From an uncultured Flavobacteriales bacterium (GTDB lineage: Bacteria > Bacteroidota > Bacteroidia > Palsa-965), in assembly GCA_903873905.1 (NCBI GenBank), contig CAIQQJ010000040.1, forward strand, positions 1-64,000: 64,000 bases of DNA, written 5' to 3'. This document shows positions 1-64,000 of the stretch, piece after piece. Both the position numbers and the translations under genes were made by a program. The notes below the pieces were generated by a model. The model was given only the letters and a program-made list of their open reading frames with translations. It did no database searches and was not told where the DNA came from. Numbering within the stretch: the first letter of the stretch is position 1; the number at the start of each line of letters is the position of its first letter.

Positions 1-55
1 AGTTGGCAGCTATTCCCAAAAATACAAATGCTGCTAAAGCGTAGATTTTTTTCAT
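1..55 (-). CDS. Start of an exported protein, cut by the window edge
   Basis: Reading leftward from an ATG at 55, the first 18 codons give MKKIYALAAFVFLGIAAN, a typical Sec signal peptide (two lysines, then a hydrophobic core). The rest lies outside the window, so the mature protein cannot be identified. The same MKKI/MKKT-type start is seen on T9SS cargo proteins elsewhere in this window, so a secreted or outer-membrane product is the reasonable guess. Confidence 0.6.
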   Translation of the reverse strand, partial: MKKIYALAAFVFLGIAAN

Positions 56-204
56 GTGTTTGTTTTGTTTGAAATGCAATTTAAGGAAATTTCCGCAATG
101 TCAATAGGATGTCGAGTTTGCAATGGTGATATTCAAAACAAAAATGAATCTTACGTGCGGCTTGAAATCTCTTTGAAACTGAAATGATCGAAAATAGCCC
201 TGAA

Positions 205-253
205 TGCAGCGAAAAGCCCCCAACAGTTCTGTTGGGGCCTTGCAGCGAAAAGC
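205..253. repeat. 13-bp direct repeats flanking a hairpin
   Basis: TGCAGCGAAAAGC occurs at 205-217 and again at 241-253. Between them lies a GC-rich hairpin (CCCCAAC at 218-224 against GTTGGGG at 231-237). On the minus strand the hairpin is followed by CTTTTCG, so it may also terminate transcripts leaving pyk. No other function is visible in the 56-291 gap. Confidence 0.4.
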
Positions 254-291
254 AGGAAAGGTGTTTCTGGAAAAATTATTACTCCCTGCTC

Positions 292-1755
292 CTACTCCAC
301 AGCAGTTAACTTGATCATATTTGTTGTTCCTTTTTCACTCAATGGAATACTTGCGATGTTGATGATGTAATCGTTTTCAACAATGTATCCATCTCTTTTC
401 AAAATAAATTTAATGTCGGAGATCGTATGGTCAGTACTGATGTTCTTGTCGTAATAAAATCCGCGGACGCCCCAGACCAAACTAAGTTGAGAAAGAATGC
501 TGTAATTGTCGGTGAACACAAAAACGTTTGCCTTTGGGCGATAACTCGCCACGCGGAATGCCGTGTAACCCGAATGTGTCATGGTAATAATTGCTGTTGC
601 ATCCACCTGTTTTGAAAGTTGTGTTGCTGCATAACATATGTTATCGGAGAGAAAACGGTCGGTCATGGAAAAAAACGGTTTGCGATCGAGGTAATAGATA
701 TCGTGCTCCTCTTCCACTTGCGTAATGATTTTCGACATGGCCTCGATAACTTTTGCGGGATGTTTTCCAACGGATGTTTCTCCACTTAGCATAACGGCGT
801 CGGCGCCATCCATAACAGAATTGGCCACGTCATTCACTTCAGCGCGTGTAGGAGAAATATTGGTGATCATACTTTCCATCATCTGCGTTGCGATAATTAC
901 AGGGATGGAAGCTTCGAGACATTTTTTCACAAGCATTTTCTGCAAAACGGGAACACGCTGCATGGGCACTTCTACACCGAGATCGCCACGTGCAACCATA
1001 AGCGCATCCGTTTCTCGAATGATATTTTCTATATCGAGAATTGCTTCTGGTTTTTCAATTTTTGCAATGACTTTGGATTTGCTAAGTGGATTTATTTTTT
1101 TGATGAGTTGTTTCAATTCAACAATATCTGCACCAGAACGAACAAAGGAAAGTCCGATCCAATCGAATTCATGTTTCAAAATAAAATCCAAGTCCTTAAT
1201 ATCTTTCTCGGTAAGACAAGGAAGCGAAACTTTTGTATTGGGAAGATTGACTCCTTTTTTCGATGAGAGTATTCCTCCATGCATCACTTTTGTTTTCACT
1301 TCATCTTTTCCATTGGTGGAAGTGACTTGCAAAACCAATTTTCCATCATCGATCAAAACGAATTCTCCAGCTTTCACATCTTTTGGAAATTGCTGATAGG
1401 TCATGAACGCCATTTGTGCCGTTCCAATCATTTTGTTGGTCGTGAAAATAAATTCTGCACCATCAACCAATTCCACACCATTGTTTTCCATTTCACCGAC
1501 GCGCAATTTCGGTCCTTGCAAATCGCCGAGAATGGAAGTGTGAATATTTAGTTTACGATTGATTTCACGAATGTGTTTGATCTGATTTTCGATGGCCGCA
1601 TAATCAGCGTGTGAAAAATTAATTCTGAAAACATCACATCCGGCCTTTGCCATTTCTTCCAACATCTCGGGTGATGAGGACGCTGGCCCCAATGTGGCAA
1701 CAATTTTCGTTCTGTTGTATTGTACGCGTTCGATGGTGTTTTCTCTTGCAGACAT
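292..1755 (-). CDS. pyk: Pyruvate kinase
   Basis: Cytoplasmic enzyme of glycolysis that turns phosphoenolpyruvate and ADP into pyruvate and ATP. The 487 residues fit the family (about 470-490). The N-terminal RTKIVATLGPAS block (about residues 15-26), the FRINFSH motif, the signature IAKIEKPEAILDIE and MVARGDLGVE (Mg and substrate binding), TQMMESM and LSGETSVGKHP are all present. The last ~130 residues form the C-terminal domain. The start ATG lies 7 bp downstream of the stop of the IPExxxVDY gene, so the two are probably co-transcribed, an arrangement common in Bacteroidota. The usual further partners (rnc, fabF, acpP) are not upstream here. Nothing in the sequence suggests inactivation. 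Confidence 0.98.
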   Translation of the reverse strand: MSARENTIERVQYNRTKIVATLGPASSSPEMLEEMAKAGCDVFRINFSHADYAAIENQIKHIREINRKLNIHTSILGDLQGPKLRVGEMENNGVELVDGAEFIFTTNKMIGTAQMAFMTYQQFPKDVKAGEFVLIDDGKLVLQVTSTNGKDEVKTKVMHGGILSSKKGVNLPNTKVSLPCLTEKDIKDLDFILKHEFDWIGLSFVRSGADIVELKQLIKKINPLSKSKVIAKIEKPEAILDIENIIRETDALMVARGDLGVEVPMQRVPVLQKMLVKKCLEASIPVIIATQMMESMITNISPTRAEVNDVANSVMDGADAVMLSGETSVGKHPAKVIEAMSKIITQVEEEHDIYYLDRKPFFSMTDRFLSDNICYAATQLSKQVDATAIITMTHSGYTAFRVASYRPKANVFVFTDNYSILSQLSLVWGVRGFYYDKNISTDHTISDIKFILKRDGYIVENDYIINIASIPLSEKGTTNMIKLTAVE

Positions 1756-1762
1756 TTTTTAT

Positions 1763-2182
1763 TTAGAATAAAAGATTTTGTTTTGACTTAAGTTGATCTG
1801 GATTGATCCGATAGGTCATAAGGACAAATGAAATTTCTCTGATTTTTTTCATCATCTCCTCCAAGTCCGTTTCATGGAAAGGTCCTTTGATTATGAAAAA
1901 GTAATCCGCCTGATTTTGTTCTGGAATAAGCACATCGCTATCCATTTTATTTGAGATGAGTGCATACGAGGTTTCGTTTTCCTTACTTCCCATTTCAAAA
2001 AGAGGAAATTCAGAAGCTGCTTCATTTTTTTTCAAGGAAATCGACAAAGATTTCGAAACGGTCATCTCGATCTCCAGGGCTTTGTTAATTGCCCAGCAAA
2101 GACGATATGGTTTTTCGTGACAGGAAATTCCTATCAGGAAAAAATCATATTCATATTCTACGTCGAGACGAAACTTTGCCAA
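1763..2182 (-). CDS. IPExxxVDY family protein
   Basis: Small cytoplasmic protein of unknown function from a Bacteroidota family named for its motif; here the motif reads IPEQNQADYFFIIKG. It lies directly upstream of pyk in the same direction, as is typical of the family. I place the start at a TTG (2182; product MAKFRLDVEYEYDF...). The ATG at 2227 lies upstream of a good -7 box (TACCTTTA, minus strand 2207-2200), so a transcript from that box would not include it. With the TTG the protein is 139 residues; the longer ORF would be 154. The conserved IGISC and YRLCWAIN segments support the family. Its role is not established, and I see no catalytic motif. Confidence 0.85.
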   Translation of the reverse strand: MAKFRLDVEYEYDFFLIGISCHEKPYRLCWAINKALEIEMTVSKSLSISLKKNEAASEFPLFEMGSKENETSYALISNKMDSDVLIPEQNQADYFFIIKGPFHETDLEEMMKKIREISFVLMTYRINPDQLKSKQNLLF

Positions 2183-2199
2183 GTTGATTTTAATTTTCG

Positions 2200-2207
2200 T
2201 AAAGGTA
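2200..2207 (-). promoter_or_regulatory. -7 box of the IPExxxVDY-pyk operon
   Basis: TACCTTTA on the minus strand fits the Bacteroidota -7 consensus TAnnTTTG at seven of eight positions. It ends 17 nt before the TTG proposed as start, giving a very short leader. No clear -33 TTG is visible at standard spacing. Confidence 0.45.
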
Positions 2208-2275
2208 CGAATTACTAGAGGGAACAAATTGCGTATTCAGCAAAATTACGAGCAACAAAAGTGTTTTTGAATTCC

Positions 2276-2283
2276 TATCTTTA
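2276..2283 (+). promoter_or_regulatory. -7 box ahead of the 2288 gene
   Basis: TATCTTTA lies 4 nt before the ATG at 2288, so the transcript would begin at or within a few bases of the start codon. Confidence 0.45.
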
Positions 2284-2287
2284 AGAA

Positions 2288-2710
2288 ATGAAATTGATTT
2301 CCATTCTTGTACTAACAGTTTTTGTTTCGGTAACCTTAAGGTCACAAACATCAAAGTACGCTGTGTTAGATGAAAAGGATCAACTCGTTGGAAATTGGGA
2401 GTGGGTAAAAGATGCTACCTCTTCACCTTACGCGCCAATGCCTGATTTGGATTTTGTTTTCATTAGTTTTTCTGCAGGAAATAAAATCTCTATGGGCGCA
2501 TTATCGTATGATGAGCAAAAAGGGTACGGCTGTCCAAGCTACTTTTTGGCCTACAGCAATGGAACGAATATTACAGGAACAATAAGCGATTGTTGCATTG
2601 CAGGCGACAAGGGTAAAAAAGTAAATTTTGCTTATGAATTTGATGCTGCCGGTGATCAATTGATCCTAACGGTTAAGGAAGAAAAATATTATTACAAGAG
2701 GAAAAACTAA
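2288..2710 (+). CDS. Secreted lipocalin-like hypothetical protein
   Basis: Unrecognised 140-residue protein with a clear signal peptide (MKLISILVLTVFVSV, cleavage probably near residue 20). The mature part begins with LVGNWEWVKDATSS, the 'L-x-G-x-W' start seen in small Bacteroidota lipocalin-like or beta-barrel proteins, and ends with strand-like EEKYYYKRKN. It has two cysteines within SDCCIAGDKG and one in YGCPSYF. There is no lipobox, so it is probably periplasmic. It is transcribed divergently from the pyk operon and convergently with the repeat protein that follows. The lipocalin assignment rests only on the start motif and size. Confidence 0.6.
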   Translation: MKLISILVLTVFVSVTLRSQTSKYAVLDEKDQLVGNWEWVKDATSSPYAPMPDLDFVFISFSAGNKISMGALSYDEQKGYGCPSYFLAYSNGTNITGTISDCCIAGDKGKKVNFAYEFDAAGDQLILTVKEEKYYYKRKN

Positions 2711-2714
2711 GTGT

Positions 2715-2753
2715 ACGAATTACGAATTCATTCGAAATAAATTCGCAATTCGT
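2715..2753. terminator. Bidirectional hairpin between convergent genes
   Basis: ACGAATTACGAATT at 2715-2728 pairs with AATTCGCAATTCGT at 2740-2753 (13 of 14 positions) across an 11-nt loop. An A-run follows on the plus strand. It sits between the stops of two convergent genes. The word TACGAATTAC recurs near 2205 and 34547, so the arms probably come from a dispersed repeat. Confidence 0.5.
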
Positions 2754-2759
2754 AAAAAC

Positions 2760-3182
2760 TTAATCGAAGCTGAAGAAGAAAAACACAACTGCAGCCCAAT
2801 CTCTATTTACACCTGAAGCGTGGCCGATTGTGGAATGAGATGAATTTTCAACTGTTCCATCATCTTTAACATAACCGATTGTGGAGTGAGATGAATTTTC
2901 GACTGTTCCATCATCTTTAACATAACCAACGGTCGAGTGCGAAGAGTTTTCGATTGTGCCATCGCTGCGAATGTAGCCGATGGTGGAGTGCGATGAATTC
3001 TCAATGGTTCCATCATTCTTAATATATCCCGCTGTGGAATGAGAGGAGTTTTCAATGGTACCATTTGAATTGATATATCCTGTGGTGGAATGTGATCCAT
3101 TTTCAATTGTTTGCGCCTGAAGATTTATTCCTGCAAAAAACAGCAGGGAAATAAATGTGGTAATTGCAATTTTTGTTTTCAT
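2760..3182 (-). CDS. Secreted short-repeat protein, probably of the 5-fold beta-flower type
   Basis: After a signal peptide (MKTKIAITTFISLLFFAGI...QAQ) the protein is built from six near-identical 17-residue units of the form IENSSHSTxGYIKxDGT and ends in a hydrophobic WAAVVFFFFSFD tail. This layout (short Gly-Tyr repeats plus an aromatic C-terminal strand) matches what I recall of the Bacteroidota '5-fold beta-flower' family; the match is from memory. The start is placed at 3182, because the upstream in-frame ATG at 3218 would put 12 charged residues before the signal peptide. The length is 140 residues. The DNA repeats are also close to identical, so the copy number may vary between strains. 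Exported, probably periplasmic or surface; function unknown. Confidence 0.65.
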   Translation of the reverse strand: MKTKIAITTFISLLFFAGINLQAQTIENGSHSTTGYINSNGTIENSSHSTAGYIKNDGTIENSSHSTIGYIRSDGTIENSSHSTVGYVKDDGTVENSSHSTIGYVKDDGTVENSSHSTIGHASGVNRDWAAVVFFFFSFD

Positions 3183-3251
3183 GAAAATTTGTTTTTTAAT
3201 GTTTGTTCGTTTCACCAATTTACGCGTAAAAAAATCCGCATTATTTTTTTG

Positions 3252-4604
3252 TCAAACTTTTATTCCAATTACAAGAATGTCATCTGTTTGATCATATGAA
3301 CCTTTCCATTCAAGGATATTTTTTCTTATGCGCACTTCCTGATCCGTCATGGACAATTTGTGAATGGAAAGTAATTGTTCCTTGAACGGTTTGTATTTGT
3401 ATTTTTTCCCAATTGGGCCTCCCATTTGATCGGCATAACCATCGGTAAAAATATAATACGTGTCGCCATTATTTAATTTCAATTCAACATTTGTAAATGG
3501 TTTTGGCGAACCAGAATAAATTCCAATAGGTTGTTTGTCCGCTTTAATCTCTGTGATTTGCTCTGCTTCTGAATTTTTAGTGATCAGCCATAATGGATTG
3601 TTCGCGCCCGCAAATTCAATCGTTTCGTTTTTCTCATCAATTGCAAGAAGTGAAATATCCATTCCATCCTGATTTTCACCAGAAGTTCCTTTTTGCTTCA
3701 AAGCGTCAATAATCAATTCACGCAACTGATTCAAAATTTCAGAAGGTTTCGTCACGCCTTTTTCATTGACAATTTGATTCAGAAAAGCGTTTCCAATCAT
3801 ACTCATGAACGCACCGGGAACACCATGTCCAGTACAATCGCATGCAGCAATTAATTTCTTGCCGTTTTTTTCGGTGTACCAATAAAAATCTCCTGATACG
3901 ATATCCCTTGGTTGAAAATAAACATACGAATTGGGAAATAATTTTTCTTTCAATTCCGCGGAAGGAAGAATTGCTTCTTGAATTCTTTTCGCATAGTTGA
4001 TGCTGGCCGTAATATCCTTGTTTTTTTCTTCAATGATGTGTTTCTGTTCAACCAGAATTTTATTGGATTCTGCCAATGAAAGTCGTGCAATGATTTCTCT
4101 CTTTGTCAATGAATAACGCGTTTGAATCAACACCATAGAAAACAAAGCGACTGTTCCAATCAACAGTCCGCCATGACTTAAAATTTCCTGCGAGGTAAGG
4201 GGACTGAATTCAATAAAAAAAACAATGTTCGCAACAAAAGAAAGTCCGACAACAATGATGGACCAAATTGGTTTCCACAATACGAGCATTCCTGCACCAA
4301 TGAAAAGTGCCATGTAAGCGAAAACGTGTTTCTGTAACATGGGAATATCCATCACACTCCACATGTACGCGTTCTGAATTGAAATTCCGAACACTGGGAT
4401 AAAAATCAAAAGTTCCGTACTGATTTTTATTTTGTTCCTAAACAGCACTGCCATCAATGTGAGGAATGCAATAGACAATCGAATAATCAAAAACGATTGC
4501 CAATAAGCAGGAATTGTAAAATAGTCGGACAAGGACCAAAGTGGGTTGAGAACAATTGCCACCCAACAAACAATGATATGGTGTTTGGTGGCAATGCGTT
4601 TCAT
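3252..4604 (-). CDS. Membrane-bound SpoIIE-type (PP2C) serine phosphatase
   Basis: The N-terminal ~190 residues hold about six membrane helices. A coiled-coil linker (NKILVEQKHIIEEKNKDITAS) and the segment INYAKRIQEAILPS follow, then a SpoIIE/RsbU-type phosphatase domain. The metal-binding landmarks are PRDIVSGDFYW, ACDCTGHGVPGAFMSMIG, QDGMDISLLAID and YYIFTDGYADQMGG. The family dephosphorylates anti-anti-sigma factors or similar serine-phosphorylated partners; none is visible nearby, and the gene is flanked by unrelated genes. The ORF is open to a TTG at 4670, but a -7 box (TATATTTG, 4675-4668 minus) overlaps that codon, so the ATG at 4604 (450 residues, starting MKRIATKHH ahead of the first helix) is preferred. 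The membrane part probably senses an unknown signal. Confidence 0.88.
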   Translation of the reverse strand: MKRIATKHHIIVCWVAIVLNPLWSLSDYFTIPAYWQSFLIIRLSIAFLTLMAVLFRNKIKISTELLIFIPVFGISIQNAYMWSVMDIPMLQKHVFAYMALFIGAGMLVLWKPIWSIIVVGLSFVANIVFFIEFSPLTSQEILSHGGLLIGTVALFSMVLIQTRYSLTKREIIARLSLAESNKILVEQKHIIEEKNKDITASINYAKRIQEAILPSAELKEKLFPNSYVYFQPRDIVSGDFYWYTEKNGKKLIAACDCTGHGVPGAFMSMIGNAFLNQIVNEKGVTKPSEILNQLRELIIDALKQKGTSGENQDGMDISLLAIDEKNETIEFAGANNPLWLITKNSEAEQITEIKADKQPIGIYSGSPKPFTNVELKLNNGDTYYIFTDGYADQMGGPIGKKYKYKPFKEQLLSIHKLSMTDQEVRIRKNILEWKGSYDQTDDILVIGIKV

Positions 4605-4667
4605 TTCGCTTTGCCAATCAATGCTAGAAGCTAATGAATTGGAGTCGGTCAAGAAAAATTGTTTTAC

Positions 4668-4675
4668 CAAATATA
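4668..4675 (-). promoter_or_regulatory. -7 box of the SpoIIE-type phosphatase gene
   Basis: TATATTTG is an exact fit to TAnnTTTG on the minus strand. It overlaps the leftmost possible TTG start and favours the ATG at 4604. Confidence 0.4.
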
Positions 4676-4738
4676 AGATTTACCAATTGGATTTGGCGTT
4701 CCTATATTTGATAAAACAGGAAATTAATAATTGAAAAT

Positions 4739-5389
4739 TTATTTGGCAATATGAAAATTGAAATTTGCGTGTCCCATTACACCTAGAAGTCGAATCCAAA
4801 TTGGGAGCAATTGTTCAGTTCCACGCGCATTGGTGATATCACCTACATCAATGATGTTCTTGTCGGCCCAGCCAAAAGAGTTGAGCAATTTTTTTGTTTC
4901 TGTTTTTGCATTCGCGTCATTGCCACAGACAAAAACACTATGGTCTCCAGGAATTAAAGCGGGATTGACCATCACAACGCTGTTCATCGTATTCAATGTT
5001 TTCACAACTTTCACATTTGGATAAGTTGTCTGAATAGTTTCCCCCAAGGAATTATCATTGCAAATGAAAAGTGTAGGTGGCATTCCCTTCGAGAAGTCGA
5101 GTGGATTGGAAATGTCAATTAGGATTTTTCCATCCATATTGTTTTCACCCACCAATTTCAAAACACTCAATGTGGCATCACCTTTTGTACAGCTGAAAAT
5201 GATTTCTCCAAAAGCTGCCGCTTCCGCAAACGTTCCTTGCGAAGCCTTTGATCCAGCACTTGCAACCCATGCAGATGCTTTTTCATTGTTGGAAGTACGT
5301 GAACCCATTTTCACTTCATGTCCAACGTTAATCAATTTTGTTGCGATTGCCTGACCGACTCCGCCTGTACCTAGAACTGCGATTTTCAT
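4739..5389 (-). CDS. NADP/F420-type oxidoreductase (Rossmann fold)
   Basis: A 216-residue cytoplasmic protein opening with the nucleotide-binding motif MKIAVLGTGGVGQAIATKL, followed by VKMGSRTSNNEKA, typical of the 'NADP oxidoreductase, coenzyme F420-dependent' family. IDISNPLDFSKG and VKTLNTMNSVVMVNP are further family signatures. In bacteria without F420, such proteins are usually NADPH-dependent reductases of unknown substrate; no F420 genes are seen here. It is a single gene with a 69-bp gap to the phosphatase gene (ATG at 4604 taken as its start would widen that gap on the other side). The substrate cannot be inferred. Confidence 0.85.
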   Translation of the reverse strand: MKIAVLGTGGVGQAIATKLINVGHEVKMGSRTSNNEKASAWVASAGSKASQGTFAEAAAFGEIIFSCTKGDATLSVLKLVGENNMDGKILIDISNPLDFSKGMPPTLFICNDNSLGETIQTTYPNVKVVKTLNTMNSVVMVNPALIPGDHSVFVCGNDANAKTETKKLLNSFGWADKNIIDVGDITNARGTEQLLPIWIRLLGVMGHANFNFHIAK

Positions 5390-5528
5390 AATGGTTATGT
5401 TGTTTAGTTTTTGTTATAGTCGTTGGCTGGAAAGAAATATTGTACAATATCTTTCAATTTTTCCACCTAGAAAGATATTGTATTCTTGCTGAAGACTAAA
5501 TTCGCACTATCATAATAATTCAAAAGCC

Positions 5529-6017
5529 ATGAGCAATCGCGACAAAAAAGAATATTCCAACATTGCAATGAAAGCCTTGTCATCAGCCATTAAGAGGGAC
5601 GACGAGGCTTTTGATTGGTTGATGGCAAATGACAATAAGGAGTTGGCGGCCTTGACAGATGTTTTAATTTACGGAAACCAAGAGGCAATGGATTGGCTGA
5701 AGAATAATCATTTCAATAACCTTGTTTCTTTCGTTGGCGCATTGGATGAGGATGAAGATGCTATTATTTACTTGATGACGAACGAGGGAAAAAATTGGGC
5801 GGCCACAGCTGAAATGGTAAATGGAAGTGAAAGTGCGCCGGGTTGGTTGAACAAATTTTTTCCTTCGTATGGGGCTTTTGCGGATGCGCTTATTTCATGT
5901 GCATCACATGGCGGTGGTATGGGAGGATTCAGTGGCAGTGGTGGAAGTGTCGGAGGTGGTTTTGGTGGATTCGGCGGCGGAAGTTTTGGAGGTGTTGGTG
6001 GTGGTGGAAAATGGTGA
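5529..6017 (+). CDS. Unrecognised protein with four degenerate helical repeats and a Gly-rich tail
   Basis: 162 residues with no signal peptide and no membrane segment. Residues ~10-125 contain four related units of about 37 residues, each with a 'D/S-x-x-A-x-x-WL/YL' core (DEAFDWLMANDNKELAAL, QEAMDWLKNNHFNNLVSF, EDAIIYLMTNEGKNWAAT, ESAPGWLNKFFPSYGAFA), suggesting a small alpha-helical repeat domain. The last ~37 residues are almost all Gly and Ser with Phe (GGGFGGFGGGSFGGVGGGGKW). Such tails occur in RNA-binding and low-complexity proteins, but no RNA-binding motif is present. The gene is alone between divergent and convergent neighbours. I do not recognise the family. Confidence 0.65.
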   Translation: MSNRDKKEYSNIAMKALSSAIKRDDEAFDWLMANDNKELAALTDVLIYGNQEAMDWLKNNHFNNLVSFVGALDEDEDAIIYLMTNEGKNWAATAEMVNGSESAPGWLNKFFPSYGAFADALISCASHGGGMGGFSGSGGSVGGGFGGFGGGSFGGVGGGGKW

Positions 6018-6068
6018 TGCTTTTTTTATTGAAGAAATTTCAAAATCCGAAAATTACCAATGGAATAA

Positions 6069-6635
6069 CTATTTTGAATTAGAAAATCGCAAGCCAGATG
6101 CGAGGGCGTACACCACAGGAATTCCTGGAAGAATATTTGTTGAAAGATCCAGTCCATTTCTAAGTGGGTAATTGTGTTCTAATTCTCCACCATACCACAC
6201 AAATTTTGTTTGCCACGCATTGTTTTTTGAAATTTTAAAATAACCTTCATCCATATAATTCGGAATTATGTTCCAATTTTTTCTGTAATAGAAAAAAGGT
6301 CCCATGCCCACACTTCCATTTCCGAGGACTCCCAGGTTTTGTGTGTACCGCAAATTAATCATCGACATACCGGCAAATTTTCCAGCACAATCATGAAAAG
6401 CAACTTGATCAAGTTTCACTGAAATATAATTGTTGAATTTATATTCAATTCCTACACCTAAGCCGAAATTCATTGCAAAACGTTTGTTTTTACCTATGGG
6501 GTGAAGAAATAATTTTCCATTTGTAATTTTTCCTGGATGAAATGATAGTCCCATGAATTTCACACCAACAAACCATTGCGCATGAAGCAATGAAAAACTA
6601 AGAGTGAAAAATGTAAGTAGCGCTGCTCTTTTCAA
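6069..6635 (-). CDS. Exported outer-membrane-like hypothetical protein
   Basis: 188 residues starting at a TTG (6635) with a signal peptide (MKRAALLTFFTLSFSLLHA). The mature part is rich in aromatic, alternating strands (FGLGVGIEYKFNNYISVKLDQVAF, YTQNLGVLGNGSVGMGPFFYYRKNW), as in small outer-membrane beta-barrels. It is convergent with the Gly-tailed gene. No family is recognised; the barrel is an inference from composition. Confidence 0.55.
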   Translation of the reverse strand: MKRAALLTFFTLSFSLLHAQWFVGVKFMGLSFHPGKITNGKLFLHPIGKNKRFAMNFGLGVGIEYKFNNYISVKLDQVAFHDCAGKFAGMSMINLRYTQNLGVLGNGSVGMGPFFYYRKNWNIIPNYMDEGYFKISKNNAWQTKFVWYGGELEHNYPLRNGLDLSTNILPGIPVVYALASGLRFSNSK

Positions 6636-6717
6636 AACACAATCTTTGACCGGCTAATCTACATTGTTCTTTTGTTCAATAGATTTACAAGGATGAAATA
6701 TCTATTTTTACAGCAAA

Positions 6718-6791
6718 GGGGGATTAGCTCAGCTGGCTAGAGCGTCTGCATGGCATGTAGGAGGTCATCGGTTCGACTCCGATATTCTCCA
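6718..6791 (+). tRNA. tRNA-Ala (anticodon GGC)
   Basis: A full cloverleaf can be drawn. The acceptor stem pairs GGGGGAT with ATTCTCC, the D-stem is GCTC/GAGC, the anticodon loop is ATGGCAT (GGC), the T-stem is ATCGG/CCGAT with loop TTCGACT, and the discriminator is A. The anticodon stem TCTGC/GTAGG relies on two G-U pairs. The bases after the discriminator are CCT, so CCA is not encoded in full and must be added. A -7-like TATTTTTA lies about 10 nt upstream. Confidence 0.95.
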
Positions 6792-6883
6792 CCTTCGCCC
6801 TCCGAAGCTTTTTTCAAGCGTAGGAGGGCTTTTGTTTTACTAAATACTTTTTCAGTGCATGGCTTCGGACGGCTACGGTGGAC
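6787..6883 (+). repeat. Imperfect inverted repeat linking the tRNA-Ala 3' end to the GIY-YIG gene
   Basis: Bases 6787-6808, which begin inside the acceptor stem of tRNA-Ala, are complementary at 18 of 22 positions to 6862-6883, which lie inside the first codons of the GIY-YIG ORF. Inside this pair sits a second hairpin (GCCCTCC at 6797-6803 with GGAGGGC at 6823-6829, plus GCTT/AAGC) followed by TTTGTTTT, which could terminate the tRNA transcript. A related hairpin with compensating base changes occurs at 16549-16580. Confidence 0.6.
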
Positions 6884-7146
6884 ACAGTCCACTTATAGAA
6901 AACACGAAATTTTGGTTTGTCTATTTATTGAAGTGTAACGATGGTACATTTTATACGGGTTGTACTAGTGATCTGAATGATCGAATGAAACGGCATAATC
7001 GAGGGGAAATTCTTTACACAAAATCCCGTTTACCTTTTGAATTGCATAATTACTTTGCCTTTAATGACAAATACAAAGCTTATGCTTTTGAAAAATATTT
7101 AAAGTCGGGATCAGGGAAAGCATTCTCGCAGAAAAGGTTTATTTAA
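6859..7146 (+). CDS. Stand-alone GIY-YIG nuclease-domain protein
   Basis: A 95-residue single-domain protein. VYLLKCNDGTFYTGCTSD carries the split GIY-YIG core (here VYL...YTG), followed by LNDRMKRHNRG with the catalytic Arg region, and AYAFEKYLKSG with the conserved Glu. This is the UPF0213/UvrC-like stand-alone class, whose biological role is largely unknown. The domain really begins at residue ~17 (KFWFVYLL); the first ~15 codons (SDGYGGHSPL) are encoded by the repeat that pairs with the tRNA-Ala 3' end. The true start may therefore be a later codon. It follows the tRNA by 67 bp. It could be a repeat-associated nuclease cassette or an ordinary housekeeping nuclease. Confidence 0.85.
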   Translation: MASDGYGGHSPLIENTKFWFVYLLKCNDGTFYTGCTSDLNDRMKRHNRGEILYTKSRLPFELHNYFAFNDKYKAYAFEKYLKSGSGKAFSQKRFI

Positions 7147-7245
7147 TTATTCTTTCATCAACAATTCCAAATCCTCCCAAAACTGATTCGACAATCGTCC
7201 CACCTCCTCCACTTTTGCCCATCTTGTCAAAACAAGATGGGTTTT
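7147..7245 (-). pseudogene. Possible coding remnant
   Basis: Reading on the minus strand, a stop-to-stop stretch of about 33 codons ends in TRWAKVEEVGRLSNQF then WEDLELLMKE and a stop at 7147-7149, directly after the GIY-YIG stop codon. Composition is protein-like (amphipathic helix), but there is no start codon and a stop lies just upstream. It may be the tail of a lost gene. It overlaps the terminator hairpin. I do not recognise the family. Confidence 0.2.
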
Positions 7246-7247
7246 TT
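7218..7247 (+). terminator. Rho-independent terminator after the GIY-YIG gene
   Basis: CCCATCTTGT (7218-7227) pairs perfectly with ACAAGATGGG (7232-7241) around a 4-nt loop, followed by six T residues. Confidence 0.8.
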
Positions 7248-7343
7248 ATGACTGCACGCGTCTACCCATTTTGCAAAAAACAGAGGATAAAAAAACAAGA
7301 ATTCAATCATTCGTAATCCCACCAAACGCCCATTTGGTTTTCC

Positions 7344-7351
7344 TATCTTCG
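7344..7351 (+). promoter_or_regulatory. -7 box of the DUF5723 gene
   Basis: TATCTTCG, 26 nt before the ATG at 7378. This is a weaker match to TAnnTTTG and the leader would be longer than at the other genes. Confidence 0.35.
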
Positions 7352-7377
7352 TAATCATTCTAAGGCTATTAATAATT

Positions 7378-8826
7378 ATGAGATTTTTTTTTCTAATCCT
7401 TTTTTCCTCTATTACCATTTCTTCATTCGCCCAAGATTTTCTTGGATATGGACATAGTAATTATGCAGGAATTGTTGGCGCAACTTACAATCCCGCATCA
7501 CTTGCTGATAATGTTTACAGCACCGACATTCTATTGTGTGGTGGTGGACTTGAAGTGGGAAATAATTATGTCGGAATTAAGCGCTCTTCTATAAATGTGA
7601 ATTTTGGCACGAAGGATATGATTTTGCGAAGCCTAAATACAAAAAAAGCGGCTTTTGCACGCAATGAAATTTTATTGCCGGGCGTGATGTTCTCCAATGG
7701 AAAAACAGGTTGGGGAATTGATATGAAAATCCGCTCCTATGCAAATGTGGACGGTGTTTCAAAAGATCTCGCACATTTTTTTGTTTTTGATTTGAAAGAC
7801 CCTCCGCACTACGAACGCACTTTTTACAATCGTCATGTTGGTGTAACTGCGCTGAGTTGGTTGGAAATTGGTGGAACTTATGCCAAAACAATTTGGACGG
7901 GTGCAGACCGTTTTGTTGCTGTTGGTGTTCGTCCTAAATTTTTACTTGGACTTGGTGCCATGTATGCATTTGTGAATGACATGGGATATAATATCAGAAA
8001 TGATACTACAGTTTCCATCGCAAGGGCAAATGCTGATTTTGGAATTTCTAACAATTTCACTTTCAATTCTTCGAATCAACCTTCGTGGAAAATGGGATTT
8101 AATCCAGGCCTTGGAATTGATGGTGGAATCATTTACGAATACCGACCATCGGAGTTACAGAAAGATGAAAAGGACAGAAAAAAAGAAAAGCCTTGGCCTG
8201 GATTCCGTCAACGGCCTGTGTATAAATATCGCATAGGAATTTCATTGGTGGATTTGGGTTTTGTGCATTTTCGCTATGGAGAATTCAGCGATCAATATGC
8301 ACTCAAAACAAATCTTTGGGATTATAATAATAAGGTTTGGAATCCTACTTCCCCTACACCGCTGTATGATTTGTTTGAACTTCGATCACACGGGAGCAAA
8401 GAAGGAAAAGGAATGTGGATGCGCCTTCCATTTGCCTTGAATTTGCAATACGATTATATGGTAAGAGAAAATTTGTATGTGAATGCAACCGCTTACACAG
8501 GAATCTATTTGAGAAATACCGATGGGCGAAAAGTTCATGAATTGACACGTCTGAGCGTAACACCACGTTGGGAAAAAAGATGGTATGGCGTGTGGGTGCC
8601 TGTTTCATTTTCTCGCTTGGGAAATTTAACCGTAGGAACAGGATTCCGATTTGGTCCATTTGTAATTGGAACAACAAATGTTCTTCCTTTGGTCTTTAAA
8701 AATTACAAGACGTATACTGCAGATCTTTATTTTGCACTGAAAATTCCTTTGTTCCCAACAGGAAAAATGTCCAAGAAAAAGGCGAAACCAAATACCAATG
8801 GAAAAGTGGATGAATGTCCAAAATAA
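7378..8826 (+). CDS. DUF5723 family outer-membrane protein
   Basis: 482 residues with a signal peptide (MRFFFLILFSSITISSFAQ). The mature start DFLGYGHSNYAGIVGATYNPASLADN is the hallmark of DUF5723, a Bacteroidota family of predicted outer-membrane beta-barrels. Many alternating strands follow (FVAVGVRPKFLLGLGAMY, YRIGISLVDLGFVHF, LTVGTGFRFGPFVIGTTN). The C-terminus is basic (KMSKKKAKPNTNGK). Function is unknown. It is convergent with the PorP/SprF gene. The A-rich lead-in and promoter box place the start at 7378. Confidence 0.82.
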   Translation: MRFFFLILFSSITISSFAQDFLGYGHSNYAGIVGATYNPASLADNVYSTDILLCGGGLEVGNNYVGIKRSSINVNFGTKDMILRSLNTKKAAFARNEILLPGVMFSNGKTGWGIDMKIRSYANVDGVSKDLAHFFVFDLKDPPHYERTFYNRHVGVTALSWLEIGGTYAKTIWTGADRFVAVGVRPKFLLGLGAMYAFVNDMGYNIRNDTTVSIARANADFGISNNFTFNSSNQPSWKMGFNPGLGIDGGIIYEYRPSELQKDEKDRKKEKPWPGFRQRPVYKYRIGISLVDLGFVHFRYGEFSDQYALKTNLWDYNNKVWNPTSPTPLYDLFELRSHGSKEGKGMWMRLPFALNLQYDYMVRENLYVNATAYTGIYLRNTDGRKVHELTRLSVTPRWEKRWYGVWVPVSFSRLGNLTVGTGFRFGPFVIGTTNVLPLVFKNYKTYTADLYFALKIPLFPTGKMSKKKAKPNTNGKVDECPK

Positions 8827-8871
8827 AAAGACAATTATCCCTGATAAATAAATGATTCTGTTGAATAAGGA

Positions 8872-8957
8872 AAACAATTAAGGATTAAAAATCAAAGGTT
8901 GTGTGGCTAAATTTTGGCTCCAATCCTTAATTTTTAATCCTTAATCCTAAATTGTTT
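8872..8957. terminator. Long inverted repeat between convergent genes
   Basis: AAACAATTAAGGATTAAAAAT on the left is matched by ATTTTTAATCCTTAATCC and AAATTGTTT on the right, with a short extra block in the right arm. It lies between the DUF5723 and porP-like genes and can serve both strands. Confidence 0.5.
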
Positions 8958-8976
8958 TATTGCACAACAATCTTTC
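8951..8976 (-). repeat. 26-bp copy of a T9SS-gene 3' end
   Basis: AAATTGTTTTATTGCACAACAATCTT here is identical to the 3' end of the T9SS cargo gene at 14378-14403, where it encodes the terminal KIVVQ-stop. Here the frame is closed by a stop just upstream, so it is a non-coding relic or a recombination scar. Confidence 0.5.
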
Positions 8977-9051
8977 AAAAAAATATTTTAATTACTGTTG
9001 CTTTGTAATAACTATCAGCAAATTAAAATCTTAATCTTGAAAGCAACATCA

Positions 9052-10092
9052 TCAATCAAATAATTTTGAAGTCGCCCCTTTCCCAAATGGATTGGGGGTC
9101 ATGAAATGAAGGGAAATTTCAAATCCTCCTCGGGATTTGCTTGCAACATTAAGGTCTGATAAATTAATATCGTAACTGAAGCCTATTCTATATTCGGAAA
9201 ATTCATACGCCGTTTCCAAATTCACAGCATCACCGAAACGATAATAAGCTCCCAAGACAAATGCAGCTGGTTTTTTTCTTCCTGTGTAATGGGAGGCGTC
9301 TTGCATTACATATTTGCATAAAACGCCTGCATTTATTTCATGATGTCCGCCTTGGAGCATAACTATATATCCAGGCTCAAGAATGAGGTTGTGATTTTTA
9401 ATTCCAATATCAGCATTTCCATGTGCAACAATTTTCATAGGTAAACGAATATCGTTGTTGCCATAAAAACTATATGCAGGTTTGTTAATGTGTTGAATTG
9501 ATAATCCTGCATTTATGGTCATGGCGTCATTAGAACTCAATGTTGCATGACCTTTACCATAGAACCACGCGATTCCTGCTCCAAAATCCGTATAAGTATG
9601 ATTTGAAAAAGTTGCTGGCTCTAAGGAAGAAGCGGTTGCATCATATGCGCCTCCAACAAATTGATTGTCCCATTGCAATTTATCATAATTCAAACTACGT
9701 TGTCCAAATCCACCAGACAGTCCTGCTGAAATCAAATTGTTGTCATTCATAGAAAGCACTCCAGACAATTGTAATTGACCCGTTGTGGTTCCCATTCCAC
9801 CATCACCAGCCTTGTCAGAAAAAACATTAAGTCCAACACCAAGATGATTTCCGTTTGATTTTTTCATGAACGCCATATCAGCTGCTACATTGAAAGTGCG
9901 ATAAGGCGTATTACTTACATGTTGCCATTGGTCCTTGTAATTGATAATGGCAAGAAAATTATGTGACATTCCAGCTTGTGCAGCGTTTAATAACAAGGGT
10001 GTTTCTGTCAATTGTGAGAAGTGAATGTCTTGTGCCAAAGAAAAAAGCGGCAGTAAAAAAACGGCAGTAAAAAGTAATTTAAATTTTTTCAT
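9052..10092 (-). CDS. PorP/SprF family T9SS outer-membrane protein
   Basis: 346 residues starting MKKFKLLFTAVFLLPLFSLAQ, a signal peptide; the upstream in-frame ATG at 10185 would add 31 residues before it and is rejected. The mature start DIHFSQLTETPLLLNAAQAGM is the family signature. It is followed by a beta-barrel rich in glycine (GVGLNVFSDKAGDGGMGT, AGLSIQHINKPAY, FVLGAYYRFGDAVNLETAYEFSEYRIGFSYDI). SprF-like proteins are needed to export or anchor the SprB-type adhesin encoded next door. That adhesin gene ends 115 bp into the upstream side of this gene, in the same direction, so the pair is probably one transcription unit, adhesin first. Confidence 0.93.
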   Translation of the reverse strand: MKKFKLLFTAVFLLPLFSLAQDIHFSQLTETPLLLNAAQAGMSHNFLAIINYKDQWQHVSNTPYRTFNVAADMAFMKKSNGNHLGVGLNVFSDKAGDGGMGTTTGQLQLSGVLSMNDNNLISAGLSGGFGQRSLNYDKLQWDNQFVGGAYDATASSLEPATFSNHTYTDFGAGIAWFYGKGHATLSSNDAMTINAGLSIQHINKPAYSFYGNNDIRLPMKIVAHGNADIGIKNHNLILEPGYIVMLQGGHHEINAGVLCKYVMQDASHYTGRKKPAAFVLGAYYRFGDAVNLETAYEFSEYRIGFSYDINLSDLNVASKSRGGFEISLHFMTPNPFGKGATSKLFD

Positions 10093-10207
10093 GATTTGAA
10101 TTATTATTCTTGTCATTTTCAATCTTGCAAAATCTAATTGTTTTTGTTGGTAGTTGAATGATCGTTTTTTAATATTTATTTCCAACCCTTTTAAATTTCA
10201 ATCTTGA

Positions 10208-13200
10208 TTATTTTACCAAAGAGATGTTGCCTTGTTTTTCGACTGGCGTTCCGTCGAGCAAGGTTGCGCGAAGGACATAATTGAACACAGCCGCTTCGCA
10301 AGCGTCACCTCTCCAGGTGCCATCCCATCCCGCACTTGGATCTGTTGAGGAGAAAACTTTTTCACCCCAACGATTATAAATATCAAACTGCATGAACTTA
10401 ATGCAAGCTCCTCTCACAAAAAACACATCGTTTTGGTGATCTCCATTTGGAGAGAATGCATTCGGCACATAAACTTCTCCACAAACAATATCCACAAATA
10501 TGGTTACTGTGTCCGTTGCTGAACATCCGTTTGCATCTGTAACCGTCAAGGTATAAATTGTAGTGATTGTCGGTGATGCTATTGGATTTTGACAACTAGT
10601 ACAACTCAATCCTGTTGCTGGTGACCAATTGTAGGTTACTCCACCCGCTCCATTTAACTGCGTGCTTTGTCCAGCAATAATTGTAACTGTTGCACCGGCA
10701 TTTGCGGTGGCCGTTCCTGTACTGGTAACAACTACGGTTGAAGAAGTCGTGCAACCATTTGCATCCGTCACAATTACAGAATAGGATCCTGCAGATAAAC
10801 TATTGATTGTGTCATTAGAGGAGCTATTGCTCCATAGATAAGTATACCCAGGCGTTCCTCCGCTCGCTGTTGCAGATGCAATCCCATCACCATCACTGCA
10901 GTTTTCCGGAACCGTCGCGCTGGTCGACTGGACAGCCGTTGGTGGTTGTGTCAAAGTCAATGTTTGTGTTTGAATACAACCATCACTTCCTGTAACGGAG
11001 ACTGTATAGGTGCCAGCTGTTAGATTGCTTGCGTTTGCTGCATTGCCTCCTATTGGTGACCAAGAATAAGTATATGGGGGTGAACCTGCAGATGCATTTA
11101 CCCCCGCAGAACCTGTTGATTCACCAAAACATAAAACATTTACAGCAGACGAAACTGCCACAACAGGAGCTCCTGTATTTCCAACCACAATTGTTCCTAC
11201 TGCAGTGCAACCATTAGCATCAGTTACTGTAACTGAATAAGTTCCTCCTGCAATATTAGTAAGTGTTGCGCTCGACGCTGAATTGCTCCACAAATAAGTA
11301 TAAGGTCCTGTTCCGCCACTTGTAACGGCATCGGCTGTTCCATTTGTATTTCCACAAGTTGCAGGGGTAGATGTTGGAGTTGTCAATAATTGTGTAGGAG
11401 ATGTAATGGTTAGTGTTTGTATTGAAACACAACCTCCAGCGTCAGTGACTGTAATAGAATAGGTTCCTGAGCCAAGGTTAATGGCTGTTGCCGCATTCCC
11501 TCCAGAAGGCAACCACATATAAGTGAACGGCCCATTGCCACTTGCTGAAATTGTTCCTGAACCATTTGTTCCTCCGAAACAAGTAACATCTATTGTAGAT
11601 TGAACACCTACTGTTGGACCACCCGTACTCGTAACGTTTGCATTTGCTGTTTGTGTGCATCCATTGGCATCTGTAACAGTTACCGTATAAACACCAGCGG
11701 ATAAATTATTTGCAGTGGCATTTGTTCCTCCAGAAGGCGACCAACTATAAGATAAAATTCCAGTTCCTCCACTTGCAGTAACCGTTGTTGATCCTGTATT
11801 TGCACTACATCCCGTAGATGTGGCGGTGGCACTTGCGGATATTGGTGTTGGTTGTGTAATACTGAATGTTTTAGTTATTGGGCAGCTGTTTGCATCCGTA
11901 ATGGTACAAGTATAATTTCCATTGCATAAACTGTTTGCATTTGCAGTGTTCCCTCCTGAAGGTAGCCATGCATAGGTATAACCTGGCGTTCCACCCGAAG
12001 CAACAACTGCAGCTGTTCCATTACAAATGGCATTGCATGACAAATTTGTTTGTGATTGCGTTGCCGTCACTGCCGTTGGTTGTGTTATAGCAAAACTTTG
12101 AGTTACTGTCGCTCCTACATTATCTGTTATCGTACAAGTATAATTATTCGCACACAGTGAACTTGCAGATGCGGCAGTGCCTCCAGAAGGCAACCATGCG
12201 TAGGTGTACGGAGATGTTCCGCCGCTTGCTGTTACAGATGCGGTTCCAGTACATTGACCATTGCACAAAACATTTGTCGATGTAGATGTTGCAGACAAGT
12301 TTGAAACAACACAAGTGTAAGGCATTTGAGCTCCCGCTGAAACATTGATGGTTTGTATGTAACCATTACCACCCCCAAATCCACAGGCAGCAATTTCCCC
12401 ATTGCTATTCACATCGACATCATACACAGCAAAGGATGTTGGATAAGTGTTTAACAAATTCAGATTGCCATCGTATTTCAACACTTGGTTAACAGAGCCA
12501 ACATATACATTTCCGCTTGCGTCAATATCAAGCCCTCCATTACCATTCACTTTTCTTCCAAAAGCTGTATTTGTATAAGATCCTCCCGGTATAACCGCCG
12601 TTCCCGTAACTGCGCCTGTATTCAAATCTCTTTTCTCAACAGCTCCTCCATTCAGTGTATAAACTGCAGTTGAGTTTGCACGAATAGCACTGATGGGTTG
12701 TTTGGTTCCCAATCCATAACCAGGGATATAATAATCGAAAGTATAACCGGTTCCCACTTTGAAATTAATTGTTGTCAACGCGGTATTAATTGAACCAAGT
12801 GTATCCAATGTCAAAAAATAATAATTCCCATTGGGCGCAAAGCAAATAGAACTAACTTCCTGAATGTTCGGTGGAAAGGAAAGGACAGCACCATAACCCA
12901 CAATTTTTGTAGTGAGTACAGCACCACTTCCAAGATTGATGTCCATGATTGTTCCTCTAATAGTTGTAGTTGGGAAAAACGATGTCATTTTACTTCCTCC
13001 TACAACCAATTTAGTGAGATCACAATTAAAGGCGAGGCTCCAATATTCATAGCTCAGCAATGCGTTTGGATTGTTGTACCAAATTTGTGTCCCTCCTGTA
13101 TTTATTTTTCTTATTTCACCATTTGATCCTGTTGTCATATAGGAGTCTCCAGTTGGTGATGTGATAAATCCGCCAATCCAATAATTCGTAGAATCCCATG

Positions 13201-14152
13201 TTGGAGAAACAGGTATGAAAGTCCACTGCAGTGTTCCCGTTGAATTATATTTCAATAATTTAATTGGCATATCACCACCATAGATGTAAACATTTCCACT
13301 AGCATCCGTTTCAGTTTCCCATATTTTTTTCCCATTATTCAAAACAGGATTTTGTGTCCATGGGTCAATGATGACGGTTTTGCTCTTGTCATAATTTTCC
13401 AATTGAAAAGAAATTGTTTTTCCTGTTTTTACAAAACGCGAATCAATGACCTGATCTTTATTTCCACAATAAAAAGTCAAGGGCGCGTGATCAATGATGT
13501 TTCCAAATTTTGTACTAATGTTTACATCACCATCATTCTCAAGTGAAATCTTGTCGTTGTATTTCATTCTTACCACCGACACGTCTGCTCCTGGATGTAG
13601 GATAAGTGAATACTTTATTCCTCCATCGGGATGAAAAACATATTCCACATCAATGTTCGGGTAAAGGTTTTTGTAAATCAGTTTTTTATATCCCTTAACA
13701 AAATTGATTGCTCTTTCCTCTTGTCCTTGTTTAAACGAATAACTGAAATAATCAGAAGTTAAATCCTCCGCAACAACTTCAACATTTGCATTTGCACCTT
13801 CCCATTCAAAATATTTGATATCCTTTTTCACAATGGCATTCCCTTCCTTTCTCTCCTTGGCTTCATTCTCTTCTCCAGCTTTATTTTGCTTTGGCGTTTT
13901 TTCCATGAAAGTGAAAGTCACTCCCGAAGCCGTAAAATAAATCATGCTTCCATTTCCATCTGCCGCATACAAAACGGGCACAACAGCATGAGCTTCTCGC
14001 GGAATTGTAAATTGCCCCTTGTTCTCAATGAAAGCTTTTGGCGTCGACCAGTTCGCGCTCCACGAATTTCCATCAAATGCTTTTCCAGTAACGGGATGCA
14101 TGAGTAGAATTACAAAAAAGACAAACAGGGGAAGGAATGAACATTTTTTCAT
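10208..14152 (-). CDS. Giant SprB-repeat adhesin with a type B T9SS sorting domain
   Basis: 1314 residues. Signal peptide MKKCSFLPLFVFFVILL; then a ~200-residue N-terminal domain starting FIENKGQF (the DUF7948 type often at the head of such proteins); then a ~300-residue propeller-like part (YIYGGDMPIKLLKYNS, VYVGSVNQVLKYDG). Seven SprB-type repeats of about 75 residues follow (pattern CxG..GT..V.ASGGT.PYTY.W.PSGG...Y..TVTDANGC), then one PKD-like unit. The C-terminus EVYVPNAFSPNGDHQNDVF with IYNRWGEKVF is the 'gliding motility-associated' CHU_C sorting domain. It is exported by T9SS and held at the surface. Pairing with a PorP/SprF gene matches the SprB/SprF arrangement of gliding bacteria. 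Start chosen at 14152; the earlier ATG at 14248 precedes the signal peptide by 32 residues. Confidence 0.93.
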   Translation of the reverse strand: MKKCSFLPLFVFFVILLMHPVTGKAFDGNSWSANWSTPKAFIENKGQFTIPREAHAVVPVLYAADGNGSMIYFTASGVTFTFMEKTPKQNKAGEENEAKERKEGNAIVKKDIKYFEWEGANANVEVVAEDLTSDYFSYSFKQGQEERAINFVKGYKKLIYKNLYPNIDVEYVFHPDGGIKYSLILHPGADVSVVRMKYNDKISLENDGDVNISTKFGNIIDHAPLTFYCGNKDQVIDSRFVKTGKTISFQLENYDKSKTVIIDPWTQNPVLNNGKKIWETETDASGNVYIYGGDMPIKLLKYNSTGTLQWTFIPVSPTWDSTNYWIGGFITSPTGDSYMTTGSNGEIRKINTGGTQIWYNNPNALLSYEYWSLAFNCDLTKLVVGGSKMTSFFPTTTIRGTIMDINLGSGAVLTTKIVGYGAVLSFPPNIQEVSSICFAPNGNYYFLTLDTLGSINTALTTINFKVGTGYTFDYYIPGYGLGTKQPISAIRANSTAVYTLNGGAVEKRDLNTGAVTGTAVIPGGSYTNTAFGRKVNGNGGLDIDASGNVYVGSVNQVLKYDGNLNLLNTYPTSFAVYDVDVNSNGEIAACGFGGGNGYIQTINVSAGAQMPYTCVVSNLSATSTSTNVLCNGQCTGTASVTASGGTSPYTYAWLPSGGTAASASSLCANNYTCTITDNVGATVTQSFAITQPTAVTATQSQTNLSCNAICNGTAAVVASGGTPGYTYAWLPSGGNTANANSLCNGNYTCTITDANSCPITKTFSITQPTPISASATATSTGCSANTGSTTVTASGGTGILSYSWSPSGGTNATANNLSAGVYTVTVTDANGCTQTANANVTSTGGPTVGVQSTIDVTCFGGTNGSGTISASGNGPFTYMWLPSGGNAATAINLGSGTYSITVTDAGGCVSIQTLTITSPTQLLTTPTSTPATCGNTNGTADAVTSGGTGPYTYLWSNSASSATLTNIAGGTYSVTVTDANGCTAVGTIVVGNTGAPVVAVSSAVNVLCFGESTGSAGVNASAGSPPYTYSWSPIGGNAANASNLTAGTYTVSVTGSDGCIQTQTLTLTQPPTAVQSTSATVPENCSDGDGIASATASGGTPGYTYLWSNSSSNDTINSLSAGSYSVIVTDANGCTTSSTVVVTSTGTATANAGATVTIIAGQSTQLNGAGGVTYNWSPATGLSCTSCQNPIASPTITTIYTLTVTDANGCSATDTVTIFVDIVCGEVYVPNAFSPNGDHQNDVFFVRGACIKFMQFDIYNRWGEKVFSSTDPSAGWDGTWRGDACEAAVFNYVLRATLLDGTPVEKQGNISLVK

Positions 14153-14383
14153 TGCGTTGCTTATAATAAAAGGATTAAATGTTGTAGCTGGTGTTTGAAA
14201 TAAGGTCTCCATCAAAACTAATCGAATTCCTTCACCCACCAAGCACAAAAGCAGGCTAATGTTGGATATTCAATCCCACGACCCTTCCTTCTATCATCAG
14301 AAAAAATCAAAATACGCTTTAAGAAGATGATATGAAAAATCAAAGAATGAATCCACAATTCAGGTACATCATCATAAATTGTT

Positions 14384-15253
14384 TTATTGCACAACAATCT
14401 TTTTCGTCACCCGAACATTTCCATTGTCAATTACCAGCATATAAATTCCTGATGACAATTGCGAAATGTCAATTTGATTTTCGGTAACGCTGTTCACTTT
14501 TATTTTTTCTCCGCGCAAAACTTCCGCACCAATCGAATTGTATAAATGAACATTCAAATATTCCGTACCACTCGCGTTCCATTTGAAATTCAATTTCCCA
14601 GATGCAGGATTCGGAAAAACGGAAATCGCATTCGACAAATCATTTTCCATAACTCCCGAACAAGTTTGCACCACAACAGTATCACTCGTTGTACTCTGGC
14701 ATCCTAGAATATCAGTTGTCGTAACGGTATAAATTCCGGATGCATTGACTGTAATGGATTGCGTTGTGTCACCCGTCGACCACGAGTAGGACGACACAGG
14801 TGTAAGCGCAGTAAGTGTTGTGGAATCGCCAACACAAATCGTATCTCCTGGATTGGAAACAATCTGATTGAGTTGTGCAATTTGTGTAATGATCAAGGTA
14901 TTCGGACAAGCAGTTCCTGTATCAGCAGGGTTGCTTGCGATCACTCTGATTTTATAGAAAAATCCGAAGTTTGTATTGGCGGGAATGGTACAAAACACCA
15001 CACCACTCTGCCAGAAAAACATCGTCCCAATGTTTACAGGATTGGTAAACTGTCCGAAACTATTCGAAAGTTGCGCAGTGAAAACATTTCCGAAATTGTA
15101 AGAACCTCCCGTTACAGTGTAAGGCACAATAATATTTCCTCCGGCACACGTGGAGAGTTGAAGAATACTATCGGTGGTCAAGGTGAGCTGTGCTTTTGCG
15201 GAAAAACCCAGCAGCATTACGGAAACAAAAATTGAAGTAAAGATTTTTTTCAT
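14384..15253 (-). CDS. T9SS type A cargo protein
   Basis: 289 residues. Signal peptide MKKIFTSIFVSVMLLGFSAKAQ. Residues ~30-135 form a module (IIVPYTVTGGSYNFGNVFTAQLSN ... YKIRVIASNPADTG) that also appears in the two choice-of-anchor V proteins at 27 and 29 kb. An Ig/PKD-like unit follows (SSYSWSTGDTTQSITVNASGIYTVTTTD). The last ~80 residues (ISVFPNPASGKLNFKW ... GIYMLVIDNGNVRVTKKIVVQ) are a type A T9SS sorting domain. Exported across the outer membrane and probably surface-attached; ligand unknown. Confidence 0.88.
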   Translation of the reverse strand: MKKIFTSIFVSVMLLGFSAKAQLTLTTDSILQLSTCAGGNIIVPYTVTGGSYNFGNVFTAQLSNSFGQFTNPVNIGTMFFWQSGVVFCTIPANTNFGFFYKIRVIASNPADTGTACPNTLIITQIAQLNQIVSNPGDTICVGDSTTLTALTPVSSYSWSTGDTTQSITVNASGIYTVTTTDILGCQSTTSDTVVVQTCSGVMENDLSNAISVFPNPASGKLNFKWNASGTEYLNVHLYNSIGAEVLRGEKIKVNSVTENQIDISQLSSGIYMLVIDNGNVRVTKKIVVQ

Positions 15254-15407
15254 TTTGGCTTTTTTTGTGGAGCTAAATGTAAAGATAGGCCAAGAACCGT
15301 CGTGGCAAAATGAATTTCTGATTTTCTTACTTGCCTGTTACTTAATAATTCTTAAAATGTGTTTTTGTCAATGAATTCTTACATTTATCCAATAAGAACT
15401 CCACTCT

Positions 15408-16310
15408 ATGAAAGAATTCAGCTTCAATTATTTCGCAGCCAAAAATTCAGTTTCCATTGACGATTTTTCTGTCAAAATAAAAATGGGGCCTTTCATCAAG
15501 AAGGATTTTCAATTGGCAAATCTTCAGAACTACTATATGTTCGATAATGACCAATATCGTTCCGTCTTTTTTTTATACACCGACGATAAAGGCAAATCAA
15601 AAAAAGTTCAGGTTTTTTCCACGCCCGCCGAAATGGGTTTTACAGAATTGATGAAGGAATTGAATGATCGTTTCCCAACGAAAAGTCTCAACCATCTTTC
15701 CGAAGCGGAAGCATTCAAAATCATGAAAACCGCCAATCCTAAAAAATGGGCGCCGTTTGCTGTAATCAGCATTGTCATGTTGGTGATGTGTGGCATTTTA
15801 TATCCACAAATCCACCACTATTTGGATCACGGATTTGCAAATGCAACAGTAACTGAAGTTGCTGAGAAAAAAGATTTGGGAACAAAAAACATTTCCATTT
15901 CCGGATTGGTTCTCGACAAATCATTGGAAGAAACAACCACCACCACAAACAGAGGATCAACAACAAAATCAACTTCTGTTTTTATTCCAATGGTCAATGA
16001 AAATTGGAAAGAAGGCGATCCAATAAAAGTCATTTTATCATTCGACAAACTCTCCGACGAAGAATATTCTCAAATATTGGACAGTCATGAATTCACCGGT
16101 GTCATTCGTGATATTGCATGGGAAGGAATCGGAAGCAAACAAATTGATTTTCTCACCACAAATTACAATTTGAAATTTCCTGAAAAACCAGTCCTCGTAC
16201 AAATCACCAATGAAAAACACAACGATCGTTTTGTAGTTTGGGTCCTCGCCCTCGTCATGGGAATTCTCCTAATTGTATTTGTCATCATGGCCTTCAAGAA
16301 AAAGCGGTAG
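15408..16310 (+). CDS. Unrecognised protein with two membrane segments
   Basis: 300 residues. Residues 1-~100 are soluble and strand-rich (FSVKIKMGPFIKKDFQLANL, YRSVFFLYTDDKGKSKKVQVF), somewhat like a PH-type domain. A membrane helix follows (WAPFAVISIVMLVMCGILY, ~120-140), then a ~135-residue extracytoplasmic part with a Thr-rich stretch (EETTTTTNRGSTTKSTS). The second helix is at ~276-296 (VVWVLALVMGILLIVFVIMAF), with a basic KKKR end. The N-terminal domain is therefore probably cytoplasmic. It has no co-directional partner close by. I do not recognise the family. Confidence 0.6.
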   Translation: MKEFSFNYFAAKNSVSIDDFSVKIKMGPFIKKDFQLANLQNYYMFDNDQYRSVFFLYTDDKGKSKKVQVFSTPAEMGFTELMKELNDRFPTKSLNHLSEAEAFKIMKTANPKKWAPFAVISIVMLVMCGILYPQIHHYLDHGFANATVTEVAEKKDLGTKNISISGLVLDKSLEETTTTTNRGSTTKSTSVFIPMVNENWKEGDPIKVILSFDKLSDEEYSQILDSHEFTGVIRDIAWEGIGSKQIDFLTTNYNLKFPEKPVLVQITNEKHNDRFVVWVLALVMGILLIVFVIMAFKKKR

Positions 16311-16325
16311 TCGAATAAAAAAACA

Positions 16326-16439
16326 TTATGAAAAATTGACCTCCAAATTTATTTGACTTCCTTCTTTTTCATCGGTAATCTGCCACATAGTGGTCCCTTT
16401 GGGATAATCAAACAATCGGTAATCTTTTTCGTGCGTGCC
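16326..16439 (-). pseudogene. Truncated gene 3' end
   Basis: On the minus strand about 34 sense codons run into a stop at 16328-16326. The product ends HEKDYRLFDYPKGTTMW then QITDEKEGSQINLEVNFS, which looks like real protein. Upstream the frame hits a stop inside the dispersed repeat at 16431-16526, which seems to have replaced the rest of the gene. I do not recognise the family. Confidence 0.35.
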
Positions 16440-16526
16440 CCAAGGGTCGGGCTATCCGCTTTTACTCCTCGCGCCACGCACTTTCATAGCTGCTGCGGGG
16501 TAACCGCTACTATCCCTCACGCATTT
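16431..16526. repeat. Dispersed intergenic palindromic element
   Basis: Bounded by GTGCGTG (16431-16437) and CACGCA (16518-16523). It contains AAGGGTCGGGCTATCCGC on the left and CCGCTACTATCCCTCACGCA on the right. I recall very similar 'GTCGGGCTATCCGC...GCTACAATCCCT.ACGCA' elements between genes of many Bacteroidota; that is memory, not a search. It fills much of the 16311-16739 gap together with the gene remnant to its left and the hairpin to its right. Confidence 0.55.
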
Positions 16527-16548
16527 TTTAAAACTCAAACATCCCATC

Positions 16549-16580
16549 GTCCGCCGAAGCTATTTCAGCGTAGGTGGGCT
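16549..16580 (+). repeat. Second copy of the GAAGC...GCGTAGG hairpin
   Basis: GTCCGCCGAAGCT, ATTTC, AGCGTAGGTGGGCT mirrors the hairpin at 6797-6829 (GCCCTCCGAAGCT ... AAGCGTAGGAGGGC). Stem bases differ between the copies but still pair (CCGCC/GGTGG against CCTCC/GGAGG), as expected if the folded structure is kept. Confidence 0.5.
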
Positions 16581-16689
16581 CACGCAAAAAAAAATATCGA
16601 ACAACGAATATCGAAGTGGTTGAAATGATTTCCTTTCAATATCCACTATTCAAAATGGAAATTCTCAAGTCCATCAAATTCTCAACCTT

Positions 16690-16727
16690 TTTCATCTGCA
16701 CATCTGCACACCTGCACATTTGCACAT
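16690..16727 (+). repeat. Degenerate CACATCTG tandem repeat ahead of the RidA gene
   Basis: About five imperfect 8-10 bp units (CTGCACAT, CTGCACAC, CTGCACAT, TTGCACAT) end directly at the -7 box of the next gene, so the array covers the -33 region. Confidence 0.5.
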
Positions 16728-16735
16728 TATCTTTA
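16728..16735 (+). promoter_or_regulatory. -7 box of the RidA gene
   Basis: TATCTTTA, 4 nt before the ATG at 16740; the transcript would be leaderless or nearly so. Confidence 0.5.
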
Positions 16736-16739
16736 CCCC

Positions 16740-17156
16740 ATGTCAGAAAATTCCATCAATTCTTCCAAAGCGCCAGAACCGGTAGGCCTGTATCCACATG
16801 CAAAACGTGTTGGCAATCTACTTTTTCTTTCTGGCGTCGGCCCACGCGAAAAAGGAACAAAAATAATTCCCGGAGTTGAACTCGATGCCAATGGAAAAAT
16901 CATTTCCTACAATATCGAAACACAATGCCGAAGCGTTTTTCAAAATGTGAAATTCATCCTCGAAGACGCAGGAAGTTCCTGGAATAAAATTGTCGACGTC
17001 ACCGTTTTCCTCACCAACATGAAAGACGATTTTCCAATATTCAATAAAATCTGGGCCGAATCTTTTTCCGAAAACCCTCCTTGCCGAACCACAATAGAAA
17101 TCAACTGCCTCCCCACTCCAATCGCCATCGAATTGAAAGTAATCGCTACTGTTTAA
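16740..17156 (+). CDS. RidA/YjgF family protein, similar to 2-aminomuconate deaminase
   Basis: 138 residues. RidA proteins form trimers that hydrolyse reactive enamine/imine intermediates. LYPHAKRVGNLLFLSGVGPRE, VELDANGKIISYNIETQCRSVFQNVKFILEDAGSSW and KVIATV cover the fold, and PCRTTIEINCLP carries the Arg expected to bind the substrate carboxylate. The opening 'APxPVGxYPHAxRVG' and overall spacing resemble 2-aminomuconate deaminase of kynurenine breakdown, but no other kynurenine gene is in the window, so the substrate remains open. The promoter box sits 4 nt upstream. Confidence 0.85.
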   Translation: MSENSINSSKAPEPVGLYPHAKRVGNLLFLSGVGPREKGTKIIPGVELDANGKIISYNIETQCRSVFQNVKFILEDAGSSWNKIVDVTVFLTNMKDDFPIFNKIWAESFSENPPCRTTIEINCLPTPIAIELKVIATV

Positions 17157-17175
17157 TAATGAAAGTTGGTTAAGG

Positions 17176-17236
17176 TTGGAAGTTGAAAAGTTGAAAAGTT
17201 GAAAAGTTGAAAAGTTGAAAAGTTGAAAAGTTGAAA
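17176..17236 (+). repeat. 8-bp tandem repeat (GTTGAAAA) with an inverted copy downstream
   Basis: About seven consecutive GTTGAAAA units, preceded by related GTTGGAA units. The reverse complement (CTTTTCAA units) appears at 17290-17325 inside the start of the next ORF, so the two arms could fold into a long hairpin that includes the start codon at 17257. Confidence 0.75.
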
Positions 17237-17256
17237 AAAATAAAATCTATTAATAA

Positions 17257-17982
17257 ATGAAATCTCAATCAAAAACATTACGAAAAAACCTTTCAACTTT
17301 TCAACTTTTCAACCTTTCAACTCCCTTATTAAAAAAGTTTCTCATCCTTCTAACAATCCCCCTGCTTCTAATTTCCTGCGGGAAAAAACGCGTCATCACT
17401 TCGCAGGGAGAAATGATTTATAACGAAAAGACAGTTCAATGGGAAATTTTTGAAGAACACGATACTTGTTTCAAGGTAATTACCGACAACTCCATTTTAG
17501 TTGCCATTCTTTCCGCTCCAACAGAATCACATTTGAAAGACAGCACCTTTTTTGAAAAAATTTATTTCCCAAATGGAGCGATTGCGCAAACGAAATCATA
17601 CCTCCATAGAAAACCGGATGGCGAATGGACCTCTTGGTATTCCGCAAGCAAAAAGAAGGCCGTTTCAAAAACAGCAAATGGCGTTTTGATAGAATTTCGT
17701 TCTTGGTATGAAAATGGAAAACCAAAAGTTACTGGTCGTCGAGGAGAAGATGGAAGAATGACACGCCGAGAATTTTTCATCAATGGAAAACCACATCAGG
17801 TTTTCGATACCGATTCCTTGGGAAACGGAACTTGCATGTCATTTTTTATGACCGGAAAAAAAGAGGCGGAAGGCAATATTTATAAATTTTCTCCCGTCGG
17901 TGTCTGGAAAAGATATGATTCACTCGGAAAACCGCAAACCGACACACTCTACGGATTGGATCCAAGTTTAACTGGCAAATAA
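17257..17982 (+). CDS. Lipoprotein with MORN/YwqK-like repeats
   Basis: 241 residues. A lipoprotein signal (LLKKFLILLTIPLLLISC, lipobox LISC, Cys about residue 41) is preceded by ~27 unusual residues (SKTLRKNLSTFQLFNLSTPL) encoded by the CTTTTCAA repeat. The only ATG in frame is upstream of that repeat, so the repeat seems to have displaced the original start. The mature protein has repeats of the YwqK/MORN type (FPNGAIAQTKSYLHRKPDGEWTSWY, YENGKPKVTGRR, FFMTGKKEAEGNIYKFSPVGVWKRYDSLGK). Anchored in the inner or outer membrane; function unknown. The long hairpin over the start could lower translation. Confidence 0.72.
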   Translation: MKSQSKTLRKNLSTFQLFNLSTPLLKKFLILLTIPLLLISCGKKRVITSQGEMIYNEKTVQWEIFEEHDTCFKVITDNSILVAILSAPTESHLKDSTFFEKIYFPNGAIAQTKSYLHRKPDGEWTSWYSASKKKAVSKTANGVLIEFRSWYENGKPKVTGRRGEDGRMTRREFFINGKPHQVFDTDSLGNGTCMSFFMTGKKEAEGNIYKFSPVGVWKRYDSLGKPQTDTLYGLDPSLTGK

Positions 17983-18030
17983 GATCATCGCATAAATCCT
18001 TTTTCTTTCCCCCTTTTCATTGCCATTTTT

Positions 18031-18082
18031 CCTTGAAATTCACAAGGTTTTTGAAGAGATCCCGAAGGTTTTTAGCTTTTCT
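18031..18082. repeat. Dispersed AAGGTTTTT-type repeat
   Basis: TTGAAATTCACAAGGTTTTT and GATCCCGAAGGTTTTTAG share the core AAGGTTTTT. I recall similar 'CCTTGTAAATTTC / CCTTCGGGATCTC' elements scattered in Bacteroidota genomes. On the minus strand the element reads as NLRDLFKNLVNFKEKWQ, a spurious translation typical of this repeat. It is followed by a short CCGACCG repeat at about 18102-18115. Confidence 0.45.
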
Positions 18083-18138
18083 CGATACTTTTTTGATCAC
18101 CGACCGCCGACCGCTGTCATTTTTTCCAGTCTCCTGTC

Positions 18139-18146
18139 TATCTTTG
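18139..18146 (+). promoter_or_regulatory. -7 box of ileS
   Basis: TATCTTTG is an exact match to TAnnTTTG. It lies 7 nt before the ATG at 18154. Confidence 0.6.
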
Positions 18147-18153
18147 ACGCCCA

Positions 18154-21100
18154 ATGAAAAAGTATCCTGAATTCTCGTCTTTGAACCTTCCTGCAATTGC
18201 TGAAAAAGTTTTGGCAGACTGGGATAACAAAAAAGTTTTTGAAAAAAGCGTCACCAGTCGTGAAGGCGCTGAACCATTTGTGTTTTATGAAGGGCCTCCT
18301 TCTGCAAATGGAATGCCCGGAATTCACCACGTGATGGGCCGTGCTTTGAAAGATCTTTTTTGTCGTTACCAAACATTAAAAGGCAAACAGGTAAAACGAA
18401 AAGCGGGTTGGGATACACATGGATTGCCAATTGAATTGAGCGTTGAAAAAACACTTGGCATTACAAAAGAAGATATCGGAAAGAAAATTTCCATTGAGGA
18501 ATACAACACGGCTTGTCGCAATGAAGTAATGAAATACACCGACAAGTGGGAAGAATTGACACGCATCATGGGTTATTGGGTGGATATGCAACATCCATAT
18601 GTCACCTATGAAAACACCTACATCGAAAGTGTTTGGTGGTTGTTGCAGAATCTTTATAAAAAAGATTTATTGTACAAAGGTTATTCCATTCAACCGTATT
18701 CTCCAGCTGCAGGAACTGGATTGAGTTCACACGAATTGAATCAGCCGGGATGTTATAAAGCAGTGAAAGATCGCACTGCAACGGCGATGTTTAAACTTAT
18801 TTCCACTCTGGCTCCCCTCACCGGAGTGGGGCTAGGGGTGAGGTCGGGGGGGAATGTTTTCGTTCTTGCCTGGACAACAACTCCGTGGACACTTCCATCT
18901 AATACAGCGTTGGCGGTTGGTGAAAAGATTACATACGTTGGTGTTAAAACTTTCAATCCATTTTCTCATCAATTGATTTCGGTAATTCTCGCAAAAGATT
19001 TGGTTGGAAAATATTTTTCAGAAAAAAATGCAGCATTAAAATTTGAAGATTATAAAGCAGGGGATAAAGCAATTCCATTTGAAATTCTTGGAGAATTCAA
19101 AGGCTCCGATCTCGTTGGATTAAAATACGAACAACTTCTTCCTTACGCTCTTCCCAATGAAAATCCTGAAAAAGCATTTCAGGTAATTGCCGGGGATTTT
19201 GTTTCAACAGAAGATGGAACTGGAATCGTACACATCGCGCCTACGTTTGGTGCGGATGATATGCGTGCTGCAAAAGCGGCTGGTGTTCCTCCTATGTTGG
19301 TGTTGGATGAAAATGGAAAAGCTGTTCCATTGGTTAATTTGCAAGGGAAATTTCGTACTGAAGTATTGGATTTTGCCAATGAATATGTGAAAGCGGAATA
19401 TTTGTCGGATGATGAAAAGGCAAAAGAAGTTGAGCGTTTAAAAAATATTTCCGGTGGTAATTTGGAAACATTGGTTTCTAAAATTGTCACACGCACCAAT
19501 GAATATTTGAGTGTTGACGAACGCATTGTTTTGAAATTGGAGCAGGAAGGAAAATTATTCAAGAAGGAAACGTACGAACATAATTATCCACATTGCTGGA
19601 GAACAGATAAGCCAATTTTATATTACCCACTTGATTCTTGGTTCGTGAAAGCTTCTTCCATGAAGGAGAGAATGTCTGAATTGAATAAAACCATCAATTG
19701 GAAACCGGAATCTACAGGAACTGGAAGGTTCGGTGAATGGTTGAACAATTTGCAGGACTGGAATTTATCTCGCTCCCGTTTCTGGGGAATTCCATTGCCG
19801 ATTTGGAAAAGTGAAGACCATTCTGAAATCGTTTGCATTGGTTCTGCCGAAGAATTGAAAAATGAAATTGATCGTTCCATCAAGGCGGGTTTCATGACGA
19901 AAAATCCATTGGGAAATTTTGCTCCAGGAAATTTTTCTAAAGAAAACTATAACTCATTTGATTTGCATCGTCCTTATGCGGATGATATTTTCCTTGAGCG
20001 AAACGGAAAAAAATTATTCCGTGAAACAGATTTGATTGACGTTTGGTTTGATTCCGGATCGATGCCGTATGCACAATTGCATTATCCATTCGAGAACAAG
20101 GAACTAATTGACAATAAAAAATATTTTCCTGCCGATTTCATTGCAGAAGGAGTGGATCAAACGCGTGGTTGGTTTTATACATTGCACGCAATTGGTACCA
20201 TGTGCTTTGATTCTGTCGCTTACAAAAACGTCATTTCAAACGGATTGGTACTCGACAAGAATGGAAATAAAATGTCGAAACGTCTTGGCAATGGTGTTGA
20301 CCCATTTGCAACATTAAAAACATTTGGTCCAGATGCAACACGTTGGTATATGTTGACGAATGCTGCACCATGGGACAATTTGAAATTCGACACAGAAGGA
20401 ATTACGCAATCGCAAAGAGGATTTTTTGGAACACTTTATAATACGTACGGATTTTTCGCACTCTATGCGAACATTGACAAATTCGAATTCGATGCGAAGA
20501 ATATAGTTCCCTATTCAGAGCGTGACGAATTGGATCGCTGGTTGATTTCACGCTTGAATTCATTGGTGAAATTTGTAACTGAACGTTTGGATGATTATGA
20601 TCCTACACCTGCAGCGCGCGCCATTGAAAATTTTGTGGACTTGCATCTTTCCAATTGGTACGTCCGCCTTTCACGTCGCCGTTTTTGGAAAGGAGAAATG
20701 ACTCGCGACAAACAAGCTGCTTATGAAACATTATATGAATGTTTGGAAACCGTTGCACAATTAATGAGTCCTGTTGCACCGTTTTTTGCAGATTGGTTAT
20801 TTGAAAATTTAAAAGTTGGGGAGAAAAATAATTCTGCAAATTTTGAATCTGTGCACCTTTCACTTTGGAAAAAAGCGGATGAAAAATTAATCGATAAGGA
20901 GTTGGAGGAGCGAATGGAAATCGCGGAAAAGTTTTCTTCAATGGTAAGATCGTTGCGCAGAAAAAAGGATTTAAGGGTGCGTCAACCCCTAAATCGTATC
21001 ATGATTCCTGTGCTTGATCCGCAATTTAAGGCCCGTTTGGAGTTGGTTAAGGACCTCATTTTGGCCGAAACGAACGTAAAAAACTTGGAATATGTGACCG

Positions 21101-21648
21101 AATCGGGTGTTTTTGTAAAAAAAATCAAGCCTGATTTTAAATTATTGGGCAAAAAACTTGGGAAGCATATGAAATCCGCGGCGGCGGCATTTGCCGCTTT
21201 TTCCCAGGCCGATATTGCTGCAATGGAATTGAACGGTAGTATTAATTTACAACTTGACGGAGAAACGATAAACATAGAACGTATTGAGGTTGAGATACTT
21301 GTAGACGATTTGCCCGGCATGTTGGTCGCCATTGACGGCCGATTTACTGTAGCCTTAGATGTTACATTGACCCCAGAATTAGAGGAAGAAGGCTTGGCCA
21401 GAGAACTTGTCAATCGCATACAGAACCTACGGAAGGACAGTAATTTTGAAGTAACCGACAAAATTGATGTGAAGATTAAATCACATGAATTGCTTCTCTC
21501 TGCTGTGAGAAACAATTTCAATTATATTTGCTCTGAAACTCTGGCTACTACACTCGAACTGGTAAATGAACTTCTTGAAAAAGAAGCTACTCCAATAGAA
21601 GTGGACGAGAAGATTAAAACGTTAGTACACATCACAAAACACAATTAA
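18154..21648 (+). CDS. ileS: Isoleucyl-tRNA synthetase (eukaryote-like type)
   Basis: Charges tRNA-Ile and edits mischarged valine; cytoplasmic. 1164 residues. The class I motif is PPSANGMPGIHHVMGRALKD (HIGH variant GIHH), and the second signature is GNKMSKRLGN (KMSKS). The CP1 editing domain contains the Thr-rich AWTTTPWTLPSNTAL (~237-251) and GTGIVHIAPTFGADD. The long C-terminal part (LRRKKDLRVRQPLNRIMIP) is typical of the IleRS form common in Bacteroidota. Oddity: codons ~219-234 (LAPLTGVGLGVRSGG) are encoded by a GC-rich palindromic repeat at 18808-18852 inserted in frame just before the editing-site Thr-rich motif. It heads a run with the H1-like, DksA-like and lspA genes. Confidence 0.98.
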   Translation: MKKYPEFSSLNLPAIAEKVLADWDNKKVFEKSVTSREGAEPFVFYEGPPSANGMPGIHHVMGRALKDLFCRYQTLKGKQVKRKAGWDTHGLPIELSVEKTLGITKEDIGKKISIEEYNTACRNEVMKYTDKWEELTRIMGYWVDMQHPYVTYENTYIESVWWLLQNLYKKDLLYKGYSIQPYSPAAGTGLSSHELNQPGCYKAVKDRTATAMFKLISTLAPLTGVGLGVRSGGNVFVLAWTTTPWTLPSNTALAVGEKITYVGVKTFNPFSHQLISVILAKDLVGKYFSEKNAALKFEDYKAGDKAIPFEILGEFKGSDLVGLKYEQLLPYALPNENPEKAFQVIAGDFVSTEDGTGIVHIAPTFGADDMRAAKAAGVPPMLVLDENGKAVPLVNLQGKFRTEVLDFANEYVKAEYLSDDEKAKEVERLKNISGGNLETLVSKIVTRTNEYLSVDERIVLKLEQEGKLFKKETYEHNYPHCWRTDKPILYYPLDSWFVKASSMKERMSELNKTINWKPESTGTGRFGEWLNNLQDWNLSRSRFWGIPLPIWKSEDHSEIVCIGSAEELKNEIDRSIKAGFMTKNPLGNFAPGNFSKENYNSFDLHRPYADDIFLERNGKKLFRETDLIDVWFDSGSMPYAQLHYPFENKELIDNKKYFPADFIAEGVDQTRGWFYTLHAIGTMCFDSVAYKNVISNGLVLDKNGNKMSKRLGNGVDPFATLKTFGPDATRWYMLTNAAPWDNLKFDTEGITQSQRGFFGTLYNTYGFFALYANIDKFEFDAKNIVPYSERDELDRWLISRLNSLVKFVTERLDDYDPTPAARAIENFVDLHLSNWYVRLSRRRFWKGEMTRDKQAAYETLYECLETVAQLMSPVAPFFADWLFENLKVGEKNNSANFESVHLSLWKKADEKLIDKELEERMEIAEKFSSMVRSLRRKKDLRVRQPLNRIMIPVLDPQFKARLELVKDLILAETNVKNLEYVTESGVFVKKIKPDFKLLGKKLGKHMKSAAAAFAAFSQADIAAMELNGSINLQLDGETINIERIEVEILVDDLPGMLVAIDGRFTVALDVTLTPELEEEGLARELVNRIQNLRKDSNFEVTDKIDVKIKSHELLLSAVRNNFNYICSETLATTLELVNELLEKEATPIEVDEKIKTLVHITKHN
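18808..18852 (+). repeat. GC-rich palindromic element inserted in frame in ileS
   Basis: CTGGCTCCCCTCACCGGAGT followed by GGGGCTAGGGGTGAGG: CCCC-T-CAC pairs with GTG-GGGG, and CCTCACC pairs with GGTGAGG further on. Base composition is far above the AT-rich gene around it. The pattern resembles the 'CTCCCCTC...GGAG.GGGGC.GGGGGTGAGG' repeats I recall from intergenic regions of many Bacteroidota. No frameshift or stop results. Confidence 0.75.
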
Positions 21649-21659
21649 AATTTCTACCC

Positions 21660-22190
21660 ATGGCTAAAAAGGCTAAAAAAGGCGGTGCTGCTAAAAAAGC
21701 AAAACCCGCAAAGAAAAAAGCCGCCAAAAAAGCAGCGAAAAAAAGCCCAGTAAAAAAAGCTGGTAAAAAAGTTGCTAAGAAAAAAACGGCGCCTAAGAAA
21801 AAAGTTGCTAAGAAAGCAGCTAAGAAAAAAGTTGTAAAAAAAGCAGTTGCTAAAAAAGCTGTTGCTAAAAAGGCTGTTGCTAAAAAAGCTGCTCCTAAAA
21901 AAGCAGCGCCTGCTAAAAAAGTTGTTGCCGCTAAACCTGTCGCTAAAAAAGCAGCGCCAGTGAAAAAAGTTGTTGCAGCTAAACCTGCTCCTGCTCCGAA
22001 AGTAGTGGCTCCGAAAAAACCTGTTGTTGTTCAAAAACCTGCAGCGCCTGCACCTCCTCCCGCACACGTGGAGTTGGTTAGCGATGAAGAACCAGCAATG
22101 GATATGACAGAAGATACACCTGAAGTAAGTGATGAAACTGAAGGTCACACAAGCGACAATGACGCTCGTGGTGCATTCGATCACTTTTAA
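21660..22190 (+). CDS. Histone H1-like Lys/Ala-rich protein with an acidic tail
   Basis: 176 residues. Residues 1-~135 are almost wholly Lys, Ala, Val and Pro in KKAAKK/AKKA repeats, like bacterial H1-like (Hc1/AlgP-type) DNA-binding tails. Residues ~140-176 (VSDEEPAMDMTEDTPEVSDE) are strongly acidic. Such proteins are thought to bind DNA or RNA through unfolded basic tails; the acidic end could compete for the same basic part. It follows ileS by 11 bp, so it is likely co-transcribed. The nucleotide repeats (GCTAAAAAAG units) make slippage or copy-number change likely. Confidence 0.75.
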   Translation: MAKKAKKGGAAKKAKPAKKKAAKKAAKKSPVKKAGKKVAKKKTAPKKKVAKKAAKKKVVKKAVAKKAVAKKAVAKKAAPKKAAPAKKVVAAKPVAKKAAPVKKVVAAKPAPAPKVVAPKKPVVVQKPAAPAPPPAHVELVSDEEPAMDMTEDTPEVSDETEGHTSDNDARGAFDHF

Positions 22191-22208
22191 ATTGATTCCA
22201 AAAATAAA

Positions 22209-22919
22209 ATGGCTAAGAAAGTAAAAGCAAAAAAGGCGACTAAGGCGGCTCCAGCAAAAAAATCTGGGGCTGCCAAAAAGCCAGCAGCAAAATCCAAAAC
22301 AATAAAAAAAGCAACTAAAAAACCTGTTGCTAAAAAAACTGCGCCGAAAAAAGTTGTTGCTAAAAAAGCACCGGCAAAGAAAGTTGTTGTAGCAAAATCG
22401 CCTGCTAAAAAAGTTGTTGTAGCAAAAGCTCCTGTTAAAAAAACAGTAGCAGCTCCTACTTTAAAAGTTGCAACAGCAAAACCAATTTTGTTTACACGAC
22501 CAAATAGTGTTGTAAGCAAAAACGCGAAAGTTCTTCCAATCGACAATCGCACTCGCTATTCTGATGCAGAATTAAAAGAGTTCAAAACGCTTCTTCAAAA
22601 AAAACTCGATGAAGCCTCGCGCGATTATGAACTCCTGAAAAATACACTTTCTCACAAGGACGATCACGGAACGGATGACACCTCGCCAACTTTCAAATTA
22701 TTGGAAGATGGTTCTGATGTTCTTTCAAAAGAAGAAACCGCGCACCTTGCAGCTCGCCAGGAAAAATATATTCAGAACCTCAAAAACGCACAAATTCGTA
22801 TTGCCAATAAAACTTACGGAATTTGCCGCGTTACCGGAAAACTGATCCCAAAAGAACGTCTACGCAGTGTACCACACGCTACATTAAGCATTGACGCAAA
22901 ATTAGGCCAGAGCCGATAG
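22209..22919 (+). CDS. TraR/DksA-type protein with an H1-like N-terminal tail
   Basis: 236 residues. Residues 1-~90 are an H1-like Lys/Ala/Pro tail similar to the preceding gene's product. Residues ~105-236 are DksA-like: a coiled-coil segment (SDAELKEFKTLLQKKLDEAS), then YGICRVTGKLIPKERLRSVPHATLS. Only one of the usual zinc-ligand cysteines (GIC) remains, as I recall for Bacteroidota relatives (CRVTGKLI), so zinc binding is doubtful. DksA-type proteins bind RNA polymerase in the secondary channel; the tail could add DNA affinity. It lies 18 bp after the H1-like gene and upstream of lspA, an order common in the phylum. Confidence 0.85.
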   Translation: MAKKVKAKKATKAAPAKKSGAAKKPAAKSKTIKKATKKPVAKKTAPKKVVAKKAPAKKVVVAKSPAKKVVVAKAPVKKTVAAPTLKVATAKPILFTRPNSVVSKNAKVLPIDNRTRYSDAELKEFKTLLQKKLDEASRDYELLKNTLSHKDDHGTDDTSPTFKLLEDGSDVLSKEETAHLAARQEKYIQNLKNAQIRIANKTYGICRVTGKLIPKERLRSVPHATLSIDAKLGQSR

Positions 22920-22929
22920 AGAATTTCCG

Positions 22930-22960
22930 TTCTACTGAAACTGAAAAAGTTTCAATAGAA
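22930..22960 (+). terminator. Hairpin after the DksA-like gene
   Basis: TTCTACTGAAACT (22930-22942) pairs with AGTTTCAATAGAA (22948-22960) at 12 of 13 positions, then TTATTC. It may end the ileS-H1-DksA transcript before lspA. Confidence 0.5.
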
Positions 22961-22966
22961 TTATTC

Positions 22967-23038
22967 ATTGCCGATTTTTGATTTTTTCTAATTGCCAAAA
23001 TTTTTTAATTGGCATTTGATAATCGAAAATCGGCAATT
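22967..23038. repeat. Inverted repeat covering the lspA promoter region
   Basis: ATTGCCGATTTTTGATT (22967-22983) is matched by AATCGAAAATCGGCAAT (23021-23037) with one mismatch. A second copy of the right arm (AATCCGCAATCGGCAATT) precedes the second lspA gene, so the arm was duplicated together with the gene. Confidence 0.5.
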
Positions 23039-23047
23039 GTTTTTTCC

Positions 23048-23055
23048 GATCTTTG
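23048..23055 (+). promoter_or_regulatory. -7 box of the first lspA gene
   Basis: GATCTTTG, 5 nt before the ATG at 23061. It fits TAnnTTTG except for the first base. Confidence 0.4.
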
Positions 23056-23060
23056 TTCAA

Positions 23061-23921
23061 ATGAAAAAATCACTTTTCATCATTTTCTTTGTTTTGGCCA
23101 TTGATCAATCCATCAAGATTTGGATCAAAACACACCTGTTTTTAGGCGAGCAGTATCCTGTCATGGGAAATTGGTTCAATCTGCAATTTGTGGAAAACCC
23201 TGGAATGGCATTCGGATTTCAATTGGGAGAAGGTAAAATTGGAAAATTAATTCTCAGTGTTTTCCGATTGTTGGCAGTTGCAGGAATCGGATATTATCTG
23301 TGGAAACTTTTCAAAAAGAACGTTCGTCCATTAATGGTTGTTTGTGTTGCACTGATTTTCGCAGGAGCGCTAGGAAATATTCTTGATAGTGTTTTCTACG
23401 GAAAAATTTTTGATGCCAGCCATGATTGTGATGCAAATGTTGCGCAACTATTTCCAAAAGAAGGCGGATATGCCGGCGTATTACAAGGGAAAGTGGTAGA
23501 TATGTTTTATTTCCCGCTTGTCTCCACAACGTTTCCTGAAAAATTTCCATTCTGGGGTGGAGAGGATTTTCAGTTTTTTCGTCCCGTATTCAACATTGCG
23601 GATGCTTCTGTTTCCATTGGTGTTTTTCTATTACTCATCTTTCAAAATAGACTTTTCGGAAAACAAAAACAGCGTCTTAGCCCAAGAAAAATTCTTGTAA
23701 CAAATATTTTTTTCGGCATTGTCTTCTTCCTTATTTCCGTTTTTCTTTTATTAACCTACTTCACACTATTTTCAAAAGACCATCCTTTGCCAATGAGTAA
23801 AGTGGGAATTGTAATTGGGCTTTCAGCGGCTCTTGGTTTGGGAATGTTTGACTTGCTTCGTCGGTGGCCAAAATTCGAGCCTAATGTTGAAACCATTCCT
23901 GCAGCAGCCGATGAAAATTGA
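23061..23921 (+). CDS. lspA: Lipoprotein signal peptidase (signal peptidase II), copy 1
   Basis: Inner-membrane aspartyl protease that cleaves the signal peptide of prolipoproteins at the lipidated cysteine. 286 residues. Starts MKKSLFIIFFVLAIDQSIKIW; the catalytic motifs are ALGNILDSVFYG (first Asp) and VFNIADASVSIG (second Asp). VENPGMAFG is a further family signature. The usual enzyme ends near residue 210; here ~75 more residues carry two extra hydrophobic segments (VTNIFFGIVFFLISVFLLLTYF, VGIVIGLSAALGLGMFDLL). A near-twin follows 70 bp downstream. Many lipoproteins in this window are possible substrates. The start at 23061 fits the promoter box; the upstream ATG lies in the repeat. Confidence 0.95.
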   Translation: MKKSLFIIFFVLAIDQSIKIWIKTHLFLGEQYPVMGNWFNLQFVENPGMAFGFQLGEGKIGKLILSVFRLLAVAGIGYYLWKLFKKNVRPLMVVCVALIFAGALGNILDSVFYGKIFDASHDCDANVAQLFPKEGGYAGVLQGKVVDMFYFPLVSTTFPEKFPFWGGEDFQFFRPVFNIADASVSIGVFLLLIFQNRLFGKQKQRLSPRKILVTNIFFGIVFFLISVFLLLTYFTLFSKDHPLPMSKVGIVIGLSAALGLGMFDLLRRWPKFEPNVETIPAAADEN

Positions 23922-23978
23922 TCCTGCCAAATTTTATTAATTGGCTTTTGACAATCCGCAATCGGCAATTATTTTCCG

Positions 23979-23986
23979 CATCTTTG
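23979..23986 (+). promoter_or_regulatory. -7 box of the second lspA gene
   Basis: CATCTTTG, 5 nt before the ATG at 23992. Same layout as the first copy, so each gene may have its own promoter. Confidence 0.4.
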
Positions 23987-23991
23987 TGCCA

Positions 23992-24894
23992 ATGAAAAAA
24001 TCGCTATTCATTATTTTCTTTGTTTTGATAATAGATCAAACGATCAAGATCTGGATCAAAACACACATGTACTTGGGAGAGCATTATAAAGTTACGGGCA
24101 GTTGGTTTTACCTACACTTTGTGGAAAACCCAGGAATGGCTTTCGGAATTCAATTGGGCGATGGTGAATTGGGAAAATTGGCACTAAGTCTTTTTCGCTT
24201 GGTGGCGGTTGCGGGAATTGGATATTATCTATGGACGCTTTTCAAAAAGAATGTTCGACCACTACTCATTGTTTGTGTGGCATTAATTTTCGCTGGTGCG
24301 CTTGGAAATATTTTAGACAGTGTTTTCTACGGAAAAATTTTTAATACCAGTGATGCGTGGGAGCAAAACGTTGCACAAATGTTTCCAAAAGAAGGTGGCT
24401 ACGCTGGATTTTTACATGGACAAGTGGTCGACATGTTTTATTTTCCCGTTATTTCAGGAACATTTCCTGAGAAACTTCCATTCTGGGGTGGAGAAGATTT
24501 TCAATTCTTCCGTCCCGTTTTCAACATCGCGGATGCTGCCATTTCCATTGGTGTTTTTCTCCTGATTCTTTTTCAAAAAAGACTTTTTGGAAAACAACTG
24601 CAAAAGCTCAGCACAAGAAAAATTCAGACTACAAATATTTTCTTCAGTATTGTGATTTTTCTCATCTCAGTATTTCTTTTGCTTACTTATTTCTCCTTAT
24701 TCTCAAGTATTCATCCCTTGCCAATAAGTAAAATTGGAATTGTTCTCGCACTTTCAACTGCGCTTGGATTTGGAATGTTTGACATGCTTCGTCGTTGGCC
24801 AATTTTCGAACCAGGTGTGGTGGTGGAACCAGATACAGATAATTTTATTCCGGAAGAAACACCAAAACAAGATCCGCCGGAAATTATTTCTTAG
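23992..24894 (+). CDS. lspA: Lipoprotein signal peptidase, copy 2
   Basis: 300 residues, closely similar to copy 1 along its whole length, including both catalytic motifs (ALGNILDSVFYG, VFNIADAAISIG) and the extra C-terminal membrane pair. Differences cluster in the extracytoplasmic loop around residue 125 (NTSDAWEQNVAQMF against DASHDCDANVAQLF) and at the tail (EETPKQDPPEIIS). Both copies look intact, so they may differ in substrate choice or dosage. The upstream sequence is duplicated too, which points to a tandem duplication of the gene with its promoter. Confidence 0.95.
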   Translation: MKKSLFIIFFVLIIDQTIKIWIKTHMYLGEHYKVTGSWFYLHFVENPGMAFGIQLGDGELGKLALSLFRLVAVAGIGYYLWTLFKKNVRPLLIVCVALIFAGALGNILDSVFYGKIFNTSDAWEQNVAQMFPKEGGYAGFLHGQVVDMFYFPVISGTFPEKLPFWGGEDFQFFRPVFNIADAAISIGVFLLILFQKRLFGKQLQKLSTRKIQTTNIFFSIVIFLISVFLLLTYFSLFSSIHPLPISKIGIVLALSTALGFGMFDMLRRWPIFEPGVVVEPDTDNFIPEETPKQDPPEIIS

Positions 24895-25077
24895 GCACAC
24901 AGCGTTGGTTTTTTGCCCAAGGAAATTCTCCAATATTTTCCTTAAAAAAACATTGACCTTTCAATCGTATTTAGAAAAAAAACTTTGCTTGTTTCTTTTC
25001 TAAACGGGAATTAAAAAATTCCTACATTTAGAAGTACTTCTAAATATACTTGCCCCTTCACTCTTAAACCTCTTGTT

Positions 25078-26883
25078 ATGAAAATGAAAAACTACTCTGC
25101 AACATTATTTGTGCTTGCATTTTTCATACTTGTCTTCACTACTAATAAATCCTCCGCACAAGCACCACATCTAGACTGGGCAAAAGGTTTTGGTTCAACT
25201 GGTGGTGACTTTGGAAATGCAATTGCATTGGACGCACAAGGCAATGTTTACACAACTGGTTTTTTTGCAGGTACTATAGATTTTGATCCCGGTAGTGGAA
25301 TTCACAACCTTACTAGCAATGGTTATTCAGATATTTTTATTCTCAAAACAGATCCTGCTGGAAATTATATTTGGGCAAAATCCATTGGAGGTTCAGGACT
25401 TGATCAAGGAAACTCAATCGCAGTGTCTCCTGATGGAAACATTTATATCACTGGGTCGTTTGCGCATCTCGTTGATTTTAATCCAGGAGTTGGAGTAGAT
25501 ACACTGAGAAATGCGGATGATCCATGCAATACCGAAATCTTTGTTTTGAAACTGGATAGCAATGGAAACTTTGTTTGGGTGAAATCTGTTGAAGGAAAAA
25601 TCACTGTCTGCACTGCTGCAACAGATGTTGGTCTTGGCATTGGCATCGACCAAGTGCAAGGTGTTTATGTAACTGGTTATTGGACTGGCCGTGCAGATTT
25701 CAATACATCACGTGCTCCTGGAGATACTTTGTTTTTCCAATCGAGCGGCGCAACTATTTCGGGTGATATTTTCGTTCTTAAATTAGACTCCGCCGGAAAT
25801 TTCATTTGGGCCAAACAAATTGGAAATGCATTGAGCGATACTGGATATGGCTTGCATGTTTCCTCACATGGAGGTGTGTATGTCACGGGGCTATACGGCT
25901 GGGATGCTGATTTTAATCCGAATGCAGGAGTGGATACAATAGTAGGTTTCGGGAATTGGGATGCTTTCATTTTGAAATTGGATACAGCAGGAAATTATGT
26001 TTGGGCAAAGGGCTTCGGTGGACCAAATGACGATAGAGGATTTGCAGTTACAACAGACGCATCCGAAAATGTTTATGCTACTGGACATTTTACAGGAACA
26101 GTAGACTTTGATCCATCGCCTGCAGTTCATACACTCACAACACCTGCGTACGCGTATGGCGTTTATCTTTTAAAATTGGATGCGCTCGGAAATTATCTCT
26201 GGGCGAAATGCGTAAGTGGCAATGCAGGTGGAGAACGAGAAGGAACCGGAATTGCACTGGATGCCTCAAACAACATTTATACAACTGGCCATTTCACAGA
26301 TACCGTTGATTTCAATCCTTCCCCTGCGCCCGCCGATACATTTTTTCTTTCCACAACCGGAGCGTGGAGTAACACAGATGCATTCATTCTCAAAACAGAT
26401 TCTTCAGGGAATTTTTTGTGGGCCGTTTCAATGGGAGTTGGCGGTGTTGACAGAGGAAAAGGAATTGTTGTAGATGCTTCGAACAATGTGTATTCCACAG
26501 GATATTATGCTGGCACCGTTGATTTCGATCCCGAAGCAGGAATGGATACGCTTCACTGTGCAGGGGGAAATGATATTTACATTCAAAAACTGAATCAAAT
26601 TGTTTCTTCTGTTTCAGAACAAAACAATATTCAAACTCCTATTTCTGTTTTTCCAAATCCTACTGAAAATATCATTTCTCTTCAATCCAAAAACATTGAA
26701 GGAAATAATTCAATTCTTTCTATCATGGATATTTCAGGACGAATTCTGTTGGAGAAAAATGTTGAAACGCCAAATGGAGAATTAAATAACAACATCGATC
26801 TTCGATCATTTTCTTCAGGAATTTATTTTGTTCAGGTGAAAACAGAAAAGGCAATTTATTCTGTTAAAGTGGTGCGGGAATAA
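25078..26883 (+). CDS. T9SS type A cargo with SBBP-type beta-propeller repeats
   Basis: 601 residues. Signal peptide MKMKNYSATLFVLAFFILVF. Seven repeats of the form NVYTTGFFAGTIDFDPG...FILKTDPAGNYIWAKS (about 65-75 residues each) build a propeller of the SBBP type. The last ~80 residues (ISVFPNPTENIISLQSK ... GIYFVQVKTEKAIYSVKVVRE) are a type A T9SS sorting domain. Secreted or surface-bound; ligand unknown. The first of three consecutive T9SS cargo genes in the same direction, but each has its own long upstream gap. Confidence 0.88.
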   Translation: MKMKNYSATLFVLAFFILVFTTNKSSAQAPHLDWAKGFGSTGGDFGNAIALDAQGNVYTTGFFAGTIDFDPGSGIHNLTSNGYSDIFILKTDPAGNYIWAKSIGGSGLDQGNSIAVSPDGNIYITGSFAHLVDFNPGVGVDTLRNADDPCNTEIFVLKLDSNGNFVWVKSVEGKITVCTAATDVGLGIGIDQVQGVYVTGYWTGRADFNTSRAPGDTLFFQSSGATISGDIFVLKLDSAGNFIWAKQIGNALSDTGYGLHVSSHGGVYVTGLYGWDADFNPNAGVDTIVGFGNWDAFILKLDTAGNYVWAKGFGGPNDDRGFAVTTDASENVYATGHFTGTVDFDPSPAVHTLTTPAYAYGVYLLKLDALGNYLWAKCVSGNAGGEREGTGIALDASNNIYTTGHFTDTVDFNPSPAPADTFFLSTTGAWSNTDAFILKTDSSGNFLWAVSMGVGGVDRGKGIVVDASNNVYSTGYYAGTVDFDPEAGMDTLHCAGGNDIYIQKLNQIVSSVSEQNNIQTPISVFPNPTENIISLQSKNIEGNNSILSIMDISGRILLEKNVETPNGELNNNIDLRSFSSGIYFVQVKTEKAIYSVKVVRE

Positions 26884-27192
26884 GTGGGTGTGCCTTATCT
26901 GAATATTTTTCCTCCAGACTTAAAATTGAGTTACCCAAAGGTTGTTTTCCTCGATTTAGCATAATTGCGCCAAATAACTTGGCAAGTTCGAAGCAATATG
27001 AGAAAGATCATTGGGGAATTCTAAAAATAGCCAAAACTTTGTTGTAGCTACTTACATATATTTCTAGTTAGCTGAACAATCAAAGACTACCCGAATTCAG
27101 AAAACAAAAATCGCCCTTTCTATTTAAAATAATTGCAAGTCAAATAACCATAAACATCAAACAAACAAAAGCATAACCAAAAAACTATTTTT
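26884..27192. other. Intergenic gap without a gene
   Basis: No ORF of substance and no clear terminator. An 18-bp word (AAAATAGCCAAAACTTTG, 27024-27041) recurs exactly at 29002-29019, upstream of the paralogous gene, so the two genes share part of their upstream sequence. Confidence 0.5.
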
Positions 27193-28758
27193 ATGAAAAA
27201 AACTATACTAAGTGTCTTGTCTGTGTTGGTGATGATAACCATCATTGCAAGTTCCAACGGAAAAGCTGGCAAAACCCTTTCACCAGGAGAAACCTCCTGC
27301 ACAAGTTGCCATAGCGACTTTACCATAAATACAGGTGGAGGAAGTGTTGTTATTAACACTTCTACTATTCCTGTAGGAGGGTATATTCCTGGTACTACAT
27401 ATTCCATTTCAGTTACCGTTTCAAAAGCCGCTGCCACAATTTTTGGTTTGGGCTTGGAGGCGCTAACCTCAGCAAATGTTAACGGAGGAACACTAGCAAA
27501 CATTACTACCGCAACACAGATAAAGATGTCTGGTGTGAAAAGCAATATCGTACACAATACAGATACAGGCCTTTCAAATGCATCGCACACATTTACATTT
27601 AACTGGACAGCCCCTGCGACATCTGGTGTTGGCAGTGTTACAATGTATTGCTGCGGTCTTGCTGGGGATAACGACGGCGGAACTGCCGGCGATTACGTTT
27701 ATTCCACTTCAGTTGTTATTCCTGAAGGTGTCGCTTCCAACTCACTTACAACGGGGACAATTACAGGCAGTCCTTTCTGTTCTGGCGCAGTTGGAATAAA
27801 CGTTCCATTCACAATCAGTGGAACTTACACTGTAGGAAATATTTTCACTGCACAATTATCCAATGCTACAGGATCTTTCGCATCTCCAACAACACTTGGA
27901 ACATTGACTGGAATTGTAGCTGGTACTATTGTTACAACTACACCACTACCTGCTGTTGCAGGAACACAATACAGAATTAGAGTTGTAGGTAGTGCTCCTG
28001 TTGTAACAGGAGCTGACAATGGAACAAACCTCACCATCAATGTCACTCCAACAGTAAGTGCGAGCACATCGAATTCAGCTATTTGTGCAACAAGCGGCGC
28101 GTTACTTACAGCAGCGGGAGCAACTACATATTTATGGATGCCAGGAAACATAGCAGCAAATCCATTTACAGTTACGCCTGCAGTAACCACAACCTATACG
28201 GTGACAGGAACAACAGCAGGTTGTTCAGGAACAGCGACAACTACCATAACCGTAAATCCTCTTCCGGTCGTGGCTTTAAATCTTACAACAATCGATACTC
28301 AATGTGTCGCGTATAGTTCTATTGGTTTGGTTGGTGGTACACCTGCTGGTGGAGTTTTCAGTGGACCTGGTGTTACAGGAAACATTTTCAATCCGAATGC
28401 AGCTGGTTTGGGAACATGGACAATTACCTATACCTACTCAGACGTGAATGGATGTGCAAACACTGCAACAGGAACCATTTTTGTTGATGTTTGTGCAGGT
28501 GTACAAAATGCAGTTAACAACGAGAGCATTTCTGTTTATCCTAATCCAGTAAATGAGTTATTAAACGTGGATGCTTCTGCAACAAATGGAATCACTTCAG
28601 CAATCATCATGAATGGTCTTGGCCAGGTTGTTTACTCAAATGAAAACGTATTAGGAAAAATAACAATTGACATGTCGAATTTTGCAAATGGAATTTATTC
28701 CTTGCAATTGAAAAATGGCAATTCTGTTATCACCAAGAAAATTGTCAAACAAGACTAG
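27193..28758 (+). CDS. Choice-of-anchor V / CXXCH protein with one Ig-like repeat, T9SS type A
   Basis: 521 residues. Signal MKKTILSVLSVLVMITIIASSNGKAG. Directly after it, SPGETSCTSCHSDFTIN holds one CXXCH motif, the classical haem-c attachment motif. A Reeler-like 'choice-of-anchor V' domain follows (to ~180), then a VPFT...YRIRVVGSAP module (~195-285), one Ig-like repeat of ~70 residues (ATTYLWMPGNIAANPFTVTPAVTTTYTVTG), a terminal Ig-like domain (GGVFSGPGVTGNIFNPNAAG) and a type A sorting domain (ISVYPNPVNELLNVDAS...VITKKIVKQD). Its paralogue at 29221 differs mainly by having 13 Ig-like repeats. Whether haem is really attached is unknown. Confidence 0.88.
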   Translation: MKKTILSVLSVLVMITIIASSNGKAGKTLSPGETSCTSCHSDFTINTGGGSVVINTSTIPVGGYIPGTTYSISVTVSKAAATIFGLGLEALTSANVNGGTLANITTATQIKMSGVKSNIVHNTDTGLSNASHTFTFNWTAPATSGVGSVTMYCCGLAGDNDGGTAGDYVYSTSVVIPEGVASNSLTTGTITGSPFCSGAVGINVPFTISGTYTVGNIFTAQLSNATGSFASPTTLGTLTGIVAGTIVTTTPLPAVAGTQYRIRVVGSAPVVTGADNGTNLTINVTPTVSASTSNSAICATSGALLTAAGATTYLWMPGNIAANPFTVTPAVTTTYTVTGTTAGCSGTATTTITVNPLPVVALNLTTIDTQCVAYSSIGLVGGTPAGGVFSGPGVTGNIFNPNAAGLGTWTITYTYSDVNGCANTATGTIFVDVCAGVQNAVNNESISVYPNPVNELLNVDASATNGITSAIIMNGLGQVVYSNENVLGKITIDMSNFANGIYSLQLKNGNSVITKKIVKQD

Positions 28759-28780
28759 GTTGTATTATTTCACAATTTTT

Positions 28781-28814
28781 AAAAGCCCTGTACTTAACGT
28801 ACGGGGCTTTTTTG
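28781..28814 (+). terminator. Rho-independent terminator after the first choice-of-anchor V gene
   Basis: AAAAGCCC-T-GTAC pairs with GTAC-G-GGGCTTTT followed by T residues. A sibling terminator follows the paralogue at 33414. Confidence 0.85.
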
Positions 28815-28887
28815 TTAATACAAGAACAATAATGTTCATTTCAAAATAATCACAGAACAATCATTATTAATTTTCATTAACCCAATT

Positions 28888-28975
28888 GTGGCAAAAGGCT
28901 GCTTGTGTTGTGGCAAAGGGCTACTTGTGTTGTGGCAAAGGGCCGCCTGTGTTGTGGCAAAGGACTGCTTGTGTT
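28888..28975 (+). repeat. Four tandem 22-bp repeats
   Basis: GTGGCAAAGGGCTACTTGTGTT and three close variants run head to tail. No matching copy is seen elsewhere in the window. The surrounding 28815-29220 gap holds no gene; the only other recognisable item is the 18-bp word at 29002-29019 shared with the upstream region of the 27193 gene. Confidence 0.8.
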
Positions 28976-29220
28976 GTGATTTTGGTCATTTGGCTGTTTT
29001 GAAAATAGCCAAAACTTTGAAAGTGTTGTTTATGCCATCGCCTTCTATAAAAGCTTGCTCCAAAAAAACCAAAATCCTTTTTGAAAATAGTCTACTAAAT
29101 TGAAAAAAATCAAAAACCTAAATCTCGAATTTGAAAAAACTGCTTTGTGTGAGCGTGTCTTCTTTTAAAAATTGTTTGCCGAAAATTAAATTCAAAAACT
29201 AACCTCAAAATTTAATTATT

Positions 29221-32200
29221 ATGAAAAAAACTATCCTTAGCGTACTCTCTGTTTTGGTGATGATAATCATCATAGCAAGCGCCAATGGAAGGGCGGGCAA
29301 AACCCTTTCACCAGGGGAAACCTCCTGTACAAGTTGCCATGGCGACTATACTATCAATACTGGTGGCGGAAGTGTGGTTATTAATTCTTCTACTATTCCA
29401 GTTGTAGGATACACTCCAGGCACAACCTATTCCATTTCTGTAACAGTAGCAAGAACCGGCTCAACCATTTTTGGCTTGGGTTTAGAGGCGCTCACTTCAG
29501 CGAATGTGAATGGCGGTACGTTAGCAAACATCACTACCGCAACCCAGATAAAGTTATCTGGTGTGAAAAGCAATATTGTACATAATACAAATACGGGCCT
29601 AGGAACAGGAACTAAGACATTTACATTTAATTGGACAGCTCCTGTTGCTTCGGGTGTTGGTAACATTACAATGTATTGCTGTGGTCTTGCTGGTAATAAT
29701 GATAATGGCACTGGTCTAGATTATGTTTATTCCACTTCAGTTATCATTCCTGAAGCTCCTGCAGCTTCCACGTCTCTTGCCACTGGGGCAATTACAGGAA
29801 GTCCTTTCTGTTCTGGTTCAGTTGGAATAAATGTTCCATTTACAGCCACTGGAACATTTGTTTCAGGAAATATTTTTACGGCCCAATTATCCAACGCTAC
29901 AGGTTCTTTCGCTGCACCAACATCTCTTGGAACACTTACAGGATTAGTTTCAGGTACAATTGTTACAACAACACCACTTCCAGCACTTGCAGGATCGCTA
30001 TACAGAATAAGGGTAGTAGGAAGTAATCCTGTGACAACAGGAACAGACAATGGAACTAACCTCACCATCAATGTTGCACCAACAGTAACTGTTAGCGCTT
30101 CTGCTGCAACAGTTTGTGCTGGTGGAAGCACTACACTTACAGCAGCTGGTGCTACTACTTATGCGTGGATGCCGGGAAGCTTAACGGGAACTTCCGTTAC
30201 GGTCACTCCAGCAACAACAACAACCTATACGGTTACTGGGACAACTGGAACTTGTACTGGAATATCAACACAATTGATTACGGTAACACCAACACCAACA
30301 GTAACCGCTACCGCTTCTGCGGCAACTATTTGTGCAGGGGGAAGCACTACGATCACTGCAGCTGGAGCTACTACTTATGCGTGGATGCCGGGAAGTTTAA
30401 CGGGAACTTCCGTTACACTTACTCCTGCAACTACAACAACCTATACGGTTACAGGGACAACTTCAGGGTGTACAGGTACAGCAACACAATTGATTACCGT
30501 TACGCCTACTCCAACTGTTACCACAAGTGTAACTGCTGCAACTATTTGTGCAGGGGGAAGTACCACAATCACTGCAGCTGGCGCTACTACTTATGCGTGG
30601 ATGCCCGGTAGTTTAACGGGTACTTCTGTTACCGTTACTCCCGCAACAACAACAACCTATACGGTTACAGGTACAACTTCAGGATGCACAGGCACAACAA
30701 CACGATTGATTACCGTTACACCTTCGCCTACAGTTACTGTCAGCGCATCGGCAGCAACAGTTTGTGCTGGCGGAAGCACCACCCTTACTGCAGCTGGCGC
30801 CACTACTTATGCGTGGATGCCGGGCAGCTTAACGGGTACTTCCGTTACAGTCACTCCCGCAACCACAACAACCTATACGGTTACAGGGACAAGTGGAACT
30901 TGTACTGGAACAGCAACACAGCTGATAACAGTAACACCAACACCAACAGTAACTGCTACCGCTTCAAGTAGTAGTATTTGCACTGGTAATAACGTCACAC
31001 TTACAGGCGCTGGGGCAACAACTTACCTTTGGATGCCCGGTAGCTTAACCGGAACTTCTGTTACTGTTACACCAGCAACTACAACAACTTATACTGTTAC
31101 AGGAACGGCAGGAACATGTACGGATTTTTCAACCGTTACCGTTATTGTTGGGGCACCTCCTACTGTTACCGCCTCTGCTTCTAGCCCTTCAATTTGCACA
31201 GGTGGCAACTCTACATTAACGGGAAATGGTGCTGCAACTTACACCTGGATGCCGGGCAGTTTAACTGGTACTTCCGTTGTAGTTACACCTGCAGCAACAA
31301 CAACCTACACTGTAACAGGAACAACGGGACCTGGATGTTTTAATACAGGAACAGTTTTAGTAACTGTCAATCCAACACCAACTGTAACCGTGAGCGCCAC
31401 CTCAACTTCATTCTGTGTTGGAAATAGCACAACACTTACTGGAGCAGGCGCAACAACTTATGCATGGATGCCTGGCAGTTTAACAGGAACATCTGTCACT
31501 GTTACACCTGTAACAACAACAACTTATACCGTTACGGGAACAACTGTTGGTTGCACAGGAACAGCTACTCAATTGATAACCGTTACGCCACCTCCAACAG
31601 TTACAGCTACTGCTTCTAGCAGTAGTATTTGTACAGGAAATAACGTCACTCTTACTGCAGCAGGAGCAACAACTTACAATTGGATGCCCGGCAGCTTAAC
31701 AGGAACTTCTGTTATTGTTACACCAGCAGTTACAACAACTTATACTGTTGTTGGAACAACTGGAACTTGCACTGGCGTTGCAACAGTTACTGTTATTGTT
31801 GGAGCTCCTCCAACAGTTACCGCTTCTGCTTCTAGTCCATCAATTTGTATTGGAGGTAATACTACATTGACAGGATCTGGCGCCACAACATATACATGGA
31901 TGCCGGGTAGCTTATCAGGGACTTCGGTTGTGGTTACTCCTGCTGTAACAACAACATATACTGTTACTGGATCAACCGGTCCTGGATGTCTTAATACAGG
32001 AACTGTTTTGGTAACCGTTACCCCAACCCCTACAGTTTCAGTCAGTGCGTCAAGTACATCCATTTGTGTTGGAAGCCCTTCAACAATTACCGCTGCTGGA
32101 GCAACAACTTACACATGGATGCCTGGTAGTTTAACTGGAACTTCCGTTACCGTGACGCCCGCTTCAACAACAACATATACCGTTACGGGAACAACCGGTA

Positions 32201-33390
32201 GTTGCACAGGAACAGCTACTCAATTGATTACTGTCACTCCTGGCCCAACCGTTTCAGTCAGTGCCACCTCAACTTCATTCTGCGAGGGAAACAGCACAAC
32301 ACTTTCTGCAACGGGAGCAACAACATATGCTTGGATGCCTGGCAGTTTAACAGGAAACTCTGTAACAGTTACCCCTGCAACAACAACAACCTATACTGTT
32401 ACCGGAACAACAGGTAGTTGCACAGGAACAGCTACTCAATTAATTACCGTTACTCCCGGCCCTACGGTTTCTGTTAGCGCTACTTCAACTTCTTTCTGCG
32501 AAGGAAATAGCACAACACTTATTGGAGCTGGCGCTACAACTTACAATTGGATGCCAGGTAATCTGACAGGATTATGGGTTTCTGTTGCACCTGCAACAAC
32601 AACCACCTATACCGTTACTGGTACAACAGGGGGTTGCACAGGAACGGCAACACAACTCATTACTGTGATTCCCGCTCCAGCAGTAACAATAAGCGCTACT
32701 GTGCCTTCGTTCTGTGAAGGAAACAGCACATTACTCATTGGGGCTGGCGCCACAACATATTCGTGGATGCCTGGAAATTTAACAGGACTTTGGGTTTCAG
32801 TTTCTCCTGTAACAACGACAACGTATACTGTTACAGGCACAAACGCACTTGGTTGCACAGGAACTTCAACTCAACTAATCACCGTAAACCCTCTGCCAAC
32901 TGTAAGTCTAAACCTTGCTGCCATTGATACACAATGTGTGGCGTTAAATTCCATTGGGTTGACTGGGGAAAGCCCAAGTGGTGGAGTTTTCAGTGGCCCT
33001 GGGGTTACAGGAAATGTTTTCAATCCATCTGCGGCAGGTGTAGGAACATGGACAATTACGTATACCTACTCTGATGTGAATGGATGTGCAAATTCTGCAA
33101 CTGGAATTATTTATGTTGATGTCTGTACAGATGTAATAAACGGAGCCAACTCCAATAACATTTCTGTATATCCTAATCCTGTGAATGAATTATTGACCGT
33201 GGACGCATCTGCAACAAACGGGATTTCATTAGTATTCATCATGAATAATCTTGGCCAGGTTGTTTACTCTAATGAAAACGTAGCAGGAAAAATAACAATT
33301 GACATGTCGAGTTTTGCAAATGGAATTTATTCCTTGCAATTGAAAAATGGCAATTCTGTTGTCACCAAGAAAATTGTCAAACAAGACTAG
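29221..33390 (+). CDS. Expanded paralogue: CXXCH / choice-of-anchor V protein with 13 Ig-like repeats, T9SS type A
   Basis: 1389 residues. Same order as the 27193 product: signal peptide, SCTSCHGDYTIN (CXXCH), choice-of-anchor V domain, YRIRVVGSNP module; then 13 Ig-like repeats of ~70-73 residues (core TTYAWMPGSLTGTSVTVTP then ATTTTYTVTG), a terminal Ig-like domain and a type A sorting domain. Nearly every repeat has one Cys near the start (TICAGG) and one near the end (GCTGT), so a disulfide per unit is possible. Units 5-7 resemble units 8-10 in order, so blocks of three were copied. The gene ends are almost identical in DNA to the paralogue. Probably a long surface stalk. Confidence 0.9.
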   Translation: MKKTILSVLSVLVMIIIIASANGRAGKTLSPGETSCTSCHGDYTINTGGGSVVINSSTIPVVGYTPGTTYSISVTVARTGSTIFGLGLEALTSANVNGGTLANITTATQIKLSGVKSNIVHNTNTGLGTGTKTFTFNWTAPVASGVGNITMYCCGLAGNNDNGTGLDYVYSTSVIIPEAPAASTSLATGAITGSPFCSGSVGINVPFTATGTFVSGNIFTAQLSNATGSFAAPTSLGTLTGLVSGTIVTTTPLPALAGSLYRIRVVGSNPVTTGTDNGTNLTINVAPTVTVSASAATVCAGGSTTLTAAGATTYAWMPGSLTGTSVTVTPATTTTYTVTGTTGTCTGISTQLITVTPTPTVTATASAATICAGGSTTITAAGATTYAWMPGSLTGTSVTLTPATTTTYTVTGTTSGCTGTATQLITVTPTPTVTTSVTAATICAGGSTTITAAGATTYAWMPGSLTGTSVTVTPATTTTYTVTGTTSGCTGTTTRLITVTPSPTVTVSASAATVCAGGSTTLTAAGATTYAWMPGSLTGTSVTVTPATTTTYTVTGTSGTCTGTATQLITVTPTPTVTATASSSSICTGNNVTLTGAGATTYLWMPGSLTGTSVTVTPATTTTYTVTGTAGTCTDFSTVTVIVGAPPTVTASASSPSICTGGNSTLTGNGAATYTWMPGSLTGTSVVVTPAATTTYTVTGTTGPGCFNTGTVLVTVNPTPTVTVSATSTSFCVGNSTTLTGAGATTYAWMPGSLTGTSVTVTPVTTTTYTVTGTTVGCTGTATQLITVTPPPTVTATASSSSICTGNNVTLTAAGATTYNWMPGSLTGTSVIVTPAVTTTYTVVGTTGTCTGVATVTVIVGAPPTVTASASSPSICIGGNTTLTGSGATTYTWMPGSLSGTSVVVTPAVTTTYTVTGSTGPGCLNTGTVLVTVTPTPTVSVSASSTSICVGSPSTITAAGATTYTWMPGSLTGTSVTVTPASTTTYTVTGTTGSCTGTATQLITVTPGPTVSVSATSTSFCEGNSTTLSATGATTYAWMPGSLTGNSVTVTPATTTTYTVTGTTGSCTGTATQLITVTPGPTVSVSATSTSFCEGNSTTLIGAGATTYNWMPGNLTGLWVSVAPATTTTYTVTGTTGGCTGTATQLITVIPAPAVTISATVPSFCEGNSTLLIGAGATTYSWMPGNLTGLWVSVSPVTTTTYTVTGTNALGCTGTSTQLITVNPLPTVSLNLAAIDTQCVALNSIGLTGESPSGGVFSGPGVTGNVFNPSAAGVGTWTITYTYSDVNGCANSATGIIYVDVCTDVINGANSNNISVYPNPVNELLTVDASATNGISLVFIMNNLGQVVYSNENVAGKITIDMSSFANGIYSLQLKNGNSVVTKKIVKQD

Positions 33391-33413
33391 GTTGTATTAT
33401 TTCACAATTACAG

Positions 33414-33448
33414 AAAAAGCCCCGTACATGAAGTATGGGGCTTTTTTT
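33414..33448 (+). terminator. Rho-independent terminator after the expanded paralogue
   Basis: AAAAAGCCCCGTAC pairs with GTATGGGGCTTTTTTT (one G-U pair) around ATGAA. Confidence 0.85.
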
Positions 33449-33548
33449 ATAAAACTAGAAGATCAAACCAATTGGGTTGTAATCAAGTTGAAACCATGCA
33501 GTGGTGTCGGGTCTTTAGACTCGACATTCTAAATGCCCGACAATAAAC

Positions 33549-34541
33549 CTAAAGCATTTTTTTCTTCACCAAATATTCTGCAATCTGAATTGCATTGGTG
33601 GCTGCACCCTTTCTGAGATTATCGGAAACCACCCACATGTTGAGTGTTTTCGCTTGTGTTTCGTCTCGTCGAATTCTTCCCACAAACACATCGTCCTTTT
33701 CGTGCGCATGAATCAATGGCATTGGGTACTGTAAGTTTTTCACATCATCAATTACCGTAACTCCTTCGGCATTCTCCAAAATTTTTCTCAATTCAGTCAA
33801 ATCAAATTCATTTTCAAATTCAACATTTACCGACTCTGAATGTCCTCCCATTACAGGAATGCGAACTGTTGTAGCGGTCAATTGAATGGTGTCATCACGC
33901 ATGATTTTTTTTGTTTCATTCACCATTTTCATTTCTTCTTTCGTGTATCCATTTTCAAGAAACACATCAATATGGGGAATGGCGTTCATGTCAATCTGGT
34001 AAGCATAAGCCATTTCTCCTTTTATTCCATTGCGCTCATTCATCAATTGATCAACGGCCTTTTTTCCAGTGCCTGTAACCGATTGATACGTACTCACCAC
34101 TATTCTCTTGATCTTATATTTCTTGTGAAGCGGATTCAAGGCAACCACCAATTGTATTGTTGAACAATTTGGATTCGCAATGATTTTATCTTCCGCAGTC
34201 AGGGCGTCAGCATTAATTTCCGGAACAATTAATTTTTTAGTTGGATCCATTCTCCATGCGGAAGAATTATCAATGACGGTAATTCCTGCAGCAGCAAATT
34301 TCGGTGCCCACTCCAACGAAGTTCCTCCTCCCGCAGAGAACAGCGCAACCGCAGGTTTCATATCTATGGCAGTTTGAGCTGTCACAACTTTATATTTCTT
34401 GCCCTTGAAAACAATTTCCTTACCAGCAGATTTCTCCGATGCAACAGGAATTAATTCTGCAACTGGGAAATTTCGCTCTTCCAGTATTTGTAACATTTTT
34501 GTGCCAACCAATCCAGTGGCTCCTACGACTGCAACTTTCAT
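33549..34541 (-). CDS. asd: Aspartate-semialdehyde dehydrogenase
   Basis: Reduces aspartyl phosphate to aspartate semialdehyde with NADPH, a shared step to lysine/diaminopimelate, threonine, methionine and isoleucine. 330 residues, normal length. MKVAVVGATGLVGTKML is the NADP-binding motif; IANPNCSTIQ holds the catalytic Cys (~131); VRIPVMGGHSESV holds the catalytic His; VFVGRIRRDE and NLRKGAATNAIQ are further family signatures. Stand-alone gene, convergent with the preceding T9SS gene. No riboswitch is visible upstream; a GTACGAATTAC repeat fragment lies just before the start. Confidence 0.97.
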   Translation of the reverse strand: MKVAVVGATGLVGTKMLQILEERNFPVAELIPVASEKSAGKEIVFKGKKYKVVTAQTAIDMKPAVALFSAGGGTSLEWAPKFAAAGITVIDNSSAWRMDPTKKLIVPEINADALTAEDKIIANPNCSTIQLVVALNPLHKKYKIKRIVVSTYQSVTGTGKKAVDQLMNERNGIKGEMAYAYQIDMNAIPHIDVFLENGYTKEEMKMVNETKKIMRDDTIQLTATTVRIPVMGGHSESVNVEFENEFDLTELRKILENAEGVTVIDDVKNLQYPMPLIHAHEKDDVFVGRIRRDETQAKTLNMWVVSDNLRKGAATNAIQIAEYLVKKKML

Positions 34542-34774
34542 TTTTTGTACGAATTACTAATTTTTACAAATCAAAAAGCCCCTCCATTTTGGAAAGGCTT
34601 CTGCTATTATTTTTACATAATACACAGGCGACCCTTCCCTATTGGGCTGGTTTCTTTTCCTTGTGTTTCATGCCGCTGTACATGTGCGCAAAGATGGAAA
34701 TTTTTCGCTTCCAATCCATACAAATAGCAAACATTTGTTCATAGGAAATTGACAATCTGCTAGGTTGAATAACT

Positions 34775-34782
34775 TATCTTTA
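34775..34782 (+). promoter_or_regulatory. -7 box of the lamin-tail gene
   Basis: TATCTTTA. It rules out the TTG at 34765 as start and leaves GTG 34786 or ATG 34807. GAAATTGACA about 23 nt upstream could supply a -33 TTG. Confidence 0.45.
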
Positions 34783-34806
34783 CCCGTGATAAAAAATAAA
34801 AAGCAA

Positions 34807-37800
34807 ATGCTCTTCCGCTCAATTATCGTTTTACTCCTTGTGCTTTTTTCAGAAATGAAAATCAATGCACAAATCACGGATAATTTTTCCGACGGTGATT
34901 TTACCACCAATCCCACTTGGACTGGTGATGCTGCAGCCTATACTGTGAATGCTGGATTTCAATTGCAACTCAATGGTACAATTTCCGACACATCTTCCCT
35001 GTCGGTTCCAAGTACATATGTTGCAAATGCAGAATGGGATTTTTGGGTACGAGAAAATTTTGCGCCTTCGGATAACAACAACATGCGGATCTATCTTGTG
35101 TCGGATGTGGCATTTCTTCAAGGACCTGTGAATGGATATTATGTTCGACTAGGAGAAAATGGTTCATTCGACAGTGTTGACCTTTGGGAACAAAGTGGAA
35201 CAACACATACAAAAATCATTGATGGTGTAAATTCCCATTGTGCGGCTACAAATAATGTGTTGCGAATAAAAGTTACGCGTGACGCATCAGGAAATTGGAA
35301 TATGTTTTCCGACACTTTGGGTGGATACAATTACCAATCGGAAGGAACGACTTTTGATGCTACACACACAACTTCAAGTTACTTCGGAATTTTCAGCAAG
35401 TATACCGTCTCCAACATCACGAAATTTTATTATGATGATTTTTACGTTGGGCCTATTATCGTTGACGTTACAGCTCCAACTATTATTTCTGCAAGCGCAA
35501 TTTCAGGAAATCAACTTGATGTCATTTTTGATGAAAACGTAGATTTAGCAACTTCTCAAATTGCTTCAAATTATTCTGTGAATAATAGCATTGGTGTTCC
35601 AACTACGGCTGTTCGTGACGCTTCCAATCACGCACTCGTACACCTCACATTCGCAAGCAGTTTTGTAAGCGCGACAAATTATATTCTTACCGTTATCAAT
35701 GTTCAGGATCTGAATTTGAATGCCATCACAAGTGCAACAACAAATTTCACATACCTGCCGATTACTACACCGACCTTTCATGATGTTGTTATCAATGAAA
35801 TTTTTGCTGATCCTTCTCCTGTGGTAGGATTACCCAATACAGAGTTTGTTGAAATTTACAATCGCAGCACAGGAAATTTTGATTTGACTGGTTGGGCTTT
35901 TACCGATGGAACTTCCACAGGATCACTGCCAGCACACATTCTTGCAGCAGGAAATTATTTAATTCTTTGTGCAAATGCCGACACCGCACTTTTCTCTCCA
36001 TTCGGACCAACACTTGGAATTTCTGCATGGCCTTCACTGAATAATGCTGGTGATAATTTAAAAATTCTCGATGCTGCAAGTAATGCAATTGATTCTGTCA
36101 ACTACGCACTTTCTTGGTACCAGGATGCGGTAAAAGAAAATGGCGGTTGGACTTTGGAATTGATTAATCCGAATACTGGTGTTGGTTGTGCGGCTGCAGG
36201 AAACTGGATTGCCTCAGTAAATCCAGCAGGGGGAACTCCTGGAACAATTAATTCTGTTTTTAATAATTCTCCGGATGTAACTGGGCCAATTTTACAATCG
36301 GTAAGCGCTTTGGATAGTTTGCATATTGAATTATGTTTCAATGAGGCAATTGATCCAACATTATTATCAAACATTCTCAGTTATGTTATTAATCCAACAA
36401 TTGGAAATCCCGTTGCGTTGTTTTATGACACAACTACTATGCGCTGCGTTACATTGACGCTTGGAACAGCATTGACGAATAATTCCAGTTATCAGGTAGT
36501 GTTTTCCTCACTGACGGATTGTGCAGGAAATCTTGCCATTCCCAATTCAGGAATGTTCTCCTATCATCGTGTTGAACCTTTTGATATTGTCATCAATGAA
36601 ATTATGGCTGACCCAACTCCCGTCGTTCAGCTTCCAGATGCAGAATATATTGAATTGCATAACACCACACCCTACGGAATTTCTATTGACAACTGGTCCA
36701 TTACTGTTGGCTCAACAACACATATTTTACCAACTATCATTCTTCCTGCGGATAGTTTTGTTGTGCTCACCTCCACAACCGACGCGCCGTTTTTCACTGG
36801 AATAAATGTTGTGGGTGTTACAAGTTTTTCATCGCTCACAAATACGGGAGCGTCAATTACTATTCGAAATGAAAACGGAATGGTAATTCATACTGTCACT
36901 TATTCCGATTCGTGGTACCAAAATGCTGTTAAGAAAAATGGAGGATGGTCGCTTGAACAAATTGATCCGATGAACCCTTGTGGCGGCTCTTCGAATTGGA
37001 AAGCTTCCAATTCAAATTCAGGCGGAACTCCGGGAAGAAGAAATAGTATTGATGCTTCAAATGCTGATCTCATTAAACCACATTTACAACGTGTTTCGGT
37101 TTTGTCTGCTGACAGCATTCGTCTTTATTTTTCAGAGCCACTTGATAGTGCAAGTTTATCAACTGTTTTATTGTACACCATTGATCATAGCATTGGAAAT
37201 CCGATAAGCGTTCGTCCTATCGGTTCTGATTTTTCCCAATGTGATTTGAAACTTCCAACAGCAATTTCACAAGGAATTACTTACAACATTACTGTGAATG
37301 TTCAGATTTCGGATTGTGTTGGAAATAATCTTGACGTTCCTAATTCCGCACTTTTTGCATTGCCACAATCGGCGGTTGCAGGTGACCTTGTCATTAACGA
37401 AGTTTTGTTTGATCCGAATAATGGAGGTGTTGATTTTGTAGAGATTTATAACAAGTCGCAAAAGGTTATTGACTTGAAATATATTGTACTCAGTTCACAG
37501 GATACAATTCTAAATACATTGACAGAATTAAATGTTGTGGCTCCAGAAGGATATTTGCTTTTCCCAAATCAATACCTCGTTCTGAGTGAAAGTGGCGCAA
37601 CAGTGAAATTACAATATCCAATTCCTACTGACCTTGATCGATGTCTCGATATGGCTTCCATTCCTGCAATGAATGTGAGCGGTGATATAGTAGTTCTTTC
37701 CGATACCGGATTTCACATTATTGATCGCTTGGTTTATTTGCCGACATGGCATTTCCCATTATTACAAATTACAAAAGGTGTTTCACTCGAAAGAATTGAT

Positions 37801-38229
37801 TTCAATCGTGCAACACTAGATCAAACAAATTGGCATTCCGCTTCCCAAACAGTTGGATTCGCAACACCGACGCAACAGAATTCAGAATACAATCCGAGTG
37901 GCGCAGACGATGGTGCAGTTTCAATTACCGAACAACTCTTTTCTCCCGATGGTGATGGATTCAATGATGTTGTAAATATTGATTACAATTTTACTGATCC
38001 GGGATATGTTGCAAGCATTGTCATTTATGATTCACGCGGAAGATTAGTGCGAACATTAATTCACAGTGAATTGCTTGGAACTGAAAAAGGAGCTTTCTCT
38101 TGGGATGGCACAATGGATGATCGCACAAAGGCACGAGTCGGCGCTTATGTAATTTACTTCGAAGTGATTTCTACGGACGGCAAGGTGAAAAAATACAAAC
38201 GTTCCTGTGTTTTGGCGGCAAAATTTTAA
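34807..38229 (+). CDS. Lamin-tail-domain adhesin with a FlgD/CHU_C-like C-terminus
   Basis: 1140 residues from the ATG at 34807 (signal peptide MLFRSIIVLLLVLFSEMKINAQ). N-terminal ~200 residues are concanavalin-like (ITDNFSDGDFTTNPTWTGD). Then three lamin-tail domains (DVVINEIFADPSPVVGLPNTEFVEIYN, DIVINEIMADPTPVVQLP, DLVINEVLFDPNNGGVDFVEIYN) alternate with SbsA/Big_5-like units (PTIISASAISGNQLDVIFDENVD). The end (ITEQLFSPDGDGFNDVVNIDY ... GRLVRTL ... FSWDGTMDD) is a FlgD-Ig/CHU_C-type domain used in T9SS export. Bacterial lamin-tail domains often occur in secreted nucleases or adhesins; no nuclease domain is seen here. Probably a surface protein. Confidence 0.87.
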   Translation: MLFRSIIVLLLVLFSEMKINAQITDNFSDGDFTTNPTWTGDAAAYTVNAGFQLQLNGTISDTSSLSVPSTYVANAEWDFWVRENFAPSDNNNMRIYLVSDVAFLQGPVNGYYVRLGENGSFDSVDLWEQSGTTHTKIIDGVNSHCAATNNVLRIKVTRDASGNWNMFSDTLGGYNYQSEGTTFDATHTTSSYFGIFSKYTVSNITKFYYDDFYVGPIIVDVTAPTIISASAISGNQLDVIFDENVDLATSQIASNYSVNNSIGVPTTAVRDASNHALVHLTFASSFVSATNYILTVINVQDLNLNAITSATTNFTYLPITTPTFHDVVINEIFADPSPVVGLPNTEFVEIYNRSTGNFDLTGWAFTDGTSTGSLPAHILAAGNYLILCANADTALFSPFGPTLGISAWPSLNNAGDNLKILDAASNAIDSVNYALSWYQDAVKENGGWTLELINPNTGVGCAAAGNWIASVNPAGGTPGTINSVFNNSPDVTGPILQSVSALDSLHIELCFNEAIDPTLLSNILSYVINPTIGNPVALFYDTTTMRCVTLTLGTALTNNSSYQVVFSSLTDCAGNLAIPNSGMFSYHRVEPFDIVINEIMADPTPVVQLPDAEYIELHNTTPYGISIDNWSITVGSTTHILPTIILPADSFVVLTSTTDAPFFTGINVVGVTSFSSLTNTGASITIRNENGMVIHTVTYSDSWYQNAVKKNGGWSLEQIDPMNPCGGSSNWKASNSNSGGTPGRRNSIDASNADLIKPHLQRVSVLSADSIRLYFSEPLDSASLSTVLLYTIDHSIGNPISVRPIGSDFSQCDLKLPTAISQGITYNITVNVQISDCVGNNLDVPNSALFALPQSAVAGDLVINEVLFDPNNGGVDFVEIYNKSQKVIDLKYIVLSSQDTILNTLTELNVVAPEGYLLFPNQYLVLSESGATVKLQYPIPTDLDRCLDMASIPAMNVSGDIVVLSDTGFHIIDRLVYLPTWHFPLLQITKGVSLERIDFNRATLDQTNWHSASQTVGFATPTQQNSEYNPSGADDGAVSITEQLFSPDGDGFNDVVNIDYNFTDPGYVASIVIYDSRGRLVRTLIHSELLGTEKGAFSWDGTMDDRTKARVGAYVIYFEVISTDGKVKKYKRSCVLAAKF

Positions 38230-38325
38230 TTTGAAATAATATGATGAAGTGCATTTTGACCACAAGTTGAATTTTCTACATTTGTCTTTCGAAAAATCCT
38301 TTTACACACACTAAAAACAATCCTC

Positions 38326-38961
38326 ATGGTAACCAAAAATTCAGGAATAATTATTGGAATTGCACTTTTTTCATTTGTAACCTTTTCTTCTTGCGGAGGA
38401 ATGTTCAGCAAAGGCGCGTCCGATTCAACAGCCATTAAGGCTGCTATTGAAAAAGCGCTTGCTGCAGACGTTACCGAAATTACCGTTGATAGCGGCGGAT
38501 ATATGATGAGCATCCCAAAACACCTTAAGGTTGCAACAACATTGAACGAAGAGGCTTCATTGCAATACCAAGATATTTACAAAGAACTTTATGTCATTGT
38601 TATTGATGAAGCAAAAACAGATTTCATTAAAACATTTTCAGATGAATCTATCAATGAATACGATGACAAGCTGACACCGGAAAAAAACTACCGAATTGTA
38701 CAGATGAAATCGATGAAAGAGAAATTGACAATGAAAGCTGAGCCTACCATCAAAAAAACAACCATCAATGGACTTGATGCTGAGATTGTAGATTTCACTG
38801 GAAGTGTTGAAGGAATTGAATCTGATATTTATTACAAACTCGCTTTCGTTGAAGGAACAAAACAAATGTACATGGTGATGACCTGGACTCTTGATTCCGA
38901 CAAGAATGCAAATATGGAAGAGATAGATGCCATGATTGCATCATTCAAATTGAAAAAATAA
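38326..38961 (+). CDS. Hypothetical lipoprotein
   Basis: 211 residues with a lipoprotein signal (GIIIGIALFSFVTFSSCGG, lipobox FSSC, Cys ~26). The mature part has a strand-turn pattern (YMMSIPKHLKVATTLNEEASLQYQDIYKELYVIVIDEAK, AEIVDFTGSVEGIESDIYYKLAFVEGTKQMYMVMTWT), similar in style to periplasmic PsbP/DcrB-like stress lipoproteins. No firm family is recognised. Single gene with its own terminator. Confidence 0.6.
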   Translation: MVTKNSGIIIGIALFSFVTFSSCGGMFSKGASDSTAIKAAIEKALAADVTEITVDSGGYMMSIPKHLKVATTLNEEASLQYQDIYKELYVIVIDEAKTDFIKTFSDESINEYDDKLTPEKNYRIVQMKSMKEKLTMKAEPTIKKTTINGLDAEIVDFTGSVEGIESDIYYKLAFVEGTKQMYMVMTWTLDSDKNANMEEIDAMIASFKLKK

Positions 38962-38979
38962 ATTGCTTATAAATTTTTT

Positions 38980-39017
38980 AAATACCCATTTCAGCCTGTC
39001 TGAAATGGGTATTTTTA
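38980..39017 (+). terminator. Rho-independent terminator
   Basis: AAATACCCATTTCAG pairs perfectly with CTGAAATGGGTATTT around CCTGT, then TTATTG. Confidence 0.85.
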
Positions 39018-39129
39018 TTGAACAAAATCATGAGCCATATCACAAAACAACCCTTCTTCACCTAGAAAAGTTGTTGAAAACCATGTTGAAATGACCAATG
39101 GGCAGAGAGAAATAAACTCTTTTGATACT

Positions 39130-39137
39130 TATCTTTG
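39130..39137 (+). promoter_or_regulatory. -7 box of the enoyl-CoA hydratase gene
   Basis: TATCTTTG, an exact match. It rules out the ATG at 39091 as start and leaves ATG 39163 or 39208. Confidence 0.5.
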
Positions 39138-39207
39138 CTCGAACGAAAAAAATCTACCAAAAATGAATTCTTCCACGTTAGCAGAAATCGATACAACAAC
39201 CGAACTA

Positions 39208-39987
39208 ATGACATTTCAGACCTTACTTACTTCACTCGAAAACGGAATTTTTACAATAACCGTCAATCGACCTGACAAATTGAATGCGCTGAACAAAGCA
39301 ACACTCGAGGACCTGAGTAATGCACTTGCTGAAGCAAAATCAAATAATGACATTAAAGGAATCATCATCACCGGTTCGGGAGAAAAAGCTTTTGTAGCTG
39401 GTGCCGACATTTCTGAATTCGCGCAGCTTGATTCAAAAGCAGGAGTTGCTTTTGCTGCAAAAGGCCAAGCGATTTATAAGGAAATTGAAAATTGTCCAAA
39501 ACCAATTATTGCAGCCGTAAATGGTTTTGCGCTTGGTGGTGGATGTGAATTGGCAATGGCTTGTCACATGCGTATTGCTTCTGATAAAGCGAAATTTGGT
39601 CAGCCTGAAGTTAGTCTTGGACTCATCCCAGGTTATGGCGGAACACAACGTTTGACGCAGCACATTGGCAGAGGAAGAGCAACAGAATTATTGATGACTG
39701 GTGATATCATCAACGCGAGTGATGCTTACCGTGTTGGTCTTTGCAATTATCTCGTTACACCAGAAGAGTTGATTCCAAAATGCACAGAAATTCTTACAAG
39801 AATCATTTCCAAAGCACCATTCGCAGTTGCTGAAATTGTGAAATGTGTGGATGCGCATTACACCGATGGTGTTGATGGATTCAAAGTGGAAGTACAATCA
39901 TTCGGAGCTTGCTGCGATACTGACGATTTCAAAGAAGGTTCAACAGCATTCCTTGCAAAAAGAAAACCTGTTTTTACAGGAAAATAA
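39208..39987 (+). CDS. Enoyl-CoA hydratase/isomerase (crotonase) family
   Basis: 259 residues from the ATG at 39208, the family's usual length; ATG 39163 would add 15 residues without homology. VNRPDKLNALNKATLEDL, ITGSGEKAFVAGADISEFAQL (first oxyanion-hole part), ALGGGCELAMACHMRIAS (second part) and GQPEVSLGLIPGYGGTQRL with the catalytic Glu pattern are all present. It hydrates trans-2-enoyl-CoA in fatty-acid breakdown or a related pathway; (R)/crotonyl specificity cannot be told. No other beta-oxidation gene is adjacent. Confidence 0.93.
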   Translation: MTFQTLLTSLENGIFTITVNRPDKLNALNKATLEDLSNALAEAKSNNDIKGIIITGSGEKAFVAGADISEFAQLDSKAGVAFAAKGQAIYKEIENCPKPIIAAVNGFALGGGCELAMACHMRIASDKAKFGQPEVSLGLIPGYGGTQRLTQHIGRGRATELLMTGDIINASDAYRVGLCNYLVTPEELIPKCTEILTRIISKAPFAVAEIVKCVDAHYTDGVDGFKVEVQSFGACCDTDDFKEGSTAFLAKRKPVFTGK

Positions 39988-40044
39988 TTCTTCGCTCGAG
40001 CCAATTGCTCATTCGAGGATTTTATATTTGAAAATTATTGCAAT

Positions 40045-40080
40045 AAAAAACCGCCTCCAATTTGGAAGCGGTTTTTTATT
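40045..40080. terminator. Bidirectional terminator
   Basis: AAAAAACCGC pairs with GCGGTTTTTT, with an inner TCC/GGA stem. A-run on one side and T-run on the other, between two convergent genes. Confidence 0.85.
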
Positions 40081-40100
40081 TGATATTCTTATTCTATCTA

Positions 40101-40595
40101 CTAAAGATCCTTCAAGAATTCCTTTGATTCGTCTTTATCAAAGAAGAAACTCAATCCTTGATATTTAATAATAAAATCACGTAGCTCTTGAGAAGAAGAA
40201 AACTCTTCGGTGATATTATCGGTTAAGCCTTTTATCTGGCAACGACCATCCATCATTTTCAATTGGTAGATGTAGTATTTATGTACTGTTTCTGCGTCAT
40301 CATATTTACTTACCTCATACAAATTCAAATATTTTCCATCTCCAACTTTTGAAATGAAACCAACATAATTTGTGGTATCGCTGCCTCTTTTGGAAATGTT
40401 GTACATATTTCCATCGAGCGTGATGATGTATTTGTATTCGTGCTTATCGTCGCTGCGATCTTCCCAAGAACCTTTTAGGGTTTTGTCAATAATGGCATTA
40501 GAGACATTGTCTACCGGATAAGGGGATTCATAAGGACAGCCCATAAAAATGAGACTGAGAACGCCGAAGAGGACGGCCAATTTTACTGATTTCAT
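40101..40595 (-). CDS. Hypothetical lipoprotein
   Basis: 164 residues. Signal MKSVKLAVLFGVLSLIFMGC with the lipobox Cys at residue 20, followed by PYESPYPVDNVSNAIIDKTLKGSWEDRSDDKHEYKYIITLDG. The 'L-x-G-x-W' start suggests a lipocalin-like small barrel. The C-terminus (GLSFFFDKDESKEFLKDL) is conserved-looking but unrecognised. Inner- or outer-membrane anchored; function unknown. Confidence 0.6.
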   Translation of the reverse strand: MKSVKLAVLFGVLSLIFMGCPYESPYPVDNVSNAIIDKTLKGSWEDRSDDKHEYKYIITLDGNMYNISKRGSDTTNYVGFISKVGDGKYLNLYEVSKYDDAETVHKYYIYQLKMMDGRCQIKGLTDNITEEFSSSQELRDFIIKYQGLSFFFDKDESKEFLKDL

Positions 40596-40850
40596 TTGTT
40601 TTGGTTTAGGTTATTGGAACAAATTTAAAATTAATTCTTTCTTCATTTACGCGAGCAAATTGATAAAAGTCTGCGCGTATCCTTGAAAATGGAGGCTGAT
40701 TTACAATTAAAATGCATTATTCCCATTGTTTGACTCCCACCTCCGCTCATTTGATTCCCACACTTCTAGCGATGTTAACCCTTGAACGTGCATAAAAAGC
40801 GTTAAACCTGTAAAATGATGCTTCTTTTAATGGCAATTTCACAGTTCAAT

Positions 40851-42365
40851 ATGAGTGGAAGTCCTCTGAAGAAACTGGCAGGTCAAACTGCAATGTATGG
40901 TCTGCCTACAATTGGTGGGAGGATGTTGAATTATGCGCTTGTTCCGTTCTTCACTTACATTTTTGGGAAACCTGCAGACTTCGGATTGAATGTTGAGTTT
41001 TTCGCCTACATCTCCTTCTTGAATATTCTTTTCACCTATGGAATGGAAACAGCGTTATTCAATTTTTCAATTGCTGAAAGCGACAAGAACATGGTTTACT
41101 CCACCACACTTCGTTCGCTGGTAATTTCAACGTTTGCATTGAGCATTCCTTTTGTTTTTTTCTCGAATGACCTGGCAAATCTTTTGCGTTATCCTGGCCA
41201 TGCCGATTTTATCTGGTGGGCAATTCTCATTGTTGGAACAGATGCAATTGCCGCCATTCCATTTGCAAAACTCCGTCAGGAAAATAAGGCGCGAAGATTT
41301 GCCACCATCAAAATGATAAACATTTCCCTCAATGTCATTCTCAATTTGTTTTTCATCGGCGCCTGCAAATATTATTTTGAAAAAGATCCAAGTTCTATTC
41401 TTGGAAAACTTTACAATCCGGAAATTGGAATTGGGTATGCCTTCATCGCACAACTTGCTGCCAACCTTTTCTCCTTGATTTTGCTTTCCCCTGAACTTTC
41501 GCGAATCCGTTATGGTTTTGATTTCCCTATGTGGAAACGTATGATGAATTATTCTCTTCCCTTACTCATTGTTGGTTTCGGAGGGATGGTGAATGAAACC
41601 ATGGACCGAATTCTAATAAAATATCTTTTACCTCAAAACATTGCGGAAACCCAAGTTGGTATTTACGGTGCATGTTATAAAATTTCAATTCTCATGACCT
41701 TGTTTGTCATGGCCTTTCGTTACGCGGCCGAGCCCTTTTTCTTTGCACGACAAAAAGACAAGGATGCTCATTTACTTTATGGGAAAGTGATGACCTATTT
41801 TGTGATTTTCTGTTTGATTATTTTTCTGGGAACAACCATGAATATTTCTTGGATAAAATATTTTGTTGGAAAGGAATACCGCTCAGGACTTCCTGTTGTG
41901 CCAATATTATTGCTTGCAAATTTATTTTTGGGAATGTACTTTAATCTTTCCATTTGGTATAAACTCACAGGTAGAACAAAATTTGGAATGTGGATTACGC
42001 TAGTCGGCGCTGCAATCACTTTGATCTTGAATTTTCTTTGGATTCCATCTTCCAATATTTATGTTGGCGGCTTCATGGGCTCCGCATGGGCAACATTAAT
42101 TTGTTACTCTTCGATGATGGTCATTTCGTATTTCATCGGACAAAAATATTATCATGTGGATTATGATGTAGCGCGCATACTCGGATACTTGGGATTTGCA
42201 ATTGCGCTATTCTTTATTGGCACGTTCATCAACACAAATTCCATTTTGCTGGATTTGCTTCTCAAAAACACATTGCTCTTGGTTTATCTTGTGGTGATCA
42301 TGTTTGTTGAAAAACCATTAAAGATGATGCGCAAGTCCTCTTCTGAAATAAACCCAAATCCCTAA
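40851..42365 (+). CDS. Polysaccharide flippase (Wzx/MOP-type exporter)
   Basis: 504 residues with about 12-14 membrane helices. The opening SGSPLKKLAGQTAMYGLPTIGGRMLNYALVPFFTYIFG is typical of Bacteroidota 'lipopolysaccharide biosynthesis' flippases of the MOP superfamily, which move lipid-linked glycans across the inner membrane. The upstream ATG at 40815 adds 12 residues and is less likely. It is followed by dut (18 bp) and the nucleotidyltransferase, an envelope-related run that I recall as conserved in the phylum. Confidence 0.9.
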   Translation: MSGSPLKKLAGQTAMYGLPTIGGRMLNYALVPFFTYIFGKPADFGLNVEFFAYISFLNILFTYGMETALFNFSIAESDKNMVYSTTLRSLVISTFALSIPFVFFSNDLANLLRYPGHADFIWWAILIVGTDAIAAIPFAKLRQENKARRFATIKMINISLNVILNLFFIGACKYYFEKDPSSILGKLYNPEIGIGYAFIAQLAANLFSLILLSPELSRIRYGFDFPMWKRMMNYSLPLLIVGFGGMVNETMDRILIKYLLPQNIAETQVGIYGACYKISILMTLFVMAFRYAAEPFFFARQKDKDAHLLYGKVMTYFVIFCLIIFLGTTMNISWIKYFVGKEYRSGLPVVPILLLANLFLGMYFNLSIWYKLTGRTKFGMWITLVGAAITLILNFLWIPSSNIYVGGFMGSAWATLICYSSMMVISYFIGQKYYHVDYDVARILGYLGFAIALFFIGTFINTNSILLDLLLKNTLLLVYLVVIMFVEKPLKMMRKSSSEINPNP

Positions 42366-42371
42366 AAACCG

Positions 42372-42379
42372 TACCTTCG
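42372..42379 (+). promoter_or_regulatory. Possible -7 box of dut
   Basis: TACCTTCG, 4 nt before the ATG, in the short gap after the flippase stop. A weaker match to the consensus. Confidence 0.3.
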
Positions 42380-42383
42380 AAGG

Positions 42384-42821
42384 ATGCTGAAAATTCCTGT
42401 AATAAATCGATCAAAACATGCGCTGCCCGAGTATGCAACGCCTCTTTCTGCCGGCCTAGATATGCGCGCAAATCTTGACGAGTCAATAATTCTGAAACCA
42501 TTAGAACGCGCCATGATTCCTACCGGATTGTTCATCGAACTTCCCGAAGGATTCGAAGCGCAAGTTCGTCCAAGAAGTGGGCTTGCCGCAAAAAATGGAA
42601 TTTCTGTTCTTAATTCACCAGGAACAATTGATGCCGATTATCGCGGAGAAATAAAAGTCATTCTCGTAAATCTTTCCAATGATCTATTCATTATCGAGGA
42701 CGGAGAACGCGTTGCACAATTGATTGTTGCCAAACACGAACGTGTTGATTGGATTCCATCCGAAGAACTTGGATCAAGCGAAAGAGGAAGTGGTGGATTC
42801 GGAAGTACTGGAACAAAATAA
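42384..42821 (+). CDS. dut: dUTP diphosphatase
   Basis: Hydrolyses dUTP to dUMP, keeping uracil out of DNA; cytoplasmic trimer. 145 residues. All five dUTPase motifs can be read: AGLDMRANL (1), [11 protein letters not shown] (2), [17 protein letters not shown] (3, catalytic Asp), [10 protein letters not shown] (4) and the P-loop-like [10 protein letters not shown] (5). It sits between the flippase and the nucleotidyltransferase genes. Confidence 0.97.
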
Positions 42822-42897
42822 ATTGTGGTGTGTACTTTGTGCACAAAGCACGAACCACACATGAGAAAAAATTAATTCGAAAAATAGTATTACTGCG

Positions 42898-43911
42898 ATG
42901 AAGATTATTATTCCAATGGCGGGCATGGGAAAACGGATGCGGCCGCATACACTTACGGTTCCAAAACCACTTATTCCTGTTGCTGGAAAGCCAATGGTGC
43001 AAAGACTGGTGGAAGATATTGCAACAGTTTGCAATGAACCGATTGAGGAAATCGCCTTTATCATTGGACCTTCATTTGGAAAAGTGGTGGAAGAATTGTT
43101 GAAAGGAGTTGCTGCAAAACTCGGTGCGGTTGGAAGTATTTGGTATCAGGAAGAAGCGCTTGGGACTGCCCATGCAATCATGTGCGCGAAGGAGGCGCTC
43201 GATGGAAAAGTTGTTGTTGCTTTTGCTGATACTTTATTCAAAGCGGATTTCAAAATGGACACTGCTCAGGAAGGAATTATCTGGGTGCAGAAAATCGATG
43301 ACCCGCGTGCGTTTGGTGTGGTGAAATTAAATGAGCAGGGAATTATTTCCGACTTCATTGAAAAACCGCAAACATTTATCAGTGATCTTGCCATTATTGG
43401 AATTTATTATTTCCACGATGGCAAAAACCTTCGCAATGAATTGCAATACTTGCTCGACAATAATATTCGCGACAAGGGAGAGTTTCAATTGACAAATGCG
43501 CTCGAGAATATGAAAACAAAGGGCTTGAAATTTGCCCCAGGAAAAGTAACAGAATGGCTCGATTGCGGAAACAAAGACGCAACAGTTTACACCAATCAGC
43601 GAATGCTCGAATTCAAGAAGGATGAAAATAATCTTGTATCGACAACTCTAAAATTGGAGAACAGTGAAATTATTGCTCCTTGTTTCATTGGAGAAAATGT
43701 TGTGCTTAAGAATTCAAAGATTGGTCCACACGTTTCAATTGGCGCCAATACAACAATCGATTCTTCCATTATCTCAAACAGCATTATTCAACAAAACTCG
43801 AAAATTCAGAATTCGAAAATTCAGAATTCGATGATTGGAAATTTTGTTGAGGTCGCTGGGGCTGATGGGGATTTAAGCATTGGAGATTATTCAGTGATAA
43901 AAACAAAATAG
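42898..43911 (+). CDS. Sugar-phosphate nucleotidyltransferase with a left-handed beta-helix end
   Basis: 337 residues. MKIIIPMAGMGKRMRPHTLTVPKPLIPVAGKPM is the GxGxRxxP...PKP nucleotide-binding motif; ALGTAHAIMCAKEAL and VVAFADTLF follow. Residues ~245-337 are hexapeptide repeats (APCFIGENVVLKNSKIGPHVSIGANTTI). Such enzymes activate a sugar phosphate with UTP, dTTP or GTP for envelope glycans; the sugar is not evident. A 15-bp direct repeat (AAAATTCAGAATTCG) lies within the helix region. Three bases separate it from the TPR gene, so it leads a compact run. Confidence 0.9.
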   Translation: MKIIIPMAGMGKRMRPHTLTVPKPLIPVAGKPMVQRLVEDIATVCNEPIEEIAFIIGPSFGKVVEELLKGVAAKLGAVGSIWYQEEALGTAHAIMCAKEALDGKVVVAFADTLFKADFKMDTAQEGIIWVQKIDDPRAFGVVKLNEQGIISDFIEKPQTFISDLAIIGIYYFHDGKNLRNELQYLLDNNIRDKGEFQLTNALENMKTKGLKFAPGKVTEWLDCGNKDATVYTNQRMLEFKKDENNLVSTTLKLENSEIIAPCFIGENVVLKNSKIGPHVSIGANTTIDSSIISNSIIQQNSKIQNSKIQNSMIGNFVEVAGADGDLSIGDYSVIKTK

Positions 43912-43914
43912 AAA

Positions 43915-45696
43915 ATGTCAATGCGCGTTTTTTCTCTACTTTTTGTTTTGATGGTTGCAGGAACTTCCTGTAAACATCAGGAGAAGACGACGCAAAATAA
44001 GGAGCCTGTTCCATTCAACAACACAAATGTTGTAGGTGAAAAAAGAGGGATGACACCCGGCAAAGCGAACGAAGAAGAAATTTTTGTTCAAGGGTGCATT
44101 GAAAAATCACTTGGAAATTGCAGAAAGGCATTAGTGCAATTTCAGCAGTGCCTGACATTAAATCCGAAAAGCGCCGCGGCAAATTATGAAGTGGCGGGGA
44201 TTTACATTGAATTGGGACAACTTGACCGCGCTTTGGTATTTGCAAAGTCGGCTGCAGACATTACTCCTGAGAATCGTTGGTACAAACTTCGGTATGCCGA
44301 TTTATTGCAGGACAACAATCAGCATGAACAGGCAATGAAAATTTTCAAAGACTTGTCAGATGCCGAACCAAGAAATGTTGATTTACTTTTCCGCTATGCC
44401 GCTTCTTTAAATAAAGCTGGCAAACAAGACGACGCATTAAAAACTTACGACAAAATAGAATCGATAGAAGGAATTTCTGACACGCTTCAAACTTCTCGGA
44501 TTGCCATTTACAAAAACAAAAAAGATTTAATCGGAGAAGAAAATGCATCGAAAGCATTGGTGAATGCTTTTCCTGAAAATATCAGTTATCAAAAACGCCT
44601 TGCTGATTTTTATTATTCCATTAACCAATCAGAAAAAGCGGCTGAAGTATTTCGAAAAATGACACTTGAATTTCCAGAAATGGTTGAGCCACATTTGTTG
44701 TTGTCAGAATATTATTTCGGCGTGAAACAAAATGATAAGGCTTTTTCCGAAGCAGAACATGCTTTTACAATTTCAGAAGCCAACTCTTTGGATTCAAAAG
44801 TTGCTTTGCTACAAAAGTTTTATCCTTGTACAGACTCCTCCATTGCACTTTCGCCTGCAAAAAGAAAAGAGGCGGATTCACTCTGCTGTGTTTTGCGTCG
44901 CATCCATTTTGATCAATCTGCTGCATTTGCAATTAGCGGAGATTATTTATTTAAAGACGGAAAATTTACAGCGGCGCGCGATATGTATCACAAAGCCACT
45001 GCACTTGGACAAGATGAGTATTCTTCCTGGAAGAGATTGATGGAAATCAATTATAAACTAAACGATAATGTTGCACAAGAAAAAGATTGCAAAGATGCAC
45101 TTGAACTTTTTCCAACACAATCGGATCCGTATTATTATTTGGGAATGATCTATTATTCCAAAAAAGATTTCAAAAATGCAATTGACAACCTTGAGTCCGC
45201 AAAAGATTTTGTGAATGAAAATCCAAAACGTGAACTTGAAATAACCAATTTGTTAATTGAAACTTATAGAGCCACTGGTAATTATGAAAAGGCAGATAAT
45301 TATGCTGAAAAAATAATTTCAAATGATAGCACGAACCTTCCTGTTATTGTTTCCTATTGCGTTTCATTAAGCGAACGAAAAATACAACTTTACAAAGCGG
45401 AACAATTAATGTTGAAAGTTGTCGCTAAAGAACCTAGCAACGCATCTTACCTTGAAACACTTGCTTGGATTGAATATGCAATGCACAATTACAAGGAGGC
45501 TAACCAATACATGTCCCTCGGATTAATTCGAATGCCAACCAATGCCCGTATGAACGAGCGTATGGGCGATATTCAATTCAGATTGGGCAATGCTGATGAA
45601 GCAATGAAATATTGGAAGAACGCAAAAGAAAATGGCAGTACAAACCCCGCATTAGAAAAAAAAATTAGTTCAAAAATTCTTGAAGAAACCGAATAA
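43915..45696 (+). CDS. TPR-repeat lipoprotein
   Basis: 593 residues. Signal MSMRVFSLLFVLMVAGTSC with lipobox Cys ~19. The rest is tetratricopeptide repeats (CRKALVQFQQCLTLNPKSAAANYEVAGIYIELGQLDRAL, EQAMKIFKDLSDAEPRNVDLLFRYAASLNKAGKQDDAL, FKNAIDNLESAKDF). TPRs form protein-binding superhelices, so a scaffold role at the envelope is likely. It lies 3 bp after the nucleotidyltransferase and 5 bp before the DUF4292 gene, so all are probably one operon. I recall the same TPR-DUF4292-M23 order in other Bacteroidota. Confidence 0.88.
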   Translation: MSMRVFSLLFVLMVAGTSCKHQEKTTQNKEPVPFNNTNVVGEKRGMTPGKANEEEIFVQGCIEKSLGNCRKALVQFQQCLTLNPKSAAANYEVAGIYIELGQLDRALVFAKSAADITPENRWYKLRYADLLQDNNQHEQAMKIFKDLSDAEPRNVDLLFRYAASLNKAGKQDDALKTYDKIESIEGISDTLQTSRIAIYKNKKDLIGEENASKALVNAFPENISYQKRLADFYYSINQSEKAAEVFRKMTLEFPEMVEPHLLLSEYYFGVKQNDKAFSEAEHAFTISEANSLDSKVALLQKFYPCTDSSIALSPAKRKEADSLCCVLRRIHFDQSAAFAISGDYLFKDGKFTAARDMYHKATALGQDEYSSWKRLMEINYKLNDNVAQEKDCKDALELFPTQSDPYYYLGMIYYSKKDFKNAIDNLESAKDFVNENPKRELEITNLLIETYRATGNYEKADNYAEKIISNDSTNLPVIVSYCVSLSERKIQLYKAEQLMLKVVAKEPSNASYLETLAWIEYAMHNYKEANQYMSLGLIRMPTNARMNERMGDIQFRLGNADEAMKYWKNAKENGSTNPALEKKISSKILEETE

Positions 45697-45701
45697 GCAA
45701 A

Positions 45702-46637
45702 ATGAAAATTACGAACGGTATTTCCTTTTTTCGCAATCTTTTCTTGTTGTTTGTTTTGTCGGCAACTTTGTTTTCTACTTCTTGTAAAAACAGAAAACAC
45801 ACAGCGGGAAAGAAACCCATTGATTCACTTCAGACGGGAAATTGCAAAATTGATTATCGATTGCCGCATCCGCTTGTGAACGAAATGCGGAAATACGAAT
45901 TCGATTTTCAATGGTTTTCTGGAAAAATGAATTGTGAGGTTTCTGATGATAGTTCAAAATATAATTTTGATGTTACTGTTCGTATTCGAAAAGACAGTTT
46001 GATATGGATGATGATTACGGATCCTGTTGTGGGAATTCCAATCGCACGCATTCTTATCACGCGCGATTCTGTAAAATTTATCCAGAAACTTCCTGAGGAA
46101 AAATGTTTCAAGGGGGATTTTGCATACCTCAGTCAGATACTTCAAACGGATATCGATTTTGAAATGATGCAATCACTTCTTGTTGGGAACAGTGTTTCTT
46201 TTTATGAAGAAGATGAAAAATTAAATTCCTCCATCAATCGCGCAGAATGCCTTTATGTTTTGAGTACTATTCGCAAGAGAAAACTCAAAAAAGTTTTAAA
46301 CACGCCACAAGTTGCCCCTGCCGATCCCTTGCAAACAATATCTCTTGATCCAATTTCGTTTAAGATATTAAAGATCCTTTTTATTGATGCACAAAACAGA
46401 ACGTTTACAGCTAGCTATAGTGATTTTGCAACCGAAGATTCAATGATGTTTCCACACAAAGCGGTTTTTTTTGCAAGAGGTGCACAGAAATCAGCAAAAC
46501 TAGACGTAACCTTCAAACGCATCAAACTTAATCAGCCGTTAGAATTTCCATTTTCGTTTCCAGATGATTGTCAACCTATACTGATCAACAATGAACCTCA
46601 AGAACCACAGCAAAAGCAGCCGCAAGGTCAGCATTAA
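45702..46637 (+). CDS. DUF4292 lipoprotein
   Basis: 311 residues. Lipoprotein signal (FLLFVLSATLFSTSC, Cys ~28). The mature start INEMRKYEFDFQWFSGKMNCEVS type pattern, here VNEMRKYEFDFQWFSGKMNCEV with DVTVRIRKDSLIWMMITDPVVGIPIARILITRDSVKF, is typical of DUF4292, a family with a LolA/LolB-like look, suggesting contact with lipids or lipoproteins at the outer membrane. Its end overlaps the next gene by 47 bp in another frame. The product ends in a Gln/Pro-rich PQEPQQKQPQGQH. Confidence 0.88.
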   Translation: MKITNGISFFRNLFLLFVLSATLFSTSCKNRKHTAGKKPIDSLQTGNCKIDYRLPHPLVNEMRKYEFDFQWFSGKMNCEVSDDSSKYNFDVTVRIRKDSLIWMMITDPVVGIPIARILITRDSVKFIQKLPEEKCFKGDFAYLSQILQTDIDFEMMQSLLVGNSVSFYEEDEKLNSSINRAECLYVLSTIRKRKLKKVLNTPQVAPADPLQTISLDPISFKILKILFIDAQNRTFTASYSDFATEDSMMFPHKAVFFARGAQKSAKLDVTFKRIKLNQPLEFPFSFPDDCQPILINNEPQEPQQKQPQGQH

Positions 46638-47946
46638 GCAGCTTGTTGCAATTTTGATCGTGCTGGCTATTGTGCTGGCAGGTTCGCCATTTGTATTTGC
46701 GCAGTCGAAAAAGAAAAAGACGCATCCGAAAGTTGAGAAGCAAGATAAAACAGCACTCGAGGCAAAGAAAAAGGATTTGCAATCGCAAATTGCCTTAACG
46801 GACAAACTGTTGAAGGAAACTCGTCGCACCAAAACACTTTCTCTTGGTCAATTGGTCGCACTCAACAAAAAAATTGAGGCGCGTGAATCATTGATAGGCG
46901 AAATCAACGGGGAAATTGCAGTGCTTGATGGTGAAATTGCGAACAATAATATTTTAGTAACACAACAGGATACAGAAATCGCACAACTGAAACGTGATTA
47001 TGCGCGCATGATTGTTTTTGCTTATCGCAATCGTGACGCGTACCAAAGAATGATGTTTATTTTTTCCGCAGAAAATTTTAACATGGCTTTTTTACGAATG
47101 CGTTACATGCAACAAATTGGAGAAGGGAGAAAACAGCAAGCTGAAAAAATAGTTGCACGACAACAAGAGCTGAATGAAAATATTCGTGCGCTTGAAGAAC
47201 AGAAATCCGATAAAAAAGAATTGCTCGGCTCCAATGAAACTGAAAAGCAACAACTCGCAGTAGAAAAAGATGACAAAGACAAAACCTTTCGTGATCTACA
47301 GGACAAGGAAGCGCAATTGAAAGATGATCTGGAAAAAAAGAAGAAAGAGAAAGTGGCAATTGATAAAGCAATTCAGGATTTAATTGCTGCTGAAATGGCA
47401 AGGGCAACTGCAAAAACAAACACAACCACAGTTACGCCACCGAAAAATGGAAATACGCCACCGAAAAACAATACACCTGAGCCAACAAAACTTACACTCA
47501 CACCAGAAGCTGTAAATCTCGGAAACAGTTTTGCTGGGAATAAAGGCGCACTCCCTTGGCCTGTTGCGCAAGGATCTATCACCTCCCATTTTGGAAAACA
47601 AGCGCATCCTGTTTTAAAAGATGTTTTCGTTAATAATAACGGCATTGATATTGCGACAACTTCTGACGCTTCCGCAAGAGCAGTGTTCGATGGTGAAATT
47701 ACGGGTGTCACAAATATTCCCGGTAGCGGGTGGTTGGTTATTGTTCGGCACGGAGAATATCTCACCGTTTACGCAAAGCTTGAAGAGGTATATGTAAAAC
47801 AAGGTGACAAAGTGAAAACAAAACAAAACATCGGAAAAATTTCAAAAGATTCTGATGACGGACAAACCGTTTTGCATTTTGAAGTTTGGCAAAGTGGAAT
47901 TGGAAAAATGAATCCAGAAACTTGGCTGTTGAACGGAGGGCATTAG
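46591..47946 (+). CDS. EnvC-like murein hydrolase activator (degenerate LytM/M23)
   Basis: 451 residues. Signal (LVAILIVLAIVLAGSPFVFAQ), then a long coiled coil (~35-260, e.g. KKKDLQSQIALTDKLLKETRR), a Thr/Pro-rich linker and a C-terminal LytM/M23 domain (~330-451). In active LytM enzymes zinc is held by HxxxD and HxH. Here the first His position reads Asn (VNNNGIDI) and the HxH reads VLH (TVLHFEVW), so zinc binding is probably lost. This matches EnvC/NlpD, which do not cut peptidoglycan but activate amidases. It overlaps the DUF4292 gene by 47 bp. The ATG at 46591 is the only reasonable start before the signal peptide. Confidence 0.9.
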   Translation: MNLKNHSKSSRKVSIKQLVAILIVLAIVLAGSPFVFAQSKKKKTHPKVEKQDKTALEAKKKDLQSQIALTDKLLKETRRTKTLSLGQLVALNKKIEARESLIGEINGEIAVLDGEIANNNILVTQQDTEIAQLKRDYARMIVFAYRNRDAYQRMMFIFSAENFNMAFLRMRYMQQIGEGRKQQAEKIVARQQELNENIRALEEQKSDKKELLGSNETEKQQLAVEKDDKDKTFRDLQDKEAQLKDDLEKKKKEKVAIDKAIQDLIAAEMARATAKTNTTTVTPPKNGNTPPKNNTPEPTKLTLTPEAVNLGNSFAGNKGALPWPVAQGSITSHFGKQAHPVLKDVFVNNNGIDIATTSDASARAVFDGEITGVTNIPGSGWLVIVRHGEYLTVYAKLEEVYVKQGDKVKTKQNIGKISKDSDDGQTVLHFEVWQSGIGKMNPETWLLNGGH

Positions 47947-48034
47947 TTGGAAGTTGGGAGAATAATATTGGGACATAACGCCGAGTTTTAATCCTGATTT
48001 TTTTTATTACCGTTAAGAAAATTTATTTCTGCAA

Positions 48035-48550
48035 GTGAAAACACTTTACCTCATTCGTCATGCGAAATCTTCCTGGAACATTCCTGGTATTTCCGATATT
48101 GATCGTCCACTGAATGAAAGGGGATATAATGATGCGCATGAAATGGCAAAGCGCTTGCGAAAAAAAACACTTTCTGTTCAAACGAATTCATTCGGGGCAA
48201 TAATTGTTTCGTCTCCTGCCATTCGTGCCATTTCAACAGCATTGATTTTTGCGCGAACATTTAACATGGATCCCTCGCAGATACTATTGCATCCAATGCT
48301 TTACGAATCATCAAGTAAAAATTATTTGTCAGTCATTTCTTCATTATCAGACACACAAAACATTGCTTTTGTATTTGGACACAACCCCATCATCACGGAA
48401 ACCGCAAACTTGCTTGGCGGAACCGAATTGGTTGGCATGGCGACTACAGGAATTGTAGGTGTTGAATTTGATGCCCTTACTTGGAAACAAGCGATTTCAT
48501 CACTTGGTAAAATGACTTTTTATGATTTTCCAAAGAACGAAGGCGCATAA
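48035..48550 (+). CDS. SixA-like histidine phosphatase
   Basis: 171 residues starting at a GTG. TLYLIRHAKSSWNIPGISDIDRPLNERGYNDAHEMAKRL carries the RHG-type motif (RHA) with the catalytic His; GHNPIITETANLLGG carries the second His. SixA removes phosphate from phosphohistidine, for example on phosphorelay or PTS proteins; no sensor kinase or PTS gene lies nearby. It precedes ppk1, an order I recall as common in the phylum. Confidence 0.88.
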   Translation: MKTLYLIRHAKSSWNIPGISDIDRPLNERGYNDAHEMAKRLRKKTLSVQTNSFGAIIVSSPAIRAISTALIFARTFNMDPSQILLHPMLYESSSKNYLSVISSLSDTQNIAFVFGHNPIITETANLLGGTELVGMATTGIVGVEFDALTWKQAISSLGKMTFYDFPKNEGA

Positions 48551-48632
48551 GTCTCATGTTAAACAATCGTTAATCATGTGCAATGGACTGAATTACCTTT
48601 AAATTTACAATTCGCCATCTGCAGATTCATTT

Positions 48633-50861
48633 ATGAGCAAGAAAAGGATTATCAAGAAAAAAATAGTTGGGAAGAGTTCCGCGAAATCGGGAGTGAAAAA
48701 GAAAATCGTCCGTAAGGCACCAGCCAAGAAAAAAGCGACGCATAAAAAAATTGTCAAGAATAAGATTCCGTTAATAAATCGTGAGGTAAGTTGGCTGTCC
48801 TTTAACGATCGGGTTTTGCAGGAAGCGGAAGACAAAACCAACCCTCTACTCGAACGTTTGCGCTTCCTTGGAATTTATTCCAACAATCGCGATGAGTTTT
48901 TCCGAGTTCGAATTGCCACCCTCAAGCGCATGACCAAACTTGGTAAAAAAGCACAGGAAATTCTAGGAGGCAATCCGAAAACAATTCTTGAACAGCTTCA
49001 CAAAAGAGTGATTGGATCTTCTTTGCGTTTTGATAACGTTTACAATGAATTGTTGCATGAGCTTGAAGCGAAACAAATTCACATCATTGACCACCATCAA
49101 TTAACAAAAGAACAAGGTGAATGGGTAAATAATTTTTTTCGCGACAAGGTGATGCCTTCGCTTTTCCCAATCATGCTTGATAGTGCTCCGTCCTTTCCAT
49201 ATCTCAAGGACAAATCCATTTATTTTGCAATCAAGGTGGAACGTCGTGAGCGAAACAAAAAAACGCGTTACGGATTAGTTGAAGTTCCTACAGATACACT
49301 TCCCCGATTTGTTGTTCTTCCTCCACAAGGCAAATCTCAATATGTCATATTGCTCGATGATGTGATTCGTCATTGTCTTCGAGAAATTTTTCCAATTTAT
49401 GAATATGCACGCATCAGCGCATACACGATCAAACTTACTCGCGATGCTGAACTGGATATTGATAATGATATTTCAAAAAGTTTCGTAGAAAAAATTGCAG
49501 GCAGTCTCAAGAAAAGAAAAAAAGGTGTTCCTGTTCGTTTCCTTTATGACAAGGAAATGCCTCTTGATATGCTTCGTTTTCTCAGAAAAAAATTAAAAGT
49601 GATCAAGCAGGATAATATTATTCCAGGCTCACGTTATCACAATTTCAAGGACTTCATCAACTTTCCCGACCTTGGTCACAAGGAACTTATTTGGCCAGCC
49701 CTTACACCACTTTCTCACCCGAATTTCATTCCAGGAGAAAGTATGTTTCCAGTAATTCGGGAAAAGGATATTTTGTTGCATTTTCCATATCAATCTTTCC
49801 ATCACATTATTGATTTGTTGCGCGAGGCTTCTATCGATCCGAAAGTCAGAAAAATTCAAATTACGATTTACAGACTTGCGAAAAATTCCAACATCGCGAA
49901 CGCTTTGATCAATGCTTTGAAAAACGGTAAAGAAGTTTTAGTGGTAATGGAACTGCAAGCGCGATTCGATGAAGAAAATAATATTACTTGGGCCAATCGT
50001 TTGCAAGAAGAGGGCGCTCGCGTAATTTTCGGAGTTCCTGGTATAAAAGTGCATTCAAAATTATTTCTCATTACACGAAGAGAAGAAAATGTGTTGGTGA
50101 ATTATGCACATGTAGCTACAGGAAACCTGAATGAAAGCACTGCAAAAATTTATACTGACAAGACATTGCTTACAACCGATCACAGAGTAAGCGATGAGGT
50201 ACAAGAGGTTTTTAATTTCTATATCGATAATTTGAGGCCCGGTAATTATAAACACCTGGCAGTTGCCCCTTTTAACATGCGGAAGCGTTTCACCAGTCTC
50301 ATTGATAAAGAAATTGACAATGCAAACAAAAACAATCCCGCTTGGATTATCCTTAAATTAAATAATCTTATCGACCGCAATTTGATTCTCAAATTATATG
50401 AGGCGAGTCGTGCTGGGGTGAAAATTAAACTGCTCGTGCGCGGCACCTGTTCGCTCGTGCCACGTGTGAAAGGCTTTAGCGAAAACATTGAAGCAATCAG
50501 TATTGTCGGAAGGTTTCTTGAACATGCCAGAGTGTTCATATTTTGCAATGGCGGTGATGAAAAATACTTTATATCTTCGGCCGACTGGATGTCAAGAAAT
50601 CTCGACCACCGTTCTGAAGTGGCGGTTCCGATTTTTGATGTCGACAGTCAGCAGGAGATGAAACAAATATTAAATCTCCAGCTTCGTGACAATAGGAAAG
50701 CGCGTGTACTTGGCGGAAAAGAAGAAAATTCATACCGTCAAAACACTTCGCAAAAACCTCTGATCGCACAGGATGAAATAAGGCTCTTCCTTGAAAAGAA
50801 AGCCCTGGTAGAAAAAAAAGTATTAGCACGAAAGAAAAAGGTTGAAGTTCGCCGCCATTGA
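48633..50861 (+). CDS. ppk1: Polyphosphate kinase 1 with an H1-like N-terminal tail
   Basis: 742 residues. Makes polyphosphate from ATP, usually membrane-associated. The PPK1 core begins at INREVSWLSFNDRVLQEA (~49). The catalytic His is in YAHVATGNLNESTAKIYTD and the second His in FLEHARVFIF; SSADWMSRNLDHRSEVAVPIFD completes the active site. Residues 1-45 form an unusual tail with 18 Lys and 2 Arg and no acidic residue (MSKKRIIKKKIVGKSSAKSG...), like the H1-like proteins at 21.7-22.9 kb. The C-terminus is also Lys-rich (KKVLARKKKVEVRR). It overlaps ppx by 20 bp, so the two are translationally linked. Confidence 0.96.
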   Translation: MSKKRIIKKKIVGKSSAKSGVKKKIVRKAPAKKKATHKKIVKNKIPLINREVSWLSFNDRVLQEAEDKTNPLLERLRFLGIYSNNRDEFFRVRIATLKRMTKLGKKAQEILGGNPKTILEQLHKRVIGSSLRFDNVYNELLHELEAKQIHIIDHHQLTKEQGEWVNNFFRDKVMPSLFPIMLDSAPSFPYLKDKSIYFAIKVERRERNKKTRYGLVEVPTDTLPRFVVLPPQGKSQYVILLDDVIRHCLREIFPIYEYARISAYTIKLTRDAELDIDNDISKSFVEKIAGSLKKRKKGVPVRFLYDKEMPLDMLRFLRKKLKVIKQDNIIPGSRYHNFKDFINFPDLGHKELIWPALTPLSHPNFIPGESMFPVIREKDILLHFPYQSFHHIIDLLREASIDPKVRKIQITIYRLAKNSNIANALINALKNGKEVLVVMELQARFDEENNITWANRLQEEGARVIFGVPGIKVHSKLFLITRREENVLVNYAHVATGNLNESTAKIYTDKTLLTTDHRVSDEVQEVFNFYIDNLRPGNYKHLAVAPFNMRKRFTSLIDKEIDNANKNNPAWIILKLNNLIDRNLILKLYEASRAGVKIKLLVRGTCSLVPRVKGFSENIEAISIVGRFLEHARVFIFCNGGDEKYFISSADWMSRNLDHRSEVAVPIFDVDSQQEMKQILNLQLRDNRKARVLGGKEENSYRQNTSQKPLIAQDEIRLFLEKKALVEKKVLARKKKVEVRRH

Positions 50862-51750
50862 TATCGGTTCAAATGCAGTTCGACTGCTACTCGGAAATGT
50901 TTACGAGAGCAAGAATGGACCCATTTTCAAAAAAGCTGATTTAGTGCGCATCCCTCTTCGCCTGGGAGAAGACGCTTTCCTTCACAAAAAAATTTCAGAT
51001 GAAAAAACCGAAAAACTCGTCGTGGCGATGAAGGTTTTTCGTCAAATGCTGAATTTCTATGACATTGCAGAATACAAAGCGTGTGCTACTTCAGCCATGC
51101 GCGAAGCTTCCAATGCGGTGGATGTGGTAAAGCACGTTGCGCATGAATCAGGAATTGCAATTGAAATCATTGACGGAAAAACGGAAGCTCAAATTATTTA
51201 CTCCAATCATGTTGCGGAAAATTTGAGTGATGAAAGTGATTATCTATACATCGATGTGGGTGGCGGAAGTACGGAGCTGACTTTATTTTCAAAAAACAAT
51301 CTTGTTGTTTCGCGATCATTCAATGTTGGAACAATTCGCTTTTTGAATGAACTCGTGAGCAAAGAATTGTGGGCTGAATTCAAAGAATGGATAAAAAAAG
51401 AAACGAAAGAATTCAGGCCGCTTACTGCAATTGGTTCTGGCGGAAACATCAATAAGATTTTCAAGATGTCGCGCAAGAAACAAAACAGGCCAATGTCCAT
51501 TAACAAATTAACGGACCTGCACGATTTTTTAAATTCCTATTCCTTGCAAGAGCGCATCGAAGTTCTAGGATTGAATCCGGATCGCGCAGATGTGATTTTG
51601 CCTGCAGCAAAAATTTTTCTTACTGTAATGAAAGCTGCGGAAATCAAACAAATTTATGTTCCTCAAATAGGAATGGCGGATGGATTGATTCATTTGCTTT
51701 ATGAAAATCATTTGGCAAAAAACAGAAAAGGTCTTGTGTTTAGTGAGTAA
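50842..51750 (+). CDS. ppx: Ppx/GppA exopolyphosphatase
   Basis: 302 residues, starting at a TTG 20 bp inside the end of ppk1. AAIDIGSNAVRLLLGNV is the first phosphate-binding loop of the actin-like ATPase fold; ATSAMREASNA, IDGKTEAQIIY, YIDVGGGSTELTLF and AIGSGGNINKIF are further landmarks. It hydrolyses terminal phosphate from polyphosphate (or pppGpp). The length fits the short form of the family, without the C-terminal HD-like domain. The pair with ppk1 lets the cell make and degrade polyphosphate from one transcript. Confidence 0.95.
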   Translation: MKFAAIDIGSNAVRLLLGNVYESKNGPIFKKADLVRIPLRLGEDAFLHKKISDEKTEKLVVAMKVFRQMLNFYDIAEYKACATSAMREASNAVDVVKHVAHESGIAIEIIDGKTEAQIIYSNHVAENLSDESDYLYIDVGGGSTELTLFSKNNLVVSRSFNVGTIRFLNELVSKELWAEFKEWIKKETKEFRPLTAIGSGGNINKIFKMSRKKQNRPMSINKLTDLHDFLNSYSLQERIEVLGLNPDRADVILPAAKIFLTVMKAAEIKQIYVPQIGMADGLIHLLYENHLAKNRKGLVFSE

Positions 51751-51761
51751 TTTTTTCCATT

Positions 51762-52556
51762 ATGATTGTTATCCGTTTTTTTAAAGCCCTTTTTGGTATT
51801 TACGCATTTCTAATTTTCATCACAACGCTGTTGTTGGTAACGCCAATTTATATTTTTATTTTTCTTGCTTATTCAGAAACAAAATCACCACATATAGCAC
51901 ATCGTGTTATTTCACGTTCTTGGGCTCGGGTTTTAACTTGGGTGTTTTTTACGCCTGCCAAAATCATCAACACAGAATTAATTGATCCGAAAAAAACGTA
52001 CGTATTTGTTGCTAGTCACCGTTCGCAATTGGATATTCCGCTATATGCATTATCAAATAAAAACACAATTCGTTTTCTTGCAAAGGCGGAGTTGACAAAA
52101 ATTCCATTGCTGGGATTCATCATCAAGAAACTTTATTTGTCTGTCAACCGTGCTGATCGTGCTGATAGAAATCGGAGTTTTGAAATTATGCGCAATTCAT
52201 TAAACCAAGAGATTTCTGTTTTCCTTTGTCCGGAAGGAACACGAAACAGGCATGAAGATCCTCCACTACTCGACTTTCGAGATGGCGCATTTCGATTGGC
52301 CATTCTTACAAAAACACCAATTGCAGCATTAACAGTTCTCAACACGGGAGAAAAACTTTCACCGAACCGTGCCATTGAATTGGCGCCTGGAACACTTTAT
52401 GCCATTTGGGATGAGCCCATTGAAACAAGCCATATGACATTGGAGGATTTGCCTGCGTTGAAGGAAAAGGTGCGTGAACAAATGATTTCCCATTTGATGA
52501 AGTGGAAAGCTTCTAGGCATTCTGCCAATGGAAAATATTTAGAGGAAAATATTTGA
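51762..52556 (+). CDS. plsC: 1-acyl-sn-glycerol-3-phosphate acyltransferase
   Basis: 264 residues. Makes phosphatidic acid from lysophosphatidic acid at the inner membrane. One N-terminal membrane helix (FLIFITTLLLVTPIYIFIFL). Acyltransferase motifs: ASHRSQLDIPLY (HX4D, catalytic), ADRNRSFEIM, FLCPEGTRNRH (EGTR) and a Pro-containing KTPIAALTVL. It starts 11 bp after ppx and is probably the last gene of the ppk1 operon; whether phospholipid and polyphosphate synthesis are linked is not known. Confidence 0.92.
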   Translation: MIVIRFFKALFGIYAFLIFITTLLLVTPIYIFIFLAYSETKSPHIAHRVISRSWARVLTWVFFTPAKIINTELIDPKKTYVFVASHRSQLDIPLYALSNKNTIRFLAKAELTKIPLLGFIIKKLYLSVNRADRADRNRSFEIMRNSLNQEISVFLCPEGTRNRHEDPPLLDFRDGAFRLAILTKTPIAALTVLNTGEKLSPNRAIELAPGTLYAIWDEPIETSHMTLEDLPALKEKVREQMISHLMKWKASRHSANGKYLEENI

Positions 52557-52716
52557 AGCGAAACTCAACCTGACAAATTACCAAGGCGTTGAGGGAAGGC
52601 ATTGATGTGGATGAAAAAATATAGACTTTATTAATTGATTTTTTGAATTTCCAATTTCCCCCTTCTTCGTATCTTGCGAAGGATTAGGAAGGGTACGTTG
52701 ACAAATAAATCGAAAA

Positions 52717-53553
52717 ATGAGGTCTTCACATTTCATATTTGCATTACTGATTATCTTTTTTTCTTCGTGCGCGAGGATAAAACCCAATGGAAATAATTCT
52801 GATTCTTCTGCTGTAGATATTGTTTCGAAATCGGATACTGTTTCTGATTGGAGAAGACTTACAGAAGGTTGGACGATGGCTTTGAATTTGAGGAACAGTT
52901 CCATCATGAAATCTTTTTATTCTGATTCTGTTTTATATTATGGAGATAAAATTGCGGGCGATGATGTTGTAAAAAGACAACAATCGTATTTCACATCCAA
53001 TCCAGATTATCACCAGAAAATTGTTGAATACATTGGTGAAGAACAACAACCAGATGGAAATTGGCGTGTACGCATCATGAAGCAAGTTATTGCTGGAGGA
53101 AAAACAGCAAACTATCCTGCGTCGCTCACCTACGGGAAACAAATTGGTATCTGGAAAATTATTGCGGAGAGTGATGACATTACCGATCTTAAAAAAGGTC
53201 AGCCTATGATTGTTCATTATGCACCCGAAACCATAACAATTACAGGTTGGCTAGAAGAGAATACAGGTTTTGGAACTTCAAAAGAAGGTGATCCAAAAAG
53301 TGATGCGAAAGAATTTTATTATGCTGTTTGGCCTTCGCAACCGCTCGATGTTTTAGTAAACGACAATAAGGAAAATGGTGTTTTGGTAAGTGAATTCGGA
53401 GTTGATCGTTTGCAAATAGTTGGTGATGCAAAATTAATTAGCCCTTTGCTCAATAAAAAAGTGCGTATTACTGGAACACTTTCACATGCAAGCACTCCAT
53501 TGCACTTTACAAAGGTGTTGTTGAATGTGAATACCATTGAAGAAATCAAATAG
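52717..53553 (+). CDS. Lipoprotein with an NTF2-like and a DUF4431-like domain
   Basis: 278 residues. Lipoprotein signal MRSSHFIFALLIIFFSSC (Cys 18). Residues ~45-165 look NTF2/SnoaL-like (WRRLTEGWTMALNLRNSSIMKSFYSDSVLYYG). Residues ~170-278 (ITITGWLEENTGFG ... LLNKKVRITGTLSHASTPLHFTKVLLNVNTIEEI) resemble DUF4431, a small beta-barrel domain. Periplasmic face of the envelope; function unknown. Domain calls are by eye and uncertain. Confidence 0.6.
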   Translation: MRSSHFIFALLIIFFSSCARIKPNGNNSDSSAVDIVSKSDTVSDWRRLTEGWTMALNLRNSSIMKSFYSDSVLYYGDKIAGDDVVKRQQSYFTSNPDYHQKIVEYIGEEQQPDGNWRVRIMKQVIAGGKTANYPASLTYGKQIGIWKIIAESDDITDLKKGQPMIVHYAPETITITGWLEENTGFGTSKEGDPKSDAKEFYYAVWPSQPLDVLVNDNKENGVLVSEFGVDRLQIVGDAKLISPLLNKKVRITGTLSHASTPLHFTKVLLNVNTIEEIK

Positions 53554-53606
53554 ATTACAATCGTAGCATTTCGAATTTCGAAGATTGAAAGAAGCAGCTA
53601 CGTTTT

Positions 53607-54269
53607 TTATTTCTTCAACTTGTCCTTAAACACTTCTCGAAATTTTTCCACTTTTGGTTTAATTACATACTGACAATATCCTTCATTGCCATTATTGTCA
53701 TAATAGGTTTGATGATAATCTTCTGCTTTGTAAAAAACGGTGAAAGGGCTAATCTCGGTAACAATTGGACTTCCCCAAGTGTTTTTTTCTGTCAATTGCT
53801 GCTTATAATATTCGGCTTTCTCTTTTTGTTTTTCGTTGTGATAAAAGATAACTGATCGATATTGTGTTCCCACATCATTCCCCTGTCGATTCAATTGTGT
53901 TGGATCGTGCGCCTTCCAAAAAGCTTCCAGCAATTCGTCATAACTAATTTTGGTTGTGTCGTAAACAATATTGCAGACTTCAGCATGGCCTGTAAGTCCA
54001 TCACAAACTTCGCGGTAAGCCGGATTTTTCACTGTGCCACCGCTGAACCCTGAAGTAATAGAAACGACACCATCGAGCAATTCAAATTGTGCTTCCACGC
54101 ACCAGAAGCAACCAGCGCCAAAAGTGGCAGTATCAAGAACAGCAGATGAAGGCATAGTAGATTTGTTTTGAGAGTTACTTGTAGTGTCGGTAGCGGAATT
54201 GTTTTGTCCGCAAGCGGTAAATGCGCTTCCTATTAGAAGCGTTGACAAGAGATAAAGAAATTTTTTCAT
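53607..54269 (-). CDS. msrA: Peptide methionine (S)-S-oxide reductase, lipoprotein form
   Basis: Repairs methionine sulfoxide in proteins. 220 residues. Lipoprotein signal MKKFLYLLSTLLIGSAFTAC (Cys 20) places it in the periplasm. The active site is FGAGCFWCVEAQF; SGFSGGTVKNPAYREVCDGLTGHAEVCNI, DPTQLNRQGNDVGTQYRSVIFYHN and the C-terminal NNGNEGYCQYVIKPKV (possible resolving Cys) are present. No MsrB domain is fused or adjacent. Convergent with the preceding lipoprotein gene. Confidence 0.97.
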   Translation of the reverse strand: MKKFLYLLSTLLIGSAFTACGQNNSATDTTSNSQNKSTMPSSAVLDTATFGAGCFWCVEAQFELLDGVVSITSGFSGGTVKNPAYREVCDGLTGHAEVCNIVYDTTKISYDELLEAFWKAHDPTQLNRQGNDVGTQYRSVIFYHNEKQKEKAEYYKQQLTEKNTWGSPIVTEISPFTVFYKAEDYHQTYYDNNGNEGYCQYVIKPKVEKFREVFKDKLKK

Positions 54270-54422
54270 TTGGCGGTTTACTGAAACGAAGGTAATGCTG
54301 GAATTTGTTTTTACCTATTTCGAAAGCGTTAAAGTTTCAAAAGCAAATCATTAATTCATTTCAAAAAATTCCATACTTACATCAATTTCCCTAATTACCT
54401 TAGTTACCGAAATTGCCCGCCA

Positions 54423-56534
54423 ATGAACGTCACCAACATTATTATCGCTTGGCTTTTTATCATGGCAGCCTATCTGCTTTGGTGGAAGTTTCGTAATGAT
54501 CGATTGCATGGAAGAAATTTTTTCAATTTCGGTGACTTTAATTTTTTGATTGTTTCTCTTACAGTCCTTTCAATTGCATTTTTATCTTTCACGATAAGTT
54601 CTCCAGAGCCCCACTTTTCCAATCCCGACAAACAAATTGAATTTGGAAACAAGACACGCCAACCTTGGTTGGTGACAGATGCGTTATGGAAAAAAATAAA
54701 ACTTGATTCCAATAACCCCGATTATAATTTTGAGCTAATCCAAAATCATTTTATCCAGGAGAGTGAGCATTATACAATACCTGATATGGCTGCCTTTAAA
54801 AAAGAAGGGTTACATATTTTCAATTATTTCACGGACCTCTCTGAACGAGAAAATGATTCCACAAAAAAAGATCTTGGAAATCTTTTTCTTGCGAAATGGT
54901 ATTTGGAAGCAATGAAAAGTGATTTAGAGCCCGCATCATTTTATTTGCGACAGGTCAAGAATAAAAAACTGAAATATCTCAATTACATTCAGGGGAATAT
55001 TTTATTATACCAGGCTGGTCCAACAGCGGCTGAATCCTATTTTCTAGATGAAATAAAACTCAACGGTTACAAAGATGGAGCCTACCACGGACTTGCCGAT
55101 GTTTATCAATTGTCAGGAAGAGAAGACGAACTCAAGAAATTAATTTACAATCCGGAAAGTTGCGATGCGATTGATGTGGATTATCGTTACAAAATTTATT
55201 TCCTTAATGGCAATCTGGATTTATTTTACGAATTGCGTTTCAAGAAGATGTTGGCAACCTTACCCTTGTGGGGAGTTCTCGGAGGGTTTCTAATTCTTTT
55301 CATGTGGCTGTTTTTTCTCCGTCGATTAAGTTTTCTTTCGCCCATAAAATGGAAACACTTTTTTCTCGCAGTTGGAATAGGTGCAACACTCGCAATGTTT
55401 TCTTGGTTGTTGTATGAATTCTATCATCACGTTTTGCATTTCTGGACAAATGGGGAAATTGGAAATGATTTGATGTTTTCTTTTCTTGGGATAGGATTGA
55501 TTGAAGAACTCGTAAAACTCATTCCCTTTTTATTGCTTTTGCATTTCACAAAAATCATCAAGAAGCCCATTGACTATTTGCTCATTGCTTCGGCAGCCGG
55601 ATTGGGTTTCGCATTTTTTGAAAATCTACTTTACATTTCACAATATGGTTTGGATGTAATTCATTCACGTGCATTAACCGCTTCTGTTTCGCATATGGTT
55701 TCAAGTGCGATTGTGGCATATGGTTTTGTATTGGCGAAATACCGTTATCCAGGAAAATTATGGATCATTCCATTGTTTTTTATTGCCGCGGTTTTAGCAC
55801 ACGGGTTTTATGATTTTTGGTTGTTGAATGACAAGGTTCATTCGCTTGCAATTGTCACCCTATTTTTCTTTTTGTCGGAAGTGCTGGTGTATGTTTCATT
55901 CCTGAATAATTCATTGAATCAATCTACAAGTGAAATTACCTCGGCAAAAAATCTTTCATTAAACACACAGCGGCTTGCGGGTTTTTTGGCTGGTGCATTC
56001 ATTCTTGTTTTTGTGCTTGAATACGTTGGAACCTGTTTGGTTTATGGAACAATAATTGGAAACAAAACCTTGGCAAATGCATTTTTCTCGGGTGGCTATC
56101 TAATTTTCTTTTTGTCTGTTCGGCTTTCCAATATTGATATCATACCAGGGGAATGGATGAAGATTGAATTTTTCTCAGGGATTTTGCCTTCTGAAATTCT
56201 TGGCGGCAACAAAAAATTAAATCACAATTCGGTCATTGGTCTTACTTTAACTTTTCTGCCTTACGAGTCAAGTGGATTAATCAGAGAGCAGTTGCCGATA
56301 ACGGGTTTTGTAAAGCGACGCTTTGCACAAAAAGGATTTTCAGGATGGTTTGAGGTTGAATTGGGAACTTCGTTACACACGGAAAAATCAGAAACAAAAA
56401 CAATATTTATCCGTGCAAATAATTCCAATGAATTGATTTCAACAGAAGAAGAAACGAGTGTAGGGATTTTTATTCAAGAGGAGCAAGATGAAAAAAGAAA
56501 TCTCGTTTTTTTCGATTGGGCTATTGTAAAATAA
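54423..56534 (+). CDS. PrsW-type intramembrane metalloprotease with extra domains
   Basis: 703 residues. One or two N-terminal helices, then a soluble, TPR-like helical part (~100-270, e.g. YLEAMKSDLEPASFYLRQVKNKKLKYLNYIQGNILLYQAG). The PrsW/CPBP-like membrane core follows (~280-580): GLIEELVKLIPFLLLL (EExxK), FAFFENLLYISQYG, SHMVSSAIVAYGF and AHGFYDFWLL carry the glutamate and histidine ligands. After further helices a ~130-residue C-terminal soluble region closes the protein. PrsW proteases cut anti-sigma factors in their membrane part; no sigma/anti-sigma pair is near. Considerably larger than the usual ~230-400 residues. Confidence 0.88.
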   Translation: MNVTNIIIAWLFIMAAYLLWWKFRNDRLHGRNFFNFGDFNFLIVSLTVLSIAFLSFTISSPEPHFSNPDKQIEFGNKTRQPWLVTDALWKKIKLDSNNPDYNFELIQNHFIQESEHYTIPDMAAFKKEGLHIFNYFTDLSERENDSTKKDLGNLFLAKWYLEAMKSDLEPASFYLRQVKNKKLKYLNYIQGNILLYQAGPTAAESYFLDEIKLNGYKDGAYHGLADVYQLSGREDELKKLIYNPESCDAIDVDYRYKIYFLNGNLDLFYELRFKKMLATLPLWGVLGGFLILFMWLFFLRRLSFLSPIKWKHFFLAVGIGATLAMFSWLLYEFYHHVLHFWTNGEIGNDLMFSFLGIGLIEELVKLIPFLLLLHFTKIIKKPIDYLLIASAAGLGFAFFENLLYISQYGLDVIHSRALTASVSHMVSSAIVAYGFVLAKYRYPGKLWIIPLFFIAAVLAHGFYDFWLLNDKVHSLAIVTLFFFLSEVLVYVSFLNNSLNQSTSEITSAKNLSLNTQRLAGFLAGAFILVFVLEYVGTCLVYGTIIGNKTLANAFFSGGYLIFFLSVRLSNIDIIPGEWMKIEFFSGILPSEILGGNKKLNHNSVIGLTLTFLPYESSGLIREQLPITGFVKRRFAQKGFSGWFEVELGTSLHTEKSETKTIFIRANNSNELISTEEETSVGIFIQEEQDEKRNLVFFDWAIVK

Positions 56535-56536
56535 AA

Positions 56537-56570
56537 AAAGGCCGCTACTTTTTGTAACGACCTTCTCTTA
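56537..56570 (+). terminator. Probable terminator after the PrsW gene
   Basis: AAGGCCGCTAC and GTAACGACCTT form an interrupted stem around TTTTT, then CTCTTATT. Imperfect but well placed between convergent genes. Confidence 0.45.
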
Positions 56571-56586
56571 TTAGAAAATAATTTAT

Positions 56587-57510
56587 TTACACCAACGAAA
56601 TATCAAACTGTACGAGATCGATAAATTCCTGAACACGTGCGTCAACCTGAGCTTGCGTCAAACCGACCAATCTTTCCACTCCAAATTTTTCAACCGTGAA
56701 AGACGCCATCGCTGAGCCAAAAATAATTGCACGTTTCATATTATCGAAAGAAATATCTTTTGTTTCTGCGAGATAGCCAATGAAGCCACCTGCAAAACTA
56801 TCTCCAGCTCCTGTTGGATCGAAAACATCTTCAAGTGGAAGTGCTGGTGCGAAGAAGACTTGCTCTTTGTTAAACAACAATGCTCCATGCTCTCCTTTTT
56901 TTATGATGAGAACTTTCGGTCCCATCAAAAGAATTTTCTGTGCTGCTTTTACCAATGAATATTCACCGGAAAGTTGTCGTGCTTCTGCGTCATTCACCGT
57001 AAGCACATCAACAATAGCAATTGTTTTCATCAACTCATCCATTGCGATGTCCATCCAGAAATTCATTGTGTCAAGTACAATTAATTTCGGACGTTTTTTT
57101 AATTGCGCAATTACTTTTTGTTGCACAACAGGCATGAGATTTCCCAACATCAGAAAATCACAATCTTTTGCACTTTCAGGAACAATTGGATCGAAATCAG
57201 CTAAAACATTTAATTCCGTAATGAGCGTATCTCTCGAATTCATGTCATTATGATAACGACCTGACCAGAAAAAGGATTTTTCACCCTCTTTGATTTGCAG
57301 TCCATCAAGACTAACGCCATGGTTCTTCAACATTTCCAGAGACTCCTTTGGAAAGTCGCTTCCAACCACAGAAACAAGGTGAATGTCTTTTGAAAAATAG
57401 GATGCTGCAAGCGAAATATAGGTAGCAGCACCACCAATAATCTTGTCAGTTTTCCCAAATGGGGTCTCAATTGCATCGAACGCAACCGTTCCAACTACTA
57501 AAAGGCTCAT
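56587..57510 (-). CDS. PfkB/ribokinase-family sugar or nucleoside kinase
   Basis: 307 residues from the ATG at 57510 (SLLVVGTVAFDAIETPFG); the ATG at 57534 adds eight residues without homology. GGAATYISLAASYF is the substrate-side glycine motif; LTVNDAEARQLSG is a mid-domain signature; DPTGAGDSFAGGFIGYL holds the catalytic Asp and anion hole. The family phosphorylates ribose, adenosine, fructose-type sugars and others; the substrate is not fixed by sequence here. Stand-alone gene. Confidence 0.93.
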   Translation of the reverse strand: MSLLVVGTVAFDAIETPFGKTDKIIGGAATYISLAASYFSKDIHLVSVVGSDFPKESLEMLKNHGVSLDGLQIKEGEKSFFWSGRYHNDMNSRDTLITELNVLADFDPIVPESAKDCDFLMLGNLMPVVQQKVIAQLKKRPKLIVLDTMNFWMDIAMDELMKTIAIVDVLTVNDAEARQLSGEYSLVKAAQKILLMGPKVLIIKKGEHGALLFNKEQVFFAPALPLEDVFDPTGAGDSFAGGFIGYLAETKDISFDNMKRAIIFGSAMASFTVEKFGVERLVGLTQAQVDARVQEFIDLVQFDISLV

Positions 57511-57786
57511 ATGTAAGTTTAATATTTTGTGCAAATGTATTGGTTAATTTGGTTTGTTGGAGCACTTACGTGCCTATTGGGTTATTGAAATTTAGCTCCT
57601 ATTTTAAATGAAAAAATGCTATTTAATCAACAAGTCAATTTAACTGAAGAACGGTGACGCTTATTAATACCTATTGAAGCAAAAGTGGGAAGGTTAATAG
57701 CAGAAAAATTCCCTTGTTTTTTGTAATATTGCTAAGGGCTGTGCGGCAAACACATGCTCCCCTTTATTTAATCAAAAAATAACCCT

Positions 57787-58455
57787 ATGAAAAAGCCTAT
57801 TCTATTTTTGGTCCTTGCATTTATTTGCTCTAATGTATTGGCCCAATCACCAATTCGTTTTTATGAAAACGGTAAAGTTGGATATTCACTATTTGGAAAA
57901 GTAATTGTGAAACCCGTTTACGATGGAGGGAGTGAATTTGCAGAAGGTTTTGCTCTTGTTGTAAAAGCGGGCAAGAGAGGATTCTTAAATGAAAAGGGGG
58001 AAGTAGCTATTGCGTTTGAATACGAGGACGCTTCGTTGTTTCACGAAGGACTTGCAAAAGTGATGAAGAATGGGAAATACGGATTCATCAATACAAAAAA
58101 CAAAGTGGTAGTAGATTTCGCTTATGAAAAGGCGGATGATTTTGTTGGTGGACTTGCTCGTGTAAAACAAAATGGCCTTTGGGGATTTATTGATGTAAAC
58201 AACAAAACAGTTGTTCCATGCAAATATGAAAATGCAAATAATTTCTCGGAAGGTTTTGCTTCAGTTTGCATGAATGGTAAATGGGGATTTATAAACCCAA
58301 CTGGTGAAATAGTAATTCCTTTTCAATATGATCAAGCGTATTTTTTTAACAAAGGCGAATGTAAGGTGACCAAAGGAGGCGACTCATTTTTCATTAACAC
58401 CCAAAATCAAATTTTACGACAGGAAATAAAAAGGGAAAATCTTGAACAGAGATAA
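57787..58455 (+). CDS. WG-repeat exported protein
   Basis: 222 residues. Signal MKKPILFLVLAFICSNVLAQ. Five to six WG repeats of ~35 residues (GKYGFINTKNKVVVDFAYEKADDFVGGLARVKQ, GLWGFIDVNNKTVVPCKYENANNFSEGFASV, GKWGFINPTGEIVIPFQYDQAYFF). WG repeats are beta-rich protein-binding modules in many Bacteroidota secreted proteins. No sorting domain, so probably periplasmic or outer-membrane associated. Confidence 0.85.
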   Translation: MKKPILFLVLAFICSNVLAQSPIRFYENGKVGYSLFGKVIVKPVYDGGSEFAEGFALVVKAGKRGFLNEKGEVAIAFEYEDASLFHEGLAKVMKNGKYGFINTKNKVVVDFAYEKADDFVGGLARVKQNGLWGFIDVNNKTVVPCKYENANNFSEGFASVCMNGKWGFINPTGEIVIPFQYDQAYFFNKGECKVTKGGDSFFINTQNQILRQEIKRENLEQR

Positions 58456-58499
58456 ATTATAATTCGCCCAACGGAATTTCTTACCAAAAAACTTATAGC

Positions 58500-60152
58500 A
58501 TGAATACTCAAGATACTTTCATAACAAATCGAAGCAAACACGTTTTTTTGTTTTTCGTTTTTTTATTTTTCGGAATTTTTTCTTTTGCACAAACCAGTAA
58601 CTGGACCTGGATGCACGGAGACACTACAGGCTACGGTCCAGAAGTAACAGGAACAATGGGAGTTGCAGCACCTGCTAATACACCAAATTCACTTTACGAA
58701 TCTGCCAGATGGAAAGACGCAAACGGCAACCTTTGGATTTTCGGAGGAGTGCTTGGTGGATATGAATATGGTGCATTGTGGAAGTTTGATCCGATCACAA
58801 ACATGTGGGCATACATGAATGGAGTTCCCTCTTTTAATATTATGGGATCTTACGGTACTCAAGGAGTCGCATCGCCTAGCAATCATCCGGGTTCACGAGG
58901 GTGGGGCGCTGCATCGTGGACAGATAACAGTGGTGACCTTTGGTTATTTGGAGGGTGGGGAATGGATGCTTCTGGACAAATTGGCCCCTTAGGAGATTTG
59001 TGGCGATATCATATTGCCACAAATGAATGGACCTGGATGAGTGGCAGTCCAAATGCTTATTATAATGGATCATATGGAACGATTCAAGTTCCAAATGTTA
59101 GCAATGCACCACCTTCAAGGCAAGAGTGCATTGCAAATTGGGTGGACAATAATGGCGATCTGTGGCTATATGGAGGCAACCTTCAATCAACTACTAATTA
59201 TGGTGATATGTGGCGATATAATATTGCGTCAAACACTTGGACTTGGATGAATGGAAATTATTCATCTGGTCCTGTCTGGGGAGTGATGCAAGTACCTTCA
59301 CCATCAAATTCTCCCGGCTCTCGAGGATCAGCTTCTTCTTGGACAGATTCACAAGGAAAATTTTGGCTTTACGGAGGAACGATGTTTGGTAATAATATTG
59401 AATTTGGTGATATGTGGAGATACGATCCTGTCACTAACATTTGGACATGGATGGCCGGAAGTTCAGGCTTTAATCCTAATTGCACTTTTACAACACCGAA
59501 TGTTGCAGGAAATGGAGTACCCGGATCTCGCTTTGAAGTAAAGTCTACTTGGAAGGATGCTTGCGATCATTTGTGGGCTTTTGGAGGATTCACCGATCCT
59601 TCATCACAAGTTTTCCCATGGGATGAATTGTGGATGTTTGATCCTTCAACTAATTTATTTACTTGGGTCGACGGACTAAACCATTGGGGTGGAAGTGGAA
59701 GTTTCGGAACATCTCAAGTGCCAGCCGCAACAAATTATCCAGCAGGAACTGGTGGGGCTTCAACCTTTATGGACGACTCTGGTTTTGTTTGGATGTTTGG
59801 TGGATGGATACTCAACACAACATCGGGTGGGATCAACACACTTTGGAGGTATCAACCTGTTCCCGATTCTTGTTCAATTACAACGGGAATTATTCACTCA
59901 TCAGAAAATAATTTCATCGCATATCCAAATCCAGGACAAGGAACAGTTTACGTTCAGCTTTCCGATAATTTGAAATTGAATGGTTTGCAAATTCAACTCT
60001 ATGATGTAACGGGAAAATGCGTTGAAACAAAGAAAGATTTTCAAACTAATTTCATTGAATTAAATCCAAAGGCTTCAGGAATGTATTTCATAGTACTCTC
60101 AAATGAACAAGGAAAGATTCTTGGCAATACGCGAATTATTATTTCGAAATAA
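58500..60152 (+). CDS. Kelch-type propeller, T9SS type A cargo
   Basis: 550 residues. N-terminal signal (HVFLFFVFLFFGIFSFAQ) after ~14 polar residues. Six kelch-like blades of ~70 residues (GDMWRYNIASNTWTWMNG, GDMWRYDPVTNIWTWMAG, SRGSASSWTDSQGKFWLYGG), then a type A sorting domain (NFIAYPNPGQGTVYVQLSD ... GMYFIVLSNEQGKILGNTRIIISK). Surface or secreted propeller; ligand or enzyme activity unknown. 44 bp after the WG-repeat gene, so possibly co-transcribed. Confidence 0.88.
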   Translation: MNTQDTFITNRSKHVFLFFVFLFFGIFSFAQTSNWTWMHGDTTGYGPEVTGTMGVAAPANTPNSLYESARWKDANGNLWIFGGVLGGYEYGALWKFDPITNMWAYMNGVPSFNIMGSYGTQGVASPSNHPGSRGWGAASWTDNSGDLWLFGGWGMDASGQIGPLGDLWRYHIATNEWTWMSGSPNAYYNGSYGTIQVPNVSNAPPSRQECIANWVDNNGDLWLYGGNLQSTTNYGDMWRYNIASNTWTWMNGNYSSGPVWGVMQVPSPSNSPGSRGSASSWTDSQGKFWLYGGTMFGNNIEFGDMWRYDPVTNIWTWMAGSSGFNPNCTFTTPNVAGNGVPGSRFEVKSTWKDACDHLWAFGGFTDPSSQVFPWDELWMFDPSTNLFTWVDGLNHWGGSGSFGTSQVPAATNYPAGTGGASTFMDDSGFVWMFGGWILNTTSGGINTLWRYQPVPDSCSITTGIIHSSENNFIAYPNPGQGTVYVQLSDNLKLNGLQIQLYDVTGKCVETKKDFQTNFIELNPKASGMYFIVLSNEQGKILGNTRIIISK

Positions 60153-60343
60153 AATTTTTCACCAACACATTTGATTGGTTTGGATATTAATCGGAAGGAA
60201 GACGTCTTTTTTGAAAATTTTGAGGAAAAGACTGCACTTAAAAATACATTTTTCTCCTCCTTAGTTGGATATTCCCGATATAGGTAGTAATATTGCAACC
60301 CGTTTTAGGTCAACACCTCCTAAATACGAATAACCAGATATTA

Positions 60344-60417
60344 TCCTTCTTAGCTCAGCTGGTTAGAGCACATGACTGTTAATCATGGGGTCCCTGGTTC
60401 GAGTCCAGGAGAGGGAG
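60344..60417 (+). tRNA. tRNA-Asn (anticodon GTT)
   Basis: Acceptor TCCTTCT pairs with AGAGGGA (with G-U), D-stem GCTC/GAGC, anticodon loop CTGTTAA (GTT), T-stem CCTGG/CCAGG with loop TTCGAGT, discriminator G. The 3' CCA is not encoded (CAA follows). Single tRNA gene. Confidence 0.95.
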
Positions 60418-60424
60418 CAACAAG

Positions 60425-60460
60425 AATCCTGCTAACACTGTGTGTTGGTGGGATTTTTTG
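60425..60460 (+). terminator. Terminator of tRNA-Asn
   Basis: AATCCTGCTAACAC pairs with GTGTTGGTGGGATT, all 14 positions paired with three G-U pairs, followed by T6. Confidence 0.85.
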
Positions 60461-60726
60461 TTTTTGTGTAATCACTCTTTTTGAGTTGAAATGGGCAAAA
60501 TTTGCATGTTCACCTGCAAATTACTTGCAAATTCTTGGGTGATGTCAAAATCTAATTAACCTACTTTCTTTCTAATATTAAAAACTTGACAGCTTTCTTA
60601 TCGAAAGGTGTGACGTTTTTTTTAAGATTTTTCGTTTTTACAATTGGTAGGGAAACGAAAAGTGGAATAAAGAAAAAAGTTGATTTGCAATTGCTATTTC
60701 AAAACACTCATTAATCTTTTGTCAAT

Positions 60727-60760
60727 AGAAAAGGCTTCCACAAAAATGGAAGCCTTTTCT
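60727..60760. terminator. Perfect-hairpin terminator of the giant adhesin gene
   Basis: AGAAAAGGCTTCCA pairs perfectly (14 bp) with TGGAAGCCTTTTCT around CAAAAA. It lies just downstream of the minus-strand gene's stop. Confidence 0.85.
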
Positions 60761-60792
60761 AAATTATTCCCGATTGTTATCAGGATGATGTG

Positions 60793-63700
60793 TTAATACG
60801 TCAGCGCTTTTATTACTGTTTCGCTTGTTGAGTTAATCAAACGAATTGTGTACAAACCTCTGCTGTAAATACTGAGATCGATTTCCTTGTTATAGGTTCC
60901 TTTGAAATTATTGAGCGATTCGCTGTAAACAATTTGCCCAAGCACATCACGAATTTCAAGAACGTAATTATCTGATTTGTTTACATGGAAATTCAATTGG
61001 AAGTGCCCATCATTTGGATTTGGCATTACACTGAATGCATCAGCATCTGTCACAGTTGCAATTCCTGTTGGATCAAGAACCGGTGTTGACTGACCAGAAC
61101 CACATCCTGCAATATCATAAACTTCAACTGTGTATGAACCAAGTCCGGTTGCAGTGTAAGATTGGCTAGTTGCCCCTGGAATCGGAGTACCATTCAAGAA
61201 CCACTGATAGGTGTTTCCTGTAACTGTAGAAGTAAGAACAGAACCATTAACAGAAATGTTAGGTGTTGTTGGAGGAATGTCAATAGATACGGTATGTGTT
61301 GCTGTATTATAACATCCGGAAACATCTGTACCTGTTACTGTGTAGGTTGTTACAATAACAGGAGTGTCAGTGATACTCGGTGTTGTTTGACCACCCGGCT
61401 GCCAAGAATAGGTTGCTCCACCACTTGCAACTAATGTAACAGTATTGCCAGGGCAAATTAGTGTTACGCCTGTGATACTGATTGTTGGTTGGGAGTAAAC
61501 CGAAACGTATGCAGTATCAGTTCCAATACATCCATTTGCATCAGTACCAGTCAATGTGTAAGTAGTTGTTCCTGTAGGAGTATCATTGATTGTAAAACCA
61601 GTCATATTGATTGGCTGCCAAACATAGGTTGATGCTCCTGTTCCAGTTAGTGTAACTCCTGTTCCGAAACAAACCGCGTTACTTGATGCAGTTGCTGTAA
61701 CAACCGGAGGAGTATTTACAGTAACAGTAATTGTGCCTGTACCTGCACATCCTGAAACATCTGTACCTGTAACGGTATATGTTACTGTAGCAGCTGGAAT
61801 ATCATTAACACTTGAACCAGTAAGGTTGATTGGCTGCCATAAATAAGTAGCTGCTCCACTTGCAGAAAGAACAACAGAAGCTCCCTGACAAACCGAAGCA
61901 GGAGAAGCTGTTGCAATTATTGTAGGTGATGGCGCAATTGTAACGGTTACCATTGCAGTGCTTGTGCATCCCGATGGATCTGTTCCGGTAACTGTGTAAG
62001 TTGTATTTCCAATTGGTGTATCAGTTACTGGAGAACCGTTAATGTTACCCGGCATCCAGTTGTAGGTTGACGCACCACTTGCTGTAAGTGTTACTGAATT
62101 TCCGGAGCAAACCGATGCAGATGAAATTGTAGCAGTTACAGTTGGACTCGGGTTTACAGTAACAGTTACTTGAGATGTGCTGGTACATCCCAACGCATCA
62201 GTTCCGGTAACAGTGTAAGTCGTAGTTGCTATTGGAGTATCCGTAATAGGCGAACCACTGATATTTCCCGGCATCCAGTTGTAAGTTGTTGCACCAATTG
62301 CTGTCAATGTAACAGTGGCCGCCGAACAAACATTTGCGTTTGAAGTTGTAGCGGTAACCGTTGGCGTAGGGTTTACAGTGATTAATTGAGTTGCAGTTGA
62401 AGTGCAACCTACTGTGGTTCCAGTAACAGTGTAAGTAGTTGTTGCGGCAGGTGTAACAGTTACTGATGTTCCTGTCAAGCTTCCTGGCATCCACGTGTAG
62501 GTTGTGGCGCCGCTCGCAGTAAGTGTTGTGCTTGTTGCAGAACAAACTGATGTGCTTGTTGCACTAACAGTTACCGTTGGGGTAGGTGTAACTGTAATTA
62601 ATCGTGTTGCGGTTGCGGTACATCCATTAACTGCTGTTCCTGTAACGGTATATGTTGTGGTGGTGGCTGGTGTAACAGTAATGGTTGTTCCTGTTAAACT
62701 TCCAGGCATCCACGCATAGGTAGAAGCTCCTGCGCCGGTAATTGTGGTGCTGCTTCCTGCGCAAATAGTTGCGGCTGTCGTTGTTGTTGTAACAGTTGGT
62801 GAAGGGTTAACCGTAATTGTTCTTGTTGCTGTATTCGTACATCCTGCAGCATTTGTACCTGTCACTGTATAAGTGGTGGTTGCTATTGGAGAAACAGTTA
62901 CTGTTGTTCCTGACAAACTTCCAGGCATCCACGTATAAGTTACACCACCAGCTGCTGTGATTGTTGTACTGCCGCCGTTACAGATTGTAGCGCCCGTTGT
63001 TGAAGTTGTAATAGAAGGCAACGCGTTTACTGTAACTGTAACTGTTCCTGTATTTGTGCATCCAGGTCCAGTTGAACCTGTTACTGTATAGGTAGTGGTT
63101 ACTGCTGGTGTTACGGTTACTGTTGTTCCAGACAAACTACCCGGCATCCAAGTATAAGTGGCTGCTCCAATACCCGTCAACGTTGTATTACTTCCAATAC
63201 ATATGGAAGGACTCGCTGCAGTAGCTGTAACGGTAGGGGGAGCTCCAACGATAACAGTAACTGTTGCGGTACTGCTACAGCCTCCTGTTGTTCCTGTGAC
63301 TGTGAAAGTCGTTGTTGATGCGGGCGTTAATGTAACAACAGCGCCAACTAAACTTCCTGGCATCCAGAGGTAGGTTGTTGCACCTGCCCCTGTCAATGTC
63401 ACAGAATTACCAGTGCAAATACTGCTGCTTGATGCAGATGCTGTAACGGTTGGTGTTGGTGTTACTGTAATCAATCTTGTTGCTGTTGCAGTGCAACCGT
63501 TCGCTGCTGTTCCTGTTAAGGTGTAGGTTGTGGTTGTCGCAGGTGTCACTGTTACTGATGTACCTGTTAAACTTCCTGGCATCCATGCATAAGTTGTCGC
63601 GCCGCTTGCTGTTAATGTTGTGCTACCTCCTGCACAAATAGTTGTTGCGGTTGCTGCAACTGTAACGGTTGGTGATGGATTAACCGTGATTAGTCTTGTT

Positions 63701-64000
63701 GCGGTTGCATTGCAAGTACCTGTTGTGCCTGTAACTGTATAGGTTGTTGTGGTGGCTGGCGTTACGGTAACAGAAGTTCCTGTTAAGCTTCCCGGCATCC
63801 AGGTGTAGGTTGTTGCACCACTTGCTGTTAATGTTGTGCTGCTTCCTGAACAAATTGTCGTTGCTGTTGCACTAACGGTAACTGTAGGTGTTGGCGTAAC
63901 TGTAATTAATTGTGTAGCTGTTCCTGTACATCCTGCTGTTGTTCCTGTAACAGTGTATGTTGTGGTAGTCGCAGGTGTTACTGTTACTGATGTTCCTGTT
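60793..64000 (-). CDS. Giant Ig-like repeat adhesin, T9SS type A (5' end outside window)
   Basis: At least ~1068 codons; the frame is open to the right edge, so the N-terminus is missing and the first ATG in the window is not a real start. Twelve or more Ig-like repeats of ~70-73 residues can be read (ATTYTWMPGSLTGTSVTVTP, then ATTTTYTVTG), closely related to those in the 29221 product, with units near the C-terminus drifting (YLWQPINLTGSSVNDIPA). After them comes a YQWFLNGTPIPGATSQSY unit and a type A sorting domain (FSVMPNPNDGHFQLNF ... GLYTIRLINSTSETVIKALTY). Most units keep one early and one late Cys. A long, surface-displayed stalk. Its own upstream domains are unknown. Confidence 0.9.
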   Translation of the reverse strand, partial: TGTSVTVTPATTTTYTVTGTTAGCTGTATQLITVTPTPTVTVSATATTICSGSSTTLTASGATTYTWMPGSLTGTSVTVTPATTTTYTVTGTTGTCNATATRLITVNPSPTVTVAATATTICAGGSTTLTASGATTYAWMPGSLTGTSVTVTPATTTTYTLTGTAANGCTATATRLITVTPTPTVTASASSSSICTGNSVTLTGAGATTYLWMPGSLVGAVVTLTPASTTTFTVTGTTGGCSSTATVTVIVGAPPTVTATAASPSICIGSNTTLTGIGAATYTWMPGSLSGTTVTVTPAVTTTYTVTGSTGPGCTNTGTVTVTVNALPSITTSTTGATICNGGSTTITAAGGVTYTWMPGSLSGTTVTVSPIATTTYTVTGTNAAGCTNTATRTITVNPSPTVTTTTTAATICAGSSTTITGAGASTYAWMPGSLTGTTITVTPATTTTYTVTGTAVNGCTATATRLITVTPTPTVTVSATSTSVCSATSTTLTASGATTYTWMPGSLTGTSVTVTPAATTTYTVTGTTVGCTSTATQLITVNPTPTVTATTSNANVCSAATVTLTAIGATTYNWMPGNISGSPITDTPIATTTYTVTGTDALGCTSTSQVTVTVNPSPTVTATISSASVCSGNSVTLTASGASTYNWMPGNINGSPVTDTPIGNTTYTVTGTDPSGCTSTAMVTVTIAPSPTIIATASPASVCQGASVVLSASGAATYLWQPINLTGSSVNDIPAATVTYTVTGTDVSGCAGTGTITVTVNTPPVVTATASSNAVCFGTGVTLTGTGASTYVWQPINMTGFTINDTPTGTTTYTLTGTDANGCIGTDTAYVSVYSQPTISITGVTLICPGNTVTLVASGGATYSWQPGGQTTPSITDTPVIVTTYTVTGTDVSGCYNTATHTVSIDIPPTTPNISVNGSVLTSTVTGNTYQWFLNGTPIPGATSQSYTATGLGSYTVEVYDIAGCGSGQSTPVLDPTGIATVTDADAFSVMPNPNDGHFQLNFHVNKSDNYVLEIRDVLGQIVYSESLNNFKGTYNKEIDLSIYSRGLYTIRLINSTSETVIKALTY

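Follow-up and report, generated by a model that had tools for sequence, protein, structure and literature searches.

The closest described systems are the T9SS type A cargo proteins of Bacteroidota that carry Ig_7 (CHU_C-associated) repeats. The gene pair described here resembles them in its signal peptide, Ig_7 units and Por_Secre_tail, and many T9SS/Ig_7-repeat genes occur in this genome and its relatives. The pair differs from this group by a choice_anch_V head that is placed on the array and by the tandem arrangement of two genes with one versus 13 units. Both heads belong to the choice-of-anchor V proteins (NF041895), with scores well above the cut-off. Many of these homologues are about 280-310 aa long and, unlike the pair, combine a head with a sorting domain without any units; a 258-aa choice_anch_V paralogue on contig C131 lacks units as well. 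In Periscope Proteins, which have highly identical repeats and vary in length, the number of units sets the projection of the N-terminal domain (PMC8201768). Unit number would set the distance of the head in a similar way here, but the repeats are far from identical: the best unit pair shares 88% of its DNA, and an exact repeat of at least 30 nt does not occur in the array. Finally, repeat proteins can duplicate several domains at once in the middle of the array (PMC1553488). Duplication of several units at a time in mid-array appears to have taken place here as well, but part of the present array is common, in order, to a different gene and growth would therefore not have been only internal. 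The pair is a real and tidy example of a known protein kind.

The window analyzed is a 64,000-nt stretch of a Bacteroidia-like bin of 181 contigs. It contains two tandem genes with the following features:

27193-28758, plus strand: short gene, 521 aa, one unit
27298-27312, plus strand: CTSCH motif in the head of the short gene
27736-28047, plus strand: D2 domain of the short gene
28048-28263, plus strand: unit S1 of the short gene, 72 aa
28264-28503, plus strand: final domain of the short gene
28534-28755, plus strand: T9SS type A sorting domain of the short gene
29221-33390, plus strand: long gene, 1389 aa, 13 units, architecture as in the short gene
29326-29340, plus strand: CTSCH motif in the head of the long gene
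29767-30078, plus strand: D2 domain of the long gene
30079-32895, plus strand: units U1-U13 of the long gene
32896-33135, plus strand: final domain of the long gene
33166-33387, plus strand: T9SS type A sorting domain of the long gene

Both proteins follow the same domain order, i.e., a signal peptide, a choice_anch_V head with the CTSCH motif, D2, the Ig-like unit(s) of 72 or 73 aa (exactly one in the short and 13 in the long gene), a final domain and a T9SS sorting domain. A preliminary description of this DNA had proposed a paralogue pair with these unit numbers that shares its signal peptide, CXXCH segment, choice-of-anchor, final and sorting domains and even the terminator, and all of this is borne out by the unit coordinates, the profile matches and the similar hairpins behind both genes. 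The heads score 96.9 and 89.8 bits with the choice_anch_V profile (cut-off 42). For the sorting domain (TIGR04183 / PF18962) the two proteins reach 43.5 and 50.1 bits (cut-off 23) and 47.2 and 48.4 bits (cut-off 27), and Por_Secre_tail is above its cut-off in the pair. Ig_7 (PF19081) is matched by seven stretches of the long protein (32.2 versus a cut-off of 27.3). In the short protein, S1 has no Pfam match but scores 100 bits with our unit profile, which was built with that unit included. The genome also encodes SprA (SprA_N, E = 4.5e-168). On the basis of the sorting domain and SprA, the pair is T9SS type A cargo, with export predicted. The same description spoke of a T9SS adhesin; the cargo half of that term stands, while domain profile searches revealed no known adhesive domain in either protein. 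Each unit has two invariant or nearly invariant cysteines, and the units would probably form a disulfide-pinned rod; an AlphaFold2 model of two units is of low confidence (pLDDT 38).

The ends of the two genes had been called near-identical. This is true for the last 161 nt, which run through the stop codon and differ at five positions only (97% identity; permutation p < 5e-5). For the N part, identity amounts to 79.9% in nucleotides and 82.4% in amino acids, for the C part to 82.1% and 80.4%, respectively. The pooled pS of the ends outside the 3' tract is 0.48, their pN is 0.09-0.16, and the upstream regions have little in common and are mostly unalignable. The features of the 3' ends are:

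28617-28777, plus strand: gene-conversion-like tract, short copy, 156/161 nt identical to the long copy
28781-28811, plus strand: terminator-like hairpin of the short gene, from a hairpin scan
33249-33409, plus strand: gene-conversion-like tract, long copy, 156/161 nt identical to the short copy
33415-33445, plus strand: corresponding hairpin of the long gene, located by alignment (the scan lists the short-gene hairpin only)

Both 3' ends share an exact repeat of 49 nt. The pS of 0.03 within the tract, compared to about 0.5 elsewhere, points to recent gene conversion. Selection at the protein level does not explain the identity of the tract because synonymous sites are affected too.

Within the long gene, the units are 57-88% identical in DNA and can be arranged as follows:

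30079-30942, plus strand: U1-U4, one clade (DNA identity 88% for U1/U4 and 86% for U2/U3)
30943-31377, plus strand: U5-U6, first A-B dyad (VIVGAP at the end of A, TGPGC within B)
31378-31593, plus strand: U7, nearest to U11
31594-32028, plus strand: U8-U9, second A-B dyad
32029-32895, plus strand: U10-U13, a clade that also contains U7; U10 is mosaic-looking

In the unit tree, U5/U8 (82% nt) and U6/U9 (79% nt) are sister pairs, and duplication of units 5-6 as a two-unit block is well supported by these relationships. The preliminary description had extended the repeated order to units 5-7 and 8-10, in which U7/U10 as a third member of the block is uncertain. U7 is 83% identical to U11 and 74.5% to U10 at the DNA level and groups with U11-U13, while a constraint that makes U7 and U10 sisters is not rejected (AU p = 0.35). 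U10 looks mosaic, its 3' third being 84-90% identical to U7/U11 and its 5' third 60-64%. The proposal of gene duplication combined with internal block duplication is supported by the sister pairs. Deep nodes are weakly supported (e.g., UFBoot 48-57 for the node between U1-U4 and U7/U10-U13), as the units are only 72 aa long and rich in Thr. The lack of exact repeats of at least 30 nt implies that the array was not freshly expanded and is not obviously unstable. It looks like an old array and not like one that is still expanding, and copy-number change at the strain level is not predicted from its sequence.

The units of the pair belong to a much larger pool, as searching the genome with the unit profile adds 122 units, spread over 23 other open frames. 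One of these frames, 27 kb downstream of the pair, encodes a giant T9SS Ig protein (further referred to as the giant adhesin; C40:60793 to about 66450) that has unit subtypes in common with the long gene:

60793-64000 in the window, minus strand: giant adhesin, 1886 aa visible, running to the contig end
63025-63453, minus strand: units 7-8 of the giant adhesin, an A-B dyad

In the unit-pool tree, U5+U8 is sister to unit 7 of the giant adhesin (support 98/99) and U6+U9 to its unit 8 (77/97). The two members of the dyad carry simple signatures: type A ends VG[AS]x and type B contains GPGC. Among 223 units sampled from the present genome and five related ones, type A is directly followed by type B six times, namely in U5-U6, U8-U9, adhesin units 7-8 and once each in genomes G002, G005 and G006. 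All GPGC units (6/6) are preceded by an A-tail unit (unit-order permutation, p < 5e-5), a p-value that is indicative since the signatures were picked after viewing the sequences. Over the N-terminal non-repeat part of the giant adhesin, the dyad proteins of G002 (2283 aa) and G005 (2215 aa) share 68% identity with it. In G006, the dyad is found in an ORF of 728 aa that is located at the end of a contig; its C part shares 48% identity with the giant adhesin, and orthology is less certain in this case. In G007, the counterpart of the giant adhesin (62%) has a similar unit pair without both signatures. Judged from this distribution, the dyad appears to have long been a fixed part of the giant adhesin in this group. 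Homologue searches found no close homologue of the choice_anch_V pair in the genus or in the dyad-bearing related genomes, and a contig scan for orthologues of the pair gave homologues at 53% or less. In FastTree protein and DNA trees, the A units and the B units across species do not all form clean clades.

The middle of the long gene had been described as grown from one to thirteen units. A single private origin is rejected by the AU test, both for U1-U13 (p = 0.012) and for U1-U13 together with S1 (p = 0.015), and the dyad is present in another gene and in three species. The growth story should be replaced by capture or exchange of an array combined with block duplication. Ancient, unordered divergence of the units had been named as the finding that would speak against that story, and the unit phylogeny agrees with it by half: the units did diverge long ago, yet the A-B dyad is ordered.

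We therefore consider the two genes as old tandem duplicates in which the long stalk is a captured array that was block-duplicated and later diverged, and of which the 3' end was recently converted (probability roughly 70%). Their ancestor would have been a single surface protein exported by the T9SS and tandem-duplicated long ago, in which a choice-of-anchor V head of Reeler-like fold was joined through an Ig-like stalk to a C-terminal domain for sorting and anchoring. The array of the long gene would derive from a stock common to the array of the giant adhesin, as suggested by the ordered A-B dyad in both. Capture most likely occurred by recombination between Ig-unit genes. A direction from the adhesin lineage to the long gene is favoured because the dyad is conserved in other species, although the array may instead have come from a third gene outside the sample. 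The captured array would then have been lengthened by block duplication, as the unit sister pairs indicate, and have diverged, with the last 161 nt homogenised recently by gene conversion. Both proteins are presumably exported by Sec and the T9SS and fixed by the sorting domain, and in the 13-unit form the head would stand farther out from the cell than in the one-unit form, by some tens of nanometres.

The sequence of these events can be approached through synonymous divergence. The pS is 0.63-0.69 between the arrays of the giant adhesin and the long gene, 0.48 for the pair ends, 0.42 for internal array duplicates and 0.03 for the 3' tract. The array stock seems to have separated from the adhesin's array first; the pair would have split later, and internal duplication would have taken place at about that time or afterwards. 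This relative order is only indicative because pS is near saturation (0.65-0.7) and can be lowered by gene conversion; conversion between units of the array may give duplicates too young an age and obscure which event came first.

A different history, unlikely as it stands yet compatible with the capture reading, is contraction: the ancestor of the pair already had an array of multiple unit types, of which the short gene lost all but one. The apparently earlier split of the long-gene array from that of the adhesin fits this, as diverse unit types would then predate the pair split. If S1 were a direct orthologue of a retained unit, an identity near 80% would be expected, but its thirds are only 55-71% identical to U1 and U13; S1 may also be the orthologue of a unit that has since been lost. 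The same values give no support to S1 having arisen as a plain U1/U13 deletion hybrid, which was also considered. It is also possible that the long gene received its array later, after the pair split, from an unsampled source.

Growth in place from a one-unit ancestor, by repeated tandem duplication after the paralogues had split, is improbable. Block duplications are visible, the age of several internal duplications is close to that of the pair split or slightly lower (pS 0.42 versus 0.48), and S1 can be grouped with U1-U4 (AU 0.48, not rejected), with a pS of 0.49-0.52 for S1-U1 and S1-U2 that is like that of the ends. This account conflicts with the rejected single origin and with a dyad order that is common to another gene and other species. 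Moreover, S1 is 59-68% identical to the U units in DNA and 54-62% in protein, compared to 80-82% at the ends, and its pN to the U units is 0.25-0.28 versus 0.09-0.16. S1 does not look like the progenitor of the U units. Its protein may have evolved faster, since its pS is like that of the ends and its grouping with U1-U4 is not rejected.

A wrong unit count due to misassembly of this metagenome-like bin is very unlikely. The 181 contigs, other Ig arrays that break at contig ends (C7_4 and C146_1, with identical end units) and the exact 49-nt repeat that links both 3' ends would allow it, but the array has no exact repeat of at least 30 nt and both genes lie mid-contig with open frames. Least probable of all is convergence or purifying selection on generic, constrained Ig-like domains with coincidental sister pairs and order, for although all units have a conserved core (their central third is 65-92% identical, mostly near 78%, in every comparison), type A precedes type B in 6/6 cases (p < 5e-5) and the recent pairs are backed by synonymous sites.

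The head deserves separate attention. C36, C39 and H40 of the CTSCH motif are invariant in 74/74 choice_anch_V homologues, although the Cys spacing varies between 2 and 6; H121 is conserved in 91% of the 74, and most of the others have Q at this position. The predicted head model (pLDDT 93.5) matches the F-spondin Reeler domain in fold (E = 3e-6), as does the sequence profile (E = 2e-5). With its invariant C-x(2-6)-CH and conserved distal His, the head resembles a c-type haem protein and is a candidate for haem binding, in which the distal His would be the second ligand. Contig C131 (G000:C131:44001-60000, L155) carries two more genes of the choice_anch_V family, one of them with SprB repeats, in a cluster with an NrfC-like Fe-S protein, NrfD, cytochrome c, a DUF5777 barrel and a Cx4CH protein, and a cytochrome c assembly family is present in the genome. 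Genes with C-xn-CH are found in 8/76 ORFs near choice_anch_V homologues compared to 4/147 far from them, a modest difference (p = 0.024). When the exported C-xn-CH neighbours were scanned (n = 7), two (L131, L133) exceeded the cut-off for a cytochrome c family, four matched below threshold only and one did not match at all. A literature search returned no paper that links choice-of-anchor V to haem. We tentatively propose, at somewhat less than even odds, that choice-of-anchor V is a c-type haem domain with a Reeler-like fold that the T9SS displays on the outside of the cell, and that the pair presents this redox or haem-bearing head at two heights above the membrane on a stalk drawn from an exchanged pool of Ig units with a fixed dyad. 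The possible haem head may be a reason against calling the pair adhesins without a test. The invariant C-x(n)-CH and the distal His make the function of this widespread, unnamed head domain directly testable.

For the building of stalks in Bacteroidota, the pair would mean that units move between genes as ordered blocks, besides multiplying in place. This corrects the tempting reading of growth from one to thirteen, and the A-B dyad offers a marker that can be traced between genes and species.

Some further observations were made on unit arrays and on the surroundings of the pair. Units outside the dyad cluster by species in the DNA tree (G002 units 2-7, G005 units 1-6; L171, L172, L175 and the adhesin at C40:60793), which suggests within-species homogenisation of arrays. 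Identical end units at the end of contig C7 and the start of contig C146 of G000 suggest an Ig-array gene that was split by the assembly. Between the paired genes, a 22-nt unit, TTGTGGCAAAGGGCTACTTGTG, is present in four tandem copies (28886-28973). The pair is inserted between lspA and asd, which are adjacent to each other in G003 and G005. Two lspA-like genes stand in tandem at 22992-24894 (about 79% nt identity over the first 300 nt), of which the relatives examined have one at this position. At 21660-22919, a Lys/Ala-rich histone H1-like protein adjoins a DksA-like one, and both begin with similar Lys-rich sequence.
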